Assembly: GCF_014856545.2 (NCBI RefSeq) | Contig: NZ_CP109811.1 | Coordinates: forward strand, 4,396,001-4,460,000 | Source of the DNA: Mesobacillus jeotgali | Lineage (GTDB): Bacteria > Bacillota > Bacilli > Bacillales > Cytobacillaceae | Reading direction: 5' to 3' | DNA: 64,000 nucleotides | Part shown: positions 1 through 64,000 of the stretch, in pieces | Layout: each line of letters starts with the position of its first letter | How positions within the stretch are numbered: position 1 is the first letter of the stretch | The notes under the pieces: model-generated | Seen by the model: the letters and a program-made list of their open reading frames with translations, nothing else | Told to the model about the DNA's origin: nothing | The model's database searches: none | Translations under genes and position numbers: made by a program

Positions 1-1174
1 GACCTCTTGTCTGATCCGTTTCGATTCCATACTTTTCGCACCAGGAAAATAGCTCCCCCCAGCCTTCAAAAAGTGTGTAATGGTTTTTATTCGAAGTGAA
101 ATGATTCAGTCCTGTCACCTTTTTGAGCCACTCAAGCTGGTCGGAAAAGGCTTTTTCTGACCAGACACCAGCGTCTTGATGGAGCGCATTATAATGTAAC
201 GCAAGCTCATGTCCATCAGCTTTGATTTTTTCATAGATTGGTGGATTGTATCCCGGCGCAATCATGCACCAAGTCGTTTGGACATCTTCCGCTTTCAGCG
301 TTTCTAATGTCAGAAGGGCCGATTCATCTACGTTCAAATCACTGTCATGCGAAATCATCGCTACATGCTTCACATCATCAGGCCAGTAATCTATAAAAGG
401 AACCGTCAGTGATTTTTCCGCGGCACAGGCAAAAAGATGCCCGACAATCGCTTCCTTCCACAGATCAGCATACGGATGTGCGAAGTATGGCATGCCTGTT
501 TCCGTATGGGAGCGGTCCATTTCCCAGTCCAATTCAAATCCATCATCCGCTTTTAAAAGGTTTTCATCCAGGTTCGCCGTCCCATCCGGAGCCGGGATGC
601 CATCCTTAGTAACAGGCCGGGTCCCTTGCTGCAGGCCGACAATGGTTCGCGGCACATTAATGGACCATCGCTGGATCGTGCCATTTCCATATGCAATCTG
701 CTGCAGAACAGGAACAGCACTATCAGCAGCTGCATTCGTTTTACTCATAGAACCTTTTTCTTTAACTTTCAGCAGACCAGCCCCTGGATTCCATGGGTCA
801 GCAGCAAGATACCTTAACGGTGGCAGGTCCTGGGATAGAACATTTGATAAAAAGGCGTATCCTTTCTGATCCACGGCAATGGAATCAAAGCCAAGAATCT
901 CTTGCAACCCTTCCAATCCACAATAAGATATCAGCGTGCCACCAGTGCTTACATATTCAAGCAGATCCTCATCTGATTCCATTCGCTTGCTTTCGAGGAC
1001 AGCTATTACGATATCAAATGATTCTAGAACATCATTAGCTCCTATCTTTTTATAAGGGATCCTGAGATGCTCGAACACTTCGAAAAGAAATACCTCGAAT
1101 ACATTTTGACCTGAAGCCCACCGCTTCTCGGCTTCTTCCTGGTCAAAATACAACCCGATTTTCGCCATATTCAT
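1..1174 (-). CDS. Polysaccharide-deacetylase-like protein, partial (C-terminus beyond window)
   Basis: The reading frame is open from an ATG at 1174 to the window edge (about 391 codons), so the C-terminus is missing. Residues 1-110 look like a flavodoxin/class I amidotransferase-like fold (IGLYFDQEEAE; STGGTLISYCG). After about residue 260 there is a deacetylase-like segment: HVAMISHDSDLN resembles the metal-binding aspartates, and GHELALHY resembles the H-x-x-x-H part of the NodB-fold motif. No signal peptide is visible. The start is chosen because a weak GGTGG lies just upstream and the promoter and operator sit behind it. It probably acts in carbohydrate catabolism with the secreted propeller protein that shares its operator. 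The family assignment is an inference from short motifs. Confidence 0.6.
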   Translation of the reverse strand, partial: MNMAKIGLYFDQEEAEKRWASGQNVFEVFLFEVFEHLRIPYKKIGANDVLESFDIVIAVLESKRMESDEDLLEYVSTGGTLISYCGLEGLQEILGFDSIAVDQKGYAFLSNVLSQDLPPLRYLAADPWNPGAGLLKVKEKGSMSKTNAAADSAVPVLQQIAYGNGTIQRWSINVPRTIVGLQQGTRPVTKDGIPAPDGTANLDENLLKADDGFELDWEMDRSHTETGMPYFAHPYADLWKEAIVGHLFACAAEKSLTVPFIDYWPDDVKHVAMISHDSDLNVDESALLTLETLKAEDVQTTWCMIAPGYNPPIYEKIKADGHELALHYNALHQDAGVWSEKAFSDQLEWLKKVTGLNHFTSNKNHYTLFEGWGELFSWCEKYGIETDQTRG

Positions 1175-1195
1175 TTTTCTTCCACCAACCTTTAT

Positions 1196-1218
1196 ATATA
1201 CATGTATTTAACATGTAT
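1196..1218 (-). promoter_or_regulatory. Operator copy 1 (ACATGT/ACATGTA repeat)
   Basis: The minus strand reads ATACATGTTAA followed by ATACATGTATAT. Its twin at 4337-4359 differs at only a few positions (ATACAAGTAAT then ATACATGTATTT). Both lie between promoter and start of minus-strand genes, as expected for a repressor site. A GntR-type regulator is a guess from the A/T-rich palindromic core. Confidence 0.5.
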
Positions 1219-1231
1219 TTTACTTTCCTTT

Positions 1232-1260
1232 ATAGTATTATAACTCCCCTGCATTTTCAA
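1232..1260 (-). promoter_or_regulatory. Predicted sigma-A promoter of the deacetylase-like gene
   Basis: On the minus strand TTGAAA (1260-1255) and TACTAT (1237-1232) are separated by 17 bases. This is a good vegetative promoter pair just ahead of the operator at 1196-1218. Confidence 0.55.
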
Positions 1261-1369
1261 TGAATTATTTGATAATTTGAAAAATAATAAGAGGGAAAAG
1301 TCTAACCGTTTATTTAGGGCGATTAATTCTCTTCACATCCGGCCATTAATATTGAGCTTTTTCTCAGCA

Positions 1370-1411
1370 AAAAAATAAAACCCGGAAATGAGTAAATCTC
1401 ATTCCCAGGTC
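1370..1411 (-). terminator. Rho-independent terminator of the propeller gene
   Basis: The minus strand has GGGAATGAG, a short loop and CTCATTTCC, followed by TTTTATTTTTTT. It lies 18 bases after the stop codon at 1429. Confidence 0.85.
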
Positions 1412-1428
1412 TAACTACAGACTTTTAC

Positions 1429-4260
1429 CTACTTATTCCCGCCAGCGTTATTAATCCATATCGAAACAGACTGTGTTTCGACTGTAACGCCATTCAGCTT
1501 CACATTGGCGGAAACTTCTACTCTGCCACTTTTCAGCGCCGTCATAATGCCATTCTCAACAAAAAGCATTTTTGGTTTATCAATCTTGTATTCTACGACT
1601 GCCCCTTCAAGGTCAAGTGTACTTCTTTGCTTTTCCAGAAGGCCTTTGATTTTAATAGTCTGACTGTCGCCAACTGTAAGCTTTTGGTCTTCGACGAGCA
1701 ACTGCGCGCCTGTGAGATTCACTAGCAGAGCTTCATCAACATACTTATAAAGTCTATTTCCGCTAGATAAATAGAAAGCTCCAAAGTCATCCTGAGCCAG
1801 ATGGTCGACACTGCCGGCAATGAATTCGAATGTCCCTGTTTCCAGCTCGAATTTGAAAAACTTATGGCCGATGATGCCATAAATATTTCCGTCTGTTCCA
1901 ACTTCAAGGGTAGCGTTGCGCCAGTTGCTCGATGCGAGCGGGTCAATTTCATGCTCCCCAATGACCTCATTAGTTTCAGGGTTCAGCGTAAACAGAACTC
2001 CATCAGCCATTCCCCAGATATTCCCGTCTGGTCCAACAGTTAAAGCCGTCAAAGCACGCTTCCCTGCTACAGGGACCAATTCAGCTGTTTTCTCCCTCTT
2101 TTCTACATCCCATACAAACAGTTTGGATTCAGTTGTTGTCGGTATTGAACCCTGTCCGCCTGCTACAGTCGTACCTCCGTAAACCTTACCATCCTTATAA
2201 ACCAATGAAATGATACTTTGGTCAGGCATCAGGTTCCAATGCACTTCAGGATCCTTCCCTGTGCCTGGCTCGTAAATCGTGAAGGCACCGCCAAGATTTC
2301 CATTCTTAGGCACCGTTCCAATGAACAGTTGATTATACTCTTCAACACCCAGCATCGCAAATGCTCTATCCTGTGGAGTATAGCCCGGGATATCCGTATT
2401 TTTCTCGAGGCTGAATAGTAAGTTTGGATTCAGCGCATTGGAATCGGTCCGGTTCCACGCCTTGAAAGGGTCGAACTCATACATTTTCGCATTTGGATAG
2501 ATGCCTAAGTACATCTTTCCGTTCAGGTTGGCCATCCCTTCACTTTGACTGATGCCATCAAAACGGATGTTTTCTCCTGTTGTCGGAACATAGGCCCCCA
2601 TATTTCCTGGCAGGTAGCCTGTACTGTAAATTTTTCCGTCCGGACCTTTAGATAAATCGTGAATCAACGCAGGCTCTGAAGGCAAAACCAAATCGGTCAG
2701 CTTCAGATTTCCAGTCTCAAGATTATACTTATACATCTTCCCACCATTACCAGATAGTCCGACAAGCGAATAGCCTGGGAAGCCTTCCTCATTCAGCTCA
2801 AGGAACTTATAGCTGATTGCACTTCCTTTAATATCAACATTCAAAGACTTGAATGTATTTGTATCCAAATCATACTCGTACAGGATTCCATAATGGGTAA
2901 AATACACCTTGTTAGCTACCGGTGATTTGCCTGAAATCCCACGTGATGATTCAGGAATATCAAATGTTTTCTCGCCTGTATCTCCATTCGTCGCTTCCAC
3001 CAGTTCACCAGTCGCAGTATCGAGAACAAACATTTCAAAGGCTGATTCCTTCTGGGCAAACAGTTTTCCCTCGACCAATCCCATATCATAAACAGAAATA
3101 ATATCTGAATACTTAGGCGGAAGGATATTGCGCTTTTCGCCTGTAGAGATGTTATACTCAATCAGATGCGCTTTACTGCCTACACCAGCGTAAATTTTGT
3201 TGTTCTCTTCATCATAGACTGTGCTTCTCACCCAGCTTTGGCCGTCTGCCATCCTGCCGAAGTCCGTGAATTCATTAGTGGCTGGATCATACTGGTATAC
3301 GCTGCCGGAGCTATAAGCACCGCCGTAAATCTTTCCGTCACTGGCGATATCCATTGGGTACAGGACAGCATCGCTTGAGGATACTGGATGTCCTAAATTC
3401 ACTAACTCATCTGATTCTGGAAGATAACGATAAAGATAACCTTTATTGTAGCCTCCTAAGTATACGGTACCGTCGGCAGCCACCTTGATTCCCCAAGCTC
3501 CCGAAGTATCCTCAAGCGGATAACTCTTGATCAAAGTCTCCGTTTCAACATCAACAATGGCAAATTTCGCTGGCGCTCCCGCCACTACTGTATAGATGAC
3601 ATCACGGCCGTTTGCGTCCTTTCCGATGTCCCCGAGCATGACGGTCGTTTTTGAGACCTGGATTCCTAAATCCTCGCCGACTTCTTGAATTGACTGTATT
3701 GGTTCAATCTCCATTAACATTGCATCATCATAATAGAAGGTACCTTTATTTCCTTTCCCTGAGTAAAATAATACCGCGGCAGAAGCAGCATTCTTTGGGG
3801 CAACAGCATTTACCCGGATGTCAATCCAATCGCTGACCGGGCCTGGGACAGATTTATTCAGACCGGTAATGTACTTACCATCTCCGTCGAAGAAACGAAT
3901 ATAAATTTCACCTGCACCAGCCGTGCTCTTCATCTTGGCTGAAGCAATATACTCCCAGCCAGGATTGACGGGAACATTGTCACTAATGATTCCAATATTT
4001 TTACTGTCCGTATCGATAAGCTCCAGGCTTTGCTTCCCAGAAGCGTGTTCATGATTTGCAATCGCAATGCCCCCTGTCCCAAAATTCTGTGTCCATCCAG
4101 GGATCATCCCGTTCACCACATTTTCTTCAAAGCCAGGATTCAATAAAGGAATATACTTAGCAGCCCCTTCAGCATTAGTTTCCTGATGAAGCCAAGGCAG
4201 CACTAGCTGCAGCATCAAAACACTGCACACAAAGACGATAAATCTGGTCATCTTCTTCAT
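1429..4260 (-). CDS. Secreted multi-domain protein: carbohydrate-binding module, beta-propeller, Ig-like domain
   Basis: A protein of 943 residues. The ATG at 4260 is preceded by GAGGAG and opens a classical signal peptide (MKKMTRFIVFVCSVLMLQLV); an upstream extension would precede the ribosome site and is rejected. Residues about 45-180 resemble a CBM4/9-type jelly roll (LLNPGFEENVVNGMIPGW). Residues about 200-850 hold many repeats of the type DGKIYGG, DGTVYLGG and DGNIWGMADG, i.e. blades of one or two YVTN/Kelch-like propellers. The C-terminal 90 residues (GIMTALKSGRVEVSANV) resemble a Big_2 domain. No sortase motif or SLH domain is seen, so it should be secreted. It probably binds a polysaccharide; no catalytic residues were recognised. 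A cre-like site and operator copy 2 lie upstream. Confidence 0.75.
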   Translation of the reverse strand: MKKMTRFIVFVCSVLMLQLVLPWLHQETNAEGAAKYIPLLNPGFEENVVNGMIPGWTQNFGTGGIAIANHEHASGKQSLELIDTDSKNIGIISDNVPVNPGWEYIASAKMKSTAGAGEIYIRFFDGDGKYITGLNKSVPGPVSDWIDIRVNAVAPKNAASAAVLFYSGKGNKGTFYYDDAMLMEIEPIQSIQEVGEDLGIQVSKTTVMLGDIGKDANGRDVIYTVVAGAPAKFAIVDVETETLIKSYPLEDTSGAWGIKVAADGTVYLGGYNKGYLYRYLPESDELVNLGHPVSSSDAVLYPMDIASDGKIYGGAYSSGSVYQYDPATNEFTDFGRMADGQSWVRSTVYDEENNKIYAGVGSKAHLIEYNISTGEKRNILPPKYSDIISVYDMGLVEGKLFAQKESAFEMFVLDTATGELVEATNGDTGEKTFDIPESSRGISGKSPVANKVYFTHYGILYEYDLDTNTFKSLNVDIKGSAISYKFLELNEEGFPGYSLVGLSGNGGKMYKYNLETGNLKLTDLVLPSEPALIHDLSKGPDGKIYSTGYLPGNMGAYVPTTGENIRFDGISQSEGMANLNGKMYLGIYPNAKMYEFDPFKAWNRTDSNALNPNLLFSLEKNTDIPGYTPQDRAFAMLGVEEYNQLFIGTVPKNGNLGGAFTIYEPGTGKDPEVHWNLMPDQSIISLVYKDGKVYGGTTVAGGQGSIPTTTESKLFVWDVEKREKTAELVPVAGKRALTALTVGPDGNIWGMADGVLFTLNPETNEVIGEHEIDPLASSNWRNATLEVGTDGNIYGIIGHKFFKFELETGTFEFIAGSVDHLAQDDFGAFYLSSGNRLYKYVDEALLVNLTGAQLLVEDQKLTVGDSQTIKIKGLLEKQRSTLDLEGAVVEYKIDKPKMLFVENGIMTALKSGRVEVSANVKLNGVTVETQSVSIWINNAGGNK

Positions 4261-4336
4261 AATTTCCTCCTCAAGAAATCTATTTTTCTTAAAAAAATCT
4301 AAACTCACACCTCCCTTTTGGATAGCAAAAGTATTA

Positions 4337-4359
4337 AAATACATGTATATTACTTGTAT
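4337..4359 (-). promoter_or_regulatory. Operator copy 2
   Basis: Near-identical partner of the site at 1196-1218, located 77 bases ahead of the ATG at 4260. Two half-sites (ACAAGTA and ACATGTA) are spaced 11 bases apart, one helical turn, as in the other copy. Confidence 0.5.
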
Positions 4360-4403
4360 TCAATTTAAAAATAGTACTTATTATCAGAAAAATCAATAAA
4401 TTA

Positions 4404-4418
4404 TTAAAGCGTTTTCAA
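4404..4418 (-). promoter_or_regulatory. cre-like site (one mismatch)
   Basis: The minus strand reads TTGAAAACGCTTTAA, matching the CcpA consensus WTGNAANCGNWNNCW except at the penultimate position. Its place upstream of the secreted carbohydrate protein fits catabolite control. Confidence 0.4.
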
Positions 4419-4448
4419 AGAACAGGACTTTCGCCCTACGCGAAGCAC

Positions 4449-4488
4449 GGGGACGGTTCTCGCGTTCGTGAAACACGAGAACCGTCCC
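4449..4488. repeat. Dispersed palindromic repeat (GGGACGGTTCTCG family)
   Basis: GGGACGGTTCTCG and its exact complement CGAGAACCGTCCC flank a 13-base centre. It is a full copy of the repeat family seen across the window. Confidence 0.8.
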
Positions 4489-4509
4489 TAAGTACCAATT
4501 AAAGACATA

Positions 4510-4528
4510 TTAAAGACATTGTCTTAAT
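4510..4528. promoter_or_regulatory. Palindrome and direct repeat ahead of the transporter operon
   Basis: TTAAAGACATTGTCTTAA is nearly palindromic, and its left arm (TTAAAGACA) is repeated directly just upstream. It lies about 100 bases before the transporter start and may be the operator of the operon, perhaps for the regulator encoded at 8113. Confidence 0.35.
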
Positions 4529-4629
4529 TTATTTCTCTAGATAACATGGAAGTGTAAGTATTCTGAATTTACGAAAAACTGGGTTCGGAATATTTTAATC
4601 TATCAAAAAGTTTAAGGGAGGGTTTAGAA

Positions 4630-5880
4630 ATGGAGTCTGGTGTTAACCAAAGTCCTATTACTCCTGGTCAGGAAGCTGGAGTAAAGAAGAAGAATTTTTT
4701 TAGTCTTTTAGGACCTGCTTTTATTACATCTGCATTGGTGCTTGGTCCAGGCAGTTTGACGCTGTCTTCAAAGATCGGGGCTATTTATGGAATGCAGTTG
4801 GTCTGGGTGCTGGCAGTTGTCGTCTTTTTTATGATGATTTATACCGAAATGAGCACAAGGATCGGTCTTGCAACTAAGGAGTCATTCATCCAGGTTATGA
4901 AGAATAAATGGGGTAAACCTGCTTCACTCTTAATTGGGTTAGGAGCATTTCTCGTTACAGCATCTTTCCAGGCTGGAAATGCTCTAGGTTCTGGGCTGGC
5001 AATCTCTACGATTACGGGCTTTTCTTCAACATTTTGGATAGCAGCGATAACATTGCTAGGCATGGCACTCTTATTCGCTAAGAACTTTTATAAAATCCTT
5101 GAAAAACTAATGCTTGGTCTGGTTCTCATCATGCTTGTCTCCTTTGTGATTACTCTTATTTTAACAAAGCCTTCTATCACTGAAATCTTTTCTGGATTTG
5201 TCCCAATCATTCCAGATGGTTCACTTCCTCTCATCATCGCGCTCACAGCTACAAGCTTTTCTATCGTTGGGGCGGCTTATCAATCTTACCTTGTCCAGGA
5301 AAAAGGCTGGACGCTCCAGCAGAACAGCTCGAGCATTAAGGAAACCTATTGGGGAATTTTCATTCTTGGATTCATCTCGATGATGATCATGATTTGCGCA
5401 GCCGCCATCCTCAAGCCGCAGAGTATCGTCGTTAATTCCGTTTCAGAAATGGGTTTAGCCTTGGAGCCTCTCTATGGGAACTGGGCGACAATTTTATTCA
5501 TGGTCGGGTTATTCGGCGCCTCCTTTTCGTCTCAAATGGGGAATGCCACCATTGGCGGATCCATGCTGGCTGACGGGCTCGGACTTGGCAGCAAGCTCTC
5601 CTCCAAAGCGGTTAAGGGGCTCATTTTACTTGTCATGGCATTTGGCTCACTGATTGGGATCATCTTTGGAGCTGCGCCGATTAATATGATCATTTTTGCC
5701 CAGGCGATTACGATTGTTATAGTTCCTTTCATCGCCATAGCTCTCCTTGTCGTGGCAAACGATGAAAAGATCATGGGATCATTAAAAAATACTCTTTGGA
5801 AAAACATTTTTGGAATCGCTGGATTAATTGTTCTGATTTTGCTGGCAGTTAACAATATTATTAATATCTTTCTCAAATAA
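4630..5880 (+). CDS. NRAMP-fold membrane transporter lacking canonical metal-site residues
   Basis: A protein of 416 residues with about 11 hydrophobic segments and the NRAMP-like opening FFSLLGPAFITSALVLGPGS. Known NRAMP metal transporters carry DPGN in TM1 and a Met-Pro-His motif in TM6. Here TM1 reads GPGS and the TM6 region reads SIVGAAYQSYLVQ, so the metal-binding Asp, Asn and Met are gone. It is first in an operon with an SDR, a DapA-like aldolase and a Gfo/Idh oxidoreductase, so an organic substrate (sugar acid or similar) is more likely than a metal; that is an inference. AGGGAGGG precedes the ATG. Family membership is fairly sure; substrate is not. Confidence 0.75.
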   Translation: MESGVNQSPITPGQEAGVKKKNFFSLLGPAFITSALVLGPGSLTLSSKIGAIYGMQLVWVLAVVVFFMMIYTEMSTRIGLATKESFIQVMKNKWGKPASLLIGLGAFLVTASFQAGNALGSGLAISTITGFSSTFWIAAITLLGMALLFAKNFYKILEKLMLGLVLIMLVSFVITLILTKPSITEIFSGFVPIIPDGSLPLIIALTATSFSIVGAAYQSYLVQEKGWTLQQNSSSIKETYWGIFILGFISMMIMICAAAILKPQSIVVNSVSEMGLALEPLYGNWATILFMVGLFGASFSSQMGNATIGGSMLADGLGLGSKLSSKAVKGLILLVMAFGSLIGIIFGAAPINMIIFAQAITIVIVPFIAIALLVVANDEKIMGSLKNTLWKNIFGIAGLIVLILLAVNNIINIFLK

Positions 5881-5897
5881 TTTAGGAGGTGCTTTAC

Positions 5898-6914
5898 ATG
5901 AAAACAATTGCAGAAATTGAAGAAGTCATGACTATTCCCTCGGAAGAATTGATCAACGATTTGTGCAGCCTTGATGGCGACATCCTCATCCTTGGCGTGG
6001 GAGGAAAGATGGGGCCGACGCTGGCAAAAATGGCTGTCCGTGCACTGAGAAAAGGAAATTCAGCAAAGAAAGTCATTGGGGTCTCTAGATTTTCTTCCGG
6101 CACTCTACAGGAAGAGCTAGAAGCTGCTGGCGTAGAAACAATTGCCGCAGATCTCTTAAATGACGATCATCTTCAAAATCTGCCAGACGTCAAAAACATA
6201 ATCTATATGGCCGGGAATAAATTCGGAACAAAAGGCAATGAACATTACACTTGGGGAATGAATGCCTACCTGCCAGGACGCGTAGCCGAGAAGTTTAAGG
6301 ATTCCAAAATTGTTGTTTTTTCAACAGGCAATGTCTACCCTCTTGTACCAGTTTCGCAAGCTGGATGTGATGAAGAGCACCCTGTCAATCCAATTGGCGA
6401 GTACGCGCAATCCTGTCTCGGAAGGGAGCGAATCTTCACGAACTTCTCCCATCGAAACAACACACCGATGACAATCTTCCGACTGAATTACGCAATTGAT
6501 ATGCGCTATGGGGTCTTACTCGAAATTGCCCGCCAGGTATATGAAGGAAAAACAATTGATTTAACGATGGGACATGTGAATGTCATCTGGCAGGGCGATG
6601 CCAATGAATATGCTCTTCGCTCCCTGTTACTGGCCGACAGTCCGCCAGCAATCCTGAATGCGACTGGCCCTGAGACGATTTCTATCAGATGGCTTGCAGA
6701 ACAATTTGGCAAGGCCTTCAATAAGGAAGTCTTATTCGTGAATGAAGAACAGCCTACCGCGCTGTTGAATAACTCTGCCAAAGCACACCAGCTGTTCGGA
6801 TATCCTAAAGTGTCTTTGAACCAAATGATTTCCTGGACTGCGGACTGGGTCAAGGAAGATGGATATGTCCTGAACAAGCCGACGCATTTTCAAGAACGCC
6901 AAGGAGCTTTTTAA
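5898..6914 (+). CDS. NAD(P)-dependent epimerase/dehydratase-like protein (extended SDR)
   Basis: A protein of 338 residues. AGGAGG at 5884-5889 sets the ATG at 5898; a GTG nine bases earlier overlaps the ribosome site. The Rossmann motif GVGGKMG lies near residue 32. The active-site region reads GEYAQSCLGRER: the tyrosine is present, but the fourth residue after it, normally lysine, is cysteine, so the classical YxxxK pair is incomplete. It may be a reductase or epimerase acting on a sugar-derived substrate together with the aldolase encoded 1 base downstream. Confidence 0.75.
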   Translation: MKTIAEIEEVMTIPSEELINDLCSLDGDILILGVGGKMGPTLAKMAVRALRKGNSAKKVIGVSRFSSGTLQEELEAAGVETIAADLLNDDHLQNLPDVKNIIYMAGNKFGTKGNEHYTWGMNAYLPGRVAEKFKDSKIVVFSTGNVYPLVPVSQAGCDEEHPVNPIGEYAQSCLGRERIFTNFSHRNNTPMTIFRLNYAIDMRYGVLLEIARQVYEGKTIDLTMGHVNVIWQGDANEYALRSLLLADSPPAILNATGPETISIRWLAEQFGKAFNKEVLFVNEEQPTALLNNSAKAHQLFGYPKVSLNQMISWTADWVKEDGYVLNKPTHFQERQGAF

Positions 6915-6915
6915 T

Positions 6916-7968
6916 ATGTTGAATGAAAATATTAAACAGCTATTGTTTGAGGGTACCGTCATCCCTGCTCACCCACTGGCATTGAACGAGGACCGTAGCC
7001 TCGACGAAGACAGCCAAAGAAGGCTGACGAACTACTATATGGATGCTGGCGCTGGGGGAATTGCCGTCGGTGTGCATACCACTCAATTTGAAATCAGGGA
7101 CCCTGAATTCAATCTTTATGAAAGGGTTTTGCGCCTTGCTGTAGAAGAAGTTAACAAGAAGAACCTTACTCGCCCATTCATCAAAATCGCAGGTATATGC
7201 GGACCAGCCGATCAGGCGGTTGAAGAAGCGCAAATTGCCAAAGGATTGGGCTACGATATGGGATTGCTTAGCAATGGCGGTTTATCTGGGCTCTCGGAAG
7301 CAGAGCTTCTCGACAGGACCAGAAAGGTCGCAGACGTGATTCCAGTTTTCGGTTTTTACTTACAGCCATCGGTAGGCGGACGACCCTTTTCCTATGAATT
7401 CTGGAAAGAGTTTGCCGAAATCCCGAACGTCCAAGCGATTAAAATCGCCCCTTTTAACCGCTATCAGACACTTGATGTCGTAAGAGCCGTTTGCCATTCT
7501 TCACGCTGTGAAGAAATCGCCCTGTACACAGGCAACGATGATAATATTGTCAACGACCTGTTAACAACTTACCAGGTCAATGTCAACGGTCAACCTGTCA
7601 AAAAGCAGATAATTGGCGGCTTGCTTGGACACTGGGCTGTCTGGACGAAAAAAGCTGTGGAATTGTTCGATGAAATCAAAGCTGTCCGAGACCAGGATAC
7701 TATCCCTGCTTCCCTCCTGACAAAAGGACAGGAAATCACAGATGCAAATGCTGTATTCTTTGATTCAGCCAACAGCTTTAAAGGATGCATCGCTGGTATC
7801 AACGAGGTACTTGCTCGGCAAGGTCTTATTAAGGGAAACTGGTGCCTGCTTGATAAGGAAAAACTGAGTACTGGCCAAGATAACGAGATTGACCGGATTT
7901 ATCAAGACTACCCGCACTTGAATGACGATGCCTTTGTAAAACAAATCCTTTTTGAATCAACAAAATAG
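6916..7968 (+). CDS. Dihydrodipicolinate synthase (DapA) family aldolase/lyase
   Basis: A protein of 350 residues, longer than DapA (about 290). It has a TIM-barrel pattern: FEGTVIPAHPLALNEDRSLD, GAGGIAVGVHTTQ, and a likely Schiff-base lysine in AIKIAPFNRY (about residue 176). The extra length is C-terminal. The start follows the upstream stop by one base, with AAGGAG inside the preceding gene, so translation is probably coupled. DapA-family members in sugar operons cleave or dehydrate 2-keto-3-deoxy acids; it is probably catabolic here rather than for lysine synthesis. The exact substrate cannot be read from sequence. Confidence 0.8.
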   Translation: MLNENIKQLLFEGTVIPAHPLALNEDRSLDEDSQRRLTNYYMDAGAGGIAVGVHTTQFEIRDPEFNLYERVLRLAVEEVNKKNLTRPFIKIAGICGPADQAVEEAQIAKGLGYDMGLLSNGGLSGLSEAELLDRTRKVADVIPVFGFYLQPSVGGRPFSYEFWKEFAEIPNVQAIKIAPFNRYQTLDVVRAVCHSSRCEEIALYTGNDDNIVNDLLTTYQVNVNGQPVKKQIIGGLLGHWAVWTKKAVELFDEIKAVRDQDTIPASLLTKGQEITDANAVFFDSANSFKGCIAGINEVLARQGLIKGNWCLLDKEKLSTGQDNEIDRIYQDYPHLNDDAFVKQILFESTK

Positions 7969-7991
7969 CCTAATGACCCGTTGCAAGAAGC

Positions 7992-8040
7992 TCTGTTAGT
8001 GATAATCGTTGTTTAAAAAGCACCTTTTGTCACTAACAGA
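7992..8040. other. Intercistronic stem-loop
   Basis: TCTGTTAGTGA and TCACTAACAGA form an 11-bp stem over a loop of 27 bases, between the aldolase and regulator genes. No T-run follows, so it may be a processing or partial attenuation site rather than a terminator. Confidence 0.45.
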
Positions 8041-8112
8041 CTACTATTAAAAAGCCATATTTCCTGAACTTCTTCCTGCCTGAAGTGTGTTCAGTTTTAC
8101 CGGAGGGATAGC

Positions 8113-9438
8113 ATGCAGAGCCAAATTCAAATCGGGGTCATCGGTCCTGAAGTTCTTTTCGAAAAGATCAGAGAGTGTCTTCAAATGTTCCCAAATTTCC
8201 AGCCTATTTTCCGCTTATCAAACCAAATACTCGACGCACCAGCCTTCACAAGAGAACTGGCAGACCAGGTTGATGTTCTTTTATATTCAGGGTGGTCGCC
8301 CTATTCCCTCTCCAAACCTGATATTCCTTCACATATCCCTGCCCACTATATCCCGTTAAAAGGATCTGGACTATACAAAGCTTTATATAAAATCAAGCAG
8401 ACCCAGCCCAGGGTTATTGGCCTTTCGATTGATACAATGCCTTCTGCAGAAGTTAATCGGGCACTAAGAGAATTGAACGAAGACTTTAATGTCTGCTTTT
8501 ATGAAGAAACCTTCCATTTAGAACGTATCGAAGAGATGATCTCCTTCCACCAAAATTCCTTCATTTGTGGAAAAACGAATGGAGCGATTACCGGTGTCAA
8601 GATGGTGGCAGACGAGTTAACGAGACTGAACATTCCAAATCAGTGGGCAGTGCCAACTATCGATGATATTATCGTGACGCTTGAACGGACCCTTTTATCA
8701 ACGAAAAAACGGAGGAATCGGGAATCTCAGATTGTGTTTGGGATGATTCAAATAGATGCCTACCATGAAATCGTGAATCAAATGACTTCAGAGCATCTGA
8801 TCCAGAGGCAGAACCTCCGCTTATACCGGATGATATTGGACTATGTGGAACAGCTCGAAGGACATCTTACCCCACTCAGCGGCAATGAGTATATGTTCAT
8901 TACAACGCGAGGAGTCTTCGAACGAATTACGCAGGGCTACAAATGGATCCCTCTTATTAACGAGGCAAAAAAACAGCTGAAAATGAAATTATCGATGGGG
9001 GTAGGGTTCGGGTTGTCCGCGAACGAAGCTGGCACACATGCCCGTATTGCACTCATGCAGGCTAAAGACTTCGGAGGAGAAAGCTGCTTCATTGTAAAAG
9101 AGGACCGCAGCGTGTTCGGACCAGTAGAGGTGTCTGCCCCAATAGCCTATCCATTGTATATCACGGATGAGACCTTGTTAAAAAAAGCAGAAGAAGCCGG
9201 GATGTCAGCGGTCTATCAGCAAAAACTCATTTCTTTAGTTAAACGGAAGAAGGACAGCCAGTTCACAGCGCATGAACTAGCCGAAACACTTGGAATAACG
9301 GCCCGCAGTGCCCACCGAATCATCTTGAAATGGCTCGATGCTGAGCTTATTTCCATTATCGGAATGGAGAAAATGTCGACACGAGGCAGGCCGAGACAAG
9401 TGTACCGTCTCAATGACAGTAATCTTTTAAAATTATAA
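8113..9438 (+). CDS. Transcriptional regulator with C-terminal winged helix
   Basis: A protein of 441 residues preceded by GGAGGG. Residues about 1-170 form an alpha/beta domain (IQIGVIGPEVLF; PRVIGLSIDT) that recalls the PrpR-N sensory type. Residues about 210-340 look like a divergent GGDEF/cyclase-type domain (IVFGMIQIDAY; LSMGVGFGLSANEAGTHARIAL) without a catalytic GGDEF motif. The last 70 residues are a helix-turn-helix (FTAHELAETLGITARSAHRI) with a basic wing (STRGRPRQVYRL). It is probably the operon's own regulator, sensing the substrate or a nucleotide. The family was recognised only in outline. Confidence 0.65.
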   Translation: MQSQIQIGVIGPEVLFEKIRECLQMFPNFQPIFRLSNQILDAPAFTRELADQVDVLLYSGWSPYSLSKPDIPSHIPAHYIPLKGSGLYKALYKIKQTQPRVIGLSIDTMPSAEVNRALRELNEDFNVCFYEETFHLERIEEMISFHQNSFICGKTNGAITGVKMVADELTRLNIPNQWAVPTIDDIIVTLERTLLSTKKRRNRESQIVFGMIQIDAYHEIVNQMTSEHLIQRQNLRLYRMILDYVEQLEGHLTPLSGNEYMFITTRGVFERITQGYKWIPLINEAKKQLKMKLSMGVGFGLSANEAGTHARIALMQAKDFGGESCFIVKEDRSVFGPVEVSAPIAYPLYITDETLLKKAEEAGMSAVYQQKLISLVKRKKDSQFTAHELAETLGITARSAHRIILKWLDAELISIIGMEKMSTRGRPRQVYRLNDSNLLKL

Positions 9439-9451
9439 GGAGGATAGATGA

Positions 9452-10363
9452 ATGCGACCATTAACAATTGGCATGATCGGCCTCGATACTTCTCATTGCC
9501 TTGAATTTACAAAGCTGTTAAACGAACCAGAACACCCTTTTCATGTAGAAGGAGGCACGGTTGCCTTTGCCTTTCCCTTCTATTCCGAGGATCTGCCAAT
9601 TAGCAAAGACCGAGTTCAGGGTTATACAGAAACACTGCGTGATGAACTTTCGGTCAAGATTACCAGCTCGATTGCAGAAACGGCCCAAGCCAGTGATGCA
9701 ATTCTATTAACAGCCGTTGACGGCCGGAAGCATCTTGAATTATTTAAACAACTGGTCCCTTATAAGATTCCTGTGTTTCTTGATAAGCCGCTTGCACTTT
9801 CCATGGCAGAGGCAAGGGAGATATACGCCTTGGCTGAAAAGCATAACATCCCGATTATGAGTTCCTCCTCCCTGCGTTATGCAGATTCATTAAAAGTGGC
9901 AATCGAAAACAAGAAAGATGAAATCAGTTCAATATATGTTCATGGCCCCCTACCGATGCAGCCCACCATGCCTGGCTACTTCTGGTATGGTATTCATATG
10001 ATCGAAATGGTCATCACCGCAATGGGAATAGGAGCAAATAATGTAACGGTAAAAACAAGCAACGATCACGAAACGGTCCTTGTCGAGTGGGAAGATGGCA
10101 GACACGCCACCATACGGGGAGAGTACGAATGGCACTCGAGATTCGGAGCAACCCTCCATACCAAAGACAGATTCCAGCACGTCGATATCAAAAAAGATAC
10201 CAAGCCTTTCTACGCTTGTTTATTAGAACAAGTCATCCAGTTCTTCCAGTCAAAAAAATCTCCAGTACCAAAAGAAGAAACCCTGGAAGTGATTAAACTA
10301 ATTGAGATGATCAACAATAAGCGAAACATGGGGACGTTTCTCGTGTCCCAAAAATCGGACTAA
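9452..10363 (+). CDS. Gfo/Idh/MocA family oxidoreductase
   Basis: A protein of 303 residues. The N-terminal NAD(P)-binding segment reads TIGMIGLDTSHCLEF, and the family EKP motif appears as FLDKPLALSMAEA. The C-terminal half is the usual sheet domain. AGGAGG stands 8 bases before the ATG. It is last in the operon and probably oxidises or reduces a sugar, inositol or uronate intermediate. The last residues (about NMGTFLVSQKSD) are encoded by a segment resembling the dispersed repeat, so the native C-terminus may have been replaced. Confidence 0.8.
   Translation: MRPLTIGMIGLDTSHCLEFTKLLNEPEHPFHVEGGTVAFAFPFYSEDLPISKDRVQGYTETLRDELSVKITSSIAETAQASDAILLTAVDGRKHLELFKQLVPYKIPVFLDKPLALSMAEAREIYALAEKHNIPIMSSSSLRYADSLKVAIENKKDEISSIYVHGPLPMQPTMPGYFWYGIHMIEMVITAMGIGANNVTVKTSNDHETVLVEWEDGRHATIRGEYEWHSRFGATLHTKDRFQHVDIKKDTKPFYACLLEQVIQFFQSKKSPVPKEETLEVIKLIEMINNKRNMGTFLVSQKSD
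10328..10350. repeat. Partial dispersed repeat inside the oxidoreductase 3' end
   Basis: ATGGGGACGTTTCTCGTGTCC matches the repeat family core (GGGGACGGTTCTCG) with small differences and is translated as part of the preceding gene. Confidence 0.5.
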
Positions 10364-10451
10364 TGATCTGATTTTTGGTGCACTTGAGCCGTCTTTTTTA
10401 TTTAAGGAAATGAAATAGTTATTGAACTCACAAATGGAAAAATATATAATT

Positions 10452-10471
10452 AAAGTGTAAATTTACACTTT
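10452..10471. promoter_or_regulatory. Perfect 20-bp palindrome
   Basis: AAAGTGTAAATTTACACTTT lies 15 bases before the start of the DUF3139-like gene, where a repressor could block transcription or ribosome access. The binding protein is unknown. Confidence 0.5.
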
Positions 10472-10486
10472 GAGAAGCTCGTAATA

Positions 10487-10873
10487 ATGAAAAGGTTCTG
10501 GATCATACTAACCTACTTTGTCATCGTATTTTTCGCAGGCTTTCTCATTTTCAAGATCAATATGTTCCACTATGAAAAAACAGCTGACAGCCGGATTACA
10601 AAAGCGATGGAATTTCAGAAAGTAAATTTATCTGAGGGAAAAGTAGAGCAAAGCTCTTTCAACTATAAATCCGGCTGGACAAAAATGGTGTATTACAATG
10701 ATGATCCAGAGATTCGATATGAATATGTATATGACAGGTCAGAAAATGAAGTAGATGTGTATGGCAGCTATAAAAATATGTCACTTGATTTAGCCAAAAA
10801 AGAAGCTAAATATCCGTTGGGAAGCTTTTGCTTTTTAAAAAATGGCGAAATCGAGGACTTTCATCATGAGTGA
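10487..10873 (+). CDS. Small membrane-anchored protein, DUF3139-like
   Basis: A protein of 128 residues. Residues 3-26 are one membrane segment (WIILTYFVIVFFAGFLIFKI), followed by an extracellular domain rich in Tyr and charged residues (YYNDDPEIRYEYVYD). The layout and tail resemble DUF3139 proteins of Bacillaceae, whose function is unknown. The ribosome site is weak. A perfect palindrome lies just upstream. Confidence 0.6.
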   Translation: MKRFWIILTYFVIVFFAGFLIFKINMFHYEKTADSRITKAMEFQKVNLSEGKVEQSSFNYKSGWTKMVYYNDDPEIRYEYVYDRSENEVDVYGSYKNMSLDLAKKEAKYPLGSFCFLKNGEIEDFHHE

Positions 10874-10955
10874 GCGGCCCCAAGCACGCTCCCCTAAAAA
10901 AGTGTCACCTTCTCTTCTTCGATCAATGATTATTACACAGTGAGGAGGAAATTCT

Positions 10956-11309
10956 ATCAAATCGCTATGGTTCGTAGTTTCGTTAATTCCTAGTCCATTT
11001 TTGTTTCATTACCTTGAAATTGCTCTCTCCCCAAGACCTGCTATTCTGCTGTCAGGCACGTTATTATTTGTCGTTGTGGCAGGTCTCTTATCATGCAAAT
11101 TAAAAGTCCATGTGATTATCTTGGCTAACATTATTACTATATTAATATCAGTTTTTTTGGGTACAGAGTTTATCACTCCTCCAAATCCTTCCTGGTTTAA
11201 CCCTTTTGGAAGGAATTTCGCGATTATTGCAACTGGTATTATTATGTTAATCGGGTTGCTACTTATTCGTTTTATTACGAAAAGCATATTATTAAAAATA
11301 AAATTTTAA
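10956..11309 (+). CDS. Small multi-pass membrane protein with apparent ATC start
   Basis: About 117 residues if translated from ATC at 10956, which sits 7 bases after a perfect GAGGAGG (10942-10948). The frame is open and reads SLWFVVSLIPSPFLFHYLEI before the first normal-type start, a TTG at 11001. Three or four hydrophobic segments follow. No family was recognised. Either a rare AUC start is used, an ATG has mutated, or the TTG is used without a good ribosome site. Confidence 0.5.
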   Translation: MKSLWFVVSLIPSPFLFHYLEIALSPRPAILLSGTLLFVVVAGLLSCKLKVHVIILANIITILISVFLGTEFITPPNPSWFNPFGRNFAIIATGIIMLIGLLLIRFITKSILLKIKF

Positions 11310-11321
11310 AAGGCAATGGAG

Positions 11322-11352
11322 AAGCCAGTGTCCCGTCTATGGGCACTGGCTT
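11322..11352 (+). terminator. Hairpin, probable terminator
   Basis: AAGCCAGTG and CACTGGCTT form a 9-bp stem with an extra CCC/GGG inside, 13 bases after the stop at 11309. The T-tract is short. Confidence 0.6.
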
Positions 11353-11410
11353 TCATCTGATCTGTGCGTTCATATACCCCAGAAATTAATGTCGACTGAC
11401 TTTTCCCATC

Positions 11411-12313
11411 CTAGAATAGTTTCACTTGATAGGCATCAAGCACATGTCTTGGGACTAGGAATCTCGCTGTCAAAAGCGGGTCGACAATTTGCGATACCTG
11501 GACCTGGCCAACGGCACTCATAAGCATGGTCAGTTCAGCCAGGCTCAAATCTGTGTGGGGCTGCAAAGTATCAATGAAAATCTCCACAGCTGCTTTGGCC
11601 GCTTCATCCAGCGTCTCTTTCGAAACTAGAACAGCCATCCCCTCTTCATTTTCAAGGAATGGGTAAGGAATACTCTTCCCTTTGACGACTTCAAGTGTAA
11701 CGGTTACTTTTCCAGGAATCTCAATGCCTGAAACGCCAATTTCTCCGTCTCCCATCGCTGCATGCAAATCGCCGAGGCCAAACAAGGCTCCTTCCTGGAA
11801 TACCGGGAAATAAAGCGTTGCACCAGTCGTGACCGATGTCGTGTCCATATTTCCTCCGTGAGCCCCTGGAGTGCCGCATGAAACAGGATCTGCTTCAGGA
11901 GCCACGCCAATTACACCGATCATCGGATTCAAAGGAAGCTGGAGCTTTTCATTAAAGACCGCCTTGCCATTTTCAATCGGGATCACTTTAACCGTAAACT
12001 CATCGATTCGGTGGCCCATAACGCCAAGTCCCGGACCGGTTGCCATCACTCCCTGATTCCCCAATTCAATATTGTCGATCTTCACCTTAAGGATATCGCC
12101 CGGCTGGGCACCTTCTACATATATTGATCCAGTAGCCGGGTTAATCTGATTCCAGTCAATTGAATTGAACGCTGCATCGTTACTCTGAATCTGGTTTTGG
12201 AAACAATCGTACGTTTCAATCACTACCTGTGAACCCGAAGGCACCTTTAGCGCTGATTTATTCTCCTTGCTGAATGCATAGAAATATTGCTCTTTTGCTA
12301 TAGTATGTACCAT
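11411..12313 (-). CDS. Acetamidase/formamidase family protein
   Basis: A protein of 300 residues with hallmark FmdA/AmdA segments: GSIYVEGAQPGDILKVKI, GGNMDTTSVTTGATLYFPV and ALFGLGDLHAAMGDGE. The family hydrolyses short amides (formamide, acetamide) to the acid and ammonia in the cytosol. GGAGAGGAG precedes the ATG. It stands alone between convergent and same-strand neighbours. Formate released by it could feed the formate dehydrogenase cluster 2 kb away, though nothing in the sequence links them. Confidence 0.88.
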   Translation of the reverse strand: MVHTIAKEQYFYAFSKENKSALKVPSGSQVVIETYDCFQNQIQSNDAAFNSIDWNQINPATGSIYVEGAQPGDILKVKIDNIELGNQGVMATGPGLGVMGHRIDEFTVKVIPIENGKAVFNEKLQLPLNPMIGVIGVAPEADPVSCGTPGAHGGNMDTTSVTTGATLYFPVFQEGALFGLGDLHAAMGDGEIGVSGIEIPGKVTVTLEVVKGKSIPYPFLENEEGMAVLVSKETLDEAAKAAVEIFIDTLQPHTDLSLAELTMLMSAVGQVQVSQIVDPLLTARFLVPRHVLDAYQVKLF

Positions 12314-12426
12314 GAAAACACTCCTCTCCTCTTTCTCTTATTATAAAAAAGGATGCCTGGTTGTGCAGGTGTTTTGTTTGATTTTATAAAATTTTCTTAC
12401 TTTTAACCCTATTTGTCTCTCACGGC

Positions 12427-12891
12427 TTAATTTCCGACATCAACATTTTCGGCAATATCTCTTAGTGCCTCTGCACGAGAAACAATGAAATTTCTCATAT
12501 ACCTCTCCAAAAACAACTTATCGGCTAAAACGCCAATTGGGCCAAATGGTGACTTATACTGAAATTTATCGATCATTATGGTGCCTTCTCCTTTCTCAAG
12601 AAACTGATGTGTATGAACAAAGGAATGGAAGGCTCCCTTCACCATAATATCAACAAACTTTTTTGGTCTTTCCATAAACGTCACCTTGGCTGTCAGCCTT
12701 TGTTTCACACCAAAATGAACAGCTTCCCAAGTAACCGTATCGCCCTCTTCTAGTAATCCCTCTGTCACTCCCCCTACCGCACTTTCCTTTGTTTTAGAGG
12801 TTGTTTGAGTATGGATATCCACGTTCCTCGCAAGGTCAAAACAGACCTGAATGGGTGCATGAATATATTGTTGATGCTCAATAACAGGCAT
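12427..12891 (-). CDS. SRPBCC (START-like) family protein
   Basis: A protein of 154 residues with the helix-grip opening IEHQQYIHAPIQVCFDLARNVDIH and the downstream strand pattern EGDTVTWEAVHFGVKQRLTAKV, typical of cyclase/dehydrase-like SRPBCC proteins that bind hydrophobic ligands. AAAGGGG precedes the ATG. No neighbour suggests a specific role. Confidence 0.75.
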   Translation of the reverse strand: MPVIEHQQYIHAPIQVCFDLARNVDIHTQTTSKTKESAVGGVTEGLLEEGDTVTWEAVHFGVKQRLTAKVTFMERPKKFVDIMVKGAFHSFVHTHQFLEKGEGTIMIDKFQYKSPFGPIGVLADKLFLERYMRNFIVSRAEALRDIAENVDVGN

Positions 12892-13199
12892 TGTAATTCC
12901 CCTTTAAAAGCGCTGGAGCTTTATTACTTAACAGTGGCTTCAAATGTTTTACGTACATGGTTATCCTGATCACAGATTAATCATATCCCTTCAATCTTAT
13001 CAGCCACTTTTTAAAAATCATACTATCACTTAATTTTCTATTACTCATTTTTAATGTCCTAGAATTGTCCTGGACTGATCCTGCCCCCTGTCCTTTCGTT
13101 TCCCGATATAAATTTTATAATGTCAGAATTTTGTAACATTTACCGTCATAAAGTATACCAGAGCTGGTAAACAAGTTTATAAAGGAGGAAATAGTTTTA
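12892..13199. other. Intergenic region ahead of the OFA transporter
   Basis: No coding potential was seen. A possible promoter pair and AAAGGAGG (13181-13188) serve the downstream TTG start. No riboswitch was recognised. Confidence 0.4.
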
Positions 13200-14459
13200 T
13201 TGGCTGAAACGAAGAAAAACCGCTGGTTGATTGCTGCTGCCGCTGTAGGAATCCATATTTCGATTGGTTCTGTGTATGCCTGGAGTAATTTTACGAATCC
13301 CTTGAAAGATTTATTTGGCTGGTCTGATTCGGACGTGGCTCTTACCTTTAGTATCGCGATTTTGTTTCTGGGTCTTGCTGCTGCGTTTTTGGGTCATTTT
13401 GTGGAAAAGCATGGTCCGAGGAAGGCTGGATTGCTTGCGGCAACTTTCTTTGGAATTGGGATTGCTGGTTCTGGTCTTGCCGTCCTGCTAGGTTCAAAAA
13501 TCCTTCTTTACCTGTTTTATGGGGTGCTAGGAGGGATCGGACTTGGTGTCGGCTATATTGCACCGGTTTCTACGCTGGTAAAATGGTTCCCTGACCGGCG
13601 CGGGCTTGCTACGGGACTTGCAATCATGGGATTTGGCTTTGCTGCTGCCATTTCAAGCCCAATCATGAACAGTTTGATTGAAAGCCTTGGAGTCGCAAAC
13701 ACGTTTTTCATTTTAGGAAGCGCCTACTTCATTCTAATGACTGCATCGTCTTTGTACTTGGAAAAGCCGCCTGAAGGATGGTTGCCGGAGGGCTTTAAAG
13801 AGAAGGTCGAGTCTGGTGCGGCAAAGCCAGTCATGGACCTGTCTCAGCTAACGGCGAACGAAGCGGTAAAAACAACCCGTTTCTGGTATTTATGGCTGAT
13901 GCTGTTCATCAATGTCACATGCGGAATCGCCATTTTAGCTGTGGCAAAACCGCTTGCGATGGAGTCGATCGGAATTGGGACAGCCGCCGCAGCTGCTCTG
14001 GTTGGGGCAATCGGGATTTTCAATGGACTGGGCCGGATTGGCTGGGCATCCATTTCAGATTTCATTGGCCGCCCAAATACGTATACGACTTTCTTCGTCC
14101 TGCAAATCGGATTGTTTTTCATGCTTCCGCACACGACCAATGCCCTTCTTTTCCAGGTCATGCTGGCGGTCATTTATACGTGCTATGGCGGAGGATTTGC
14201 ATCCATTCCTGCCTATATCGGCGACTTATTCGGCACAAAGCAGCTCGGAGCCATCCATGGCTACATTTTAACAGCATGGGCAGCAGCTGGCCTGGTGGGA
14301 CCAATGTTTGCCGCCTATATAAAAGATACAACCGGATCCTATGCCGGCAGCTTATCAGTGTTTGCAGGGTTATTTGTGGCAGCATTCGTTATTTCCCTTC
14401 TGATCAGAGTAGATATGGCTAAGCTTCGTAAACAAAATGAATCAGAAATAACCGCCTAG
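13200..14459 (+). CDS. OFA-family MFS transporter (oxalate/formate antiporter-like)
   Basis: A protein of 419 residues with 12 predicted membrane segments. The TTG start follows AAAGGAGG by 11 bases. AVGIHISIGSVYAWSNFTNPL is the OFA-family N-terminal signature, and the MFS loop appears as FVEKHGPRKAG. Family members exchange oxalate/formate or carry lactate. Directly downstream are fdhD and a formate dehydrogenase, which supports formate as the substrate here; that is context, not proof. Confidence 0.82.
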   Translation: MAETKKNRWLIAAAAVGIHISIGSVYAWSNFTNPLKDLFGWSDSDVALTFSIAILFLGLAAAFLGHFVEKHGPRKAGLLAATFFGIGIAGSGLAVLLGSKILLYLFYGVLGGIGLGVGYIAPVSTLVKWFPDRRGLATGLAIMGFGFAAAISSPIMNSLIESLGVANTFFILGSAYFILMTASSLYLEKPPEGWLPEGFKEKVESGAAKPVMDLSQLTANEAVKTTRFWYLWLMLFINVTCGIAILAVAKPLAMESIGIGTAAAAALVGAIGIFNGLGRIGWASISDFIGRPNTYTTFFVLQIGLFFMLPHTTNALLFQVMLAVIYTCYGGGFASIPAYIGDLFGTKQLGAIHGYILTAWAAAGLVGPMFAAYIKDTTGSYAGSLSVFAGLFVAAFVISLLIRVDMAKLRKQNESEITA

Positions 14460-14508
14460 ATTAGACTTTTCCCTATTTTGTTTGCGTACGGGGGAGGAAC
14501 AAAAGATC

Positions 14509-15309
14509 ATGTCAAGGACGAGAACAAAACGAACCATTACCCGTTATGTAAATGGGAACATTGAGAAAGTTGAAGATGATATTGCGACCGAAAAGCCATT
14601 TACGATCAAATTGAATGAAAAAGAGTTTGCTACTCTAGTCTGCACGGCTGATTACATTGAGGATATGGTCGTCGGATTTTTAGCTTCAGAAGGTGTAATC
14701 AGGAAGTTCGCCGACATTGATGATTTATGGATCCAGGAAAAAGAAGGATTTGTTCATGTGAAAACACATTATACCAATTCCTTTTATGAAAAATTCCACT
14801 CGAAACGTTATATCACCTCTTGCTGCGGTAAAAGCAGACAGGGATTTGTTTTCTTTAACGATGCGAGATTATCCCACCATTTCAAGCAGGTGAATGTTCT
14901 ATTAACCTATCAAGATTGTTTTCGATTAATGGAAGAGATGCAAAATCGTTCAGCTGTTTTCCAGGAAACAGGCGGGGTCCATAATGCGGCACTGTGTACA
15001 AGGGACGGTGTCCTGCTGTCCCGCCTGGATATTGGACGCCATAATGCTTTGGACAAAATATACGGGTACTGCCTTCGTCATCAAATTTCTTTGGAAGATA
15101 AAGTCATCGTGTTCAGCGGACGGATCTCCTCTGAAATTGTCACAAAAGTGGCCAAAATCGGCTGTGAGGTGGTGTTATCGAAATCGGCACCGACGGAAAT
15201 GGCACTAGAGCTTGCAGAAGAACTGGGAATGACGACGGTTGGCTTTATTCGGAACAATGCTTTAAATGTCTATACGAGACCAGATCGAATTGTAGAAGTA
15301 ATAGATTAA
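14509..15309 (+). CDS. fdhD: Formate dehydrogenase accessory sulfurtransferase FdhD
   Basis: A protein of 266 residues. GGGGGAGG sets the ATG at 14509. FdhD transfers sulfur to the bis-MGD molybdenum cofactor of formate dehydrogenase. The conserved cysteine loop is TSCCGKS (about residue 103) and family motifs GGVHNAAL and DIGRHNALDKIYG are present, as is FSGRISSEIVTK. It lies between the transporter and the dehydrogenase (17-base gap to the latter), so all three probably form one operon. Confidence 0.93.
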   Translation: MSRTRTKRTITRYVNGNIEKVEDDIATEKPFTIKLNEKEFATLVCTADYIEDMVVGFLASEGVIRKFADIDDLWIQEKEGFVHVKTHYTNSFYEKFHSKRYITSCCGKSRQGFVFFNDARLSHHFKQVNVLLTYQDCFRLMEEMQNRSAVFQETGGVHNAALCTRDGVLLSRLDIGRHNALDKIYGYCLRHQISLEDKVIVFSGRISSEIVTKVAKIGCEVVLSKSAPTEMALELAEELGMTTVGFIRNNALNVYTRPDRIVEVID

Positions 15310-15326
15310 GGAGGTATAAAATCGGC

Positions 15327-17378
15327 ATGCAGGATCAACCAAATCAAGTGGAAACGATATGCGGTTTTTGCGGTACAGGATGCGGTCTTGTCGTTGAAAC
15401 AGAAGATAACAAGATTAGCAAAGTAAAAGGATATAAGGAAAACCCTTCGAGCCATGGGGAAACATGTGTGAAAGGTGCTCTCGGTTGGGGATATCTTCAT
15501 AGTGACCGGAGGCTGACACAGCCGCTGATCCGAAAAAATGGAGAGTTAACACCAGCCAGCTGGGATGAGGCATTGTCCCTGATTGCTGATAGATTTTCTG
15601 AGATCAAAGAAAACCATGGCCCGGATGCCTTTGGCTGTTTCAGCTCTTCCCGTTCAACCAATGAATTGAACTATCTCGCGGGAAAATTCATGCGGACCGT
15701 CATTGGCACGAATAATATCGACAGCTGCAACCGAACCTGACACGCTCCAAGCGTCACCGGTCTGGTGACTGTATTTGGTACGGGTGCTGCCACAGGTTCT
15801 TATGACGAACTTGAGGACACCGATGTGATTCTTGTCTGGGGAAGCAATACGCAGGAATGTCACCCGATTATTTTTAACCATATGCGCCGCGGGATCAAAA
15901 ATGGAACAAAAATGGTGGTCATTGACCCCCGTCAGATTGATCAGACGAAACTGGCCTACAAGTGGCTGCCAGTCCGAGTCGGAACCGATATTGTCCTGGC
16001 GAATGCGATGGGCCATGTAATCATTGAAGAGGACTTAGTCCACAAAGGGTTTATTGAGAAGGCAACAGAACAGTTTGATCAGTATAAGGAAGAGGTCAAA
16101 AAATATACTCCTGAATTCGCGGAGCAAGTAACCGGCATTCCAGCGGAAGATATCCGGGAAATCGCCCGGCTATATGCAAATGCCGATAAAGCAACGATTT
16201 GCTGGACGCTGGGAATTACTGAACATCATAATGGAACCGAAAATGTCTTTGCGTTGATTAATCTTGCCTTATTGACCGGTCATATCGGCAAGTATGGCTC
16301 GGGACTGAATCCGCTGAGGGGACAAAACAATGTCCAGGGTGGCGGAGACATGGGCGCCCTGCCGAACAGGCTTGTCGGCGGTTGGAATTTTGACGACCCT
16401 GAAGGAAGAAAACTGCATGAACAAGTATGGGGCACCCCGGTTCCTGAAAAAATCGGAAAGCATCAAACCCTGATGCTCGAGGCAATGGAGAAAAAAGAAA
16501 TTAAGGCAGTCTATGTGATTGGCGAAAATCCGGTTCAATCGGACGCCAATGGGAATCAGGTTGATAAGATTTTTAAAGATGTCGAATTTCTCGTTGTCCA
16601 GGATATCTTAATGACAAGGACGGCGATGCTTGCGGATGTGGTCCTACCGGCAACAGGCTGGGCTGAAAACGACGGGACACTAGTTAATTCTGAGCGCAGG
16701 ATTCAACGGGTCCGGCCGGCTTTAAAAGGACCAGGCGTGTCCCGGCATGATCAGGATATCATCCAGGATATTGCCAATAAGATGGGAGCAAAATGGACTT
16801 ATCAATCAGCGGAAGAGGTTTGGGAGGAAATCCGCAAGCTTGCACCTAATTTTGCTGGTATAACGTACGAGAGGATTGACAAAGAAGGCGGTTTGCAATG
16901 GCCATGTCCTGATGAAAATCATCCAGGCACGCCATTTCTCCATAGCCGTCTCTGGTCAGATAAGGTAGGAATGAAGGCGAAATTCGTGCCAACCCATTTT
17001 CAGCCCCCTGCCGAGGAGCCAGATGAAGAGTTTCCTTTGATGCTGACAACCGGGCGCAGACTGCAATTTTATAATACAGGTGTGCAAACAAGAGATTATA
17101 AAAAAATGAAAAACGCAGAAGAAGCATTAGAGATTCATGCAGAAGATGCAGCGAAATATGGATTGCAAGACGGCGATCCTGTAAGGGTTAGCTCAAGAAG
17201 AGGAAGCCTCGTAACCAAAGTCAACATCAGCAAAAAACAGCCAAAGGGCCTGGTCTTCATGTCCTTCCACTTCCCAGACCAGGCAAGCACGAATGTTTTG
17301 ACTAACTCTGCAACAGACCCGCTGGCTGGGACTGCTGAGTTTAAGGCTTGTGCGGTGAAGATTGAGCAAGTAACGTGA
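15327..17378 (+). CDS. fdhF: Selenocysteine-containing formate dehydrogenase (FdhF-like, UGA at residue 138)
   Basis: 683 residues when the in-frame TGA at 15738-15740 is read as selenocysteine. The [4Fe-4S] ligands are C12, C15, C19 and C47. The active-site region reads DSCNRT-U-HAPSVTGL, exactly where known formate dehydrogenases have Sec or Cys. A SECIS hairpin follows the UGA. Downstream are molybdopterin-binding segments (VWGSNTQECHPI; GLNPLRGQNNVQGGGDMG) and a C-terminal dinucleotide-binding domain (LMLTTGRRLQFYNTGVQTR). The protein is FDH-H sized and lacks the N-terminal ferredoxin-like part found in longer Bacillus enzymes. It oxidises formate to CO2; its electron partner is not encoded here. 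An automatic caller would split it into two genes. Confidence 0.92.
15738..15769 (+). promoter_or_regulatory. UGA selenocysteine codon with bacterial SECIS hairpin
   Basis: After TGA (15738-15740) come 18 bases and then the loop GGTCT (15759-15763), closed by GTCACC (15753-15758) and GGTGAC (15764-15769). The loop sequence and the 18-base distance equal those of the E. coli fdhF SECIS as I recall it. This recruits SelB. Confidence 0.88.
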
Positions 17379-17425
17379 AGTAAGTGGACGATCCTTAAGG
17401 CTAACAATCAGACCTTTGAGCCAAG

Positions 17426-17466
17426 AAAGGCACGATGAGTATGTTAACATGCTCATCGTGCCTTTT
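17426..17466. terminator. Strong bidirectional terminator
   Basis: AAAGGCACGATGAG and CTCATCGTGCCTTTT form a 14-bp stem between the convergent formate dehydrogenase and methyltransferase genes. Confidence 0.92.
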
Positions 17467-17539
17467 GATTGTGGGTTCTTCCTCCAATTACCGGAGAAGG
17501 AGCTGTGGTTCTGATCTAGGGGTATTAATTTTTTCCCCC

Positions 17540-18328
17540 TCAATCATCACCCTTCTTTTCATACAAAGCCATCCATTCATCAATCTGGTGGGACTCAACC
17601 CGATTATCTGAATTTATTTTAACAGAAAAATAGTCCTGAATTTCTTTACTAGAATCTAAGATATATTGCTCCACTCGTTCCATTTGTTCTTGGCTGCCAG
17701 CAGTTCTTGCTACCCAGGATGGGAATTGGAAGGTTTTCTTGCGATTGATAGATTTTGTTTCCTGTAGATCCGCCTTCGTCATTAACTCTTTCCACTGACT
17801 GATTGATAGTGCCCTTACATGGCTTTCATCTCTTAATTTTTCTACCATGTTCATGAATTCATCCAATGCTTCATCCTCTGGCGCAACATTATCTATTAAT
17901 AAGAACTTTCCACCCTGCTTCAATACTCTGCCTGCTTCTTCAATAAACCGTCCTGGATTTGGAAAGTGATGAGGAGCAATTCGACATGTCACTAAATCGA
18001 AGGTGCCTTCGAGAAATGGCAGTTTTTCTGCATCAGCAACAACATACCAGATATTTTTGAACTCCTCATTCAAATGCTTGGCAGTATTCGCAAGCATTTC
18101 CTCTGTTAGATCTGTTGAAAAAACAGTTCCGACATAGGGCGCAAGTGTCTTGGTGACATGCCCGCCGCCAGTTGCGATATCGAGCATCACCCAATCTGAA
18201 TCAGGCTTAATCCATTCGACTAATAACGGCAGGTCGCTTCCCTTTGCATGTGATTCACTCGTTACATATTTCTCAGCGTTCTTTCCAAATACCTCTTTAA
18301 CCTTTTGTTTTATTTGCTGCTCATCCAT
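17540..18328 (-). CDS. Class I SAM-dependent methyltransferase
   Basis: A protein of 262 residues. SAM-binding motif I is VMLDIATGGGHVTKTLA (about residue 48), followed by the acidic STDLTEEML and the VVADAEKLPF segment, as in UbiE/COQ5-type enzymes. It is 15 bases downstream of the aconitase gene, so it is probably co-transcribed. One speculative role is methylation of a tricarboxylate such as trans-aconitate (the job of Tam), suggested only by its place in the cluster; the sequence itself looks like a generic small-molecule methyltransferase. Confidence 0.8.
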   Translation of the reverse strand: MDEQQIKQKVKEVFGKNAEKYVTSESHAKGSDLPLLVEWIKPDSDWVMLDIATGGGHVTKTLAPYVGTVFSTDLTEEMLANTAKHLNEEFKNIWYVVADAEKLPFLEGTFDLVTCRIAPHHFPNPGRFIEEAGRVLKQGGKFLLIDNVAPEDEALDEFMNMVEKLRDESHVRALSISQWKELMTKADLQETKSINRKKTFQFPSWVARTAGSQEQMERVEQYILDSSKEIQDYFSVKINSDNRVESHQIDEWMALYEKKGDD

Positions 18329-18343
18329 TGCCTTTCCCCCTCA

Positions 18344-21027
18344 TCATTGGTCTTCCTGCATGAGATTTTCTAAAACAGCAGGCAAAATTCCACCGTTGTT
18401 ATAGTAATCTACTTCAACGCTGCTATCCAAACGAACAATTGCACGGAACTCAATCTTAGAGGATTGGCCAGTGGCAATGATGATTACCTCCTGGCCAGGG
18501 ACAATTTGCCCTTCAAGCCCTTTGATGCTAAAATCCTCAGTTCCGTCTAAATTTAAAGTACTTGCATTTTCTCCCTCAATAAACTGCAGTGGTAAAACAC
18601 CCATTCCTACTAAATTACTGCGGTGAATTCTTTCAAAGCTTTCAGCCAAGACTACTTTTACCCCCAGAAGAGATGTTCCTTTTGCTGCCCAATCTCTTGA
18701 ACTGCCAGTTCCGTATTCTTTTCCCGCTATGATCATTAGGTTCTGATTCGTTTCTTTGTATTTCATGGCGGCTTCGTAAACGGACATGGTTTCACCAGTA
18801 GGCAAATAGATGGTGTAGCCGCCTTCTTTACCAGCTGCAAGCTTATTTTTTATACGGATATTTGCGAATGTACCTCTTACCATGACTTCGTGATTCCCTC
18901 TGCGTGCACCATAAGCGTTAAAATCTCGCGGGGAAATCCCCTTCCCAGTCAAATAAACACCTGCAGGGCTATTCACAGGTATATGACCTGCTGGAGATAT
19001 GTGATCCGTTGTAATTGAGTTACCAAGCAGCAATAGAACCTTTAAGCTTTTTACTTGTTCGCTCACATTCTTTCTTTCTGTTTCTTCATTAAAATAAGGG
19101 GCTTTCTGTATATAGGTCGATTTCCTGTCCCATTCGTACAGGTTTCCCTGAGGCGCTTTTAAGGAGGACCATCTATCATTTTCAAAAATATCTTGATATT
19201 CCTCTCTAAACAGCTTTTCATCAATTGTGGATGAAATAACATTCTGTATTTCTTCAGAAGTTGGCCAAATATCCTTGAGATAAACTGGTTTATCATTGTG
19301 ACCGATTCCGATTGGATCGTTTTCTAGATTTTTGGCAACAGTCCCTGCTAATGCATAGGCGATTACAATCGGTGGAGAGCTTAAATAGTTTGCTTTTATT
19401 AATGGGTGAACCCTTCCCTCAAAATTTCGATTCCCGCTCAAGATGGAGGCTGCGACTAAATCATATTCTTTTATCGCTTCCTCTACTTCTTCAGCCAGGG
19501 CACCACTATTTCCACAGCATATTGCACATCCGTATCCATCCACGAAAAAGCCTAGCTTTTCTAGGTACCTAAGCAGTCCTGCTGACTCTAAGTATTTTGT
19601 CACAACCTTTGAGCCAGGTGTTAAGCTGCTTTTAACAAAAGAAGGTTTTTGCAGGCCAAGTTCCACCGCTTTCTTTGCTGCTAAACCAGCTGCAACCATT
19701 ACACTTGGATTGGATGTATTTGTACAGCTTGTAATGGAAGCCAGCACTATTGAACCTGCACCAATTTCAGTACCATCGCTTAGCTTGACCTTCTGCTTAA
19801 TAATATCCTCATGTAAACCATAGCCGCGTTCTGCTATGGGCTTTATAAGTGTATTTGCGAAATCCTCACTCAATGCTCCAAGTTCCACACTATCCTGAGG
19901 TCTTTTAGGACCGGCAACCGTCGGCTTTACTGTTGCTAAATCAAGTTCGATTACTTCTGTAAAATCAGGGTCAATTGTGTAGTCAGTTCGATATAACTCT
20001 TGTGCTTCATAATATGCTTTTGCTAGTGGCACAATATCCCCGCGGCCAGTAAGGCTTAAATAATCCATCGTCACATCATCAACCGGAAAATAGCCCATTG
20101 TGGCACCATACTCAGGTGCCATATTTGAAATGGTTGCCCGGTCAGTCAACGAGATATTTTTAAGACCTTCTCCAAAAACTCGACAAACTTGCCAACAACC
20201 CCTTTTCGACGAAGTAAACTGGTAATTGTTAACGCCAAGTCTGTTGCCGTCACTCCCTCTTGAAGTTCACCTGATAATTTCAGGCCGATAACATCTGGAA
20301 TGACAAAATAAAGAGGCTGACCAAGCATGGCTGCTTCCGCTTCAATCCCGCCAACTCCCCAGCCAACGGTTCCTAATCCATTGATCATTGGGGTATGTGA
20401 GTCAGTACCAACTAATGAATCTGGATATACATGATAATTTCCATTTACCTCTTTCACCACCACGGAACTTGCCAAATATTCAAGGTTTACTTGATGAATA
20501 ATTCCGTTCGACGGCGGAACTGCTCTAAAGTTTGAAAAGGCCTCCTGTGCCCATCGTACAAATCGGTACCTCTCTTGGTTCCTTTCGTACTCCTTCTCAA
20601 CATTTGCAGAAAATGAGCCTTTGTTTCCGGAGTCTTCTATGATGACAGAGTGATCAATTACAAGGTCTACAGGGATTTGAGGATTAATTTTTGAAACATC
20701 TCCGCCTTTTCGTTCAATCGCATTTCTCATCGCAGCTAAATCCACGATTGCTGGAATACCAGTGAAATCCTGAAAGACAATTCGTTCCGGCTTAAACGGC
20801 ACTTCTTTCTTCTCATACTGGCTTTTACCCCAATTTCTTAATTGGTCTATATGCTGCTCTGTTATGTACTTTCCATCAAAATGACGAAGTGCTGATTCTA
20901 TCAAGATCTTTATTGAAAAAGGAAGTCTAACAGCGGTCTTTAGTTTGTTCACATCATAATAGACATATTGCTTTCCATCTAATGTAAACGTATTTTTATA
21001 ACTAGATTTCAGAGTAGATGTTCCCAT
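18344..21027 (-). pseudogene. acnA: Aconitase / AcnD-like hydratase with a single-base frameshift
   Basis: Two adjoining frames together make one aconitase of about 890 residues. The first (21027 to 20146) ends GVVGKFVEF then out-of-frame residues; the second resumes with TDRATISNMAPEYGATMGYFPVDD. Adding one T to the T5 run (plus-strand A5, 20174-20178) restores FVEFFGEGLKNISLTDRATISN. Iron-sulfur cysteines (SCTNT; CAICCGNSG) and the C-terminal swivel domain (TTDHISPAGH) are intact. GGAGGG precedes the ATG at 21027. The gene is in a PrpF/PrpB cluster, so it may be the AcnD-type 2-methylcitrate or citrate dehydratase. It is either a recent mutation or a sequencing error; the rest of the gene shows no decay. 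Confidence 0.85.
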
Positions 21028-21058
21028 CACTATCCCTCCATTCTATTCTCATAGAAAA

Positions 21059-21091
21059 ATAGTCTAGGTGATTACATCATCAACTAGACTA
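21059..21091 (-). terminator. Terminator or attenuator between prpF and aconitase genes
   Basis: AGTCTAG and CTAGACT enclose a 16-base loop, with ATTTTTC following on the minus strand. It would limit read-through from prpF into the aconitase gene. Confidence 0.65.
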
Positions 21092-21127
21092 CTTTTTAAT
21101 CGGGCCCCGCCCTGTCCCCATGTCCCG

Positions 21128-22273
21128 CTATTCCGGAATGTAGAGGTCGCCTTTCATGATTCTGCGAGCTGTACGGTCCAGGCCAACAAATTCGACGTCA
21201 GAACCATCATCTGTTAGAGCAACTCGGACTTCGGCAATTCCTTCTGGGTGTCCAATTCTTATTAATTGTTCTTTGCCATGATCCTTTTTATTAAAAAACT
21301 GGTTTGGTATTGTACCCTTTAGCAGAACCGAGGCTGCAAGGTTATATAAGCCACTTCCTGCGAACGTACGGTGAAATTTATGCATGGAGACCATTTTTGC
21401 TACGATGTCTACTTCTTGAGCTTTGATCATTTTGCCAGCAGATGTCACATAATCTTGAGGCTCAGCTACAATCGCAATCTTCGGGATGGCTGGAGCATTT
21501 TTTGCCTCCGCCACAGAGGAATACATCCCAGCTTCCAATGCCATCTTCACTCGAATTGATTCTAATTCAGCTAGCAGCTTTTCATCAGTTGCCAATTCAC
21601 TATTCAATTCCGACCCCTTTAGGCCAAACTCACTTGCTGCCACAAATACAAACGGATTTACTATGTCTACAAATGATGCCGGATAAATTTTTACTTCCGT
21701 CGAAACAAGGCCTGATGAACCTAAAGGCAGAGTATGACGCGTCTTTCCCCCACCGGGTGAAAGGATATCAACTTTTATTTTAGCACCGGTTTTTACTAAA
21801 CCTGGCATATCATAACCCCCTGATACTTTGGCCTTTCCATTTACCACGGGTACTTCCATGCGGATCATTTTACCGATATTTCGATTAAAAGCTGAAACCG
21901 TGACAAACTCATCTGAAGAATTTGTCTTCACTAGCCCTTCATCTACCGAGAATGCCCCTACTGAAGACATTAAATTACCACAGGTTCCCTCATCATCAAC
22001 TACCTCTTCACCGATGCCAATTTGGTAAAAAGTATAATCTACATCTGCTCCATCCACAGTTGGCGGAGCAATAACCATTACCTTGCTTGTGTGTGACGTA
22101 CCACTTCCTAGTCCATTGATCTGACTAGGATTGTAAGCATCAATTCCAGCTAAAAAGATTTCTCTTTGACGCTCTTTTCCCTCTGGGAGATCCTTATCAT
22201 GAAATAAAAGCCCTCGACTTGTTCCACCTCGATAGACAGCTGCAGGAATTGAGTACTGAGAAATAGGAAACAC
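21128..22273 (-). CDS. prpF: PrpF-family aconitate/2-methylaconitate isomerase
   Basis: A protein of about 381 residues with the PrpF signatures YRGGTSRG, GSGTSHTSKVMVIAP and DEGTCGNLMSSVGAF (likely catalytic cysteine). PrpF isomerises 2-methyl-trans-aconitate to the cis form; relatives isomerise aconitate. The start is uncertain: the GTG at 22273 overlaps the ribosome site AAAGGGG, while an ATT at 22264 is 8 bases from it. It follows prpB by 4 bases. With PrpB and the aconitase it makes three of the four steps of the AcnD-type methylcitrate route. Confidence 0.88.
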   Translation of the reverse strand: MFPISQYSIPAAVYRGGTSRGLLFHDKDLPEGKERQREIFLAGIDAYNPSQINGLGSGTSHTSKVMVIAPPTVDGADVDYTFYQIGIGEEVVDDEGTCGNLMSSVGAFSVDEGLVKTNSSDEFVTVSAFNRNIGKMIRMEVPVVNGKAKVSGGYDMPGLVKTGAKIKVDILSPGGGKTRHTLPLGSSGLVSTEVKIYPASFVDIVNPFVFVAASEFGLKGSELNSELATDEKLLAELESIRVKMALEAGMYSSVAEAKNAPAIPKIAIVAEPQDYVTSAGKMIKAQEVDIVAKMVSMHKFHRTFAGSGLYNLAASVLLKGTIPNQFFNKKDHGKEQLIRIGHPEGIAEVRVALTDDGSDVEFVGLDRTARRIMKGDLYIPE

Positions 22274-22277
22274 CCCT

Positions 22278-23186
22278 TTACTTCATTTCAGGAAGAATCG
22301 TTTTGGCTATTTGCTTATCTAAATCCTCATAATCATGTAATTTAATAGTTTCATAGAGCTCTTTTCGCGATTGCATTTGATGTAATACATCCTTTTGAGT
22401 GCCCTTTTCAAAAACTTCCGTAAAAACCTGCTCGTACGCCTTTGCGGCAGCACGCAGCGAGGTCACAGGATAAATCACCATGGAGTAACCGAATGATTCA
22501 AACTCTTCTGCTGTAAAATATGGTGTCTTCCCGAACTCTGTCATATTTGCAAGAATGGGCAAATCAAACTGTGCGCTAACCTCTTTAAATTCTTCTTCAG
22601 TCGTGAATGCTTCAGGGAAGATGGCATCTGCACCAGCTTCGACATATTGCTTTAAGCGATTGATGGCTGACTCCTTCCCTTCAACTGCTAAAGCATCTGT
22701 ACGCGCTACAATTACTAAGGTTGGTGCAACCTCTTTGATCACCTTTATTTTTTGAATCATTTCTTCTGCTGGGATAAGCTTTTTCCCGTTTAAGTGTCCA
22801 CATTTTTTAGGAAGGTCCTGGTCTTCAATTTGAATAGCCGCTACCTTTGCTTCGACCATTTCCTTTGCGGTCCTTGCTACATTGATAATTCCTCCAAATC
22901 CTGTATCAATGTCAGCTAAAAGCGGCAGATTTGAAGCTCTGACAATTTCAAGCGCACGCTCAGCTACCTCTTGAGAATGCAAAATCCCTAAATCAGGCAA
23001 CCCTCTGCTCGCGGTATACGCAGCCCCAGAAAGATACAAAGCTTTAAAGCCAACATTCTTGGCTACAAGGGCAGCCATTCCATCATGGGCACCCATAATA
23101 GTTAAAATAGGGCCAGCAGTCATTAGCTTTCTAAATTCATTGGCTAATTCCTCTTGACTCTTCTGATTTTCAACTAACCATGTCAT
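22278..23186 (-). CDS. prpB: Methylisocitrate lyase (PrpB-like, ICL/PEP mutase family)
   Basis: A protein of 302 residues. The catalytic loop reads KKCGHLNGK (about residues 119-127), as in 2-methylisocitrate lyases. LLADIDTGFGG carries the metal-binding aspartates and VARTDALAVEG follows. The enzyme cleaves 2-methylisocitrate to pyruvate and succinate, or related substrates. It precedes prpF and follows the DASS transporter by 39 bases, so the genes appear to be one transcription unit. Confidence 0.9.
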   Translation of the reverse strand: MTWLVENQKSQEELANEFRKLMTAGPILTIMGAHDGMAALVAKNVGFKALYLSGAAYTASRGLPDLGILHSQEVAERALEIVRASNLPLLADIDTGFGGIINVARTAKEMVEAKVAAIQIEDQDLPKKCGHLNGKKLIPAEEMIQKIKVIKEVAPTLVIVARTDALAVEGKESAINRLKQYVEAGADAIFPEAFTTEEEFKEVSAQFDLPILANMTEFGKTPYFTAEEFESFGYSMVIYPVTSLRAAAKAYEQVFTEVFEKGTQKDVLHQMQSRKELYETIKLHDYEDLDKQIAKTILPEMK

Positions 23187-23225
23187 TCTTAATCGCCTCT
23201 CTTCAACTTTAGTAAAACTGCCTTC

Positions 23226-24602
23226 TTAAACTATCCAACTCCAATAAAAAAAGACTGAACAGAAGACAACCGCTACCCAGAGCACCATTGAGATTAGTCC
23301 TACCCTAAACAAATCCTTCTCAGTAAAGTAACCATATGAATAACTGATCAAGTGAACAGGTGATTGTGTGATTAATAAAAATCCAGGCACTCCTGCCAAA
23401 AATACTGCCATTGCCATGATTAAAGGATCAATGGCAGATATATTTTGTCCTACAGTTATTGCTACAGGAATAATAATGGTTAAAAATCCCAATACATTCA
23501 CAAAGATGATTCGTACCAAGGCGGTACTAATAACAAGAAATATTAGAACTACATACGGTGAAAAAGAATCAAATGTACTTACCAATTCATCTGCTATCCA
23601 TACGACTGTTCCGGTTTCAATAAGCATCTTAGATACCATTAATGTAGCGGCAAAGAACAAAATCATATCCCAATCAATCGACTTCTTTGCTTCTTCCCAA
23701 TCCCAAACCCCACTAAAGGGAAGGACTGTAAAACTAGCTCCCAACATGGCAATCAAAGGAATCGAAAATCCATGAAAACTTTCAGTCATCCATAAAAGTA
23801 ACGTCATTCCTATAATGACTAAAACCTTTATTTCAGGTATTGTAATTTTACCTAACTCATTGATCTGCTCATCTATTAAGCTTAAAATAAGTGTCTTGTT
23901 TACGCTTTCCGGCGGGAAATATAACAAAAATAAGACCCACAGCAGGACTAGAAAAAGAACAATCGGCGGGCCAAAATATAAAATCCAGCTAACAAAGGTC
24001 ACTTGAGAAGTTATTTCCCCAAACATACCAAATGCATAGATTGTAGAGCTCGCGCCTGTTGCGACAAAGGCCCCTGAAATAGAAACAATAAAGGCGACCC
24101 CAATAAACAAAGATTTTGATAGATTGGGGACGCTCACTATTTTCTTTAAACTTTTTACAAGACTATCTAATACAGAAGCGACAAGACTGCCTTTTCCGAT
24201 ATTGGATGGGATAAACAAAGAAAGAACAAACATTAACAAAAAGGATAGAAAAATTAATTGTTTTCCAGATCCCTGAGACATCCTAAGCATTTTTAACGAT
24301 ATCCGACTGGCCAATCCCGTCTTGATAAAAGCACTCGCCATGATAAACGTAGAAAATAATAACCAGATAATCCCTGAACCAAAATAACTCATCGTTTCTT
24401 CAAACGTAAAAAAGTTAAAAGAGAGGATCAGGATTAATAAAACCGAACTAAAAGCTAAAGGAAAGACTCTGCCAATCCAAAGAATTTGTATAATGACTAA
24501 TGCCACGAATGCTTCTACTTTTATATCCCATCCAATAAAAGGAGTAAGAAAGATGAAATATAGAAGGATTGACAGATAAAGCAAAATCATTTTTTTGTTC
24601 AT
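23226..24602 (-). CDS. SLC13/DASS-family carboxylate transporter
   Basis: A protein of 458 residues, nearly all membrane segments. SNIGKGSLVASVL and the second-half ITQSPVHLISYSYGYF lie where the DASS substrate/sodium motifs occur, but the usual Ser-Asn-Thr is altered, so the ion coupling is open. The family takes up di- and tricarboxylates such as succinate and citrate. It is a second carboxylate carrier beside TctABC. The first codons (ATGAACAAAAAA) overlap a TGAACAAAA repeat also found ahead of tctC. Confidence 0.78.
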   Translation of the reverse strand: MNKKMILLYLSILLYFIFLTPFIGWDIKVEAFVALVIIQILWIGRVFPLAFSSVLLILILSFNFFTFEETMSYFGSGIIWLLFSTFIMASAFIKTGLASRISLKMLRMSQGSGKQLIFLSFLLMFVLSLFIPSNIGKGSLVASVLDSLVKSLKKIVSVPNLSKSLFIGVAFIVSISGAFVATGASSTIYAFGMFGEITSQVTFVSWILYFGPPIVLFLVLLWVLFLLYFPPESVNKTLILSLIDEQINELGKITIPEIKVLVIIGMTLLLWMTESFHGFSIPLIAMLGASFTVLPFSGVWDWEEAKKSIDWDMILFFAATLMVSKMLIETGTVVWIADELVSTFDSFSPYVVLIFLVISTALVRIIFVNVLGFLTIIIPVAITVGQNISAIDPLIMAMAVFLAGVPGFLLITQSPVHLISYSYGYFTEKDLFRVGLISMVLWVAVVFCSVFFYWSWIV

Positions 24603-24639
24603 TTTTGTTCACACCCACAATGAAGCGATTAATTATCCA

Positions 24640-26145
24640 TTATTCAGCTTCCTGTACTTTTCTGTTCTTTAACCAACTAACAATAAATGGGTACATTAAT
24701 GATAAAACCGTCAGGATAAGAAGTGTTATAGTGATCGGCGAACCGAATAACACATCTGAAATCCCATCATTCCCTACAATACTTTTACGGAAGTTCTGTT
24801 CCATATCAGATCCTACAATTGCAGCCAAAATTAACGGTGCAATTGGGAACTTCAAAAGCTTCATTACAAGGCCCAATAAACCAAAGATGACTAAAATGTA
24901 AAAGTCGATGACGTTATAGCTCAATGTATATGTTCCGATAAATGCCAGAACTAAAATAAGCGGGTATAAGACCTTTGGTGGTGTTTTTAATATTTTCACC
25001 AGGAGTCCTACCAATAAAATGTTTAAAATGACAAGAAAAATATTCCCGATAAACATACTGTTTACAAATGTCCAAACCATTTCTGGATTATTTTCAAATA
25101 ATAAAGGTCCTGGACGAAGGCCTAACATAATGAGAGCCCCTAAAATAACAGCAGTTGTACCAGATCCAGGAATCCCCATGGTTAACATAGGAATAAATGC
25201 TCCAACTGCAGCAGCGTTGTTTGAAGATTCAGGTGCTGCAACCCCAACGATTTCTCCTTTTCCAAACTCATCAGGATTCTTTGAAATCTGTTTTTCAGTT
25301 GTGTAGCTTAGCATTGAAGCAATAGCCCCACCTGCACCAGGAAGTACTCCAACAACAAAGCCTAATGGTGCATTTCGAATCATTGGCCACTTCGTACGCT
25401 TCCACTGCTCTTTCGTAATCCAAATCTTCCCCATGCCCTTATGTTCCTTGTTAACAGGCTTATCGATTGTAATGTAGTTATAAAGCACCTCACCAACTGC
25501 ATAAATACCGATTATGACAATTAAGAAATCTACACCTTCACTTAATGCTGGATGGTCAAACGTAAAACGGTGTACACCTGTCTGTAAATCAATTCCCATT
25601 GTTGAGACCAATAGACCTATTGTCATGGCAATAAACCCTTTAACCATTGCACCCTTAGACAATGCCACAATGGCAGAGAGAGTAAAGACCATTAATAAGA
25701 AATATTCTGCAGGTCCGAATTTTAGCGCAAAGCTTGCAAGTGGTTTAGCCAAAACGATAAATCCCACCATAGCTACTAATCCGCCAATAAGAGATGCAAT
25801 TGCTGAGATTGCAAGTGCTTGCCCTGCCTGACCCTTTTGTGTCATCGGGTACCCATCAAAGGTTGCAGCAATAGCTGATCCATCCCCCGGGGTATTTAAC
25901 AGAATCGAGCTTCTTGAGCCCCCATACATTGCGCCATAATAAATAGCAGCCATCAGCACTAGAGCACTAGTAGGCTCCATTCCAAATGTCACCGGAATTA
26001 ATAATGCCACCGCTGTTGCAGGTCCAAGCCCTGGCAACATCCCAACAACTGTTCCTAAAAAACCGCCAATTGCCACCCATAATAGGTTAATAGGTTCTAA
26101 GGCTGTCATAAGCCCTTCCATAAAAATCGAAAAATCTACTCCCAT
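24640..26145 (-). CDS. tctA: Tripartite tricarboxylate transporter large membrane subunit TctA
   Basis: A protein of 501 residues with about 12 membrane segments. The TctA signature GGFLGTVVGMLPGLGPATAVALL is at residues 22-44, and its second half repeats it as GFVVGVLPGAGGAIASML. AGGAGG precedes the ATG. TctA forms the translocation path for citrate-like substrates delivered by TctC and works with TctB (18 bases upstream). Confidence 0.93.
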   Translation of the reverse strand: MGVDFSIFMEGLMTALEPINLLWVAIGGFLGTVVGMLPGLGPATAVALLIPVTFGMEPTSALVLMAAIYYGAMYGGSRSSILLNTPGDGSAIAATFDGYPMTQKGQAGQALAISAIASLIGGLVAMVGFIVLAKPLASFALKFGPAEYFLLMVFTLSAIVALSKGAMVKGFIAMTIGLLVSTMGIDLQTGVHRFTFDHPALSEGVDFLIVIIGIYAVGEVLYNYITIDKPVNKEHKGMGKIWITKEQWKRTKWPMIRNAPLGFVVGVLPGAGGAIASMLSYTTEKQISKNPDEFGKGEIVGVAAPESSNNAAAVGAFIPMLTMGIPGSGTTAVILGALIMLGLRPGPLLFENNPEMVWTFVNSMFIGNIFLVILNILLVGLLVKILKTPPKVLYPLILVLAFIGTYTLSYNVIDFYILVIFGLLGLVMKLLKFPIAPLILAAIVGSDMEQNFRKSIVGNDGISDVLFGSPITITLLILTVLSLMYPFIVSWLKNRKVQEAE

Positions 26146-26163
26146 AACTTAAGTACCTCCTCT

Positions 26164-26607
26164 CTACGGTAAGCTGACTTTTAGTAATATTCCAAATGAA
26201 TACCAAGCAATTCCTGAAAATAATACAGCAACAAGAATATTTACCAACCATTTCTTCGTCCCATTTATAATAAATAGAAGGCCCCCTAAGAAAACCATCG
26301 TCGAGAATAAAAATCCGATCCTTTCAAATAGGAACGTATAAATAAAGCTCATAACGATTGTACTGATTATTAAAAATGGCATTCGTCCACTTAAAAGCAT
26401 TTTCAGTTCTTTGAATTCTTCTTTTCTGTGCTTAAATTCCTGAAAGAAGTAAATCACACTTAAGAGAACTAAAAGAATCGTAATCATTGCTGGAAAGTAT
26501 AATGGAGCATTTGGGTCACCGAGACGTGCTTTCGGTAAGTTTAGGGTAGCGACAAGAAACCCTATTCCGACAGCTAAAAAAAACAGTGGAGTTACTAACC
26601 TGTACAT
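26164..26607 (-). CDS. tctB: Tripartite tricarboxylate transporter small membrane subunit TctB
   Basis: A protein of 147 residues with four hydrophobic segments. Its length, position between tctC and tctA, and the opening LVTPLFFLAVGIGFLVATLNLP fit TctB. The motif content of this family is low, so the assignment rests largely on context. Confidence 0.85.
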   Translation of the reverse strand: MYRLVTPLFFLAVGIGFLVATLNLPKARLGDPNAPLYFPAMITILLVLLSVIYFFQEFKHRKEEFKELKMLLSGRMPFLIISTIVMSFIYTFLFERIGFLFSTMVFLGGLLFIINGTKKWLVNILVAVLFSGIAWYSFGILLKVSLP

Positions 26608-26645
26608 ACTCTCTCCCCTTCCTCTGTACAGCTATTATAAGAAGA

Positions 26646-26671
26646 ATGGACCCTAACCTTACCGGGTCCAT
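26646..26671 (-). other. Intercistronic hairpin between tctC and tctB
   Basis: ATGGACCC and GGGTCCAT form a stem just after tctC. Such stems after binding-protein genes usually lower expression of the downstream membrane genes or stabilise the upstream message. Confidence 0.55.
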
Positions 26672-26693
26672 TGAAATAACTTTCTTTTTCCTA

Positions 26694-27671
26694 TTAATCT
26701 GTCAATCCAGATTCAGATAGTAATTCGTCATAATTCGCATTTTGTTCTTTTAAGAACTCAACTGTTTTTTCACTATCTAAGTAGTAGCTGGACCACTCAT
26801 TATTTTTCAATAATGTTTTCCAAGCTTCTGTTTCTACCATTTCTCCAATTACTTTATCCCAGTATGCAATTTCTTCTTCTGTCATATCAGGTGGTCCCAT
26901 GATCCCTCTCCAGTGTGGGAATACCATGTCTACACCTTGCTCTTGCCATGTTGCAACTTCTTCCAGGCCTTCAATTCTTTCATCGGAAGAAACACTTACA
27001 ATTCTAAATTTGCCAGCTACATGCTGCTCTTTCGACTCTGATACAGCCATTGTTGCAACGTCAACGTGACCGCCTAATAATGCAGTAACTACATCTCCGC
27101 CACTTTCATAGATCATGAAGTTTAATTTTGTAACATCAACACCATATGTCTTTGCTGCTTGCACGAAAGATAAATGGTCATTATTTCCTAAACCTGGTGC
27201 AACCGCAATTTTAAGCGAAGTTGGATCCTCTTTTAATTGCTCCATAATTTCTGTTGCGTTTTGAAACTTTGAATCATTTGGCACAGCAATTGAGATCCAC
27301 TCAGTGGTTAAAATCGCTAGTGGAGTAAAATCCTCAAACGTCAATTCACTTTGACCAAGTAAGTTATTAGTTAAGACTAGACTGGAATTAATGGCTAAGC
27401 TATGTGCATCTTGCTTTGAAAGATATTGCCAGCCTACTTCCCCGCTTCCGCCTGGCTTATTGACAACATTAATGTTCTGGTCAACAATCTTCTCATCCTT
27501 CAGGATTTTTTGGATAGCTCTAGCTGTACCGTCCCAGCCACCACCAGGAGTCGCAGGTGCAACCAATTCAATATCCTTTTTTGGGAACTCGTCAGAACCT
27601 GTTGTAGCAGATGAACAAGCAGCTAGCAATGCAACCGCCGCAATGGTTAAAACTGAAAAAAACTTTTTCAT
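26694..27671 (-). CDS. tctC: Tricarboxylate-binding lipoprotein TctC
   Basis: A protein of 325 residues. The ATG at 27671 follows GGTGGAG and starts a lipoprotein signal (MKKFFSVLTIAAVALLAACSS; Cys anchor). The mature part has the Bug/TctC pattern: IELVAPATPGGGWDGTAR near the N-terminus, VNKPGGSGEVGWQYL, and FPHWRGIMGPPDMTEEE. It captures a carboxylate outside the membrane for TctAB. It is the first gene behind the cre site, so expression is probably both induced by the two-component system and catabolite repressed. Confidence 0.92.
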   Translation of the reverse strand: MKKFFSVLTIAAVALLAACSSATTGSDEFPKKDIELVAPATPGGGWDGTARAIQKILKDEKIVDQNINVVNKPGGSGEVGWQYLSKQDAHSLAINSSLVLTNNLLGQSELTFEDFTPLAILTTEWISIAVPNDSKFQNATEIMEQLKEDPTSLKIAVAPGLGNNDHLSFVQAAKTYGVDVTKLNFMIYESGGDVVTALLGGHVDVATMAVSESKEQHVAGKFRIVSVSSDERIEGLEEVATWQEQGVDMVFPHWRGIMGPPDMTEEEIAYWDKVIGEMVETEAWKTLLKNNEWSSYYLDSEKTVEFLKEQNANYDELLSESGLTD

Positions 27672-27735
27672 TTTCTCCACCCCTTTTAATTTTCTCAAAT
27701 TTCTTAATTTTTATAATACATGCGAAGATTTGGTT

Positions 27736-27750
27736 TGTAACCGTTTTCAA
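27736..27750 (-). promoter_or_regulatory. cre site (CcpA) upstream of tctC
   Basis: The minus strand reads TTGAAAACGGTTACA, a perfect match to WTGNAANCGNWNNCW. It lies 65 bases ahead of tctC, in the promoter zone, which points to glucose repression of the tricarboxylate operon. Confidence 0.75.
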
Positions 27751-27778
27751 TTTTAAAAAATTAAAAGAAAATAAGTAC

Positions 27779-27797
27779 ATTTTGTTCATTTTGTTCA
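27779..27797 (-). promoter_or_regulatory. Tandem TGAACAAAA repeats, candidate response-regulator site
   Basis: The minus strand carries TGAACAAAATGAACAAAAT, two copies in a 10-base period, between the response regulator gene and the cre site. A similar pair spans the start of the DASS gene (around 24590-24610). Confidence 0.45.
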
Positions 27798-27802
27798 CTA
27801 AT

Positions 27803-28492
27803 TCAGTTTTTCCTATTTGAAAAATACATCCTTTCTGGGCGGCCAACAATCCCATACTCTAGCTCTGCTTTTACTTTTCCTACTGATACTAAGTACTCCA
27901 AATATCGTCTGGCCGTCGTTCTCGAGGCACCTAATTTCATCCCCATTTCCTCTGCAGTTATACCGTTCGGTAAATCATCAATAAATTCAATTACTTTATT
28001 TAAAGTTAGGAGATTAACCCCTTTTGGTAATGGCTCACTTCTTGCCCCTTCACGCTCCATTGATTTATTTCCTATAAGGTCATCAATGAAAGTTTGATCG
28101 ACAAATTCAATGGAATCTATTGTGTTCCTTCTTTTTTTATAGCTTTCAATGACATCCCTAAACCTTTCAATTGAAACGGGTTTAAGTAAATAGTAAAACA
28201 CACCTGATTTAAGGCTTTTATCAAGCAACTCAATATTATTTGCCGCCGTAATCACAATGAAATCTATATCCAATTGCCTTGCTTTGATTTCTTGGATCAA
28301 CTTTGTGCCCAGCTTATCTGGAATATAAATATCAAGAAGGATCAAATCTATGTGTTTTTCCCCGATGATCTCCAATGCATCACTTGCCCTAAGGGCCTTA
28401 CCAACGACCCTGACACCCTCAATTTCTTTTAGAAATTTTTCGTGAATATCTGCGATACGAAAATCATCTTCAACAATTAAAATATTTATCAT
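27803..28492 (-). CDS. CitB/DcuR-type response regulator
   Basis: A protein of 229 residues starting at ATG 28492 behind GGGGGG. The receiver domain has the acidic pocket VEDD, the phosphorylation site DLILLDIYIPD (about Asp54) and the lysine in YYLLKPVS. The C-terminal helix-turn-helix is GITAEEMGMKLGASRTTARRYLEYL. It lies 17 bases after the kinase gene and directly precedes the tct operon, so it very likely activates it in response to an external carboxylate. Confidence 0.9.
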   Translation of the reverse strand: MINILIVEDDFRIADIHEKFLKEIEGVRVVGKALRASDALEIIGEKHIDLILLDIYIPDKLGTKLIQEIKARQLDIDFIVITAANNIELLDKSLKSGVFYYLLKPVSIERFRDVIESYKKRRNTIDSIEFVDQTFIDDLIGNKSMEREGARSEPLPKGVNLLTLNKVIEFIDDLPNGITAEEMGMKLGASRTTARRYLEYLVSVGKVKAELEYGIVGRPERMYFSNRKN

Positions 28493-28509
28493 GTGAATCC
28501 CCCCTGCCT

Positions 28510-30099
28510 TCAAATTCTTTTTGGAATATAAACAGTAAACGTTGTTCCATGCCCTCCACTATCCACTTCAATCGTTCCCCCTAAATCATGTACTGCTTCA
28601 CTTACATTAGCTAACCCATAGCCTCTGCCATCTTTTTTCTTCGTAGAAAAACCTTTTTTAAAGATATGGTCAATTTCTTCATCCGGAATTCCTGAGCCGT
28701 TATCCGTTATTTCAAAGATAATATCCTGCCCTAAATCCAAGGCAAAAAAGCTTACATTTTTCTCACCTTTCAGTTTGCCTACCTCTTCCAGGGCATTATC
28801 TATTAAATTGCCAATGATTGTTGTTAATTGTCCCGTTTCAATATGTTCTGGAAGAATTTCTAGTGAACTATTTTCGTCGACTTGAAAGGCGATCTTTTTC
28901 TCAGATGCCTTGCCGATTTTCCCCAGAATAATGCCTTGAACTTTTGGATCTTTGATTTGTTCGAACACAAGTCTGTTATTGTTTTCAGTGATATCAATTT
29001 CATTTTGAATCATTTCAATGGCTTCCTCGGAATAACCGAGTTGCAGGAGTCCAGAAATAGCATAGAGCTTATTAGTAAACTCATGGGCTTGTGCCCTAAG
29101 ATCTTCAGAGTATTTTTTTACCTCAGACAATGTGTTAATCATTTTCTTCATTTCTGTCTTATCCCGGAAGGTAATCACTGTCCCTACCTCTTTATCTCCA
29201 TCTTTAATAGAGACAATGGTTAAAATAATATCCCTGTTATTCACAACCAGTTCAAGAGTCGAATTTGTCCATTTATTCTTAATTAAATTTACAACTGACA
29301 GGTTAGGGATGGCGTAATGAATCGGCTTATTTACAAAGTCCCCCGTGAGATCCAAGAGCATTTTTGCGGTTTGATTGATTAGAGTGATTTTATTAGCCGT
29401 ATCAATGGCAATTAATCCCTCATTAATAGAAGAAAGAATTGCATTCTGATCCCTATATAAAGTAGCAATTTGACGCGGTTCTAACCCCAATGTATCTTTG
29501 CGGATATTTCTTGCTAAAATGATACTTGCGATGACGCCAACCAATATTGCCCCAAGTGCAAAGTAAAGAATCTTTTTAATCCGGTTCATTATGCTAATCA
29601 CAATCTCTTCGTATAAAAAACCAACAGTAACTACACCAATTATTTGTTTATTTTCATTTATAATTGGAGCTTTTCCGACTATTGCTTTTCCAACATGCTC
29701 ATCTGAATGAAGTGTATAATAGCCTGCAAATACAATTGCCTTGTAGTTATCATTGATTGGATTTATTTTTCCAATTTGATTGGTGTCAGGGTGGGTAAGG
29801 ATCCTTCCATCACGGTCTTCAATCACAATAAAATTAGCGTCTACCTGTTCCTGAATTCTCATTGCAGTCGGCTGCAATGTCAGTGACGGATTTTCCTCTT
29901 CAAACGCAGCCTGTACAGAAGGCATAAAAGAAATTGTCTTGGCAGTTTGCGAACCTATCTTCCTTGAGTTTTCCATAATAATCTGAGAATCCATATAGGC
30001 AAAAATACTACTTAGAAATAAAATGATTGATAAAATGAGTGCGATAACTAAACCTAATATTTTTGTTTGCAATGATCTTTTGAATATATTTTTTTTCAT
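28510..30099 (-). CDS. CitA/DcuS-type sensor histidine kinase
   Basis: A protein of 529 residues starting at ATG 30099. Two membrane segments (about 17-38 and 172-195) enclose a periplasmic-type PAS/Cache domain (VIEDRDGRILTHPDTNQIGK; AIVGKAPIINENKQIIG) as in citrate, fumarate and malate sensors. A cytoplasmic PAS (LSSINEGLIAIDTANKITLI), a histidine box (AHEFTNKLYAISGLLQLG) and an ATPase domain (NLIDNALEEV; DNGSGIPDEE; GYGLANV) follow. With the next gene it should detect an external di- or tricarboxylate. Confidence 0.9.
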   Translation of the reverse strand: MKKNIFKRSLQTKILGLVIALILSIILFLSSIFAYMDSQIIMENSRKIGSQTAKTISFMPSVQAAFEEENPSLTLQPTAMRIQEQVDANFIVIEDRDGRILTHPDTNQIGKINPINDNYKAIVFAGYYTLHSDEHVGKAIVGKAPIINENKQIIGVVTVGFLYEEIVISIMNRIKKILYFALGAILVGVIASIILARNIRKDTLGLEPRQIATLYRDQNAILSSINEGLIAIDTANKITLINQTAKMLLDLTGDFVNKPIHYAIPNLSVVNLIKNKWTNSTLELVVNNRDIILTIVSIKDGDKEVGTVITFRDKTEMKKMINTLSEVKKYSEDLRAQAHEFTNKLYAISGLLQLGYSEEAIEMIQNEIDITENNNRLVFEQIKDPKVQGIILGKIGKASEKKIAFQVDENSSLEILPEHIETGQLTTIIGNLIDNALEEVGKLKGEKNVSFFALDLGQDIIFEITDNGSGIPDEEIDHIFKKGFSTKKKDGRGYGLANVSEAVHDLGGTIEVDSGGHGTTFTVYIPKRI

Positions 30100-30261
30100 C
30101 ACTTCACCCAATTCCCATTTACATATGGATTCTCAATAATTATTATTTTCATACAATTTATCATATAGGTGGAGACATAGAAAGATGTTCCCGATCATTT
30201 ATATCCATTTTCAAAATTATATTAAAAATCTTTTATTCTTATAAAGTCAGAATAACAAAGA

Positions 30262-30297
30262 CACCATCCATTTACTGGATGGTGCCTGTCACCTAAT
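30262..30297 (-). terminator. Terminator made from a GGTGACAGGCACCATCC-family repeat
   Basis: On the minus strand CACCATCCA and TGGATGGTG form a 9-bp stem followed by a T-rich stretch, just after the stop at 30293. It is one half-degenerate copy of the palindrome at 39700-39741. Confidence 0.65.
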
Positions 30298-31621
30298 TAA
30301 CTTGAGGGACTTGATCCCATTTTCTTAATTCATGTATTGTCTTCTTAATATCAACCAAGCCATTTTCTGTAGTTTGAAGGTAATCTGGACGAATGGCGAT
30401 GGTGGTTGTTTTTCCGGTGCGCATTCTTGCCGGCTTTTGTACCTGGAGGTTCCGTTTTGTGGATTCCTCTAACACCTTATGCATTTCTGCCCTGCTAAAC
30501 TCGTGGATATCCACTCCATCTTTTGCTTCAAGTTTAACGGTTAGCGTTTGCTCCTCAAGCTGAAGATAATATTCCTGCTCTCCAAGCGGTTTCCACCAAA
30601 AGCCCCAGAAGCCTCCACGCGGATTAGAAACATAACCCCAATTGCCATCCAACTCTTTTTGGAGCTCCTGGTAAAATCCCTGCCAGGCATATCCGTCCCA
30701 TTCCTGGACTCTTGTATTCTTGTAAGCATGAATCTTCTCATCCAACTTTTCCAGATGGTTCAAGTAATCCAGGAAAATAGGATTGGTAACTCCTCGCTCT
30801 CTCCCTCTTTTTAATACCTGCAGCATCCTCTCCCGCTTAAACGGGTAATAGCCGGTCTTTTCAACTGAGCGATAATGGCTTTGATCTGTAATTTTAAAAT
30901 AAATTGGCAGCTGAATCATTTCAGGGTAAGCCTCAGCTACAGCATTACAATAACGGCCTAACTGACCAGAATGATTAGAAGTAAATGTCTTATCTTCTAT
31001 TAAAATAGCATATGTATCATTTATAATAGCAAGGATATCCAGTCCCTTAAACTGCCTTATGATCTCGATCTTTTCAATAACAGGCACAGGGTAGTTATGG
31101 ACATTGAAAATCATCGACATAAAGTCAACTGCCGCATGGTGCAAGTTTTCATCTAAGGAACGATGTGTTAAAGGACTCCATGACATCAACCAGCACAGGA
31201 ATGCATCCTGGGACAATTCACTCGTAGCAAATTCAAACAAGTTTGGCGTCTCCATATCACTAGCCTCATTGTAACGGGCATTTTCAAGAAGGACTTCAAC
31301 ATCATGATTCCCAGTATAGTCCTCCCAATAGCCCCTCGCCAGTATAGAATCGTAATGAATTTCTTGGAAAAGAACATTATCTCTTAAATCCAAGATCCTA
31401 CCACGATTATTTGGGTACAATAACAACAATTGGTCTTTCCCCTGTTGGGCAATAATCTTAGGAACAGGCTCACTCCGTTTCATATATCCACAAGTACTTT
31501 CAGGACAAATATAAATCGGATGTGCATCAATCGTTATCCCGCCATCCGCAGTTTCCTGGAGATTCTCCCAATCTTTATCAATCAGTGCTGAACCACATCT
31601 TGGACATTTAAATCTCGCCAT
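30293..31621 (-). CDS. Zinc-ribbon plus PD-(D/E)XK nuclease-like protein
   Basis: A protein of 442 residues; AGGAGGG sets the ATG at 31621. Residues 1-60 are a zinc ribbon (FKCPRCGSAL; YICPESTCGYMKR). A region from about residue 155 (LSQDAFLCWLMSW) through KGLDILAIINDTYAILIEDKT resembles the PD-(D/E)XK_4 core, with D in GLDI and E-x-K in IEDKT. The C-terminal part is a further alpha/beta domain. Such proteins occur beside restriction or defence genes, but no partner methylase or helicase is adjacent. Function unknown beyond a likely nuclease fold. Confidence 0.65.
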   Translation of the reverse strand: MARFKCPRCGSALIDKDWENLQETADGGITIDAHPIYICPESTCGYMKRSEPVPKIIAQQGKDQLLLLYPNNRGRILDLRDNVLFQEIHYDSILARGYWEDYTGNHDVEVLLENARYNEASDMETPNLFEFATSELSQDAFLCWLMSWSPLTHRSLDENLHHAAVDFMSMIFNVHNYPVPVIEKIEIIRQFKGLDILAIINDTYAILIEDKTFTSNHSGQLGRYCNAVAEAYPEMIQLPIYFKITDQSHYRSVEKTGYYPFKRERMLQVLKRGRERGVTNPIFLDYLNHLEKLDEKIHAYKNTRVQEWDGYAWQGFYQELQKELDGNWGYVSNPRGGFWGFWWKPLGEQEYYLQLEEQTLTVKLEAKDGVDIHEFSRAEMHKVLEESTKRNLQVQKPARMRTGKTTTIAIRPDYLQTTENGLVDIKKTIHELRKWDQVPQVN

Positions 31622-31708
31622 TTGAAAACCCTCCTTAAACTTATCTTCACCTTCCATAATCTAGGTTGGTGCCTAGCATGTTTTTTATATCCTTCTTTTC
31701 TTAGATGA

Positions 31709-32119
31709 TTAACTATTACTTTCACTCTTTGTAAAATCATGATGCTTACTGATAAACCTGATTGTCATGTCTGGTGGAGAACCAATCACCTCGAAGCTGT
31801 AGTCCTTGAAGATCGTGAAGGCTAGCAGAACCCCTCCAACTGCAACAGCGGCAATGATTGTTCCAGTACCAACTGTCGATGCAGCCGCGGTTGAAGCAAA
31901 GGCTGCTACGCCAAGGGATGTACCTGCAGTAAAAGGTGCTGCAACAGCTCCTGCGCCTACAGCCCCTGCTAATGCGATGGCAGCTGTTTTGCTTAGCTTG
32001 CTAATCTTTTGTGCCTTTAATAGTTTTTCAGCTAGTTCCCCTGTAACCATAAATTCTTTCACTTTGTTATCTTTTGCCTTCTTTAACTGCTCTTTCGTGT
32101 TAACGATTAACATATCCAT
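31709..32119 (-). CDS. Hypothetical Ala/Gly-rich membrane-associated protein
   Basis: A protein of about 136 residues. Residues 45-107 are two Gly/Ala-rich hydrophobic segments (AAIALAGAVGAGAVAAPF; IIAAVAVGGVLLAFTIFKDY), followed by a short charged domain. The start is open: ATG at 32119 or at 32113, the latter better spaced from AGGACAGG. No family was recognised. Confidence 0.55.
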   Translation of the reverse strand: MDMLIVNTKEQLKKAKDNKVKEFMVTGELAEKLLKAQKISKLSKTAAIALAGAVGAGAVAAPFTAGTSLGVAAFASTAAASTVGTGTIIAAVAVGGVLLAFTIFKDYSFEVIGSPPDMTIRFISKHHDFTKSESNS

Positions 32120-32399
32120 CACCTGTCCTGTCTTTTAAAAGATTGCCACTTGGAAACCTTTGGGTTGTTTCCGTTTTAGATATTAGCTATTTTATTTCTT
32201 CACTATTATTTCGGTAGTATTTGAATTAACTTTATAAAAAGCTGTTAATTATATCCAAAGTGCTTTAAAGAGATACACACTTAAACTTCTATAGCTCATG
32301 CTAAAACATATAGTTAGTGAAGAGTACTTCTTTTGGCTTATTGTTTTCTTAAATATGAAAATCCTTTTTTACTATTTTTTTTAAGGTGGAGGTTTTAGG

Positions 32400-32711
32400 A
32401 TGAAGTTCGAAGAAAAAAAAGAGGTTTTTAATTCATTTCAAGATTTAAAAGAGCGATCTATTAGCTATAGTAGAATTAACTATGAATACCCTGCTAGTGT
32501 GCAAAGAGGAAAGATTCTAGCCAGAGAACTGCATCCGAGCGGAAACGGATATGTGTTAGGTAAATACATGTCAGCCGATGTGGTTAAAAGCAATGGATAT
32601 TCCGTAGATTCAAGAGGTTGGATTTCTATAAGTAATTTTACTAGGGAAGAATTAATAAATGTAATTAATAATGCAATGATGTCAATGTCTGGTAAGGCTA
32701 CTAAGTCTTAA
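32400..32711 (+). CDS. Hypothetical protein (103 residues)
   Basis: A charged soluble protein starting at an ATG behind AAGGTGGAGG. No motif or membrane segment was recognised. It is single-gene, closed by the terminator at 32770-32797. Confidence 0.6.
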   Translation: MKFEEKKEVFNSFQDLKERSISYSRINYEYPASVQRGKILARELHPSGNGYVLGKYMSADVVKSNGYSVDSRGWISISNFTREELINVINNAMMSMSGKATKS

Positions 32712-32769
32712 GAACAGAAACTACAAGTTAAAAATAATATAACTCAACCGAACAATAAGCATAGCTAAA

Positions 32770-32797
32770 GGGACAGTTTTGTAACTAACTGTCCCTT
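32770..32797 (+). terminator. Rho-independent terminator
   Basis: AAAGGGACAGTT and AACTGTCCCTTTT form a 12-bp stem ending in T, after the 103-residue gene. Confidence 0.85.
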
Positions 32798-32954
32798 TTC
32801 CCTTCTAAATTGCTTTATATGACTCTTGTTTACTCTGTATAGTTGGTCCACTAACTTCGTCGTAAAAAGACACAAGAATCATCCCTATAACCATTTATTT
32901 ATTAAAAATGAATCCATATAAAATACGTCTTACTAATCATACAAAGTAATGAAT

Positions 32955-34232
32955 TTAATTGGTAAGGCTCCGCCCTTTTACAGGTAAGTGCTCTTTTGCA
33001 ATTTTCTCCAAGCCGTCCAAACCGATTGTTCTGTAATCAAAAAAGTCGGATAATAAGACGGTAATGGTTCTATCCTTCAAACTTAATTCTCCTTTATATA
33101 GTTGCGGTTTACCTTTGCTCAGTTTATAACTTTTAAACTCTACCGAGTCGAAATTTTGTTCAAAGAAGCGTTTTTTAGCATGTTTAGCTCCGATTCCAAT
33201 TATAGTATCTGCAACTGAATATTCAATTGCCTGTTTCAAAACCCTTCCCCTTTGCTTTTGTAGGTTCATATAAAAGTCATCTAATTTGGAATGAGGATTA
33301 AACTCAAAAGCCTTTATATATTGTGAGCAGTTAATATTTTCAAATGGCCAGTCATCTCTTTCATTCTTACGAGGAAGTGATCTAAAATCCATTAATGATA
33401 CATTATATTGAGAGTTTCTGTTATATAAACTTCTCTGATAATATTCCTTGATTTCTTTATAGGCATCCTCGTCTTCCGATTTCTTTAAAAACCAGTTTCG
33501 ATTAGGTTGCAAAATATTTTTTATGATCCTCGCCTGAAATTCTAACATTGGGGCAAATAAACTATCTTCTGAATTCAACCTGCCTCTTAAGTTCAACAGC
33601 ACTTTTTTATAGTTTTCTTCAACATTTTCTGGAATTTCATAATAACCATCTTTCCAATTATCAACATTCAAGTAGGTACTGGAATTTTTTCCGTAGGCTT
33701 CATATTTTGCCTTTATTGAGTAGTCCAATTCATACCCACCTAAACCCTCTTCATTACCAAGAAAAATAATCTTACTTTTTCTAAGGTCTCCATAACCTAT
33801 AAATGCCTGCAGCTTCTCTAATTCATCATTTGACAATGAATACGCACCTAATTTATTTAAATCACTTATCGTCGTATTACTACTCTTATCGGACACCTGT
33901 CGCTTATAAAAATTTCGCTCTAACTTTTCAAAATCAATTTTTTCTATATTTTCATCATCTTGATGTAATATACCGTAAAAGCCTATATCTTTAAGGACAG
34001 TTGTATCTTCCCTACCAGCTGTAAGGTCGTCTAAATAGTCCATGTGTTGGTAGAGACTATCCTCATTTCGGCTTGCATCCCAAATATCTGGATAATCTTT
34101 AAGCATTTTTCTGGCAAACTTGCGCCCAGTTTCTCCTATATTTCCTCTTTTTGTATTCAACATAAACATGCGATATTTCGGCATTTCTAAGATACAACGT
34201 TTGTTCTCTTCAAAATTCCAACGTGCACTCAT
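32955..34232 (-). CDS. Unknown protein paired with ADP-ribosylglycohydrolase; possible UDG-like fold
   Basis: A protein of 425 residues behind GAGGGGATAG. No firm family match. The segment KSKIIFLGNEEGLGGYE (about 153-169) recalls the first motif of uracil-DNA glycosylase-like folds, and TIIGIGAKHAKKRFFE (about 342-357) could be a following strand-helix, but a catalytic motif II was not found. It starts 11 bases after the ADP-ribosylglycohydrolase gene, so the two are probably one operon and may work on the same modified nucleic acid or protein. Confidence 0.5.
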   Translation of the reverse strand: MSARWNFEENKRCILEMPKYRMFMLNTKRGNIGETGRKFARKMLKDYPDIWDASRNEDSLYQHMDYLDDLTAGREDTTVLKDIGFYGILHQDDENIEKIDFEKLERNFYKRQVSDKSSNTTISDLNKLGAYSLSNDELEKLQAFIGYGDLRKSKIIFLGNEEGLGGYELDYSIKAKYEAYGKNSSTYLNVDNWKDGYYEIPENVEENYKKVLLNLRGRLNSEDSLFAPMLEFQARIIKNILQPNRNWFLKKSEDEDAYKEIKEYYQRSLYNRNSQYNVSLMDFRSLPRKNERDDWPFENINCSQYIKAFEFNPHSKLDDFYMNLQKQRGRVLKQAIEYSVADTIIGIGAKHAKKRFFEQNFDSVEFKSYKLSKGKPQLYKGELSLKDRTITVLLSDFFDYRTIGLDGLEKIAKEHLPVKGRSLTN

Positions 34233-34243
34233 ATACTATCCCC

Positions 34244-35116
34244 TCACATTAAAAGTTTATATAGTTTTATTGATACTTCATCAATCAAATGCTTATCCAA
34301 AATCTCTCTCCATAACCCCTCCGGCAACTCTTCAAACCCACTCTCCAACCCGGCCAACCCACCTGCTATAGCGGCAATTGTGTCCGTATCATATCCTTCA
34401 TTGGCTGCACCAACTACAACATCAAGGTAGTTATCATTGTTCAATAGCCAGTACAGTACCCAGTTCATTGTGTGTACTACAAAGCCATCAGGGTTGTTAC
34501 CAGGCTTGCGACCGTCAAGTATTTCTTCAAAAATGGTCCCTGTGATTTCTTCCTTGATTGCCTGCTTCAAAGCACTTCCATGCAATACCTTGAAAGCGAT
34601 TCGGTTATAGATTACACAGGCTTCTTCTGCGAGCATGTCGTAATGTGTCATTCGGGATTGTTTTCTGGTGATGTCTTCAACTGTTTCGAGGTTACCATAG
34701 GCCAGCGCTACAGGGAGGCATCGCATCAGTGAGCCGTTTCCTGCAGATCTTCCATCCAGAAATTGATAATGGGCTCTCCTGGCTGCTTCGTTCCAGTCTC
34801 CATCATAGATTCCCAGAACAGTACTTATAATGATCCCAACATCCTTTGGTCTTGAACGATACCAATTTAGAAACTCGTCCCCAATCGCTTCAATCGGATC
34901 ATCTGGTTTTTGTAAAATTCCCCTGGCGACAGCCAATGTCATGGCAGTGTCATCAGTAGTTTCACCTTTTTCGAGTTTCCAGGCTCCACCTCCCAAAATT
35001 TCGGTGACTGCTCCATATTTCTTCTTTATTTCTTCCTTTGTTAAAAATTCTGTTGTACCTCCGAGAGCATCACCAATCGCAAATCCATACAAAGCGCCTT
35101 TAATTTTATTTAACAC
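34244..35116 (-). CDS. ADP-ribosylglycohydrolase family protein
   Basis: A protein of 290 residues, GTG start behind AGAGGTGAT. Dimetal-site motifs of the DraG family are present: GFAIGDALGG (residues 11-20), TTDDTAMTLA, and NEGYDTDTIAAIAGGLAG near the C-terminus. The family removes ADP-ribose from proteins, nucleic acids or small molecules. It is the first gene of a two-gene unit with the unknown protein downstream. Confidence 0.87.
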   Translation of the reverse strand: MLNKIKGALYGFAIGDALGGTTEFLTKEEIKKKYGAVTEILGGGAWKLEKGETTDDTAMTLAVARGILQKPDDPIEAIGDEFLNWYRSRPKDVGIIISTVLGIYDGDWNEAARRAHYQFLDGRSAGNGSLMRCLPVALAYGNLETVEDITRKQSRMTHYDMLAEEACVIYNRIAFKVLHGSALKQAIKEEITGTIFEEILDGRKPGNNPDGFVVHTMNWVLYWLLNNDNYLDVVVGAANEGYDTDTIAAIAGGLAGLESGFEELPEGLWREILDKHLIDEVSIKLYKLLM

Positions 35117-35212
35117 TTAAATCACCTCTGTTTATTTATACAAAAGGAGAACAACACCATATGTTGGTCAAACACATTACTATGTATCTATAAAACTAAA
35201 GGAGATGATTTT

Positions 35213-35407
35213 ATGGGAAGCTGGAATAAGTATCAGCAGGTGTGTGCATCATGCCGTTATTGGGCTGGCCACAGAGAAATTGACTTTACTGCAACACACT
35301 TCAACGCACTGGAACCTGCTGCTCAATGCCAGAAACCATTCGGCCCTTTTTATGGCGTTCAGATGGGAGAAGGCTCCTATTGTCCCCAATGGGAAAACTA
35401 TAATTAA
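35213..35407 (+). CDS. Small Cys-containing protein (64 residues)
   Basis: AAAGGAGATG precedes the ATG at 35213. CASCRYW plus two later cysteines (AQCQKPF; SYCPQW) could bind zinc. A terminator follows directly. Short, but the ribosome site and terminator make it a real gene. Confidence 0.6.
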   Translation: MGSWNKYQQVCASCRYWAGHREIDFTATHFNALEPAAQCQKPFGPFYGVQMGEGSYCPQWENYN

Positions 35408-35418
35408 CCAACTGATTT

Positions 35419-35447
35419 GGAGCGGCTGTCTCCAAGCAGCCGCTTTC
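35419..35447. terminator. Bidirectional terminator between convergent genes
   Basis: AGCGGCTG and CAGCCGCT flank an 8-base loop, between the small Cys protein and the WYL regulator. Confidence 0.8.
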
Positions 35448-35449
35448 CT

Positions 35450-36676
35450 TCACACCTTAGAGGGTTGAAAATACAATTGATGCATTTCCAAAACGTCCAG
35501 CTTGACTTGCTCTCGCAAATCGATTGGTTCAAGCACCTCTACATGCTGACCCTGTTGAAGAATCCATAGCTTTATTCCCATTAGTCCATTAACCTCGACC
35601 TGAACATTGTGCCAGCCGCCTTCGAGGACAGGCCCCACTTCCGCGTCCGGAAAGTTCCTCATTAAGAATTCGATATTTGTCTCCTTCACTTTCATCCTGA
35701 CTATGACAGTTTTCCCGCTATACATATAGGCCGACTTTACAATATAATCACCTATACTTTCAGGAAGACCCGAGGTAACAAAACGTTTAACCGTAATAAT
35801 ACAATCCTCGATCCGGTCAATTACAAAAGCTTTTGGCTGATCACTGTCTTTTTTCTTTGCATGGAGGTAAAACTTCCTATCATGATAGGTAATCGTAACA
35901 GGGATAACCTCTTGTACACTAATCTCCCCTCTGCCATTTGTATAAGTAAACTTTACGAATCTCCTATTAGAAATCGCCTGGAAACAGGTTTCAAACAATT
36001 TTAGCAGTGGCTTCTCTTGTACAGGTTTGTAATGGTATAGATAACTTCGGAAAAACTCGTTAATCTTTATTTGTTCTGTTTTTGAAAATAAACTAGTCAG
36101 CTTATACGAAATATCCTTTAGCTCTTCTTTATTCAAGGCCCTCGAACCATAAAGCATCATAAGCATGATTAGAGCATTTTCGATTGTAAAATAGTCTCCA
36201 TCGACATTCAGGCCGTATCCCTTTTCGCTGCGCAAGTATTCCACCCTTTTATTATAGGGCTCAAGCGTGCCACGAATAACTTTAATATCTCGCTGCAGAG
36301 TGGCTCTATTAATATTAAATTCTTTTACTACACCTTCAACAGTCACTATTTCATTGCTTTGGATTCTTCTCGAAATTTCAAGAATCCGTTCTTGCGCACT
36401 ATACTTTCTCCTCCTGCCAATGCTGGGACGGGCGGCGGCAAAATCATCGAAAAAAAGTGGATCTACGAAATCTGTCTCATAAGCGAAACAATCATTCTCC
36501 TTTAGCAGTCTGACAGCATCGGCCCATGAGTGAACCATTTCTGACAAAACTGCCTCCTCGTCACCATGTTTTTTTTCAAGCCAAAAGACACTCCGTCTTT
36601 GAGTAGAATCAACCAAAAGACTATATGTTTCGTTCTCATTCAGGAACCTGCACACAACAACAGCATCTAAAAACAT
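35450..36676 (-). CDS. WYL-domain transcriptional regulator with N-terminal extension
   Basis: A protein of 408 residues behind AGGGAG. Residues 90-165 are a helix-turn-helix (VTVEGVVKEFNINRATLQRDIKVI), and about 230-320 form the WYL domain (RRFVKFTYTNGRGEISVQEVIPV), followed by a WCX-type end. Residues 1-85 form an extra domain of unknown type. WYL regulators often sense nucleotides and control DNA damage or defence genes. It is divergent from the ankyrin gene. Confidence 0.8.
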   Translation of the reverse strand: MFLDAVVVCRFLNENETYSLLVDSTQRRSVFWLEKKHGDEEAVLSEMVHSWADAVRLLKENDCFAYETDFVDPLFFDDFAAARPSIGRRRKYSAQERILEISRRIQSNEIVTVEGVVKEFNINRATLQRDIKVIRGTLEPYNKRVEYLRSEKGYGLNVDGDYFTIENALIMLMMLYGSRALNKEELKDISYKLTSLFSKTEQIKINEFFRSYLYHYKPVQEKPLLKLFETCFQAISNRRFVKFTYTNGRGEISVQEVIPVTITYHDRKFYLHAKKKDSDQPKAFVIDRIEDCIITVKRFVTSGLPESIGDYIVKSAYMYSGKTVIVRMKVKETNIEFLMRNFPDAEVGPVLEGGWHNVQVEVNGLMGIKLWILQQGQHVEVLEPIDLREQVKLDVLEMHQLYFQPSKV

Positions 36677-36797
36677 ATGGTTCTTCTCCCTTTTCTAAGT
36701 CGATACCTTTCATTTTTTGCACATTCTTTTTTCATGCCAACATATAGTGCTTCTCCAAGTTGTTATAATAGGAAAAACTTTTAAAGGAGTGGTTCTT

Positions 36798-37757
36798 ATT
36801 AATACATTCTTCTGGAAAGCAGTTAGAAAGAAGCGAAGAGAGGTCATTTTGGCACAGTTTCCACATATTGAATTTACCCCTGATGAAAAATTCACATTGT
36901 TAAAGGAAAACATGTCTTTAAAAATAGATGAATTGGTTGACTCCTTATTGAGTGACAGCTCGTTTTCCATTAGTCAACTCAATGAGCTCCTTCACCGGGC
37001 ACTGAGGTTTAAGTACAAATATGCAGTTGAAGCTTTTTTGCAAAAAGGCGCCAACCCTAACGGTGTGAATTATCAGGGCATCGCCCCTCTTAACCTCACA
37101 ACCTTGTATACGACCAATCAAAAACAAATAGTAAACTCTTTATTGAAACATGGCGCAGACCCTAACCTGGAAGGCAAAGATAATTCCACTCCAGTCGCAA
37201 AAGCAGCGTTGTTCTGCAATTTTGAGATTCTGAAAATGCTTCAGGAAGCAGGTGGCTGTTTGGAAGGAAAACACTTAAATACGGCTCTGTCTCAAGCTGC
37301 TCAAAGGAATGACCAGCATCTTATTGACGGACTGTTAGAAATGGGAGCGGAAATCACAAACAATATTTATTTCATGTGTGCAGTCTCCTTCCAGCCAGCT
37401 GCAATCCCTTATTTGTTAATGAAAGATGATAAATTTTCTTTAAACATTGAAGATAACTTTAACTTCTTTAACGCAGCCGTTTCTCGAGGCTATCTGAACA
37501 TCATTAAGCTATATATCAAAAAGGGAAAGCAACTCACTACGATGGATCATTTTAAAAGAACACTGTCTCTTGCCCTCTTTGCTGCCATCCAGGAAAACGA
37601 TGGGCGGATGGTAAAATACTTGATTGAACAAGGAGCAGATGTAAATTATATCGACGAAGATGAGACACCGCTTGATTTTGCAATGAGTACTGGCAAGCAC
37701 AGTATGGCGTCACTCCTCAGAAAACTAGGTGGTTCCAGAAATGGAGAATTAGTATAA
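36798..37757 (+). CDS. Ankyrin-repeat protein (apparent ATT start)
   Basis: About 319 residues. AAAGGAG (36783-36789) is 8 bases from ATT at 36798; no ATG, GTG or TTG is at a suitable distance (a GTG overlaps the ribosome site). Ankyrin units are clear: AVEAFLQKGANPNGVNYQGIA, IVNSLLKHGADPNLEGKD and MVKYLIEQGADVNYIDEDE. The protein is soluble. Its partner is unknown; it may be an inhibitor or adaptor. Confidence 0.75.
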   Translation: MNTFFWKAVRKKRREVILAQFPHIEFTPDEKFTLLKENMSLKIDELVDSLLSDSSFSISQLNELLHRALRFKYKYAVEAFLQKGANPNGVNYQGIAPLNLTTLYTTNQKQIVNSLLKHGADPNLEGKDNSTPVAKAALFCNFEILKMLQEAGGCLEGKHLNTALSQAAQRNDQHLIDGLLEMGAEITNNIYFMCAVSFQPAAIPYLLMKDDKFSLNIEDNFNFFNAAVSRGYLNIIKLYIKKGKQLTTMDHFKRTLSLALFAAIQENDGRMVKYLIEQGADVNYIDEDETPLDFAMSTGKHSMASLLRKLGGSRNGELV

Positions 37758-37759
37758 AA

Positions 37760-37785
37760 GGGAAACTATGAGTTTCCCCCTTTCT
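37760..37785 (+). terminator. Terminator of the ankyrin gene
   Basis: GGGAAACT and AGTTTCCC with a short loop, then a pyrimidine-rich tail. Confidence 0.65.
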
Positions 37786-37840
37786 TTTTACCCATAACTA
37801 AATACCTGTATTTTATTCTCGTTTTCTATGGAAGATTCCT

Positions 37841-39262
37841 TTATTTTTCCAAATGACCACTCAAAAATTCTTTCAACTGAGTACAAACATTTGAAATATC
37901 CCCCTGAAGGGTAATATCGTAATTTTCTTCAGTAATTACATTATTTATATACACAATAGGAATATTAAGCTCCCTGGCAACTCCCGGCAGCAGGTTGAAT
38001 GGAGATACATTTAACGAAGTTCCCGCAATAATCATCAAATCACTATCCGCAATTAATTCTTCCGCAATATCCAGCCCTTTTACAGCATCTCCGAAAAAAA
38101 CAACATCAGGTCTTAGAACGGTCCCGCATTCACACCTTGGCACTGTTCCAACCTCAAAAAATTCTTCAAGCTTATAGGAGTTATCACAAACTGGACAGGA
38201 GCAGGTCATGACATTGCCATGAAACTCAATGACCCGGCTGCTGCAGGCCTTTTGGTGCAATCCATCGACATTCTGGGTAATGATAGAAACTTGCTTTCCC
38301 GCTTTTTCGAGATCCGCAAAAAAAGCATGGCCATCATTAGGAACAATCGAGTCAATTGCTGTCATAACGGCCTGTTTAGTTGGATAAGGTATAATATCAT
38401 CAAGAGTAAGAGCAAATAAATCATAGTAACTTTTCCAAAACAGTTCAGGTTCTCTTAAGTATACAAATTGATTCAGAGTTTGCAGCAAGTCAGGCTTTTT
38501 CCTCCAAACTCCCTCTATAGCAGATCGATAATCGGGTATTCCACTCATTGTCGATATCCCCGCACCAGTCAGAACGGTTATGTTACCAGATGCTTTAATT
38601 AATTCAGCTAAATCCTTCAATTGATCCTGCGGCTTTCCTTCATAACCAGGATCAAGCTGTGTAATTCTCCTCTTAATCCTACTATTTATTTCTCTCTTCA
38701 ATGAGTGCTCCATGTTCTTTTGTACCTCCTTTGTAAAAGTCGCAACAGGTTTACCATCTGAATCGTAAGGAGAAATACCCCAATAAGCACTATCAAAAGC
38801 AGGCAGCTCTTCAATGGAATCAATCAAATAGGAAGTAAAGTTTCCATGCCTGCTAATAGTTGCTACTCCATTAATCGCTCCTTCATGGAATAAGAACTTC
38901 CATGCTTCACGATAAGATACAGCCAACAATTCCCTTTTTTCAATATTCCTGATTACATAGCCAACAGCTTCCGAAAGGTGTTGGATACTGGGGATACGAA
39001 GGACATGCATAATTTCATACGGATTTGCAGTATTCGGAGGAGCACCTTTTCGAATTTCCCATGCTGAATCGGTCTTCTCCCGTTCCTCAGCATCGAAAGT
39101 ATAATCACAAAGGACAAAGGTGCCATACTGGTTTTGATAATTTAAATCCCGAATCGTAAGCCTGGCGTCAAAATAACTCAACTCATCACCCACCTTCAGA
39201 TCCCTGGGCAATTCACTTCTCAACTTGACCATTTTCTTCGTTTCATATCTAGGCGTAAGCAC
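37841..39262 (-). CDS. Sirtuin (SIR2) with N-terminal domain of unknown function
   Basis: About 473 residues. The GTG at 39262 is the first start past the terminator at 39269-39318; an ATG 30 bases later is an alternative. The last 265 residues are a full SIR2 domain: NAD-binding TVLTGAGISTMSGIPDYRS, ITQNVDGLHQKA, the catalytic-histidine segment VIEFHGNV, four zinc cysteines (CPVC; CECG) and VYINN. The N-terminal 200 residues (e.g. FDARLTIRDLNYQNQYGTFVLCDY) match no family I know. It could be an NAD-using deacetylase, or an NAD-depleting defence effector as in other SIR2 fusions. Confidence 0.82.
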   Translation of the reverse strand: MLTPRYETKKMVKLRSELPRDLKVGDELSYFDARLTIRDLNYQNQYGTFVLCDYTFDAEEREKTDSAWEIRKGAPPNTANPYEIMHVLRIPSIQHLSEAVGYVIRNIEKRELLAVSYREAWKFLFHEGAINGVATISRHGNFTSYLIDSIEELPAFDSAYWGISPYDSDGKPVATFTKEVQKNMEHSLKREINSRIKRRITQLDPGYEGKPQDQLKDLAELIKASGNITVLTGAGISTMSGIPDYRSAIEGVWRKKPDLLQTLNQFVYLREPELFWKSYYDLFALTLDDIIPYPTKQAVMTAIDSIVPNDGHAFFADLEKAGKQVSIITQNVDGLHQKACSSRVIEFHGNVMTCSCPVCDNSYKLEEFFEVGTVPRCECGTVLRPDVVFFGDAVKGLDIAEELIADSDLMIIAGTSLNVSPFNLLPGVARELNIPIVYINNVITEENYDITLQGDISNVCTQLKEFLSGHLEK

Positions 39263-39268
39263 ATCTCC

Positions 39269-39318
39269 CTTTTTTAAAAAATAAAGCAGTGAACAGAATA
39301 ATCTATTCACCGCTTTTT
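39269..39318. terminator. Terminator between the 99-residue gene and the sirtuin gene
   Basis: AGCGGTGAA and TTCACTGCT pair on the minus strand, with a TTTATTTTTT tail. On the plus strand a T-run also follows. Confidence 0.75.
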
Positions 39319-39323
39319 AAAAC

Positions 39324-39623
39324 TCAGTGAATTACTCTTGAAAAATATTCTTTAATTTGGTTGGAAACTTCGAGATCAGAAGGAGAAGAATCAAGCTTAA
39401 TTTGAGACAAACATTCTGGAAGATATTTAAGAAAAAGACATTCAAAAGAGGAAATCGAAATTTGAGACGAACGAAGAAGATCTTTAAAAATATCATTCAA
39501 TACTTTAACATTCCTAAAATAATAAGATGGAGAATTCACCTTTGGATTAGAACGAATAACCAAACAAGAATTAATACACCCCTTATTCCTTTTAAACCAA
39601 ACCACAAATTCAACTAATCTCAT
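39324..39623 (-). CDS. Hypothetical protein (99 residues)
   Basis: The ATG at 39623 follows GGAGGGG. It opens MRLVEFVVWFKRNKGCINSC and ends EVSNQIKEYFSRVIH. No family was recognised. A 9-bp-arm palindrome lies upstream. Confidence 0.55.
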   Translation of the reverse strand: MRLVEFVVWFKRNKGCINSCLVIRSNPKVNSPSYYFRNVKVLNDIFKDLLRSSQISISSFECLFLKYLPECLSQIKLDSSPSDLEVSNQIKEYFSRVIH

Positions 39624-39670
39624 ATAACCCCTCCAATTCATTTCATTACAGGGATTATTATAAAATGCCA

Positions 39671-39691
39671 CAACGACATCATATGTCGTTG
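39671..39691. promoter_or_regulatory. Palindrome upstream of the 99-residue gene
   Basis: CAACGACAT and ATGTCGTTG flank three bases. It could be an operator for the minus-strand gene that starts 48 bases away. Confidence 0.4.
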
Positions 39692-39699
39692 AAAAACAG

Positions 39700-39741
39700 G
39701 GTGACAGGCACCATCCATTTTATTGGATGGTGCCTGTCACC
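39700..39741. repeat. Perfect palindromic repeat (GGTGACAGGCACCATCC family)
   Basis: An 18-bp arm, GGTGACAGGCACCATCCA, is followed by six bases and its exact complement. A partial copy is at 30262-30297. Confidence 0.85.
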
Positions 39742-39835
39742 TTAAAATGTTCATATCATAAATAGGACCTAAGACTCAAAAATATATGTATTTTATTCAA
39801 ATAAGAAGTTATATTTAACTTAGAGGGGGAAATTT

Positions 39836-41011
39836 ATGGAAAATAATACTCAGTCTTCTAGACATTATGATTTGGACTGGATAAAGATATTGTCTATGTT
39901 GGTCGTGTTCCTTTATCATTGCTCCATGTTTTTCAATTCGTTTGATTGGCACATTAAGAACAATATAATCGATTCTACATATATTGAGTTCTTCTCCCTC
40001 TTAGTGGGAAACTGGATCATGCCCATTTTCTTTGTGGTGTCAGGAATGGCTACTTACTACGCTTTAAACAGAAGAAATGCGAAAAGTTTTGTCAAAGAGA
40101 GGCTTTTACGGCTTGGTTTACCCCTTCTTTTAGGTATTTTTCTGTTGTCACCTCCCCAGGTGTATATTGAAAGAATAACGAACCATCAACTTGAAGGCTC
40201 ATTCCTGGAATTCTTTCCTCATTACTTTGATGGACTCTATCTGGAAATGGGCGGTACCGGGAACTTCGCATTCTTTGGACATCACCTTTGGTATCTTTTG
40301 ATGTTACTGCTATTTTCAGTGATTACTTTGCCTTTTTTCCTAAAAACCAAGGGAATGACAGCTGGCAAAGAATTTAGTATTCTCCATTATTTATTCATCC
40401 CTATCCCTCTATCAATCGCCGCTTTGACTGTCAACCATGTTGTAAATTTAGCGAGTTGGGGAATAACTTTTTATCTACTATTATATATTTTTGGATTTTA
40501 TTTTTTTGCGAGAGAATCATTGAGGGCGTTTGTGCGTAAAATAGGGGTTTTAGCTGGAGCTATGAGCATAATGAGTACAGCTGCCTATATATCTTGGGTA
40601 TTTTTCTATGGGTTCCCCATGCAAATATCATTGAGTTGGGCAGTATTCATGAGCATCCGTGTACTATTGGTATGGAACATGATCTTCTTTATCCTATACA
40701 TAGGTGATAAGTATCTGAACGTTTCCAACAGAGCATTGAAATATTCAAGTGAAGCCTCCATGCCGTTTTATGTGCTACATCAGCCTATCATCATTATAAT
40801 AGGATTTTTCATTTATAACCTGGGATGGACTGTACCTGTAAAATTGATCTTTTTAATCTCCGCATCATTCCTCATCATTATGGGCTTATACGAATTGATC
40901 ATTCGACGAGTTAGTTTTCTTCGTGTTCTGTATGGGTTAAAAGCAAGCTGGCCCGGTGACGGGACTCACTTTCCTACTAATACAAGTACTTATGGCAGAA
41001 AACATAATTGA
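39836..41011 (+). CDS. Acyltransferase 3 family membrane protein
   Basis: A protein of 391 residues with about 10 membrane segments. Family opening: YDLDWIKILSMLVVFLYHCSMFF, with the conserved histidine, and then NWIMPIFFVVSGMATYYAL. The family moves acyl groups onto exported sugars or lipids. AGAGGGGG precedes the ATG. It ends in a repeat-derived hairpin. Substrate unknown. Confidence 0.85.
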   Translation: MENNTQSSRHYDLDWIKILSMLVVFLYHCSMFFNSFDWHIKNNIIDSTYIEFFSLLVGNWIMPIFFVVSGMATYYALNRRNAKSFVKERLLRLGLPLLLGIFLLSPPQVYIERITNHQLEGSFLEFFPHYFDGLYLEMGGTGNFAFFGHHLWYLLMLLLFSVITLPFFLKTKGMTAGKEFSILHYLFIPIPLSIAALTVNHVVNLASWGITFYLLLYIFGFYFFARESLRAFVRKIGVLAGAMSIMSTAAYISWVFFYGFPMQISLSWAVFMSIRVLLVWNMIFFILYIGDKYLNVSNRALKYSSEASMPFYVLHQPIIIIIGFFIYNLGWTVPVKLIFLISASFLIIMGLYELIIRRVSFLRVLYGLKASWPGDGTHFPTNTSTYGRKHN

Positions 41012-41018
41012 ATTACCA

Positions 41019-41050
41019 GGGAGACATAGGGACAGATACCTTTGTCTCCC
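41019..41050. repeat. Repeat-like hairpin, probable terminator
   Basis: GGGAGACA and TGTCTCCC, with GGGACAGATACC within, 7 bases after the acyltransferase stop. The sequence resembles the dispersed repeat family. Confidence 0.6.
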
Positions 41051-41122
41051 TTTGATTTCAGGCAAAAAAAGAAAGCATAGAGTAGTAACCCCATACTTCG
41101 TAAAATGTCTCTTTAGGCAGTT

Positions 41123-41455
41123 TCAATATTTAAACTTCCCCTCAATAGTATGTGCACTGGAGATTCTGGTAGCATTTCTGCCTTGAGAAGGAAAATGAAC
41201 CTTTTTCTTTTTGCCAGGTGTATAATACCCAGGTTGTTGGAGTATCGGGTTATTATGTCTATTTCTATTTGACTTCTGCAGTTTAGGAGGTGGATTTTTT
41301 ATTTGATTATCTAAGTGTTTAATAAGATTAGATAATTGATTACTTATATTCCCTATTTTACCTTTTAGTATTGGATTATCAGCGTCTTCCTTCGCATTCA
41401 AAAGGCTCTCATGTATCATATCTAGATCAACAATTAAATCTTTAGTTTTTTTCAT
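41123..41455 (-). CDS. Hypothetical helical protein (110 residues)
   Basis: GGGGGAAA precedes the ATG. The N-terminal 55 residues are amphipathic helix (DLDMIHESLLNAKEDA; NISNQLSNLIKHLDNQIKN). The tail is Pro, Lys and Asn rich. No family was recognised. Confidence 0.5.
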   Translation of the reverse strand: MKKTKDLIVDLDMIHESLLNAKEDADNPILKGKIGNISNQLSNLIKHLDNQIKNPPPKLQKSNRNRHNNPILQQPGYYTPGKKKKVHFPSQGRNATRISSAHTIEGKFKY

Positions 41456-41587
41456 GTAGTTTTCCCCCAGCGTATTATATATTTTTTATCGTCAGAAGGA
41501 ATAAGTTTTTTATATATTCTCTCTTTTACTATTTTATATTTTTACCGATATAAGTATTAATCATCGTGTAAGACAGGTGGTATCAAA

Positions 41588-42386
41588 ATGGAAACTACAC
41601 TTAATTTTGCATCCTATAGCTTGGGTTTTTATTACTTTCATTTAAGCATGTCGAAGATTAGGTTGATTTCTTCACAAACGAATACTCACCATATTGATTT
41701 ATTCTATAAAGATGAGCGGATAAAAGTTGAGTTAAAGTTAGATGATTCCGCTAGCGATTACATAAAAAACCTTTTTAATGCTAATGGAAGACAAAAAACT
41801 TATAGAAATCAGCAATACTCTATTATCCATAGGGCAATTAAATATTATGATCTTCATATTGAGATTCCATTATCCGCTCATGAATTCCAATCTTGCCTTT
41901 ACGGCAATATCCTTAGGTTAAACAGTAATCCAGATTATGTATCTGACCTTCAATTTCAGATAGAATGGTATTTAAACGAAAAGGATCTAGATCACCTGTG
42001 GGCAAAACAATTCAAAGCTGAAAATACATCTGCCGAAATTGCAGAACATTCATCTGTGACAACTCCTAAAAAGAAAAAAAAAGAAGAAGAAATCTACTAA
42101 AGACAAAGCAAATAAAAAACTTAAGTCAAGTACTCAAGAACTAATTGAAGCTTTCAAGGAATATGAGAGATTACAAGCAAACAGTCAAGTTCAGGACGCC
42201 AAGATTCTAAACAAGAAAGGTATTTATCTCAAAAATCCTAAATCATTTAGAAAATGTGAAAACTGCGCAAACTATACTTCCACGGATAAATGTTCCTCAC
42301 ATAACATACAAGTAAGCGAGAATCATAGCTGCAGCAGGTTTTACAGCTACAAGACTTGGTATGGAGGGTCCTTTTCTCCTAAATAA
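41588..42386 (+). pseudogene. Hypothetical protein frameshifted at an A9 run
   Basis: An ATG behind ACAGGTGG opens a 170-codon frame that ends soon after a run of nine A (42074-42082). In the +1 frame coding resumes with KSTKDKANKKLKSSTQELIE and runs to the TAA at 42384-42386, including a putative zinc site (CENC and CSSH, with a further Cys). Loss of one A would fuse both into about 265 residues. It may be a mutation, phase variation at the run or a sequencing error. No family was recognised. Confidence 0.65.
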
Positions 42387-42395
42387 AAACACTTG

Positions 42396-42441
42396 CAGAG
42401 GGACGGTTCTTTTGAAGAAATGCAAAAGAACCGTCCCTCTG
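42396..42441. repeat. Palindromic repeat, perfect 18-19 bp arms
   Basis: CAGAGGGACGGTTCTTTTG and its complement flank eight bases. It belongs to the GGGACGGTTCT family and can also act as a terminator for the preceding gene. Confidence 0.85.
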
Positions 42442-42553
42442 TTCATTTTATCCATAAGCCTTTCGACTGGTTTTTTCTAGAAATCTCTCCTGCTTCTTTA
42501 ATCTACCATTATCCCTATGTTAATCTTGTAATCGTAGAAAGGAGTGGAGAAAG

Positions 42554-44263
42554 GTGAAAAAACTATTATTGTTGATTTGTTCTGTGTTTTTGTTCAGCAT
42601 CTTTACCCCTAATGTAAATGCTAGTACGGAATTTACGGATGTACATCCAAGCTACAATTTTTATGACGAGGTTATGTATCTGTATGATCGCGGGATTATT
42701 AGCGGCTACGGTAATAGTGAATTCAAGCCAAATGCTGTTGTAACGAGAGATGCTGCCGCGGCTATGATTGGCAGAGCGTTAAAGTTAGATGGTACACAAA
42801 GAAACACAACTTTTTCGGATGTGGGTGCAAGCAATTATGCATCCGGATATATAGATTCTGCGGTTAAGCAAGGAATTATCAGCGGATATGCTGATGGCAC
42901 ATATAGGCCAAAGGAGCCGGTCACACGCGGGCAAATGGCTATTTTCCTGGCCAGAGCGTTTAAGTTAAATAATGAAGCAACTGTTTACTTTTCAGATGTA
43001 AGCCCTAGTATTACGGCATACTCCTCTATTAAAAAAATTCTTGCCTTTGGCATAACGACAGGATATGCAGACAATACCTTCAGACCAAATAAACAGCTGT
43101 CTCGCGGAGACTTTTCTGCTTTCTTGGCTAGAGCTTTAAATGATAGTTTTAAAGTTGAACCCCCTGCCCCAAGCGGTAAATTAGCTGTTCACTTCCTGGA
43201 TGTTGATCAAGGAGATAGCAGTCTATTAATTACTCCAAACGGTAAAACAATTCTAATTGATGGCGGCAAGCAAACAGCGGGAGAAAAAGTTGTTTCTTAC
43301 CTAAAGGCAGCTGGTGTAACTTCGATTGATTATTTAGTCGCAACTCATCCTGATGCGGACCATATTGGCGGCTTAATTCCGGTGTTAAATCAAATGCCTG
43401 TTAAAAATGTTATCGATAGTGGGAAATCTCATACCTCTCAAACGTACATGGATTACTTAACATTGATTGACCAGAAGAACATCCCTTTCCATGTTGCACA
43501 AACAGGTGAATTCATTGATATAGATCCTGCAATCAAAGTTCAAGTATTGAATAGTGGCGAAGGTTCTTCGGATAATAATGAAGCATCCGTTGTATTGAAA
43601 GTAACTCATGGTTCAAAATCTTTCTTATTTACTGGGGATGCAGGTACCCAAGCGGAAGCAGACATGGTGTCCAGCTTTGACGTGAATGCTGATGTGCTTA
43701 AAGTATCGCACCATGGATCTGAAACAGGATCTTCTCAACTGTTCTTAAACGAGGTCTCACCAGAATGGGCAGTATTATCTTTTGGAGAAGGGAATAGTTA
43801 CGGACACCCGGATAGCGTTGTTGTAAACCGACTAACAGCTATGGGTGCCACAGTTGTACCAACAACCAATGGAGATATCGCTTTTGAATCAAATGGTTCT
43901 TCCATACAGCTGGTCAAAGGTGTTCCAGGAACTGAACCTCAACCAAATCCCAATACTGGTAAAATTGATATAACCAATCTAGACCTGGATAAAGAAATCG
44001 TTACATTGAAAAATATCGATACAAAAGATATTTCGATGGATGGCTGGACATTAATCAGTGTTGATGGAAACCAGCAGTACAACTTCCCAAGTGATTTTGT
44101 CCTGAAGAAAGGTGCCACGGTTACTGTGATGACTGGAAGAAATGCTTATGAAAGCAGACCAACCCATCTTCTTTGGACTACAGCTTATATCTGGGATAAT
44201 AACGGGGATGCCGCAAGGCTCGTAGACCCACAGGGGACGATAATTGATGAACTTGCCAGGTAA
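42554..44263 (+). CDS. Surface protein: three SLH domains, ComEC-like metallo-beta-lactamase, lamin-tail domain
   Basis: A protein of 569 residues, GTG start. Residues 1-23 are a signal peptide. Three SLH repeats (FTDVHPSYNF; ISGYGNSEFKPN; VTRGQMAIFLARAF) fill about 26-195. Residues about 204-455 are a ComEC-type metallo-beta-lactamase: LDVDQGDSSLLITPNG, THPDADHIGG, FLFTGDA, KVSHHGSETGS. The final about 100 residues (DITNLDLDKEIVTLKNIDTK) resemble a lamin-tail domain. It should be a wall-bound hydrolase, possibly of nucleic acids. It overlaps the DUF3006 gene by 17 bases. Confidence 0.87.
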   Translation: MKKLLLLICSVFLFSIFTPNVNASTEFTDVHPSYNFYDEVMYLYDRGIISGYGNSEFKPNAVVTRDAAAAMIGRALKLDGTQRNTTFSDVGASNYASGYIDSAVKQGIISGYADGTYRPKEPVTRGQMAIFLARAFKLNNEATVYFSDVSPSITAYSSIKKILAFGITTGYADNTFRPNKQLSRGDFSAFLARALNDSFKVEPPAPSGKLAVHFLDVDQGDSSLLITPNGKTILIDGGKQTAGEKVVSYLKAAGVTSIDYLVATHPDADHIGGLIPVLNQMPVKNVIDSGKSHTSQTYMDYLTLIDQKNIPFHVAQTGEFIDIDPAIKVQVLNSGEGSSDNNEASVVLKVTHGSKSFLFTGDAGTQAEADMVSSFDVNADVLKVSHHGSETGSSQLFLNEVSPEWAVLSFGEGNSYGHPDSVVVNRLTAMGATVVPTTNGDIAFESNGSSIQLVKGVPGTEPQPNPNTGKIDITNLDLDKEIVTLKNIDTKDISMDGWTLISVDGNQQYNFPSDFVLKKGATVTVMTGRNAYESRPTHLLWTTAYIWDNNGDAARLVDPQGTIIDELAR

Positions 44264-44498
44264 GTACACACTCGATCGATTCGAAAAAGAAATGGCTGTA
44301 CTGTTGTTTAGAGATGATGAGACTAAAGAGATTTTACTAAGTAGAGAATCCTTACCCTCAAACGCTGCAGAAGGCGATATCTTATTTGTTGAATTTACTC
44401 AGAATGGCAGTGTACAGCGAATTAACTTGTTAGAGGAAGAGACCGAGGCTGCAAGGCAGAAGGTTGAAGATCTGATTAATAAACTTAAGAGGAAGTAA
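44247..44498 (+). CDS. DUF3006 family protein
   Basis: A protein of 83 residues. The ATG at 44247 lies inside the previous gene (17-base overlap), with AGGGGA upstream. YTLDRFEKEMAVLLFRDDET is the DUF3006 opening (RFEg..AVL). The family is often encoded beside ComEC-type metallo-beta-lactamases. It has no signal peptide, so it should act inside the cell. Confidence 0.8.
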   Translation: MNLPGKYTLDRFEKEMAVLLFRDDETKEILLSRESLPSNAAEGDILFVEFTQNGSVQRINLLEEETEAARQKVEDLINKLKRK

Positions 44499-44621
44499 AT
44501 CATGGTCCTTCCTTATGGTGAAAGGAAAATTTATACTATTAAGGGACTACCACTCGACTTAAATAAGAGGTGGAGAATCACTCCTCTACCTCTAAATTAA
44601 AGTTCTATAAATAATAAAGCA

Positions 44622-44656
44622 CTCAGGGACGATTTTTTATTTCTTGAGTGTTTTTC
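44622..44656 (+). terminator. Terminator after the DUF3006 gene
   Basis: GCACTCA and TGAGTGT with a long loop, followed by TTTTT. The rest of 44499-44815 shows no gene. Confidence 0.6.
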
Positions 44657-44815
44657 TGTTTTAAGAAAAAAATGTCGAAATTACTTTATTTACTTTTATA
44701 ACAGTTTGAATTATTATTTAACTAAATAAACTAAGTTACTTACAAACACTGTTCTATCAACGTTTATTGAGTAAATTTGTTAAAATTACTTATTACTTAG
44801 AGAGGGGTTATGAAA

Positions 44816-45307
44816 ATGAATGTTTGGTTAATGAAAACTTTTAAGGATTGGGCAGCTCGATTTATGAAGGGGGATCCCGAACCATTTGTTGCTATCGACG
44901 AGCCTGGTGTTGATGTCGGATATGGTGATTTATCCGATGCAAAACAATCAAAGTTATTTAGGGATTTAGAAAAGTCCTCTGATTCAAAGAGAAGATGGGG
45001 ATTAATAAAAACTTTCTTTGACCGGTTTTATATCGATGTCAAAAAAGGTGATGTTCTAGTACTAGGTACCGGGCAAACAACTAAATTCTTCGTTTATGCA
45101 ATTGTAAAAATTAAAAGCGATGCTTATTACGTTAATGCTCCCGATAGTACACACTCTAGACATCGCCGAGATGTTGAAATACTTTGGATGGATGAACCAT
45201 TCCAGGTAGATGAATGGGGTTGGGCAAGACGCTTAGAAATTCTGGACACAAAAGACCGTTTAAAGGAATTCATCAAAGTTTATACTGAACTAAAAAATTC
45301 AAACTAG
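44816..45307 (+). CDS. EVE/PUA-like domain protein, putative
   Basis: A protein of 163 residues; the ATG at 44816 is better spaced from GAGAGGGG than the one at 44810. NVWLMKTFKDWAARFMKGD and VKKGDVLVLGTGQTTKFFVYAIVKI recall EVE/PUA-like folds that read modified bases, often part of McrB or Mrr-type restriction proteins. No catalytic partner lies beside it. Tentative. Confidence 0.45.
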   Translation: MNVWLMKTFKDWAARFMKGDPEPFVAIDEPGVDVGYGDLSDAKQSKLFRDLEKSSDSKRRWGLIKTFFDRFYIDVKKGDVLVLGTGQTTKFFVYAIVKIKSDAYYVNAPDSTHSRHRRDVEILWMDEPFQVDEWGWARRLEILDTKDRLKEFIKVYTELKNSN

Positions 45308-45473
45308 AAAATGAGTCGATATACGACTCATTTGATTGCTCAGACAATGACCAAGTATTAGTCGATCTTCACTTCTCTCAGGAGTCTATATATGAACCGG
45401 GACTATTTAGTTCCACTTCTATTTGCACTTTTCAATACACGTTTTTTCATTAGAGACCGCCAAATATTTAAAG

Positions 45474-45513
45474 AAAAGACCTGAACACCAATTTAAGTGC
45501 TCAGGTCTTTTCA
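45474..45513 (-). terminator. Terminator of the sortase operon
   Basis: AAAAGACCTGA and TCAGGTCTTTT form the stem (with GCAC/GTGT inside), overlapping the stop codon at 45511. Confidence 0.85.
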
Positions 45514-46149
45514 CTTCCCTTCAATCAAATCCGCAACAAGGATATATCGCTCCGGTGCATCTCCAATGAAATCAAAAGGATAACAGGTTGTTACTGTCAG
45601 TGTGGCGCGGGGTTTTGGAACGATTACTGTTCTGTCATCGGCATCCACAATGCGGACTTTTCTCACCTTGTACGTGAACTCTCCTACTTCTGTCGAGACA
45701 ACGAGCAAATCTCCTTTGCCTACATTGCCAAGCTGGCGAAAAACAGTATCACGGTGGCCGGATAGAACAGAATTATCCTTTTCACCCGGAAGTACGCTGC
45801 CGGCGAAGTGTCCAACTCCTTTTTCGAGCTCATCCTCATCAGTGCCATGATAGATTGGCAAATTGGCATTGAGTTTAGGAATGGTCAGATTACCGATCAT
45901 TTCTCCTTTTTCAGGCCTCTCGGAATAGAGAATGGCAGGATTCTCTTGCGTTTCTCTATCTGCCGTCTTACCAGGCTTATTGGCAAGGACGACCTCTGTT
46001 TTGGGGTCGCCATTTTTAAAAAGCCAATAGCCCTTCATGAATTTATATGCGTTTGTTCCGCTGAACCAGAAACCAAATGCGATTATGACAACGGATAAGG
46101 AAAGAAGAACCAGCTTTCCGGTTCTTCTCTCTTTCATATATTTAAGCAC
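45511..46149 (-). CDS. Class D sortase
   Basis: A protein of about 212 residues with an N-terminal membrane anchor (LVLLSLSVVIIAFGFWFSG). Catalytic His lies in LSGHRDTVF, Cys in TLTVTTCYPF and Arg in APERYIL; the order and spacing are those of class D sortases. The GTG at 46149 overlaps the end of the upstream gene, the ATG at 46137 is an alternative. It should anchor the acidic LPNTA protein encoded just before it. Confidence 0.9.
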   Translation of the reverse strand: MLKYMKERRTGKLVLLSLSVVIIAFGFWFSGTNAYKFMKGYWLFKNGDPKTEVVLANKPGKTADRETQENPAILYSERPEKGEMIGNLTIPKLNANLPIYHGTDEDELEKGVGHFAGSVLPGEKDNSVLSGHRDTVFRQLGNVGKGDLLVVSTEVGEFTYKVRKVRIVDADDRTVIVPKPRATLTVTTCYPFDFIGDAPERYILVADLIEGK

Positions 46150-47353
46150 GTTTAACTTTCACTTTCCTGAATACAATAGCTCCTAAAAGAATCATAGCTA
46201 ATCCAGCCATTGTATTTTGCAGGTAATCTGAAGCGGTGTTTGGAAGTTTGCCGCCCTTGACAGTTTTAGCAGGTGCTTTGGCCGCAGGGGATTTCTCTTC
46301 AGCTTTTTCCATTTCTTCTGCAGCATTTTTCACTTCTTCAACTGCCTCAGTTGTATCTTCCAGATTTTCTCCGGTTTCTTGCATGAATTCAGAGTCGAAC
46401 ATTTCCTTCGTGATGACCATGTCAGCTAAAAGATCACCATTAATTGAAAGGATTTTTATCATTAAGTCCGCTCCATTGGTAGAATCCATTTGCATAAGGG
46501 AAGTAAATGAAACAGGAGACTCAACGCCATCCTCAACCAAGTAGTATTCTACTTTCAAATCCAACAGAGTAAGCATACCATCCCAGATGTCAATAAATTC
46601 GGCAATGTCTTCAGCTGAAAGATCAGATGCACTGTCAAACTCAGGGAAATCCATTAATCTTGCACCGTATTCCTCCAACGCTGTGAAAAATTGTTCAGCA
46701 TCAAGGTCAGGATTTTCCATAATCGAAATCACATGATTGGCAAGGTTATTGGCTTCGGCCAGCGAAAGACCAAAAGAATCCAATGTGTTGATCAAGTCAT
46801 CTTTGGATTCCATGAAGTAGTGTTCAGCTACTGCAAATTCAAGGTCTTCAATATATTCGTAGTTTTCGATTGAATCATCATAGGAATTCAGGAAAGCTTC
46901 CAATTCTTCAATCGATGCAAATTCATAATCTTCAAGAAGCGTTTGCAGGTTTTCGTCAGTAATAGGGGTCCATTCTTCAGTGTAAAGCCATTCTGACACA
47001 CTGAAATATAAATCATCGTAAAAAACGAATTGTTCCAATGTTGCTCCATTTTCCTCAAGCAACAGGTTGAATTCTTCCTCTGTCATTTCAAAATCAGCAA
47101 GCAATTCCTGGAGATTTTCTTCATCGAGCTCAGCTCCCAGGTAGTCTGTCAACTCTTCCAGTGTTTCAAACTCTTCCAAAGAGTAATCATGCCAGTCTTT
47201 CATATAGGCAACGAACTCCTCCTCAGACATTCCGATTTCCTGGAGATAATTTTGGAACTCTTGATCCTGTGGAATTACCGCAGCAAAAGCAGCAAATGGA
47301 AGCAGTCCCAATGTTAATGTAAAAGCCAAAAGAATAGATAAAACGCGCTTCAA
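46142..47353 (-). CDS. Processed acidic surface protein with LPXTG-like anchor (sortase D substrate)
   Basis: A protein of 403 residues. AGGAGG plus 9 bases leads to TTG at 47353; an earlier ATG would put the ribosome site inside the gene. Signal peptide: MKRVLSILLAFTLTLGLLPF. The mature part is very acidic with repeated phrases such as MSEEEFVAYMKD, MTEEEFNLLLEENG, SIEELEAFLNSYDD. The C-terminus has GGKLPNTASDYL, a hydrophobic segment and KVKVKRA, a sortase signal. It overlaps the class D sortase gene by 8 bases, so the enzyme-substrate pair is coupled. Confidence 0.9.
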   Translation of the reverse strand: MKRVLSILLAFTLTLGLLPFAAFAAVIPQDQEFQNYLQEIGMSEEEFVAYMKDWHDYSLEEFETLEELTDYLGAELDEENLQELLADFEMTEEEFNLLLEENGATLEQFVFYDDLYFSVSEWLYTEEWTPITDENLQTLLEDYEFASIEELEAFLNSYDDSIENYEYIEDLEFAVAEHYFMESKDDLINTLDSFGLSLAEANNLANHVISIMENPDLDAEQFFTALEEYGARLMDFPEFDSASDLSAEDIAEFIDIWDGMLTLLDLKVEYYLVEDGVESPVSFTSLMQMDSTNGADLMIKILSINGDLLADMVITKEMFDSEFMQETGENLEDTTEAVEEVKNAAEEMEKAEEKSPAAKAPAKTVKGGKLPNTASDYLQNTMAGLAMILLGAIVFRKVKVKRA

Positions 47354-47579
47354 GTAAGTCTTCCTCCTACAATTCATATATAGTACAGAAGAATTATATA
47401 ATTATAATAATAAAACAGATAGTGGATATTAATGGGATAAAACAGCGGAACGATTCTTCTCCTGACTCTCACTCCCCGGACACGAAAAATGAGTGCAGGA
47501 AGGCTTTTTCCCTGCAATAATCCACCCATTAATAACCATTTTTTGATATGATTCTACTAAAGTATAAGGGGTGATTTAA

Positions 47580-48059
47580 ATGGAATTAGAACATCAGATT
47601 ACAGAGTCACAAAAAACAAGAGCTTTTATAGGGAAAAAAGCGGACGTTTATTTCAGGAAATGGGGATTGACTGATGAACATGCAGACTTATCGGCTGAAC
47701 CTGTTAAGAGGATTTCTTGGAACTGGGCCGCGGCTCTATTTAGTGGTGCATGGCTGGGCTACCGAAAGATGTACAAGGAAGCTATCATTTATCTTTTAAT
47801 CTTAATGACAGTTTCTTCACTTTTAGGGGTTGCCAATGAGTTTACAATTTTAGATATAGGAGTGTTTGTGATACTGGGCTTCTTGGGTAACAGGCTTTAT
47901 TTCCACAAGGTGAAAAGAGAGGTAAACAAAGTTGAACCTGATGATAACGCCCTTGAAAAATTATCAGCCGCAGGCGGTACAACGTGGCTTTGCGCCTTGG
48001 GTATTGCAGTCCTAGGCGGTTTCATGGGTATGATCTTTGGAGCAATTTTTAATTGGTAG
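47580..48059 (+). CDS. DUF2628 membrane protein
   Basis: A protein of 159 residues behind AGGGGTG. ISWNWAAALFSGAWLGYRKMY is the family's opening, followed by three hydrophobic segments. Function unknown in the literature I know. A terminator follows directly. Confidence 0.8.
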   Translation: MELEHQITESQKTRAFIGKKADVYFRKWGLTDEHADLSAEPVKRISWNWAAALFSGAWLGYRKMYKEAIIYLLILMTVSSLLGVANEFTILDIGVFVILGFLGNRLYFHKVKREVNKVEPDDNALEKLSAAGGTTWLCALGIAVLGGFMGMIFGAIFNW

Positions 48060-48086
48060 AGGATGTGGGCAATATCCTCTTTTTTT
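48058..48086 (+). terminator. Rho-independent terminator
   Basis: AGAGGAT and ATCCTCT with a T7 tail, overlapping the stop of the DUF2628 gene. Confidence 0.88.
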
Positions 48087-48310
48087 GCTGACAATAAGAT
48101 TCTGACTTTTTTCTTCAGAGTTTATTCCAAAAGTGCATTTATATAGGTTAGACTCTGATTCCTTAAGTTGAATGAATATGGGGATAGGGTGTTAACTATA
48201 CAAACAAGCCATCCTGAATTATTTAGACAATACATTTCAACTCTCGACTAGGGGTTTTATTCATTTTTTTTACCTTCTGTACATCAGTACAAGCAATTTT
48301 GCTTAGTTTT

Positions 48311-48320
48311 CATATAGTTA
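48311..48320 (+). promoter_or_regulatory. Possible sigma-E-like -10 element
   Basis: CATATAGTTA, 49 bases before the Cys-rich gene, is near the sigma-E -10 consensus CATACAnT. The -35 match is poor. The 48060-48368 gap holds nothing else recognised. Confidence 0.25.
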
Positions 48321-48368
48321 ATTAACAACTGCGCCGTTGTAATGAATGAAAGAGAGGGGATTTAAAAA

Positions 48369-48980
48369 GTGAGTAATACCAGTACAATGACGACTTATTT
48401 TAACAGTGAAAATGAAATCAGCAAAGAGCAGTATGAGAGTTTGAAGGAGAATAGTAATTCTATAGGGGTACTGCAGCAAGGAGAAGTTTCCTGTCCAGTT
48501 ACCGTAAATTTTTGCTGTAGAATTGAGATTCCACCTGGGTTTAATAGAGATTCCACTAATTTCCCGGAAGGGTTTGGTTTCCAATTCGATTTGTCCAATA
48601 TTAGGTGCTATAAAGAACCATTACTTGCAACTGCCAGTGTTCCGACTTGTGTAGGTGGCGAACCGTTGGAATGTGAGGTTGTAGCTGGATATGCTGTAAG
48701 AGTGTGTGGAAGTAGCACTTTATTAGTCAATGCACCACTTTTTGCTATAGAACCTGGTTTCTTCAATGATAAACTACCAGCTAGAGGGTGCTGCAGCAGT
48801 CAAACTCCAGTAGATGATATTATAGCTTATACATGCAATCCTGCTCCATGTACACAAGACTGTGTGACAGATATTACTGGAGGTTTTGTAAGCTGGAGTG
48901 CGGTTTCGGATGAATGTGGTGAGTATATTTTAGTAGTTTCAGAAATTACTCTAGCTTACGCTGGATGCACTACGGATTAA
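48369..48980 (+). CDS. Cys-rich structural protein, possibly spore-surface
   Basis: A protein of 203 residues, GTG start behind GAGAGGGG. It has about 16 cysteines, often paired (VNFCCRIEI; ARGCCSSQ; TCNPAPCTQDC), no signal peptide, and beta-type spacing. Such composition is common in spore coat, exosporium or appendage proteins, and a sigma-E-like element is present upstream. No family was identified, so the spore link is an inference. Confidence 0.55.
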   Translation: MSNTSTMTTYFNSENEISKEQYESLKENSNSIGVLQQGEVSCPVTVNFCCRIEIPPGFNRDSTNFPEGFGFQFDLSNIRCYKEPLLATASVPTCVGGEPLECEVVAGYAVRVCGSSTLLVNAPLFAIEPGFFNDKLPARGCCSSQTPVDDIIAYTCNPAPCTQDCVTDITGGFVSWSAVSDECGEYILVVSEITLAYAGCTTD

Positions 48981-49090
48981 TAGAACTTAGAAGTACAGTA
49001 CAATAGTGGACAAGGGACTAGGCATTTAGCTGAATCTCTTATTGATGGTTCGTCTCAGAAATGGTGCCTAACCTTTCAGAACAGGGGCAC

Positions 49091-49319
49091 AGGGACGGTT
49101 GGAGGTTCTCTTGTCCAAAAATGGCCTTAGATTAGCTGTTGTACCTTTACCTTGCTCCCATTCATATACATTCTCAAAGCTGTACTCCCACCCCTTTCTC
49201 CCGCTTCATTTTTGGCTCTGGATTCCGATATTAACTGTGAGGATGCCCTATTAAACTCTCTAGCTCCTCTCCATAATTCTATTTATTTACCTTCCGAATA
49301 AGACATAAGAACCGTCCCT
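49091..49319. repeat. Degenerate repeat pair, MITE-like
   Basis: AGGGACGGTT (49091-49100) and AACCGTCCCT (49310-49319) face each other 229 bases apart; the interior has no gene. It fills most of the 48981-49364 gap. Confidence 0.5.
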
Positions 49320-49364
49320 TCATCGCGCCTTTGTCCTGTTCAAATAATTAATAAGGGGTTTGTT

Positions 49365-51467
49365 ATGCGTATTTTTTTGTCTTTGCTTTTATTGTTTTCT
49401 ATTTTTCAGCCGTTAAGTACCCAAGCTGCTGTCTGGGACGATGGTGTGTATTCGTATGAGGATGTTTCTAATGAGATTAAAAGATTGAAAGGAACTTTTC
49501 CTGATTTGGTAGATTATCATTCTTTGGGGAAAACTGCTTATCAAAGAGAGGTGTGGGCGGTAAAGCTCGGTAAGGGGCAGCGAACGGTTTTCCTGAATGG
49601 TTCTCACCATGCCAGGGAGTGGATCACCACTCAACTAATCATGAAAATGATTGAAGAGTATGCTAATGCCTATCAAAAGAACTCTCTTGTCGGTAAATAC
49701 AATGCTCGTGATATTTTAGATGAATATACGATCTGGTTTGTTCCTATGGTTAATCCCGATGGTGTGACGCTGCAGCAGCGGGGCTTATCTGCATTCCCAA
49801 CAACGGTTCATTCAAAGCTAATAGCAATGAATGAAGGAAGCAGAGATTTCACCCGCTGGAAAGCAAATGCAAATGGGGTTGATCTGAACAGACAATACCC
49901 CGCGAAATGGGAAAATCCAAGTGAAGCCAGCAAACCCTCTTGGGCAGGTTATAAGGGACAAAAACCTTTTCAAGAAAAAGAAGTGCAGTACATAAGAGAT
50001 TTTACCTATAAAATCAAGCCTGATATGACAACGGCCTACCATACATCAGGGGAAATGATTTTTTGGTATTTTTACAACAAGCAAAAAACAAGAGATTATA
50101 AGCTTGTAAAAGAACTGAGCAATATTACCGGATACCGGATCATTGGCACGGATGTAAAGCCAAGCGGCAGAGGTTATACAGATTGGTTCATACAAGAGTT
50201 CAATAAACCAGGATTCACACCAGAATTAAGTCCTTATGTCGGGAATCGACATGTTCCTCAAAGCAATTTCCCAAAGATCTGGGATAGAAATAAAACAACC
50301 GGCTTATGGATGGCAGCAAAAGCCGGAGAAATTTTCCCAGAGAAATCCGTTTATCTTAGCGCTAAAATGAAACTCGAAAAATCTTATACTCTCTATACAA
50401 AGCCATCTTTCGACTCGATCACGTCGAATAAAATAGCTTCAGAGATTGTGAGTGCCAAGAGGAAACAAGGGAATTGGTATCAGATCGGGACTTCATTCGG
50501 GGACCGCTGGATTTATGTTTCGAATAATGAAGGGATGTTATATGGACAGAACTTCTGGGATGTGCCTGTTTCTTATTGGGCACGGGAGTCGATCGACTAT
50601 ACATATGAAAATAAGTATATGGTAGGCAATGGTCCTTATTTCTTCCCTAATAACTCAGTTACAAGGGCAGAAGCGGCAGCGGTAATTTCAAGGGTTTATT
50701 CTCTGACAGCGCCCACTTCTACCAGTAAAACCTTTTCGGATGTCCAGCAATCATATTGGGCATACGACTCTATCGAAGCTGTGAATGCACAGGGAATTAT
50801 GAATGGAACAAGCAAAGGTGTATTCAGCCCACTTGCTCCGGTGACCAGAGAGCAAATGGCAGCGATGATAGCAAGATTGTTTGGTGAGGAAATACCAGAT
50901 GTGACCGAAGCTCCTTTCCTTGATGTCAGTCCTGCTGCATGGTCAGCAGATTCCATCGCTTTTGTAAAAGAACGCGGCATTTTCTTGGGGGATGGCCAAG
51001 GATTCTTCGGTCCACAGGAAAAGTTAACGCGCGCACAGTTTGCAGCTTTAATTACACGCCTTAAAACAAATTATAATCTACAGCCAACAGATAACGCGGA
51101 GGAAAGTCCTGTAAAAGAAGAACCAGTAGAAAATGAAGCTCCTTCTGAGGATACGGTGGAAGTTACCGGTCAACAAGAAACAGTTCCAGGAGACGTAACT
51201 CCTACTGAGGATATAGTGGAAGACCCTGTACAAGAGCAAACTCCTGTGGATTTAAAAGTGGAAGAACAAACGCCTTCTGCAGATGCGGAAGAACAGCCAG
51301 CACAGGATGAATTACCTGCTGGTACACAAGAAGAAAATCCTGTAGTTGAAGAAGAAACTCCTTCATCAGAAGGCATTATTGAAGAAGCAGAATCTACACA
51401 GGAAGAATCAGACAAGACAGAATACAGTACAGAGGAAGACCAACTTAATCAAGAAGGTTCACTTTAG
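49365..51467 (+). CDS. Secreted M14 zinc carboxypeptidase with SLH domains and acidic tail
   Basis: A protein of 700 residues. Signal peptide at 1-21. Residues about 28-325 are an M14 peptidase: zinc motif HHARE (His82, Glu85), NANGVDLNRQYP, zinc His in AYHTSGEM and catalytic Glu in FTPELSPYVG. An SH3-like stretch (SYTLYTKPSF; GNWYQIGTSFGDRWIYV) follows, then three SLH repeats (about 390-570; ITRLKTN end) that hold it to the wall. The last 130 residues are Glu/Pro/Thr rich and low in complexity. It probably trims extracellular peptides. Confidence 0.9.
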   Translation: MRIFLSLLLLFSIFQPLSTQAAVWDDGVYSYEDVSNEIKRLKGTFPDLVDYHSLGKTAYQREVWAVKLGKGQRTVFLNGSHHAREWITTQLIMKMIEEYANAYQKNSLVGKYNARDILDEYTIWFVPMVNPDGVTLQQRGLSAFPTTVHSKLIAMNEGSRDFTRWKANANGVDLNRQYPAKWENPSEASKPSWAGYKGQKPFQEKEVQYIRDFTYKIKPDMTTAYHTSGEMIFWYFYNKQKTRDYKLVKELSNITGYRIIGTDVKPSGRGYTDWFIQEFNKPGFTPELSPYVGNRHVPQSNFPKIWDRNKTTGLWMAAKAGEIFPEKSVYLSAKMKLEKSYTLYTKPSFDSITSNKIASEIVSAKRKQGNWYQIGTSFGDRWIYVSNNEGMLYGQNFWDVPVSYWARESIDYTYENKYMVGNGPYFFPNNSVTRAEAAAVISRVYSLTAPTSTSKTFSDVQQSYWAYDSIEAVNAQGIMNGTSKGVFSPLAPVTREQMAAMIARLFGEEIPDVTEAPFLDVSPAAWSADSIAFVKERGIFLGDGQGFFGPQEKLTRAQFAALITRLKTNYNLQPTDNAEESPVKEEPVENEAPSEDTVEVTGQQETVPGDVTPTEDIVEDPVQEQTPVDLKVEEQTPSADAEEQPAQDELPAGTQEENPVVEEETPSSEGIIEEAESTQEESDKTEYSTEEDQLNQEGSL

Positions 51468-51534
51468 AAGGAATAGCTTTCTGATGAGAAAGCTGCTTCA
51501 TAGTTATTTTGTATGTTTGGGCTAAGCTAAAAAT

Positions 51535-51575
51535 AAAGGGCAGGATGAGCAATTAAAACAGCTCACCTGCCCTTT
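51535..51575. terminator. Bidirectional terminator
   Basis: AAAGGGCAGG and CCTGCCCTTT arms with TGAGC/GCTCA inside. A second small hairpin (AGCTTTCT/AGAAAGCT, about 51474-51493) comes just after the carboxypeptidase stop. Confidence 0.8.
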
Positions 51576-51720
51576 TCCATATAGAAAGATTTGTCCAAAA
51601 TAAAACAGATTCCTGCAAAGAAAAAGCCCACCAAGCGGATTTTCTTGCCTGCTCAGTCGGTTCCTTCATTGTGTCGTTTCTCGTATGGGGGCAAGAAACC
51701 ATCCTCATAATAAGCTTAAC

Positions 51721-52083
51721 CTAATTACAACCACACCTAGTTATCCCATAAACATTGCGAATCTTCATTCCACAAGATGAACAAATAGTCGGGTCCTCTT
51801 TGAGATCAAATTTCATAGCAGTATTGATTTGGGATTTATCAGAAGCTCTATTCATCCGCTTCCGAGCCAACTTCTCAAACTCCTTATTTGATATTCCTCC
51901 ATCTATTCTTTGCTTATATGCCTCAATAATCTTAAGATCTTTCTCGTTATATATTATTTCCCCTTTTTCATCCCTGTCAAAATAATATATATAGTTTTGT
52001 TCAATCTTTTTAGACCATTTGTTTAATTGTTTTGAGGTAATATTTAATTTATTGATAACTTCTTGCCAATTCACTTCAATCAT
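51721..52083 (-). CDS. MerR-like HTH protein with zinc ribbon
   Basis: A protein of 120 residues. The N-terminus (VNWQEVINKLNITSKQLNKWSKKIEQ) looks like a MerR-type or prophage-type helix-turn-helix, and the C-terminus has CSSCG and CGC, a likely zinc site. The ribosome site is weak. Function unknown. Confidence 0.55.
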   Translation of the reverse strand: MIEVNWQEVINKLNITSKQLNKWSKKIEQNYIYYFDRDEKGEIIYNEKDLKIIEAYKQRIDGGISNKEFEKLARKRMNRASDKSQINTAMKFDLKEDPTICSSCGMKIRNVYGITRCGCN

Positions 52084-52216
52084 CCAATCAATATTTTTTA
52101 TGTTTACATCTATAATACTAGTACCATATCCTTTGTCTTATCACAATTTATTGAGTAGCTATCATATTTACCATATTAACCGCCTACAGCAAACAAAGTA
52201 GGGAGAAACTACCCTC

Positions 52217-53359
52217 CTACTCCCCATCTTTTGTCCCAATACTTATCAGCAGGTTAGTAAAAAATGCTGCTCGTTCTGGGATTTGGCTGATGATGATGTG
52301 TTCGTTTCTTGCATGGATTCCGTCTCCAATGGTACCGAGACCATCCAGGGTTGGGATTCCCATGTTGGCTGTGAGGTTTCCGTCGCTCCCTCCACCAACA
52401 GTAGCTTCTTTTAACTTGAAGCCTTCTTCTTTTGCTGCTTCTTTGGCGGTCTGGAATAGATCTTTTGTATCTTGATTTCGTTCCATCGGAGGGCGGGAGA
52501 TGCCTCCTTGAACGTCGATACTTGTCCCCTCTGTGAACGGTGTCAACCCATGAATTATTTCATCGATTCTTTCTTGTTCTTCACTTGTTCCCGCTCGCAC
52601 ATCAATGCCAATCTCTGCGTGGTCGGCCACGACATTGAGCTTGCCTCCGCCTTTAACAAATCCCACATTGACGGTGGTTCCAACCTCGTAATCTGTTAAT
52701 GACTCTAAAAAATCAATGGTCTTGGCAGCCTCTTGAATAGCACTAGCTCCTTCATGATGGTTGTTGCCAGCGTGGGCAGCCTTGCCTGTAATATCAATAT
52801 AATAACGCGCCGACCCTTTTCTTGCCGTTTTTAAGGCACCCGTCCGGACAACGGGTGGTTCCGTAACTAATGCATAATGGCATTCCTTCGCTATCTCTTC
52901 AATGACATAGCGTGATGTCGGGCTGCTCACCTCTTCATCACTGGTAAAAAGGTAGACAATTTTCTTAGACAATGGAATATTCAATTCCTTAATGGCTTTT
53001 ATTGCCCAAATCGCCTGTACAAGGCCGCCCTTCATATCCAGGATGCCAGGTCCGTATGCAAGATCGCCTTCGATTTTAAACTCTAAATCCCCAGGCTCCC
53101 ATACTGTATCAAAATGGGAAAGGATTAAGATGGTTTCGTTTCCTTCCCCGAATTCAAATTTCAGATGATTTCCGTACTTCTCTTCTTCCATCACTTCTGC
53201 CCGTTCACCAAAGTAGCGATATAAAAGCCCCTGAATCCTCTCTCCACACTCGTCCACGAGTTTTTTATTTAATGACGGAGAGTCACTTTCGACCAGAAAC
53301 TTGATATCATCTAAAATCTCCTGCAAATGGTCCTCCATAAACTGCCTTATGGAATCCAT
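52217..53359 (-). CDS. M20 family metallopeptidase (carboxypeptidase G2-like)
   Basis: A protein of 380 residues; the ATG at 53359 is preferred to a GTG three codons earlier. Zinc ligands are visible: HFDTVW, GPGILDMKGGL, DEEVSS, and late H in GDGIHARNE. The insertion domain carries TGKAAHAGNNHHEGASA. The family removes C-terminal glutamate from folates or peptides. It is divergent from an amino-acid ABC transporter, which suggests peptide or amino-acid scavenging. Confidence 0.88.
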   Translation of the reverse strand: MDSIRQFMEDHLQEILDDIKFLVESDSPSLNKKLVDECGERIQGLLYRYFGERAEVMEEEKYGNHLKFEFGEGNETILILSHFDTVWEPGDLEFKIEGDLAYGPGILDMKGGLVQAIWAIKAIKELNIPLSKKIVYLFTSDEEVSSPTSRYVIEEIAKECHYALVTEPPVVRTGALKTARKGSARYYIDITGKAAHAGNNHHEGASAIQEAAKTIDFLESLTDYEVGTTVNVGFVKGGGKLNVVADHAEIGIDVRAGTSEEQERIDEIIHGLTPFTEGTSIDVQGGISRPPMERNQDTKDLFQTAKEAAKEEGFKLKEATVGGGSDGNLTANMGIPTLDGLGTIGDGIHARNEHIIISQIPERAAFFTNLLISIGTKDGE

Positions 53360-53368
53360 TAATATCAC

Positions 53369-53710
53369 GCTGCTTTCTTATCTGTATTTGATAAAGCCTG
53401 CATATTATCTATGCAGCCTCAGAATATTACGATTTTACTATTATAACATTTATATTCTATGTTATAGCCTGTCATGATATCGATTCCATCATCATCGCAA
53501 TAATGGCTGCCTAACCCACACTAATGGCCAGACGACCACACCTGCGATAAGCATTGGTACTTCATTACACTTGTTGGAACATATAAAACAGAACCGCCCT
53601 CCCCAACTTACCGCTGAAAGTCTCAAAAGCCTTTTCCTTTGCATCGGACAGGAAATGTTTGTTAACATGACAAATGTACTGAATTATCAAAAAATATTTG
53701 GAGGGGTTGG
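53369..53710. other. Intergenic region between M20 peptidase and ABC transporter
   Basis: Contains two small palindromes (CTGCATA/TATGCAG near 53398-53416 and TATAACAT/ATGTTATA, 53442-53466) that may be operators for the divergent genes. No gene or known riboswitch was seen. Confidence 0.4.
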
Positions 53711-54493
53711 ATGAAAAAAATAAAGATATTTGGCTTTTTAATGATGGCAGTGATGCTGGTTTTGGCTGCATGTGGATCGAACGAGTCAGCAAACGGCGGT
53801 GGGGATGAAGACGGGGGCAATACGTACACTGTTGGTACGGATACGACTTATCCACCGTTTGAGTTTGAAGAAAAGGGAGAGTATAAAGGAATTGATATCG
53901 ATATCATCAATGCCATTGCAGAGGAAGAGGGCTTTGAGATTGAATTGAAGCCGATGGACTTTGGCGGCATTATCCCAGCAATCCTTGCTGATCAGCTGGA
54001 CGTAGCGATTGCCGGCATGAGCATCACGGATGACCGAAAAGAAAAAGTCGACTTTTCTGATCCGTACTTTGATGCCGGGTTAACACTTGTTGTTTCAGAA
54101 GATAACAACGACATTACCAGCGTTGATGACTTAGAAGGTAAAGTTGTCGCCGTTAAGAATGGTACAACAGGTGCTGACCATGCCGAGAAAATTAAAGAAG
54201 AAGCTGGCATTAAAGAGGTGCGCCAATTCAATGACAGCCCATCCATGTTCCAGGAAGTTGCAAACGGGAACGCAGATGTATTGATTGAAGACTACCCGGT
54301 TATCGCATATGCGATTAAAACAAGCAACCTTGACCTGAAGACCGTCGGGGACCGCTTAAACGGCGACCAATATGGCATCGCTGTAAAAAAAGGCGAGAAC
54401 CAGGAACTGCTTGAAAAGATAAACAGTGGTCTTCAAAAAATCAGAGACAACGGCAAGTACGACGAAATCTTGAACACTTATCTTGAAGAGTAA
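53711..54493 (+). CDS. Polar amino-acid ABC transporter substrate-binding lipoprotein
   Basis: A protein of 260 residues behind GGAGGGG. The lipobox is LVLAACGSN. Solute-binding family 3 motifs are YTVGTDTTYPPFEFEEKGEYKG, GIDIDIINAIAEEEGF and AIAGMSITDDRKEKVDFS. It delivers amino acids (glutamine, cystine or arginine type; not resolvable) to the permease encoded downstream. An intercistronic hairpin follows, which probably gives higher expression of the binding protein. Confidence 0.9.
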   Translation: MKKIKIFGFLMMAVMLVLAACGSNESANGGGDEDGGNTYTVGTDTTYPPFEFEEKGEYKGIDIDIINAIAEEEGFEIELKPMDFGGIIPAILADQLDVAIAGMSITDDRKEKVDFSDPYFDAGLTLVVSEDNNDITSVDDLEGKVVAVKNGTTGADHAEKIKEEAGIKEVRQFNDSPSMFQEVANGNADVLIEDYPVIAYAIKTSNLDLKTVGDRLNGDQYGIAVKKGENQELLEKINSGLQKIRDNGKYDEILNTYLEE

Positions 54494-54502
54494 GAGTTCT
54501 CT

Positions 54503-54536
54503 CAGCGCGCTCCCAGTAAGCGCGCTGTCTTTTTCT
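54503..54536 (+). terminator. Partial terminator/attenuator after the binding-protein gene
   Basis: CAGCGCGCT and AGCGCGCTG form a 9-bp stem followed by TCTTTTTCT. It lies between the binding protein and permease genes, so some read-through is expected. Confidence 0.8.
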
Positions 54537-54557
54537 AATAAAGAAAGGAGCTAGAAA

Positions 54558-55202
54558 ATGGAAATATTCCAGGAAGCCCTTCCCGTCCTGTGGGCCGGGA
54601 TAAAACTGACAGTCTATATAACACTTATCGGCTTGCTGTTTGGATTCATAATCGGTTTAATTACAGCACTTTTCCGCCTTTCTCCGATTCCGCCTTTAAG
54701 GTGGATCGCCATTTGGTTCATTAACTTTGTACGCGGAACGCCCTTCCTCGTTCAATTATTCTTTATTTACTTCGGATTGAATTCACTTCCCTTCATTTCG
54801 TTGCAACCTGTCACAGCTGGTATCGTAGGGATTGCCATTAACGCAGGCGCATATATAGCGGAAATTGTCCGAGCTGGCATCCAGTCCATCGACAAAGGGC
54901 AGACGGAAGCTGCACGTACACTGGGACTGACGAGTGCGCAGACGATGCGTTATATCATCCTGCCGCAGGCATTAAGAAGGATGCTGCCGACATTTGTGAA
55001 CCAGGCAATCATCAGCCTGAAGGACACATCACTCCTGTCCGTTATCGGAATCGCGGAACTGACACAAAGAGGTCAAGTCGTCGTATCAGCAACCTATGAA
55101 CCTTTTAAAATATGGGGAATGGTCGCTCTCATGTACTTCATCCTGATTTACCTGCTTACCAAACTCGGCGACTTTATAGAGAGGAGGTATGAACTGCGAT
55201 GA
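54558..55202 (+). CDS. Amino-acid ABC transporter permease
   Basis: A protein of 214 residues with about five membrane segments. The EAA loop is [32 protein letters not shown] precedes the ATG. It overlaps the ATPase gene by 4 bases (ATGA), so translation is coupled. Confidence 0.92.
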
Positions 55203-55927
55203 GCGTAATCCAGGTCAATAACCTTAAAAAATCCTTTGGGGAACTCGAAGTTTTAAAAGATATTAGCACAGAGGTGAAAGAGCAGGAAGTAGTCTGTGTC
55301 GTAGGTCCTTCCGGTTCTGGAAAAAGTACCTTCCTGCGATGCTTGAATAGACTCGAGGAAATCACAGATGGCCATGTCATCGTGAATGGAAATGACATCA
55401 CCGACCCGAAAATCAACATCAATAAAATCCGCCAGGAAGTAGGGATGGTGTTCCAGCACTTCAATCTCTTCCCTCATAAAACCGTGCTGCAAAATATTAC
55501 CCTGGCACCGATAAAGGCCAAGGGGGTCGACAAAGAGGCTGCGAAACAGACAGCCCTCGAACTTCTCAGAAAAGTAGGTCTTGAGGAAAAAGCAGACAGC
55601 TATCCCGGAGAACTATCCGGCGGACAAAAGCAGCGTGTCGCCATTGCCAGGGCACTCGCCATGGAACCAAAGGTCATGCTGTTCGATGAACCTACCTCTG
55701 CCCTCGACCCCGAGATGATCGGAGAAGTCCTCGAGGTTATGAAAGACCTCGCTCAAGAAGGAATGACGATGGTCGTCGTGACACATGAAATGGGATTTGC
55801 CCGTGAAGTCGGAGACCGCGTCATCTTCATGGACGGCGGGTATATCGTTGAAGAGGATGTACCAGGTGAATTATTTGGGAACCCCAAACACGAACGTACG
55901 AAGGCTTTTCTTGGGAAGGTGTTGTAA
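55199..55927 (+). CDS. Amino-acid ABC transporter ATP-binding protein
   Basis: A protein of 242 residues with Walker [11 protein letters not shown]-loop [13 protein letters not shown], signature [15 protein letters not shown], Walker [14 protein letters not shown] and switch His VVTHEM. It is the HisP/GlnQ type that powers polar amino-acid uptake with the two preceding genes. Confidence 0.95.
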
Positions 55928-56173
55928 GGGGGATGGTGAGGAAGCAGGAGATCCTATTCTTCTTCATGGCTTTTCCCCCATATTTACTAGATCTATTTTT
56001 CACAACCATTGGCTCATTCTCTTCGCGATACTCATTCATAAAGTTTCAGTAAATAAGATTTAGAATAAAACTTCCCATAAAATCAATAAACCAGATTGGA
56101 TACCCTCTCCGACCTAGTTTTAAATTATTTGCTGAATATAACTAGTGGTACCTCGAATCCTGACCCATAAACC

Positions 56174-56203
56174 AGGACCCTAGCTAATGACAGCTAGGGT
56201 CCT
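56174..56203. terminator. Strong hairpin terminator
   Basis: AGGACCCTAGCT and AGCTAGGGTCCT form a 12-bp stem. It lies about 250 bases after the ATPase stop; the 55928-56393 gap otherwise shows no gene. Confidence 0.7.
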
Positions 56204-56393
56204 TTACATTAAGAGAAATAAACTATCTGTTTTTTTACCATTTATTCGGCTCCCAAACGGGACAAAAGTACCGTGATGTGTCTCAATGAAATAAAATAAA
56301 TATTATGGTTTGCATTCATCGCAAAGATCACCAGACTTTGTGGGCATTTAAAGTGCTTTTCTTTTATACCCTTAACACATATCACATCGATTA

Positions 56394-56618
56394 TCAACCT
56401 ATGTCAAATAAATAAAAGACTATTACAGTAAGGAACATGACCGCTGCTATAACACCAAAGTTTACCCATCCACCATATAAAAAGTCTAATATTGTATCGC
56501 CTATTTGTTCACCACCTTGTTTAAACCACATTCCAATTATTGAACCCAAAAAGTAAACCCCTATTGTTTCTAATAAAGTTAACAGTATAAGGCTAATTCC
56601 TTTATATATAAAGCACAA
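56394..56618 (-). CDS. Small membrane protein (74 residues)
   Basis: A TTG start behind GGGGTGA. Two hydrophobic segments (ISLILLTLLETIGVYFLGS; FGVIAAVMFLTVIVFYLF) flank a short polar loop. No family was recognised. Confidence 0.45.
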   Translation of the reverse strand: MCFIYKGISLILLTLLETIGVYFLGSIIGMWFKQGGEQIGDTILDFLYGGWVNFGVIAAVMFLTVIVFYLFDIG

Positions 56619-56843
56619 AACGTTTCACCCCAAATCCACGCTTACGATCAAAAAAATCCTTATGATATTAATTTACGAAGTAATGGATAGGAGATTTTAT
56701 AGCGGAAAGAATACAAATAAATAAATTATCAAAACAGTTACTTTCCCACTTTTCATCAAGCTTTTCGAGTTGTACAGGCATTAACGAAAGCTCTCTTTAT
56801 TTATTTCGGCTTCCCAATGCATACGAGAATCGTCCTCTTGTTT

Positions 56844-57143
56844 TTAAATACCGCTCATCTCCAACATTATCTTTTGAATTGCCTCTTGGTCGTCGTTTTT
56901 AATGGCTTCTTCTAGTTGTTCATTCAATATTTGCAGCCGGTTATTTTGTTGTTTGTTTTGCATTTCCTGATTGAACTTGTCTTGATCTGCTTGTAGGATG
57001 GTGTATATTTGTTGTTCTGTGGCAAGGATGGTTGCTCGTTCTGCTTCTTCATGTTTTATTGTGGCTTCCAGTTCTTCCGCTGCTTGTTTTAATGTTTTTT
57101 TAATGATTTGTTCAGCTTGTTCCCATTCTTCTTTTGAGGACAT
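56844..57143 (-). CDS. Coiled-coil protein (99 residues), nuclease-operon gene 4
   Basis: GGAGTG precedes the ATG. Nearly the whole protein is charged helix (EEWEQAEQIIKKTLKQAAEE; LQILNEQLEEAIKNDDQEAI). It is the last of four closely spaced genes (15-base gap to the previous one) behind the c-di-GMP riboswitch. No family was recognised. Confidence 0.65.
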   Translation of the reverse strand: MSSKEEWEQAEQIIKKTLKQAAEELEATIKHEEAERATILATEQQIYTILQADQDKFNQEMQNKQQNNRLQILNEQLEEAIKNDDQEAIQKIMLEMSGI

Positions 57144-57158
57144 AATTTTTCACTCCTA

Positions 57159-57554
57159 TTAGTCAATATAGCTCTTTATAGGCTGAAGACCCTCCAGTTT
57201 TACATCCTGCATTTTGTTATCCAGTCCATCTAGCGGGTTCTTGTTATAGACGTTCATCATTAAATTGGATGCAAGCGTTACAAGTTGCATATTATTTTCC
57301 TGTAGTCCCTTTTCAAGTACCTTATCGGCAGAGCTATATAATCGTTCACGTTCTGCGAAACTGTTTTCCATGAACTTCTCAAACTTGTCTCTTTCCAGCT
57401 CGATCTTAGCGGTAATGGCATTGAGGCAAGAAATCAGCCGCTGTCTTTCGGTTTCTTCCACTTCTTTTGTCTTCAAGTAACTTGTCGCCGAATTAATCGT
57501 TTCTGTTACAACTGATGCGATATCCAATGCGCTAAAAACATTCTTTACACTCAT
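57159..57554 (-). CDS. Helical protein (131 residues), nuclease-operon gene 3
   Basis: AAAGGGG precedes the ATG. It opens SVKNVFSALDIASVVTETIN, then a long helix (AKIELERDKFEKFMENSFAE). No membrane segment or family was recognised. It could be an immunity or chaperone partner of the nuclease. Confidence 0.65.
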   Translation of the reverse strand: MSVKNVFSALDIASVVTETINSATSYLKTKEVEETERQRLISCLNAITAKIELERDKFEKFMENSFAERERLYSSADKVLEKGLQENNMQLVTLASNLMMNVYNKNPLDGLDNKMQDVKLEGLQPIKSYID

Positions 57555-57585
57555 TATGACTTCCCCTTTTGATTTGATGTTTTCA

Positions 57586-58449
57586 CTATATTTTTCGGAC
57601 TAATTGCTCTAACTGTTTAGTCAGTTCCTGATACTGAGTCGTGATGACAGCTTCGTCCTGAAGAAAATGTGTTGTAAGCGTTCTTTCCAGCATCCTGATG
57701 ATTTCTATCACTTGTTCTGCACCCTGGACGTCACATTCATCGTTAAAATCTAAAGCCAATAATTCTTCCGTTTGCTTCATTTTTTCTTTAAGAGGACGAT
57801 ACAAACGCTCAATGAGCGAACGTTCTTCGTAGATACTTTTTTCGACAAAGGCCAAATTTGTTTTCAATACTCTTAGTCTTCCACACTCTAAATCAAGCTT
57901 CGCCTTTATTTTTTTTGCTTCCTGCAAATAAGCATCTGCCTGCTTCACACGCGTTCTTTGCTGGATTAGATCCATGCCAACAACCCCACTGACAAGTCCT
58001 GCACCCAATGTACCGATGACTGCCGCCGCTGCAGGCATGAAAGGATTGCTATCCTCAGAATGAGAGGAATAAAAAGCCTTCCTTTGCAAATAATAGTCAG
58101 ATATATATTTCTCCACCGTTGCTCCGTATTGACTTTTTATCTCTTCATACAGTTTCTTTTTATAGTCATAATGATCGTCAATTAATGTCTCTACACAAAG
58201 GATTTCCTCGTGGACATCATCGAATAACTCATCATACTTCCTTCGAGCCTTATACAGAATTTCTCCTGCCTCACTATTTTTTTCATAAGATGTCTTATAA
58301 TCGTCGTTGCCTTTAATCACCATTTCTTTAAAGCCGTCCGTCATCAATTCGGTAAACTCTTTTCTTCCATCGCTTAAAATCTGTCCTAATTCTTTTCCTG
58401 AATCCGCAAATATTTTCCCTACTTCTGCTATATTCCTAAAGAAACTCAT
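57586..58449 (-). CDS. Coiled-coil protein with central hydrophobic segment (287 residues), nuclease-operon gene 2
   Basis: AAGGGG precedes the ATG. Long helices surround a Gly/Ala-rich hydrophobic segment (PAAAAVIGTLGAGLVSGVVG, about residues 138-157), as in membrane-active or pore-forming proteins. The opening MSFFRNIAEVGKIFADSGKE resembles that of the nuclease gene (MSFLKTFGKYAGKTAG) in style. No family was recognised. The gap to the nuclease gene is 34 bases. Confidence 0.65.
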   Translation of the reverse strand: MSFFRNIAEVGKIFADSGKELGQILSDGRKEFTELMTDGFKEMVIKGNDDYKTSYEKNSEAGEILYKARRKYDELFDDVHEEILCVETLIDDHYDYKKKLYEEIKSQYGATVEKYISDYYLQRKAFYSSHSEDSNPFMPAAAAVIGTLGAGLVSGVVGMDLIQQRTRVKQADAYLQEAKKIKAKLDLECGRLRVLKTNLAFVEKSIYEERSLIERLYRPLKEKMKQTEELLALDFNDECDVQGAEQVIEIIRMLERTLTTHFLQDEAVITTQYQELTKQLEQLVRKI

Positions 58450-58483
58450 CTCACTGCCCCTTTGGCTTCATTCACTTTCTTAC

Positions 58484-59338
58484 TTATCTATACTCGCTTC
58501 CGCCACCCCAAAGCTCACGGCCTCCGGTATGCCCTACGCTTGCGTGTGTTTCCCGGTCAACTAATTGCAGGACTCCCGGCTCTTCATTGTGATGCCACGT
58601 GTATCCCTCTGGATTATCTCCATTGGACAAAGCTTCGATGTCTGCTTCGGTTAATCCTAGTTCTTCAGCTAATTCTGGATCTTCTTGAATATCTTCATAT
58701 AACTCATAGTTTGCATATGTAAAATGGATATAATCGCTTCTCAAATACATATCTTCATCAATTTCCATTTCGTAACTACAGTCAAATACAGGGAAGGAAT
58801 CCGTTACGGTCTCACCGTTTGGAAGCTCGATCGTTTTGGTTTCAAATGGTACTTCTGCATCTGGTAAATTAGATCCATTCTCCTCTGCATCAGCGACATC
58901 GACTCCATCCACAACATCGACAACCCCTACAGCCAAGGCTCCAATAGCAACCGTTTTAGCGATGGAAATCGCACCTTTTTTTACACGGTTATGATCTCCA
59001 TCGACAAAACCGCCAATGACTTCACCGCCATTGTGAACTGTATGTTTAGCAGTTTGATAGACTCCCTTCGCGGTCCTGCCGACAGCACTTCCGATTTCAT
59101 TCAAACCCTGATCACGCTGGGTTGGATTGTCATTAATGATTCCCGCCACAGTCCCCACAGCTCCATCCGCAGCTTGTCCAACCGTAGTACCAGCGAACTC
59201 AGATGCCTTCCTAACCCCTTTTCCAATGTCCTCGATCACATCAGATCCAGCTAACTCCCCAATCACTTGAATTGGTCCTCCGACTACAATCCCAGCTGTT
59301 TTTCCTGCATATTTACCAAACGTCTTAAGAAAGCTCAT
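58484..59338 (-). CDS. Polymorphic-toxin-like protein with C-terminal WHH (HNH/Endo VII) nuclease
   Basis: A protein of 284 residues behind GAGGGG. Residues about 1-160 are Gly-rich with hydrophobic helices (IAKTVAIGALAVGVVDVVDG). The C-terminus has the WHH signature: W248-H249-H250, then ExG-like NEEPG, QLVD, His265 and HTGG (His270), which is a complete putative HNH-type metal site. In known polymorphic toxins this domain degrades DNA of rivals. No signal peptide, LXG or WXG domain is seen. It is first behind a c-di-GMP-I riboswitch; genes of unknown role follow. Confidence 0.78.
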   Translation of the reverse strand: MSFLKTFGKYAGKTAGIVVGGPIQVIGELAGSDVIEDIGKGVRKASEFAGTTVGQAADGAVGTVAGIINDNPTQRDQGLNEIGSAVGRTAKGVYQTAKHTVHNGGEVIGGFVDGDHNRVKKGAISIAKTVAIGALAVGVVDVVDGVDVADAEENGSNLPDAEVPFETKTIELPNGETVTDSFPVFDCSYEMEIDEDMYLRSDYIHFTYANYELYEDIQEDPELAEELGLTEADIEALSNGDNPEGYTWHHNEEPGVLQLVDRETHASVGHTGGRELWGGGSEYR

Positions 59339-59375
59339 GCCATCTACCCCTCCCGGAAAATAAAAAAACTATGAC

Positions 59376-59409
59376 AAAAAGCCATAGCAAGAGGAACTCT
59401 ACTCTATGG
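59376..59409 (-). terminator. Riboswitch expression-platform terminator
   Basis: On the minus strand CCATAG (59409-59404) pairs with CTATGG (59387-59382), with AGAG/CTCT inside, followed by C and five T. The CCATAG arm also pairs with the riboswitch P1. Confidence 0.82.
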
Positions 59410-59495
59410 AAACCTGACGATCCTAGCACACCTCAGCATGCCTTAGACTCACGGCTTTGCGTCCTCCCCTTTCGAGAAGTTTGCCCTTTTCATAG
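59404..59495 (-). promoter_or_regulatory. c-di-GMP-I (GEMM) riboswitch
   Basis: Minus-strand hallmarks in order: P1 strand CTATG (59495-59491), GGGCAAAC (59486-59479), a P2 with GAAA tetraloop (CTTCTC-GAAA-GGGGAG), GACGCAAAGCC, TCTAAGG, then CTAGGATCGTCAGG and P1 return strand TTTCCATAG. All are conserved GEMM-I elements. P1 and the terminator compete for CCATAG, so binding of c-di-GMP should prevent termination, i.e. an ON switch for the WHH nuclease operon. Confidence 0.93.
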
Positions 59496-59586
59496 GATTA
59501 TATTTGGAATTATTTACACATTTATTATATAGTTCTTTAGAACTATAGTAAAGTAAAAATTCCACCTTTTTATGCAATTGCAGAAC

Positions 59587-59709
59587 ATGGGGACGATTCT
59601 CAAGCCGCAATTAAGAATCCCTCATTTACAAAAACGATACACGAAAACGGAAAACGTCAGTCCGTTCAGAAATCTGGACATATAAAAGAAACACAAGGTA
59701 CGTCCCCAT
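59587..59709. repeat. Degenerate inverted repeat pair (ATGGGGACG/CGTCCCCAT)
   Basis: ATGGGGACG (59587-59595) and CGTCCCCAT (59701-59709) bound 123 bases. The rest of 59500-60051 shows another degraded copy (around 59980-60000) and no gene. Confidence 0.5.
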
Positions 59710-60051
59710 TCTTTGATAAAACAGTATGTACTTAAGGACCAATTCATTCACTCTCGTTTTCCCTTACAGTCAATGGAAATTGGTGAAAGTGTAAACGGTC
59801 TAAAATCGAAGACCCCTTTTGCCCATCATTCATCATTCATCATTCAACCCATGTTAAACGGACAGTTGTCAGTCAGCTTCCGGATAATCATTACCATCAA
59901 GTTTTTTCGGACACTATATTCAGCAACAATTTAAAAATGCACAAGAGCATACTTACTAACACTATTTCGGCTCCTGAATGAGACATGAGAGCCGTTCCTT
60001 TGTATCCGAACAATCTCATGTCTTACTCAGCGATACACCAATTATTTTCAC

Positions 60052-60795
60052 TTATGTATGGGACATGTGATCCTCCCTAGCCTCTAAAACTTGTGTTAGC
60101 GACTCTATAATCTCTTTTAGAATCTTTCTTATAAATTGGACTTTTACTAACTTTTCCTCGATTATTTTCAGCCTAGTTTCTACTCTAATTTTTTCTTTAT
60201 ATTTAGGATAATCCTTTGCAAGTGCCAGAGGAGCGAAAGCCAAGAATAGTACTGCTGTAGATGTCGCACCCTTTGTAATTTTTTCTTTCAACACATTAAG
60301 TTTTTGCTTCAGCTTTTGTTGTTCTCTATTAATAGACCCTATTTCTTGTTCAATTAATAAAGTAGCTGCATTGCATTCTTTAAGTGAAGAGATAATCCAA
60401 TCAGTTGAATCGTCTGTTTTATGAAGTAAGTCCCAACACATGGAAATATATAAATGATTAATACACAGAAAATAGTGATCTTCATAGTTTTTATGCGACT
60501 TGGCCTGTAATATTCCCAAAGCATCAATAAATTTATCTTTGGCAGACCAAACTAGTTCTTGTTGCTCATTCACTGTTCTATATGATTTGGAAGCGTCTAA
60601 AAGATACGTTTTCGCGCTAAAAATAGGTCCTTTTTTCATCGTTTCTAAATCCATTTTAATTGTTTCTAATACTTTTTCTTGCTCTTCATAAAATATAATC
60701 ATTTGAGACAATACTTCATTAATATTTCGGTTAGAATTTACCATTCCAAAAAATCTCGTCGTTATTGCAAAAGCTGTTAAACCTATTGGTTCCAT
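60052..60795 (-). CDS. Hypothetical helical protein with hydrophobic segment (247 residues)
   Basis: The ATG at 60795 is spaced well from GGAAGG. Most of it is helix, with a hydrophobic segment TSTAVLFLAFAPLALA (about residues 190-206) between coiled coils (EIGSINREQQKLKQKL; EKLVKVQFIRKILKEIIESL). It resembles the nuclease-operon gene 2 in architecture but not visibly in sequence. No family was recognised. Confidence 0.55.
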   Translation of the reverse strand: MEPIGLTAFAITTRFFGMVNSNRNINEVLSQMIIFYEEQEKVLETIKMDLETMKKGPIFSAKTYLLDASKSYRTVNEQQELVWSAKDKFIDALGILQAKSHKNYEDHYFLCINHLYISMCWDLLHKTDDSTDWIISSLKECNAATLLIEQEIGSINREQQKLKQKLNVLKEKITKGATSTAVLFLAFAPLALAKDYPKYKEKIRVETRLKIIEEKLVKVQFIRKILKEIIESLTQVLEAREDHMSHT

Positions 60796-61024
60796 CTCCT
60801 CATCCTTCCAGATTAATTGTATCAAGCTAGAGTCATAAAATAGAAAATTTATATGAATCTAGCTATCGGACTTCTGTAATTATACTTATTCTCTTTATTT
60901 CTGTTTTTCCTAATGTTTTTCAATTATTTTATGTTGCCATTCCTTCATAGGAATCGTAACCACTCATCCAACATTTCGCATTCTGGATGCTACGTGAGAA
61001 CAATCTAAGGTTAGGTCAACATGT

Positions 61025-61900
61025 TTAGTCTTCGTTTATAAATTCGCTAACAATACTTGATATATCTCCAGTGGAGATAATAGGTAGGACTATGTCGGAA
61101 ATATTCTCGATTTTTTCTAAAAATTCTTCTAAACCGCTTGTTGTATATAATGTATATCTTTTAGATTCATATTGTTTAATATAATAATTAATTGTAAATT
61201 TTGTTATTAACGAATAATCTAATGATTGGATTGTCAGTTCAATATATCCTTTTGTGTATTGCTTTCCGTAAGTGAAATTTCTATAAATGTAATTTTCATT
61301 ACCTAAAATACTGTATGATTTAATATTATTAGGGATGTTATTTAGAATAAAACTCATTTTATTTCTGGCTATATCGTTCAAACGCTTAAAAAGTTTGATT
61401 TGTGCTTGATCTAAAGGTTTTTTATTTAATTTTATATACCGCTTATTTTCACTTATATCAACTAGTTGGTAAGTTGGACCGCGTAATGTTTCTGTAGAAA
61501 TTATATAAAAGTCTTTATAGGTATCAATTACATCATCAATAGTTGTTAAAGTATTTTTTTCAATAACCTTTATTTCTTTTAGCCAGTCATTCATTTCCTC
61601 AAGCGATTTTTTAATTTCAGATCGAGGATTATTAGTAATTATTGCGCACTCAAAATGTATTTTTGCCCATTTAAGAAATTCTACAGCATTCGAACGAAGT
61701 ATAATTGTTTTCTCGTTATTCTCAAACAGCGCCTCATCAGCATATATATATAAGGTGAGAAGTTTTCTTCGAGTAATGTTGTTACTAGCTGATAAGTTTT
61801 TATTTATAGTTCTTTTTTCAATTTCTTCAATCTTATATCTTAGCTGATCTATCTCGTGTTTTATCTTTTGAATTTCTAGTAAATTATCTAGTTTCTGCAT
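61025..61900 (-). CDS. Unknown protein with coiled coil and HAD/FCP1-like segment
   Basis: A protein of 291 residues behind GGAGGG, AT-rich compared with the flanking genes. Residues 1-35 are a coiled coil. LLTLYIYADEALFENNEKTI followed by NAVEFLKWAKIHFECAIITNN resembles the NIF/FCP1 phosphatase core, in which DLDET is expected; here the first Asp is Tyr and the Thr is Ala, so activity is unlikely. The C-terminal half is unrecognised. The assignment is tentative. Confidence 0.45.
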   Translation of the reverse strand: MQKLDNLLEIQKIKHEIDQLRYKIEEIEKRTINKNLSASNNITRRKLLTLYIYADEALFENNEKTIILRSNAVEFLKWAKIHFECAIITNNPRSEIKKSLEEMNDWLKEIKVIEKNTLTTIDDVIDTYKDFYIISTETLRGPTYQLVDISENKRYIKLNKKPLDQAQIKLFKRLNDIARNKMSFILNNIPNNIKSYSILGNENYIYRNFTYGKQYTKGYIELTIQSLDYSLITKFTINYYIKQYESKRYTLYTTSGLEEFLEKIENISDIVLPIISTGDISSIVSEFINED

Positions 61901-62070
61901 TCTTTTCCCTCCGACAATGACTATGATTCCAAAAACTTATATAGTTATTATCGTCTTACACTACTTGAGTGTTTAGTTTAAGGGTATTGATTGATTTTCA
62001 TTATAGAAACTGCTTTGCTGGAACAGATTTTCCTAGAAAACTTCAAAAAAGGGAATATTGATAAAAAAAA

Positions 62071-62107
62071 TAATAGCAAATGCCAATGGGCATTTGCTAT
62101 TATTTTT
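62071..62107. terminator. Strong bidirectional hairpin terminator
   Basis: AATAGCAAATGCC and GGCATTTGCTATT form a 13-bp stem with a T-rich tail on both strands. It probably ends the dynamin transcript; 61901-62518 holds no gene. Confidence 0.8.
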
Positions 62108-62458
62108 CGAAACATTATTATGTTAGTTCATTCAACCAGAGTACATACCTAATAGTTTATTTAAATCTGAATGGCGAGATTACCCATATGCTCAATGGGT
62201 TAATTCGTTCTTTAGACATGATAAGTAAACCACTTTTCCATCGAAATCGAAAATAGTAAGATGAGGCTCAGCCTAAACCTAATATATGTGGACCTACCGA
62301 TTAGACATGAGAACCCTCCCTGTGTTGCTCCCACCAACAATATTCGGACAAATAACTTAGCAATAATATAAGAAAACAAACTACTCCATTAAAATTAAAC
62401 CATCCGAAACTTCCTGGTTAATACTTCTGTCAAATAAATTTCTATAACATTTGCGGCC

Positions 62459-62519
62459 CGAGAACCGTCCCCATGTCTCCTTTCGGCCCCCGAAGAGACG
62501 CGAGAACTGTCCATGTCTC
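62459..62519. repeat. Two tandem copies of the dispersed repeat
   Basis: CGAGAACCGTCCCCATGTCTC (first 20: CGAGAACCGTCCCCATGTCT) and CGAGAACTGTCCATGTCTC lie head to tail and end at the stop of the GYYR-protein gene. Confidence 0.65.
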
Positions 62520-62908
62520 TAAAGATTATTAAATGGATTTCCATCTGGATTGCTCCGTACATACCCGCCACCTGCCTCTAAAGGCCGGTTTAAGTTGGTG
62601 TTGCCGTCGCCGTCCCGGTAGTAGCCTTCAACATAGGTTCCGTCTTGTCGGAAATAGCCGTCAACATGGTGGGGCTGGACGAAATGAATATTGCCTAAAT
62701 CAAGGTGGAAAGGCTGAAACTTACATTTATAGGCATGTTTAAGCGGGTCTTGATAATCCAGAAATTCATTAGAGTAATCGTATCTGTCGTAATTCACTTG
62801 AATCAACTCTTGATGGTTGTCGAAGTTCATTATTTCATTGCGATTCCCGAAGTCCTGGTCAAATGTATCGGCAACGGGCACTAGTTCATTATTCATCCAA
62901 TCGTTCAT
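62519..62908 (-). CDS. Small GYYR/DGTYV-motif protein coupled to the dynamin-like gene
   Basis: A protein of 129 residues. Its ATG overlaps the stop of the dynamin-like gene by 4 bases (ATGA). The C-terminus carries VDGYFRQDGTYVEGYYRDGD and SNPDGNPFNNL, a motif recurrent in unrelated bacterial proteins with unknown function. It has no membrane segment. The tight coupling points to a partner of the dynamin-like protein. Confidence 0.75.
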   Translation of the reverse strand: MNDWMNNELVPVADTFDQDFGNRNEIMNFDNHQELIQVNYDRYDYSNEFLDYQDPLKHAYKCKFQPFHLDLGNIHFVQPHHVDGYFRQDGTYVEGYYRDGDGNTNLNRPLEAGGGYVRSNPDGNPFNNL

Positions 62909-64000
62909 CCAACTGCAACTCCTTCTAAAATTTCATCTTTAATAAAATCATTAAATCCATTTAATTTTTCTTGGTAGGTCCGGATGCTTGCTGCCTCGTT
63001 TTGTTTGGCCTTGATTTCGCCTTTCAGGATGACTTCATAGGAACGAAGCAGTCTGGTGAATTCGTCAAAGGACTCTTCTTCTATATCCTTCATTGCCTGA
63101 TTGATATACTGTTCCAGATGATCCTCCAAGTTATCGACCAGCTGGCCAATTTGCTTATTGGAGTTGGAGATCAATTCAGGTTTGATATTTTCCAGCTGTT
63201 TTTCTGCAAGTTTCTGTGACAAGAATGGAAGACCCGCCATCCCGACAAGCGGCAGAAAGAAGGGACCGCCTAAAAGCATTACCAGAGTACTTGCTCCGCC
63301 TAATAAAACACCCGCCTTAACATTGGCATTACCAGTGTTTGCCCTCAACATAGGTACGGCATCCGTAAAGGCGAGGTCTTCTCCCTTTACCGCCTGGATG
63401 GCAACGGATTGCTTAAATGCCGAAGAAAGTCCTTTTGAAACTTCTGCTTGAGTTTTGCGCAAGAGCTCATGTATATAGTCACTGTATTGATTGGTCCATT
63501 GATTGAAATGAGATTTCACTGCAATTGGAATCTGTGCTTCCACTAGATTTTTAACGTCCGCTCCGTAAAATAGACGAATCCTGTTTTCAATGTCCTCTTT
63601 TACAATGCCGCCAAAATGCTGTACCGATTTCCGCACCATATACTTAATCTCATTCTTGCGTTCCAGTAGATAGTTCTGGAGTTGACCCTTCCAAATGTCC
63701 TGTTTCTCAAACCATTGGGTTACAGCATCCACCTGCGCAGCAAGACTCTCCACTGACTGCGATGACAGTTGCCCAGCTGTTTCAATCTCGCTGAGAACCC
63801 CCTCTGCTATAGCATGGAGCCGCCAATTGAACCGTTCCAGCTTTTCCATGCTGCGTGTTCCACTCTCGATTCTGCGGGCAATCTCCGCCTCGATTTCAGG
63901 AATTCCCGAGTACTGTAACAGTTCAGCATCTCCAGTAACTTTTCCTTCCAGAGCTTCCTTGGCGGACATGGGGAATAATGCTGGTTTTTCTCCACTGAGT
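62905..64000 (-). CDS. Dynamin-family GTPase, partial (N-terminus beyond window)
   Basis: The frame is open to the window edge, reading PALFPMSAKEALEGK just before the internal ATG at 63969. FPMSAKEAL matches the end of a dynamin GTPase domain (VSAK-type G5 region), so 63969 is not the start. The rest is the helical stalk with a hydrophobic hairpin (VLLGGASTLVMLLGGPFFLPLVG) that probably enters the membrane, then GED-like helices. Bacterial dynamins remodel or repair membranes. The stop is inside the ATGA overlap with the partner gene. Confidence 0.82.
   Translation of the reverse strand, partial: LSGEKPALFPMSAKEALEGKVTGDAELLQYSGIPEIEAEIARRIESGTRSMEKLERFNWRLHAIAEGVLSEIETAGQLSSQSVESLAAQVDAVTQWFEKQDIWKGQLQNYLLERKNEIKYMVRKSVQHFGGIVKEDIENRIRLFYGADVKNLVEAQIPIAVKSHFNQWTNQYSDYIHELLRKTQAEVSKGLSSAFKQSVAIQAVKGEDLAFTDAVPMLRANTGNANVKAGVLLGGASTLVMLLGGPFFLPLVGMAGLPFLSQKLAEKQLENIKPELISNSNKQIGQLVDNLEDHLEQYINQAMKDIEEESFDEFTRLLRSYEVILKGEIKAKQNEAASIRTYQEKLNGFNDFIKDEILEGVAVG

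What the first reader, a model, noticed from the sequence alone, without database searches (positions are those of the whole stretch)
58484..59495. WHH nuclease operon under an ON-type c-di-GMP-I riboswitch
A full GEMM-I aptamer and a terminator compete for the same six bases (CCATAG) in front of a WHH nuclease gene and three unknown helical genes. From known families, c-di-GMP-I riboswitches mostly control motility, adhesion or surface genes; a polymorphic-toxin-type nuclease as the target would be unusual. A surface-growth-linked weapon or a phage-triggered device is an inference.
Basis: partly seen in the sequence, partly recalled or inferred. Interest (0 to 1): 0.9.

Follow-up and report, generated by a model that had tools for sequence, protein, structure and literature searches.

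The report
c-di-GMP off-switch before orphan nuclease gene
A Bacillus relative carries an RNA sensor for the signal molecule c-di-GMP in front of a toxin-like nuclease gene; it looks built to switch the gene off (not on, as first thought) when the signal is high, and the nuclease lacks the usual protective partner gene.

Summary
The aptamer is real: Rfam c-di-GMP-I, 76.6 bits, full length, 59495-59405 minus. It leads a 284-aa gene ending in an intact Tox-WHH/Colicin-DNase domain. The link recurs: Rfam puts an aptamer directly upstream in 11 of 39 homologue loci. The ON logic is not supported. CCATAG is not in the terminator; it pairs with the aptamer's 5' strand or, as antiterminator, with the terminator's 5' arm, as in known OFF switches. 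Forcing P1 moves terminator probability from 0.08 to 0.98; all seven WHH leaders tested shift that way. Some non-nuclease leaders show no clear antiterminator. The downstream genes are not conserved with the nuclease. Unexpected: an undescribed Gly-rich N-domain shared with a second tail; an adjacent SUKH immunity gene in only 5 of 71 named N-domain-WHH loci against 8 of 9 WHH loci without that domain; no SUKH gene in the own genome by two Pfam models; Leo-type dynamin genes upstream on the same strand in 6 of 80 named loci. Function is inferred; no structure prediction was accepted.

The parts
59405..59495 (-). c-di-GMP-I aptamer
   Evidence: RF01051, 76.6 bits, positions 1-87 of 87
59491..59495 (-). 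P strand CTATG (5' side of P1)
   Evidence: read from sequence; pairs with CCATAG; forcing it makes the terminator form
59404..59409 (-). A strand CCATAG: 3' side of P1, or partner of the terminator's 5' arm
59382..59387 (-). T strand CTATGG: terminator 5' arm, antiterminator partner
   Evidence: 6 Watson-Crick pairs with A, p 0.0024 against shuffles
59368..59375 (-). H strand GTCATAGT, terminator 3' arm, followed by a T run
59347..59354 (-). ribosome-binding-site-like GGGAGGGG
   Evidence: read from sequence
59524..59552 (-). promoter-like TTTACT-17-TATAAT
   Evidence: such matches are no more frequent than in shuffles
58484..59338 (-). 284-aa N-domain plus Tox-WHH nuclease gene
58889..59338 (-). 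Gly-rich N-domain (residues 1-150), no known family
58487..58798 (-). Colicin-DNase/WHH nuclease domain (residues 181-284)
   Evidence: PF12639 and PF14414; WHH, L, H, HxG residues invariant in 16 aligned proteins
57586..58449 (-). 287-aa gene, first of a cassette found elsewhere without the nuclease
57159..57554 (-). 131-aa gene of the same cassette
56844..57143 (-). 99-aa gene, possible third member (a 105-aa gene holds that place in G057)
62519..62908 (-). 129-aa gene with the GYxRxDGTYVxGYYRDGDGN tail; neighbour, not shown to belong
62905..64000 (-). C-terminal part of a Leo-type dynamin-like GTPase gene, continuing beyond the window; neighbour, not shown to belong

Best explanation
A transcriptional c-di-GMP-I OFF riboswitch controls a gene for a Tox-WHH nuclease. 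At high c-di-GMP the ligand locks P1 (CUAUG with CCAUAG), the terminator GCUAUGGC/GUCAUAGU forms and transcription stops before the start codon. At low c-di-GMP CCAUAG pairs with the terminator's 5' arm and the nuclease is made. The protein joins a Gly-rich, perhaps membrane-associating N-domain to an intact HNH-fold nuclease. Since it lacks the SUKH partner that WHH domains without this N-domain usually have, and since relatives repeatedly follow Leo-type dynamin genes, I infer that it acts in or for the producing cell, held back by its N-domain until triggered, perhaps as a phage-defence or lysis effector, rather than as a classical exported toxin. Shown in silico: aptamer, switching architecture, nuclease motif, missing SUKH, dynamin neighbours of relatives. 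Inferred: ligand response, nuclease activity, restraint, membrane association, biological role.
For: Aptamer. Recurrence by Rfam: directly upstream in 11 of 39 homologue loci; by model R1, 6 of 80 named loci, five of them genomes already counted, and 4 new loci with the non-nuclease tail among 30 order-level loci. Aptamer-bearing rows fall in separate clades (4 changes at fewest, 2 forced by well-supported branches; gains and losses not told apart). OFF logic: a terminator-like hairpin in 16 of 16 leaders looked at; 6-pair A:T stem with p 0.0012-0.0134 in the four group-1 leaders; the same pairing with other letters in group 2, duplexes -12.5 to -13.3 kcal/mol, shuffle p 0.002-0.028, and in G399, 11 pairs at -16.5. 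Terminator probability rises when the aptamer is locked in 7 of 7 WHH leaders. Nuclease residues. SUKH: 5 of 71 against 8 of 9, Fisher 3.7e-7; none in the own genome by PF09346 and PF14568. Dynamins: 6 of 80 named loci, upstream and same strand; five of the six scanned, all five LeoA, LeoB or LeoBC.
Against: The contiguous-stem test fails in all four non-nuclease-tail leaders tried (p 0.42-0.91) and is 0.09 for G071; the duplex test supports G021 and G399 but not G190, G186, G134, G278 or G468 at 0.05, nor group 1 by itself (p 0.05-0.26). Terminator arms were chosen by me from the folds. In G163 and G087 the terminator is already probable without locking (0.84, 0.89). Two of 16 order-level N-domain-WHH loci also have SUKH, and 24 of 68 named ones have some 60-220-aa ORF within 150 nt downstream that could be an unrecognised immunity gene; SUKH was sought by tblastn with four proteins only. 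None of the six dynamin-linked named loci has an aptamer, and two of the six carry SUKH. The loci are related, so p-values are too sharp. No structure prediction was accepted.
Confidence: 0.5

Rival explanations
1. ON switch: the hairpin CCAUAG...CUAUGG followed by CUUUUUG is the terminator, and c-di-GMP relieves it by locking CCAUAG in P1.
For: That hairpin is predicted (-8.6 kcal/mol) and a U5 run follows it in G000 and G191.
Against: The run is broken in G085 and G163, has no counterpart in group 2 or the non-nuclease-tail leaders, and with P1 locked the second, U7-tailed hairpin forms (0.98), so the bound state would still terminate.
Confidence: 0.1
2. Ordinary exported polymorphic toxin whose N-domain serves an unknown export route and whose immunity gene is of an unknown family or lies elsewhere.
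For: The nuclease domain is shared with LXG and Rhs proteins and with SPbeta-like phage proteins; SUKH follows in a minority of N-domain-WHH loci; 24 of 68 have a small downstream ORF.
Against: Only two C-terminal types on the N-domain among 27 order-level loci read (16 WHH, 8 other tail, 3 undecided); no known trafficking domain; no SUKH in the own genome.
Confidence: 0.25
3. The riboswitch is vestigial or its terminator masks the ligand response, so the gene is effectively not c-di-GMP controlled.
For: Bc1 of B. thuringiensis binds c-di-GMP, yet its downstream genes did not respond (PMC11218506, abstract). In G163 and G087 the terminator is likely even without locking.
Against: Aptamer and terminator are both kept across genera, and the free/locked contrast is large in G000, G191 and G085.
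Confidence: 0.15

Closest known systems
Cd1 c-di-GMP-I riboswitch of Clostridioides difficile (PMC9262584, passages)
   Same: Strand order P, A, T, H; terminator from T and H; antiterminator involving A and T; bound aptamer and terminator can coexist; transcriptional OFF
   Different: Cd1 governs flagellar genes; here the target is a toxin-type nuclease and the ligand response is only predicted
Tox-WHH domain, PF14414/PF12639 (PMC3482391, passages)
   Same: Signature WHH, L, H, HxG; Imm-SUKH partner in a minority of relatives
   Different: Fused to an undescribed Gly-rich N-domain; 66 of 71 such named loci lack an adjacent SUKH gene
Leo/Eleos dynamin-like defence genes (PADLOC LeoA, LeoB, LeoBC; Eleos called dynamin-like defence in PMC11811056, passages)
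   Same: Leo-type genes precede six named N-domain-WHH genes, and three lie upstream of the window gene
   Different: The nuclease is not a described component as far as I recall; in the window two other ORFs and the riboswitch leader separate it from the dynamin genes
Bc1 and Bc2 c-di-GMP-I riboswitches of Bacillus thuringiensis
   Same: Same aptamer class in a Bacillus
   Different: Targets are a chemotaxis receptor (PMC11218506, abstract and two sections) and a collagen adhesion protein (PMC4933901, search listing)

Membership tests
c-di-GMP-I riboswitch (RF01051) | covariance-model score above the curated threshold, whole aptamer | tested here: met
   76.6 against 35 bits, 1-87 of 87
c-di-GMP-I riboswitch (RF01051) | binding of c-di-GMP | not testable with these tools
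   needs in-line probing or ITC
transcriptional OFF switch, P-A-T-H order | A strand shared by P1 and an antiterminator; terminator of T and H compatible with the locked aptamer | tested here: met
   this leader; not clear in G190, G186, G278
transcriptional ON switch | A strand is itself an arm of the terminator | tested here: not met
   the hairpin with the conserved T run does not contain CCATAG
Tox-WHH nuclease domain | WHH, L, H, HxG residues | tested here: met
   W248 H249 H250, L259, H265, H270 and G272 invariant in 16 aligned proteins; signature
Tox-WHH nuclease domain | nuclease activity | not testable with these tools
   needs an enzyme assay
polymorphic toxin system | cognate immunity gene of a known kind next to the toxin | tested here: not met
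   no Pfam family above cut-off in the downstream genes; no PF09346 or PF14568 in the genome; unknown families not excluded
polymorphic toxin system | one N-domain joined to many C-terminal toxin domains | tested here: not met
   16 WHH, 8 of one other tail, 3 undecided among 27 order-level loci
polymorphic toxin system | known trafficking domain such as LXG or Rhs | tested here: not met
   no Pfam, NCBIfam or PHROG match to residues 1-150
Leo/Eleos-type dynamin system | Leo-type dynamin genes with the gene as part of their operon | tested here: inconclusive
   dynamin genes nearby on the same strand, but two other ORFs and a leader lie between

The most novel reading that the evidence does not exclude
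A c-di-GMP-depletion alarm: the OFF riboswitch keeps an N-domain-restrained nuclease without known immunity silent while c-di-GMP is plentiful and releases it when the pool falls, for instance during phage attack or on leaving the biofilm; the nuclease then works with Leo-type dynamins at the membrane as a self-directed defence or lysis effector. A riboswitch would directly gate an abortive-infection-like nuclease.
Probability: 0.12. Interest if true: 0.88.

Novelty: new variant of a known kind. Interest (0 to 1): 0.6.

Why it matters
c-di-GMP riboswitches are known mainly for motility, adhesion and surface genes. A recurrent OFF switch before a toxin-type nuclease family would tie second-messenger level to a potentially self-harming enzyme. 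The missing SUKH partner and the dynamin neighbours make a sharp question testable: how do these cells tolerate a WHH nuclease without the usual immunity protein?

Tried and rejected
ON reading: rejected on the position of the conserved T run and on constrained folding.

Conserved operon: rejected. Clustering of 663 ORFs around 40 loci gave no downstream gene shared by more than a few. The own 287- and 131-aa genes were found in none of the other 39 family loci, 80 named loci or 27 order-level loci, but occur together in G027 and G057 (with a third gene in G057), two genomes without a match.

Phage or plasmid cargo: 3 of 50,697 phage records and 42 of 72,556 plasmid records matched; the 3 and the 20 plasmid records listed match the nuclease domain only.

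Known fold: only weak sequence matches to Rhs chains in the PDB. Weak PADLOC hits of the small neighbours to Cmr5, RT_II-A and LmuB treated as chance.

Whole-leader energy: z -0.26, uninformative. Literature listings; the one paper with riboswitch, c-di-GMP, HNH and toxin (PMC9943018, passages) is about antisense riboswitches.

Slips: the leader of G287 (L188) is labelled G288. G134's N-domain gene is frameshifted and counts only as a leader. Model R1 was built partly from the aptamers it then finds, so Rfam calls are cited for the main count.

Full report
WHAT IS THERE. The window lies in a single-contig Bacillaceae genome of 4.84 Mb. Rfam reports one RNA in the window, a complete c-di-GMP-I aptamer at 59495-59405 minus, 76.6 bits, one of 12 in the genome. 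The gene behind it, 58484-59338 minus, encodes 284 residues. Residues 181-279 match Colicin-DNase and WHH, with the residues that define Tox-WHH (WHH, L, H, HxG: PMC3482391, passages), all invariant in 16 aligned relatives. Residues 1-150 are rich in Gly, Val and Ala with a moderately hydrophobic stretch at 122-149 and match no Pfam, NCBIfam or PHROG family.

THE SWITCH. On the transcribed strand the order is P (CUAUG), aptamer core, A (CCAUAG), T (CUAUGG inside GCUAUGGC), loop UUUUU, H (GUCAUAGU), U run. P pairs with A, A with T, T with H. That is the order of Cd1, an OFF switch in which terminator (T, H) and bound aptamer coexist and compete with an antiterminator involving A and T (PMC9262584, passages). 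Before H is made, A:T pairs have probability 0.86-0.92. In the complete free leader the terminator has mean pair probability 0.08, with P1 forced 0.98. The six other WHH leaders move the same way: G191 0.00 to 0.99, G085 0.01 to 0.98, G163 0.84 to 0.95, G071 0.58 to 0.98, G009 0.29 to 0.86, G087 0.89 to 0.98; for the last three, and in parallel for the others, 'locked' means the expression platform folded without the aptamer. Group 2 keeps the pairing with other letters, GGGUUGCCAAA with UUUGGCUAUCC, and G399 pairs 11 bases at -16.5 kcal/mol. The support is uneven. The contiguous-stem test gives p 0.0012-0.0134 in group 1 and 0.015-0.09 in group 2, but 0.42-0.91 in the four non-nuclease-tail leaders tried. 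The duplex test is below 0.05 on both shuffles in 6 of 16 leaders: G071, G009, G087, L122, G021 and G399.

HOW OFTEN. Of 193 family genomes 54 have a match to the protein. I fetched 40 loci from 38 of them. Rfam examined 39 and puts a c-di-GMP-I aptamer (one of them the GGC subfamily, RF03167) directly upstream in 11: seven WHH, four with another tail; the fortieth was searched with model R1 only, without a match. L057 has an aptamer about 850 nt upstream. In 80 named loci 6 have one directly upstream, five being genomes already counted. Among 30 order-level loci four new cases appear, all with the other tail. On a tree of 82 rows, 10 with an aptamer, the label needs four changes, two forced by well-supported branches; this does not separate gains from losses, and the cases are not on the tree. 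299 aptamers occur in the 38 genomes, so chance adjacency is small (about 0.02 expected, my arithmetic), with the caveat of relatedness.

WHAT THE PROTEIN IS. The N-domain is found in 33 of 299 order-level genomes. Of 27 loci read, 16 end in WHH, 8 in a tail with DGT-V-GYYRDGDGN or a variant, 3 are undecided. The same tail ends a 129-aa gene that follows the dynamin genes near the window gene (62519-62908). WHH domains without the N-domain occur in LXG and Rhs proteins and SPbeta-like phages; in 8 of 9 such named loci a SUKH gene follows, against 5 of 71 N-domain-WHH loci (Fisher 3.7e-7). Two of the 16 order-level N-domain-WHH loci (L198, L202) and G042 in the family set also have SUKH. The own genome has no SMI1_KNR4 or SUKH_6 gene. 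Limits: SUKH was sought by tblastn with four proteins; 24 of 68 N-domain-WHH loci have some small ORF close downstream; the loci are related.

NEIGHBOURS. Downstream genes differ between loci. The own 287- and 131-aa genes recur in G027 and G057 without the nuclease. In G071, G009, G087 and L122 a 283-aa and a 496-aa gene follow instead. Dynamin-like GTPase genes lie upstream on the same strand in 6 of 80 named loci: Rossellomorea aquimaris, Paenibacillus sp. yr247, Planococcus wigleyi and Neobacillus niacini with gaps under 200 nt or overlap, Mesobacillus persicus (557 nt) and Halalkalibacter wakoensis (about 660 nt or more) (only ORFs over 150 aa were considered). Five of the six were scanned and match LeoA, LeoB or LeoBC; the sixth (L162) is the same gene as L059's, a Dynamin_N match. 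Dynamin_N matches number 3-11 per genome in the 38 genomes, so at most about one would be expected in 534 kb of flanks. None of the six has an aptamer. Near the window gene three Leo-type genes lie upstream, with a 129-aa gene and two further ORFs between. DynA of B. subtilis is reported to give phage resistance (PMC8844932, start of abstract).

INTERPRETATION. OFF control is a strong prediction for this leader and its WHH relatives. That the protein is a nuclease is likely from the motif. That it acts in the producing cell, restrained by the N-domain and linked to dynamins, is inference. Other targets in the same genome (a SinI-like gene, three small membrane peptides) look by eye like translational ON switches, so the nuclease would be made when those are not.

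NOT DONE. No structure prediction was accepted (19 tries), so no fold comparison. No report of a c-di-GMP riboswitch before a WHH nuclease turned up, or among the 20 of 539 papers listed; only the held open-access library was searched.

Noticed in passing
L008, L009, L010 (own genome C1:4352717, 4468250, 4310824): Three similar membrane peptides of roughly 45 residues, each behind a c-di-GMP-I aptamer whose 3' strand can pair around the start codon; by eye, translational ON switches.
   Followed up: partly
L004 (own genome C1:840506-840591 +): A c-di-GMP-I aptamer leads a small SinI-like gene (likeness recalled, not searched), which would put a biofilm anti-repressor under c-di-GMP.
   Followed up: no
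L063 14645-17959 minus (window coordinates about 66645-69959, beyond the window): A 1104-aa protein joins a dynamin GTPase domain (4.9e-25) to a TcaA NTF2-like domain (4.7e-30).
   Followed up: no
L049, L051, L054, L064, L070, L071: A ComK-family gene lies within about 7 kb of the N-domain gene in 6 of 40 family loci, with a sigma-factor gene near 5 of these; in the 80 named loci with 3-kb flanks only 1 and 2.
   Followed up: partly
L002 (own genome C1:3876978-3877064 -): A Tad/Flp-pilus-like operon (by eye) behind a c-di-GMP-I aptamer whose 3' strand can pair with the loop of a terminator, suggesting OFF control.
   Followed up: no
L042 / L054 (G134): The N-domain gene behind its aptamer is broken by a frameshift in the N-domain (ORFs of 60 and 216 aa).
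   Followed up: no
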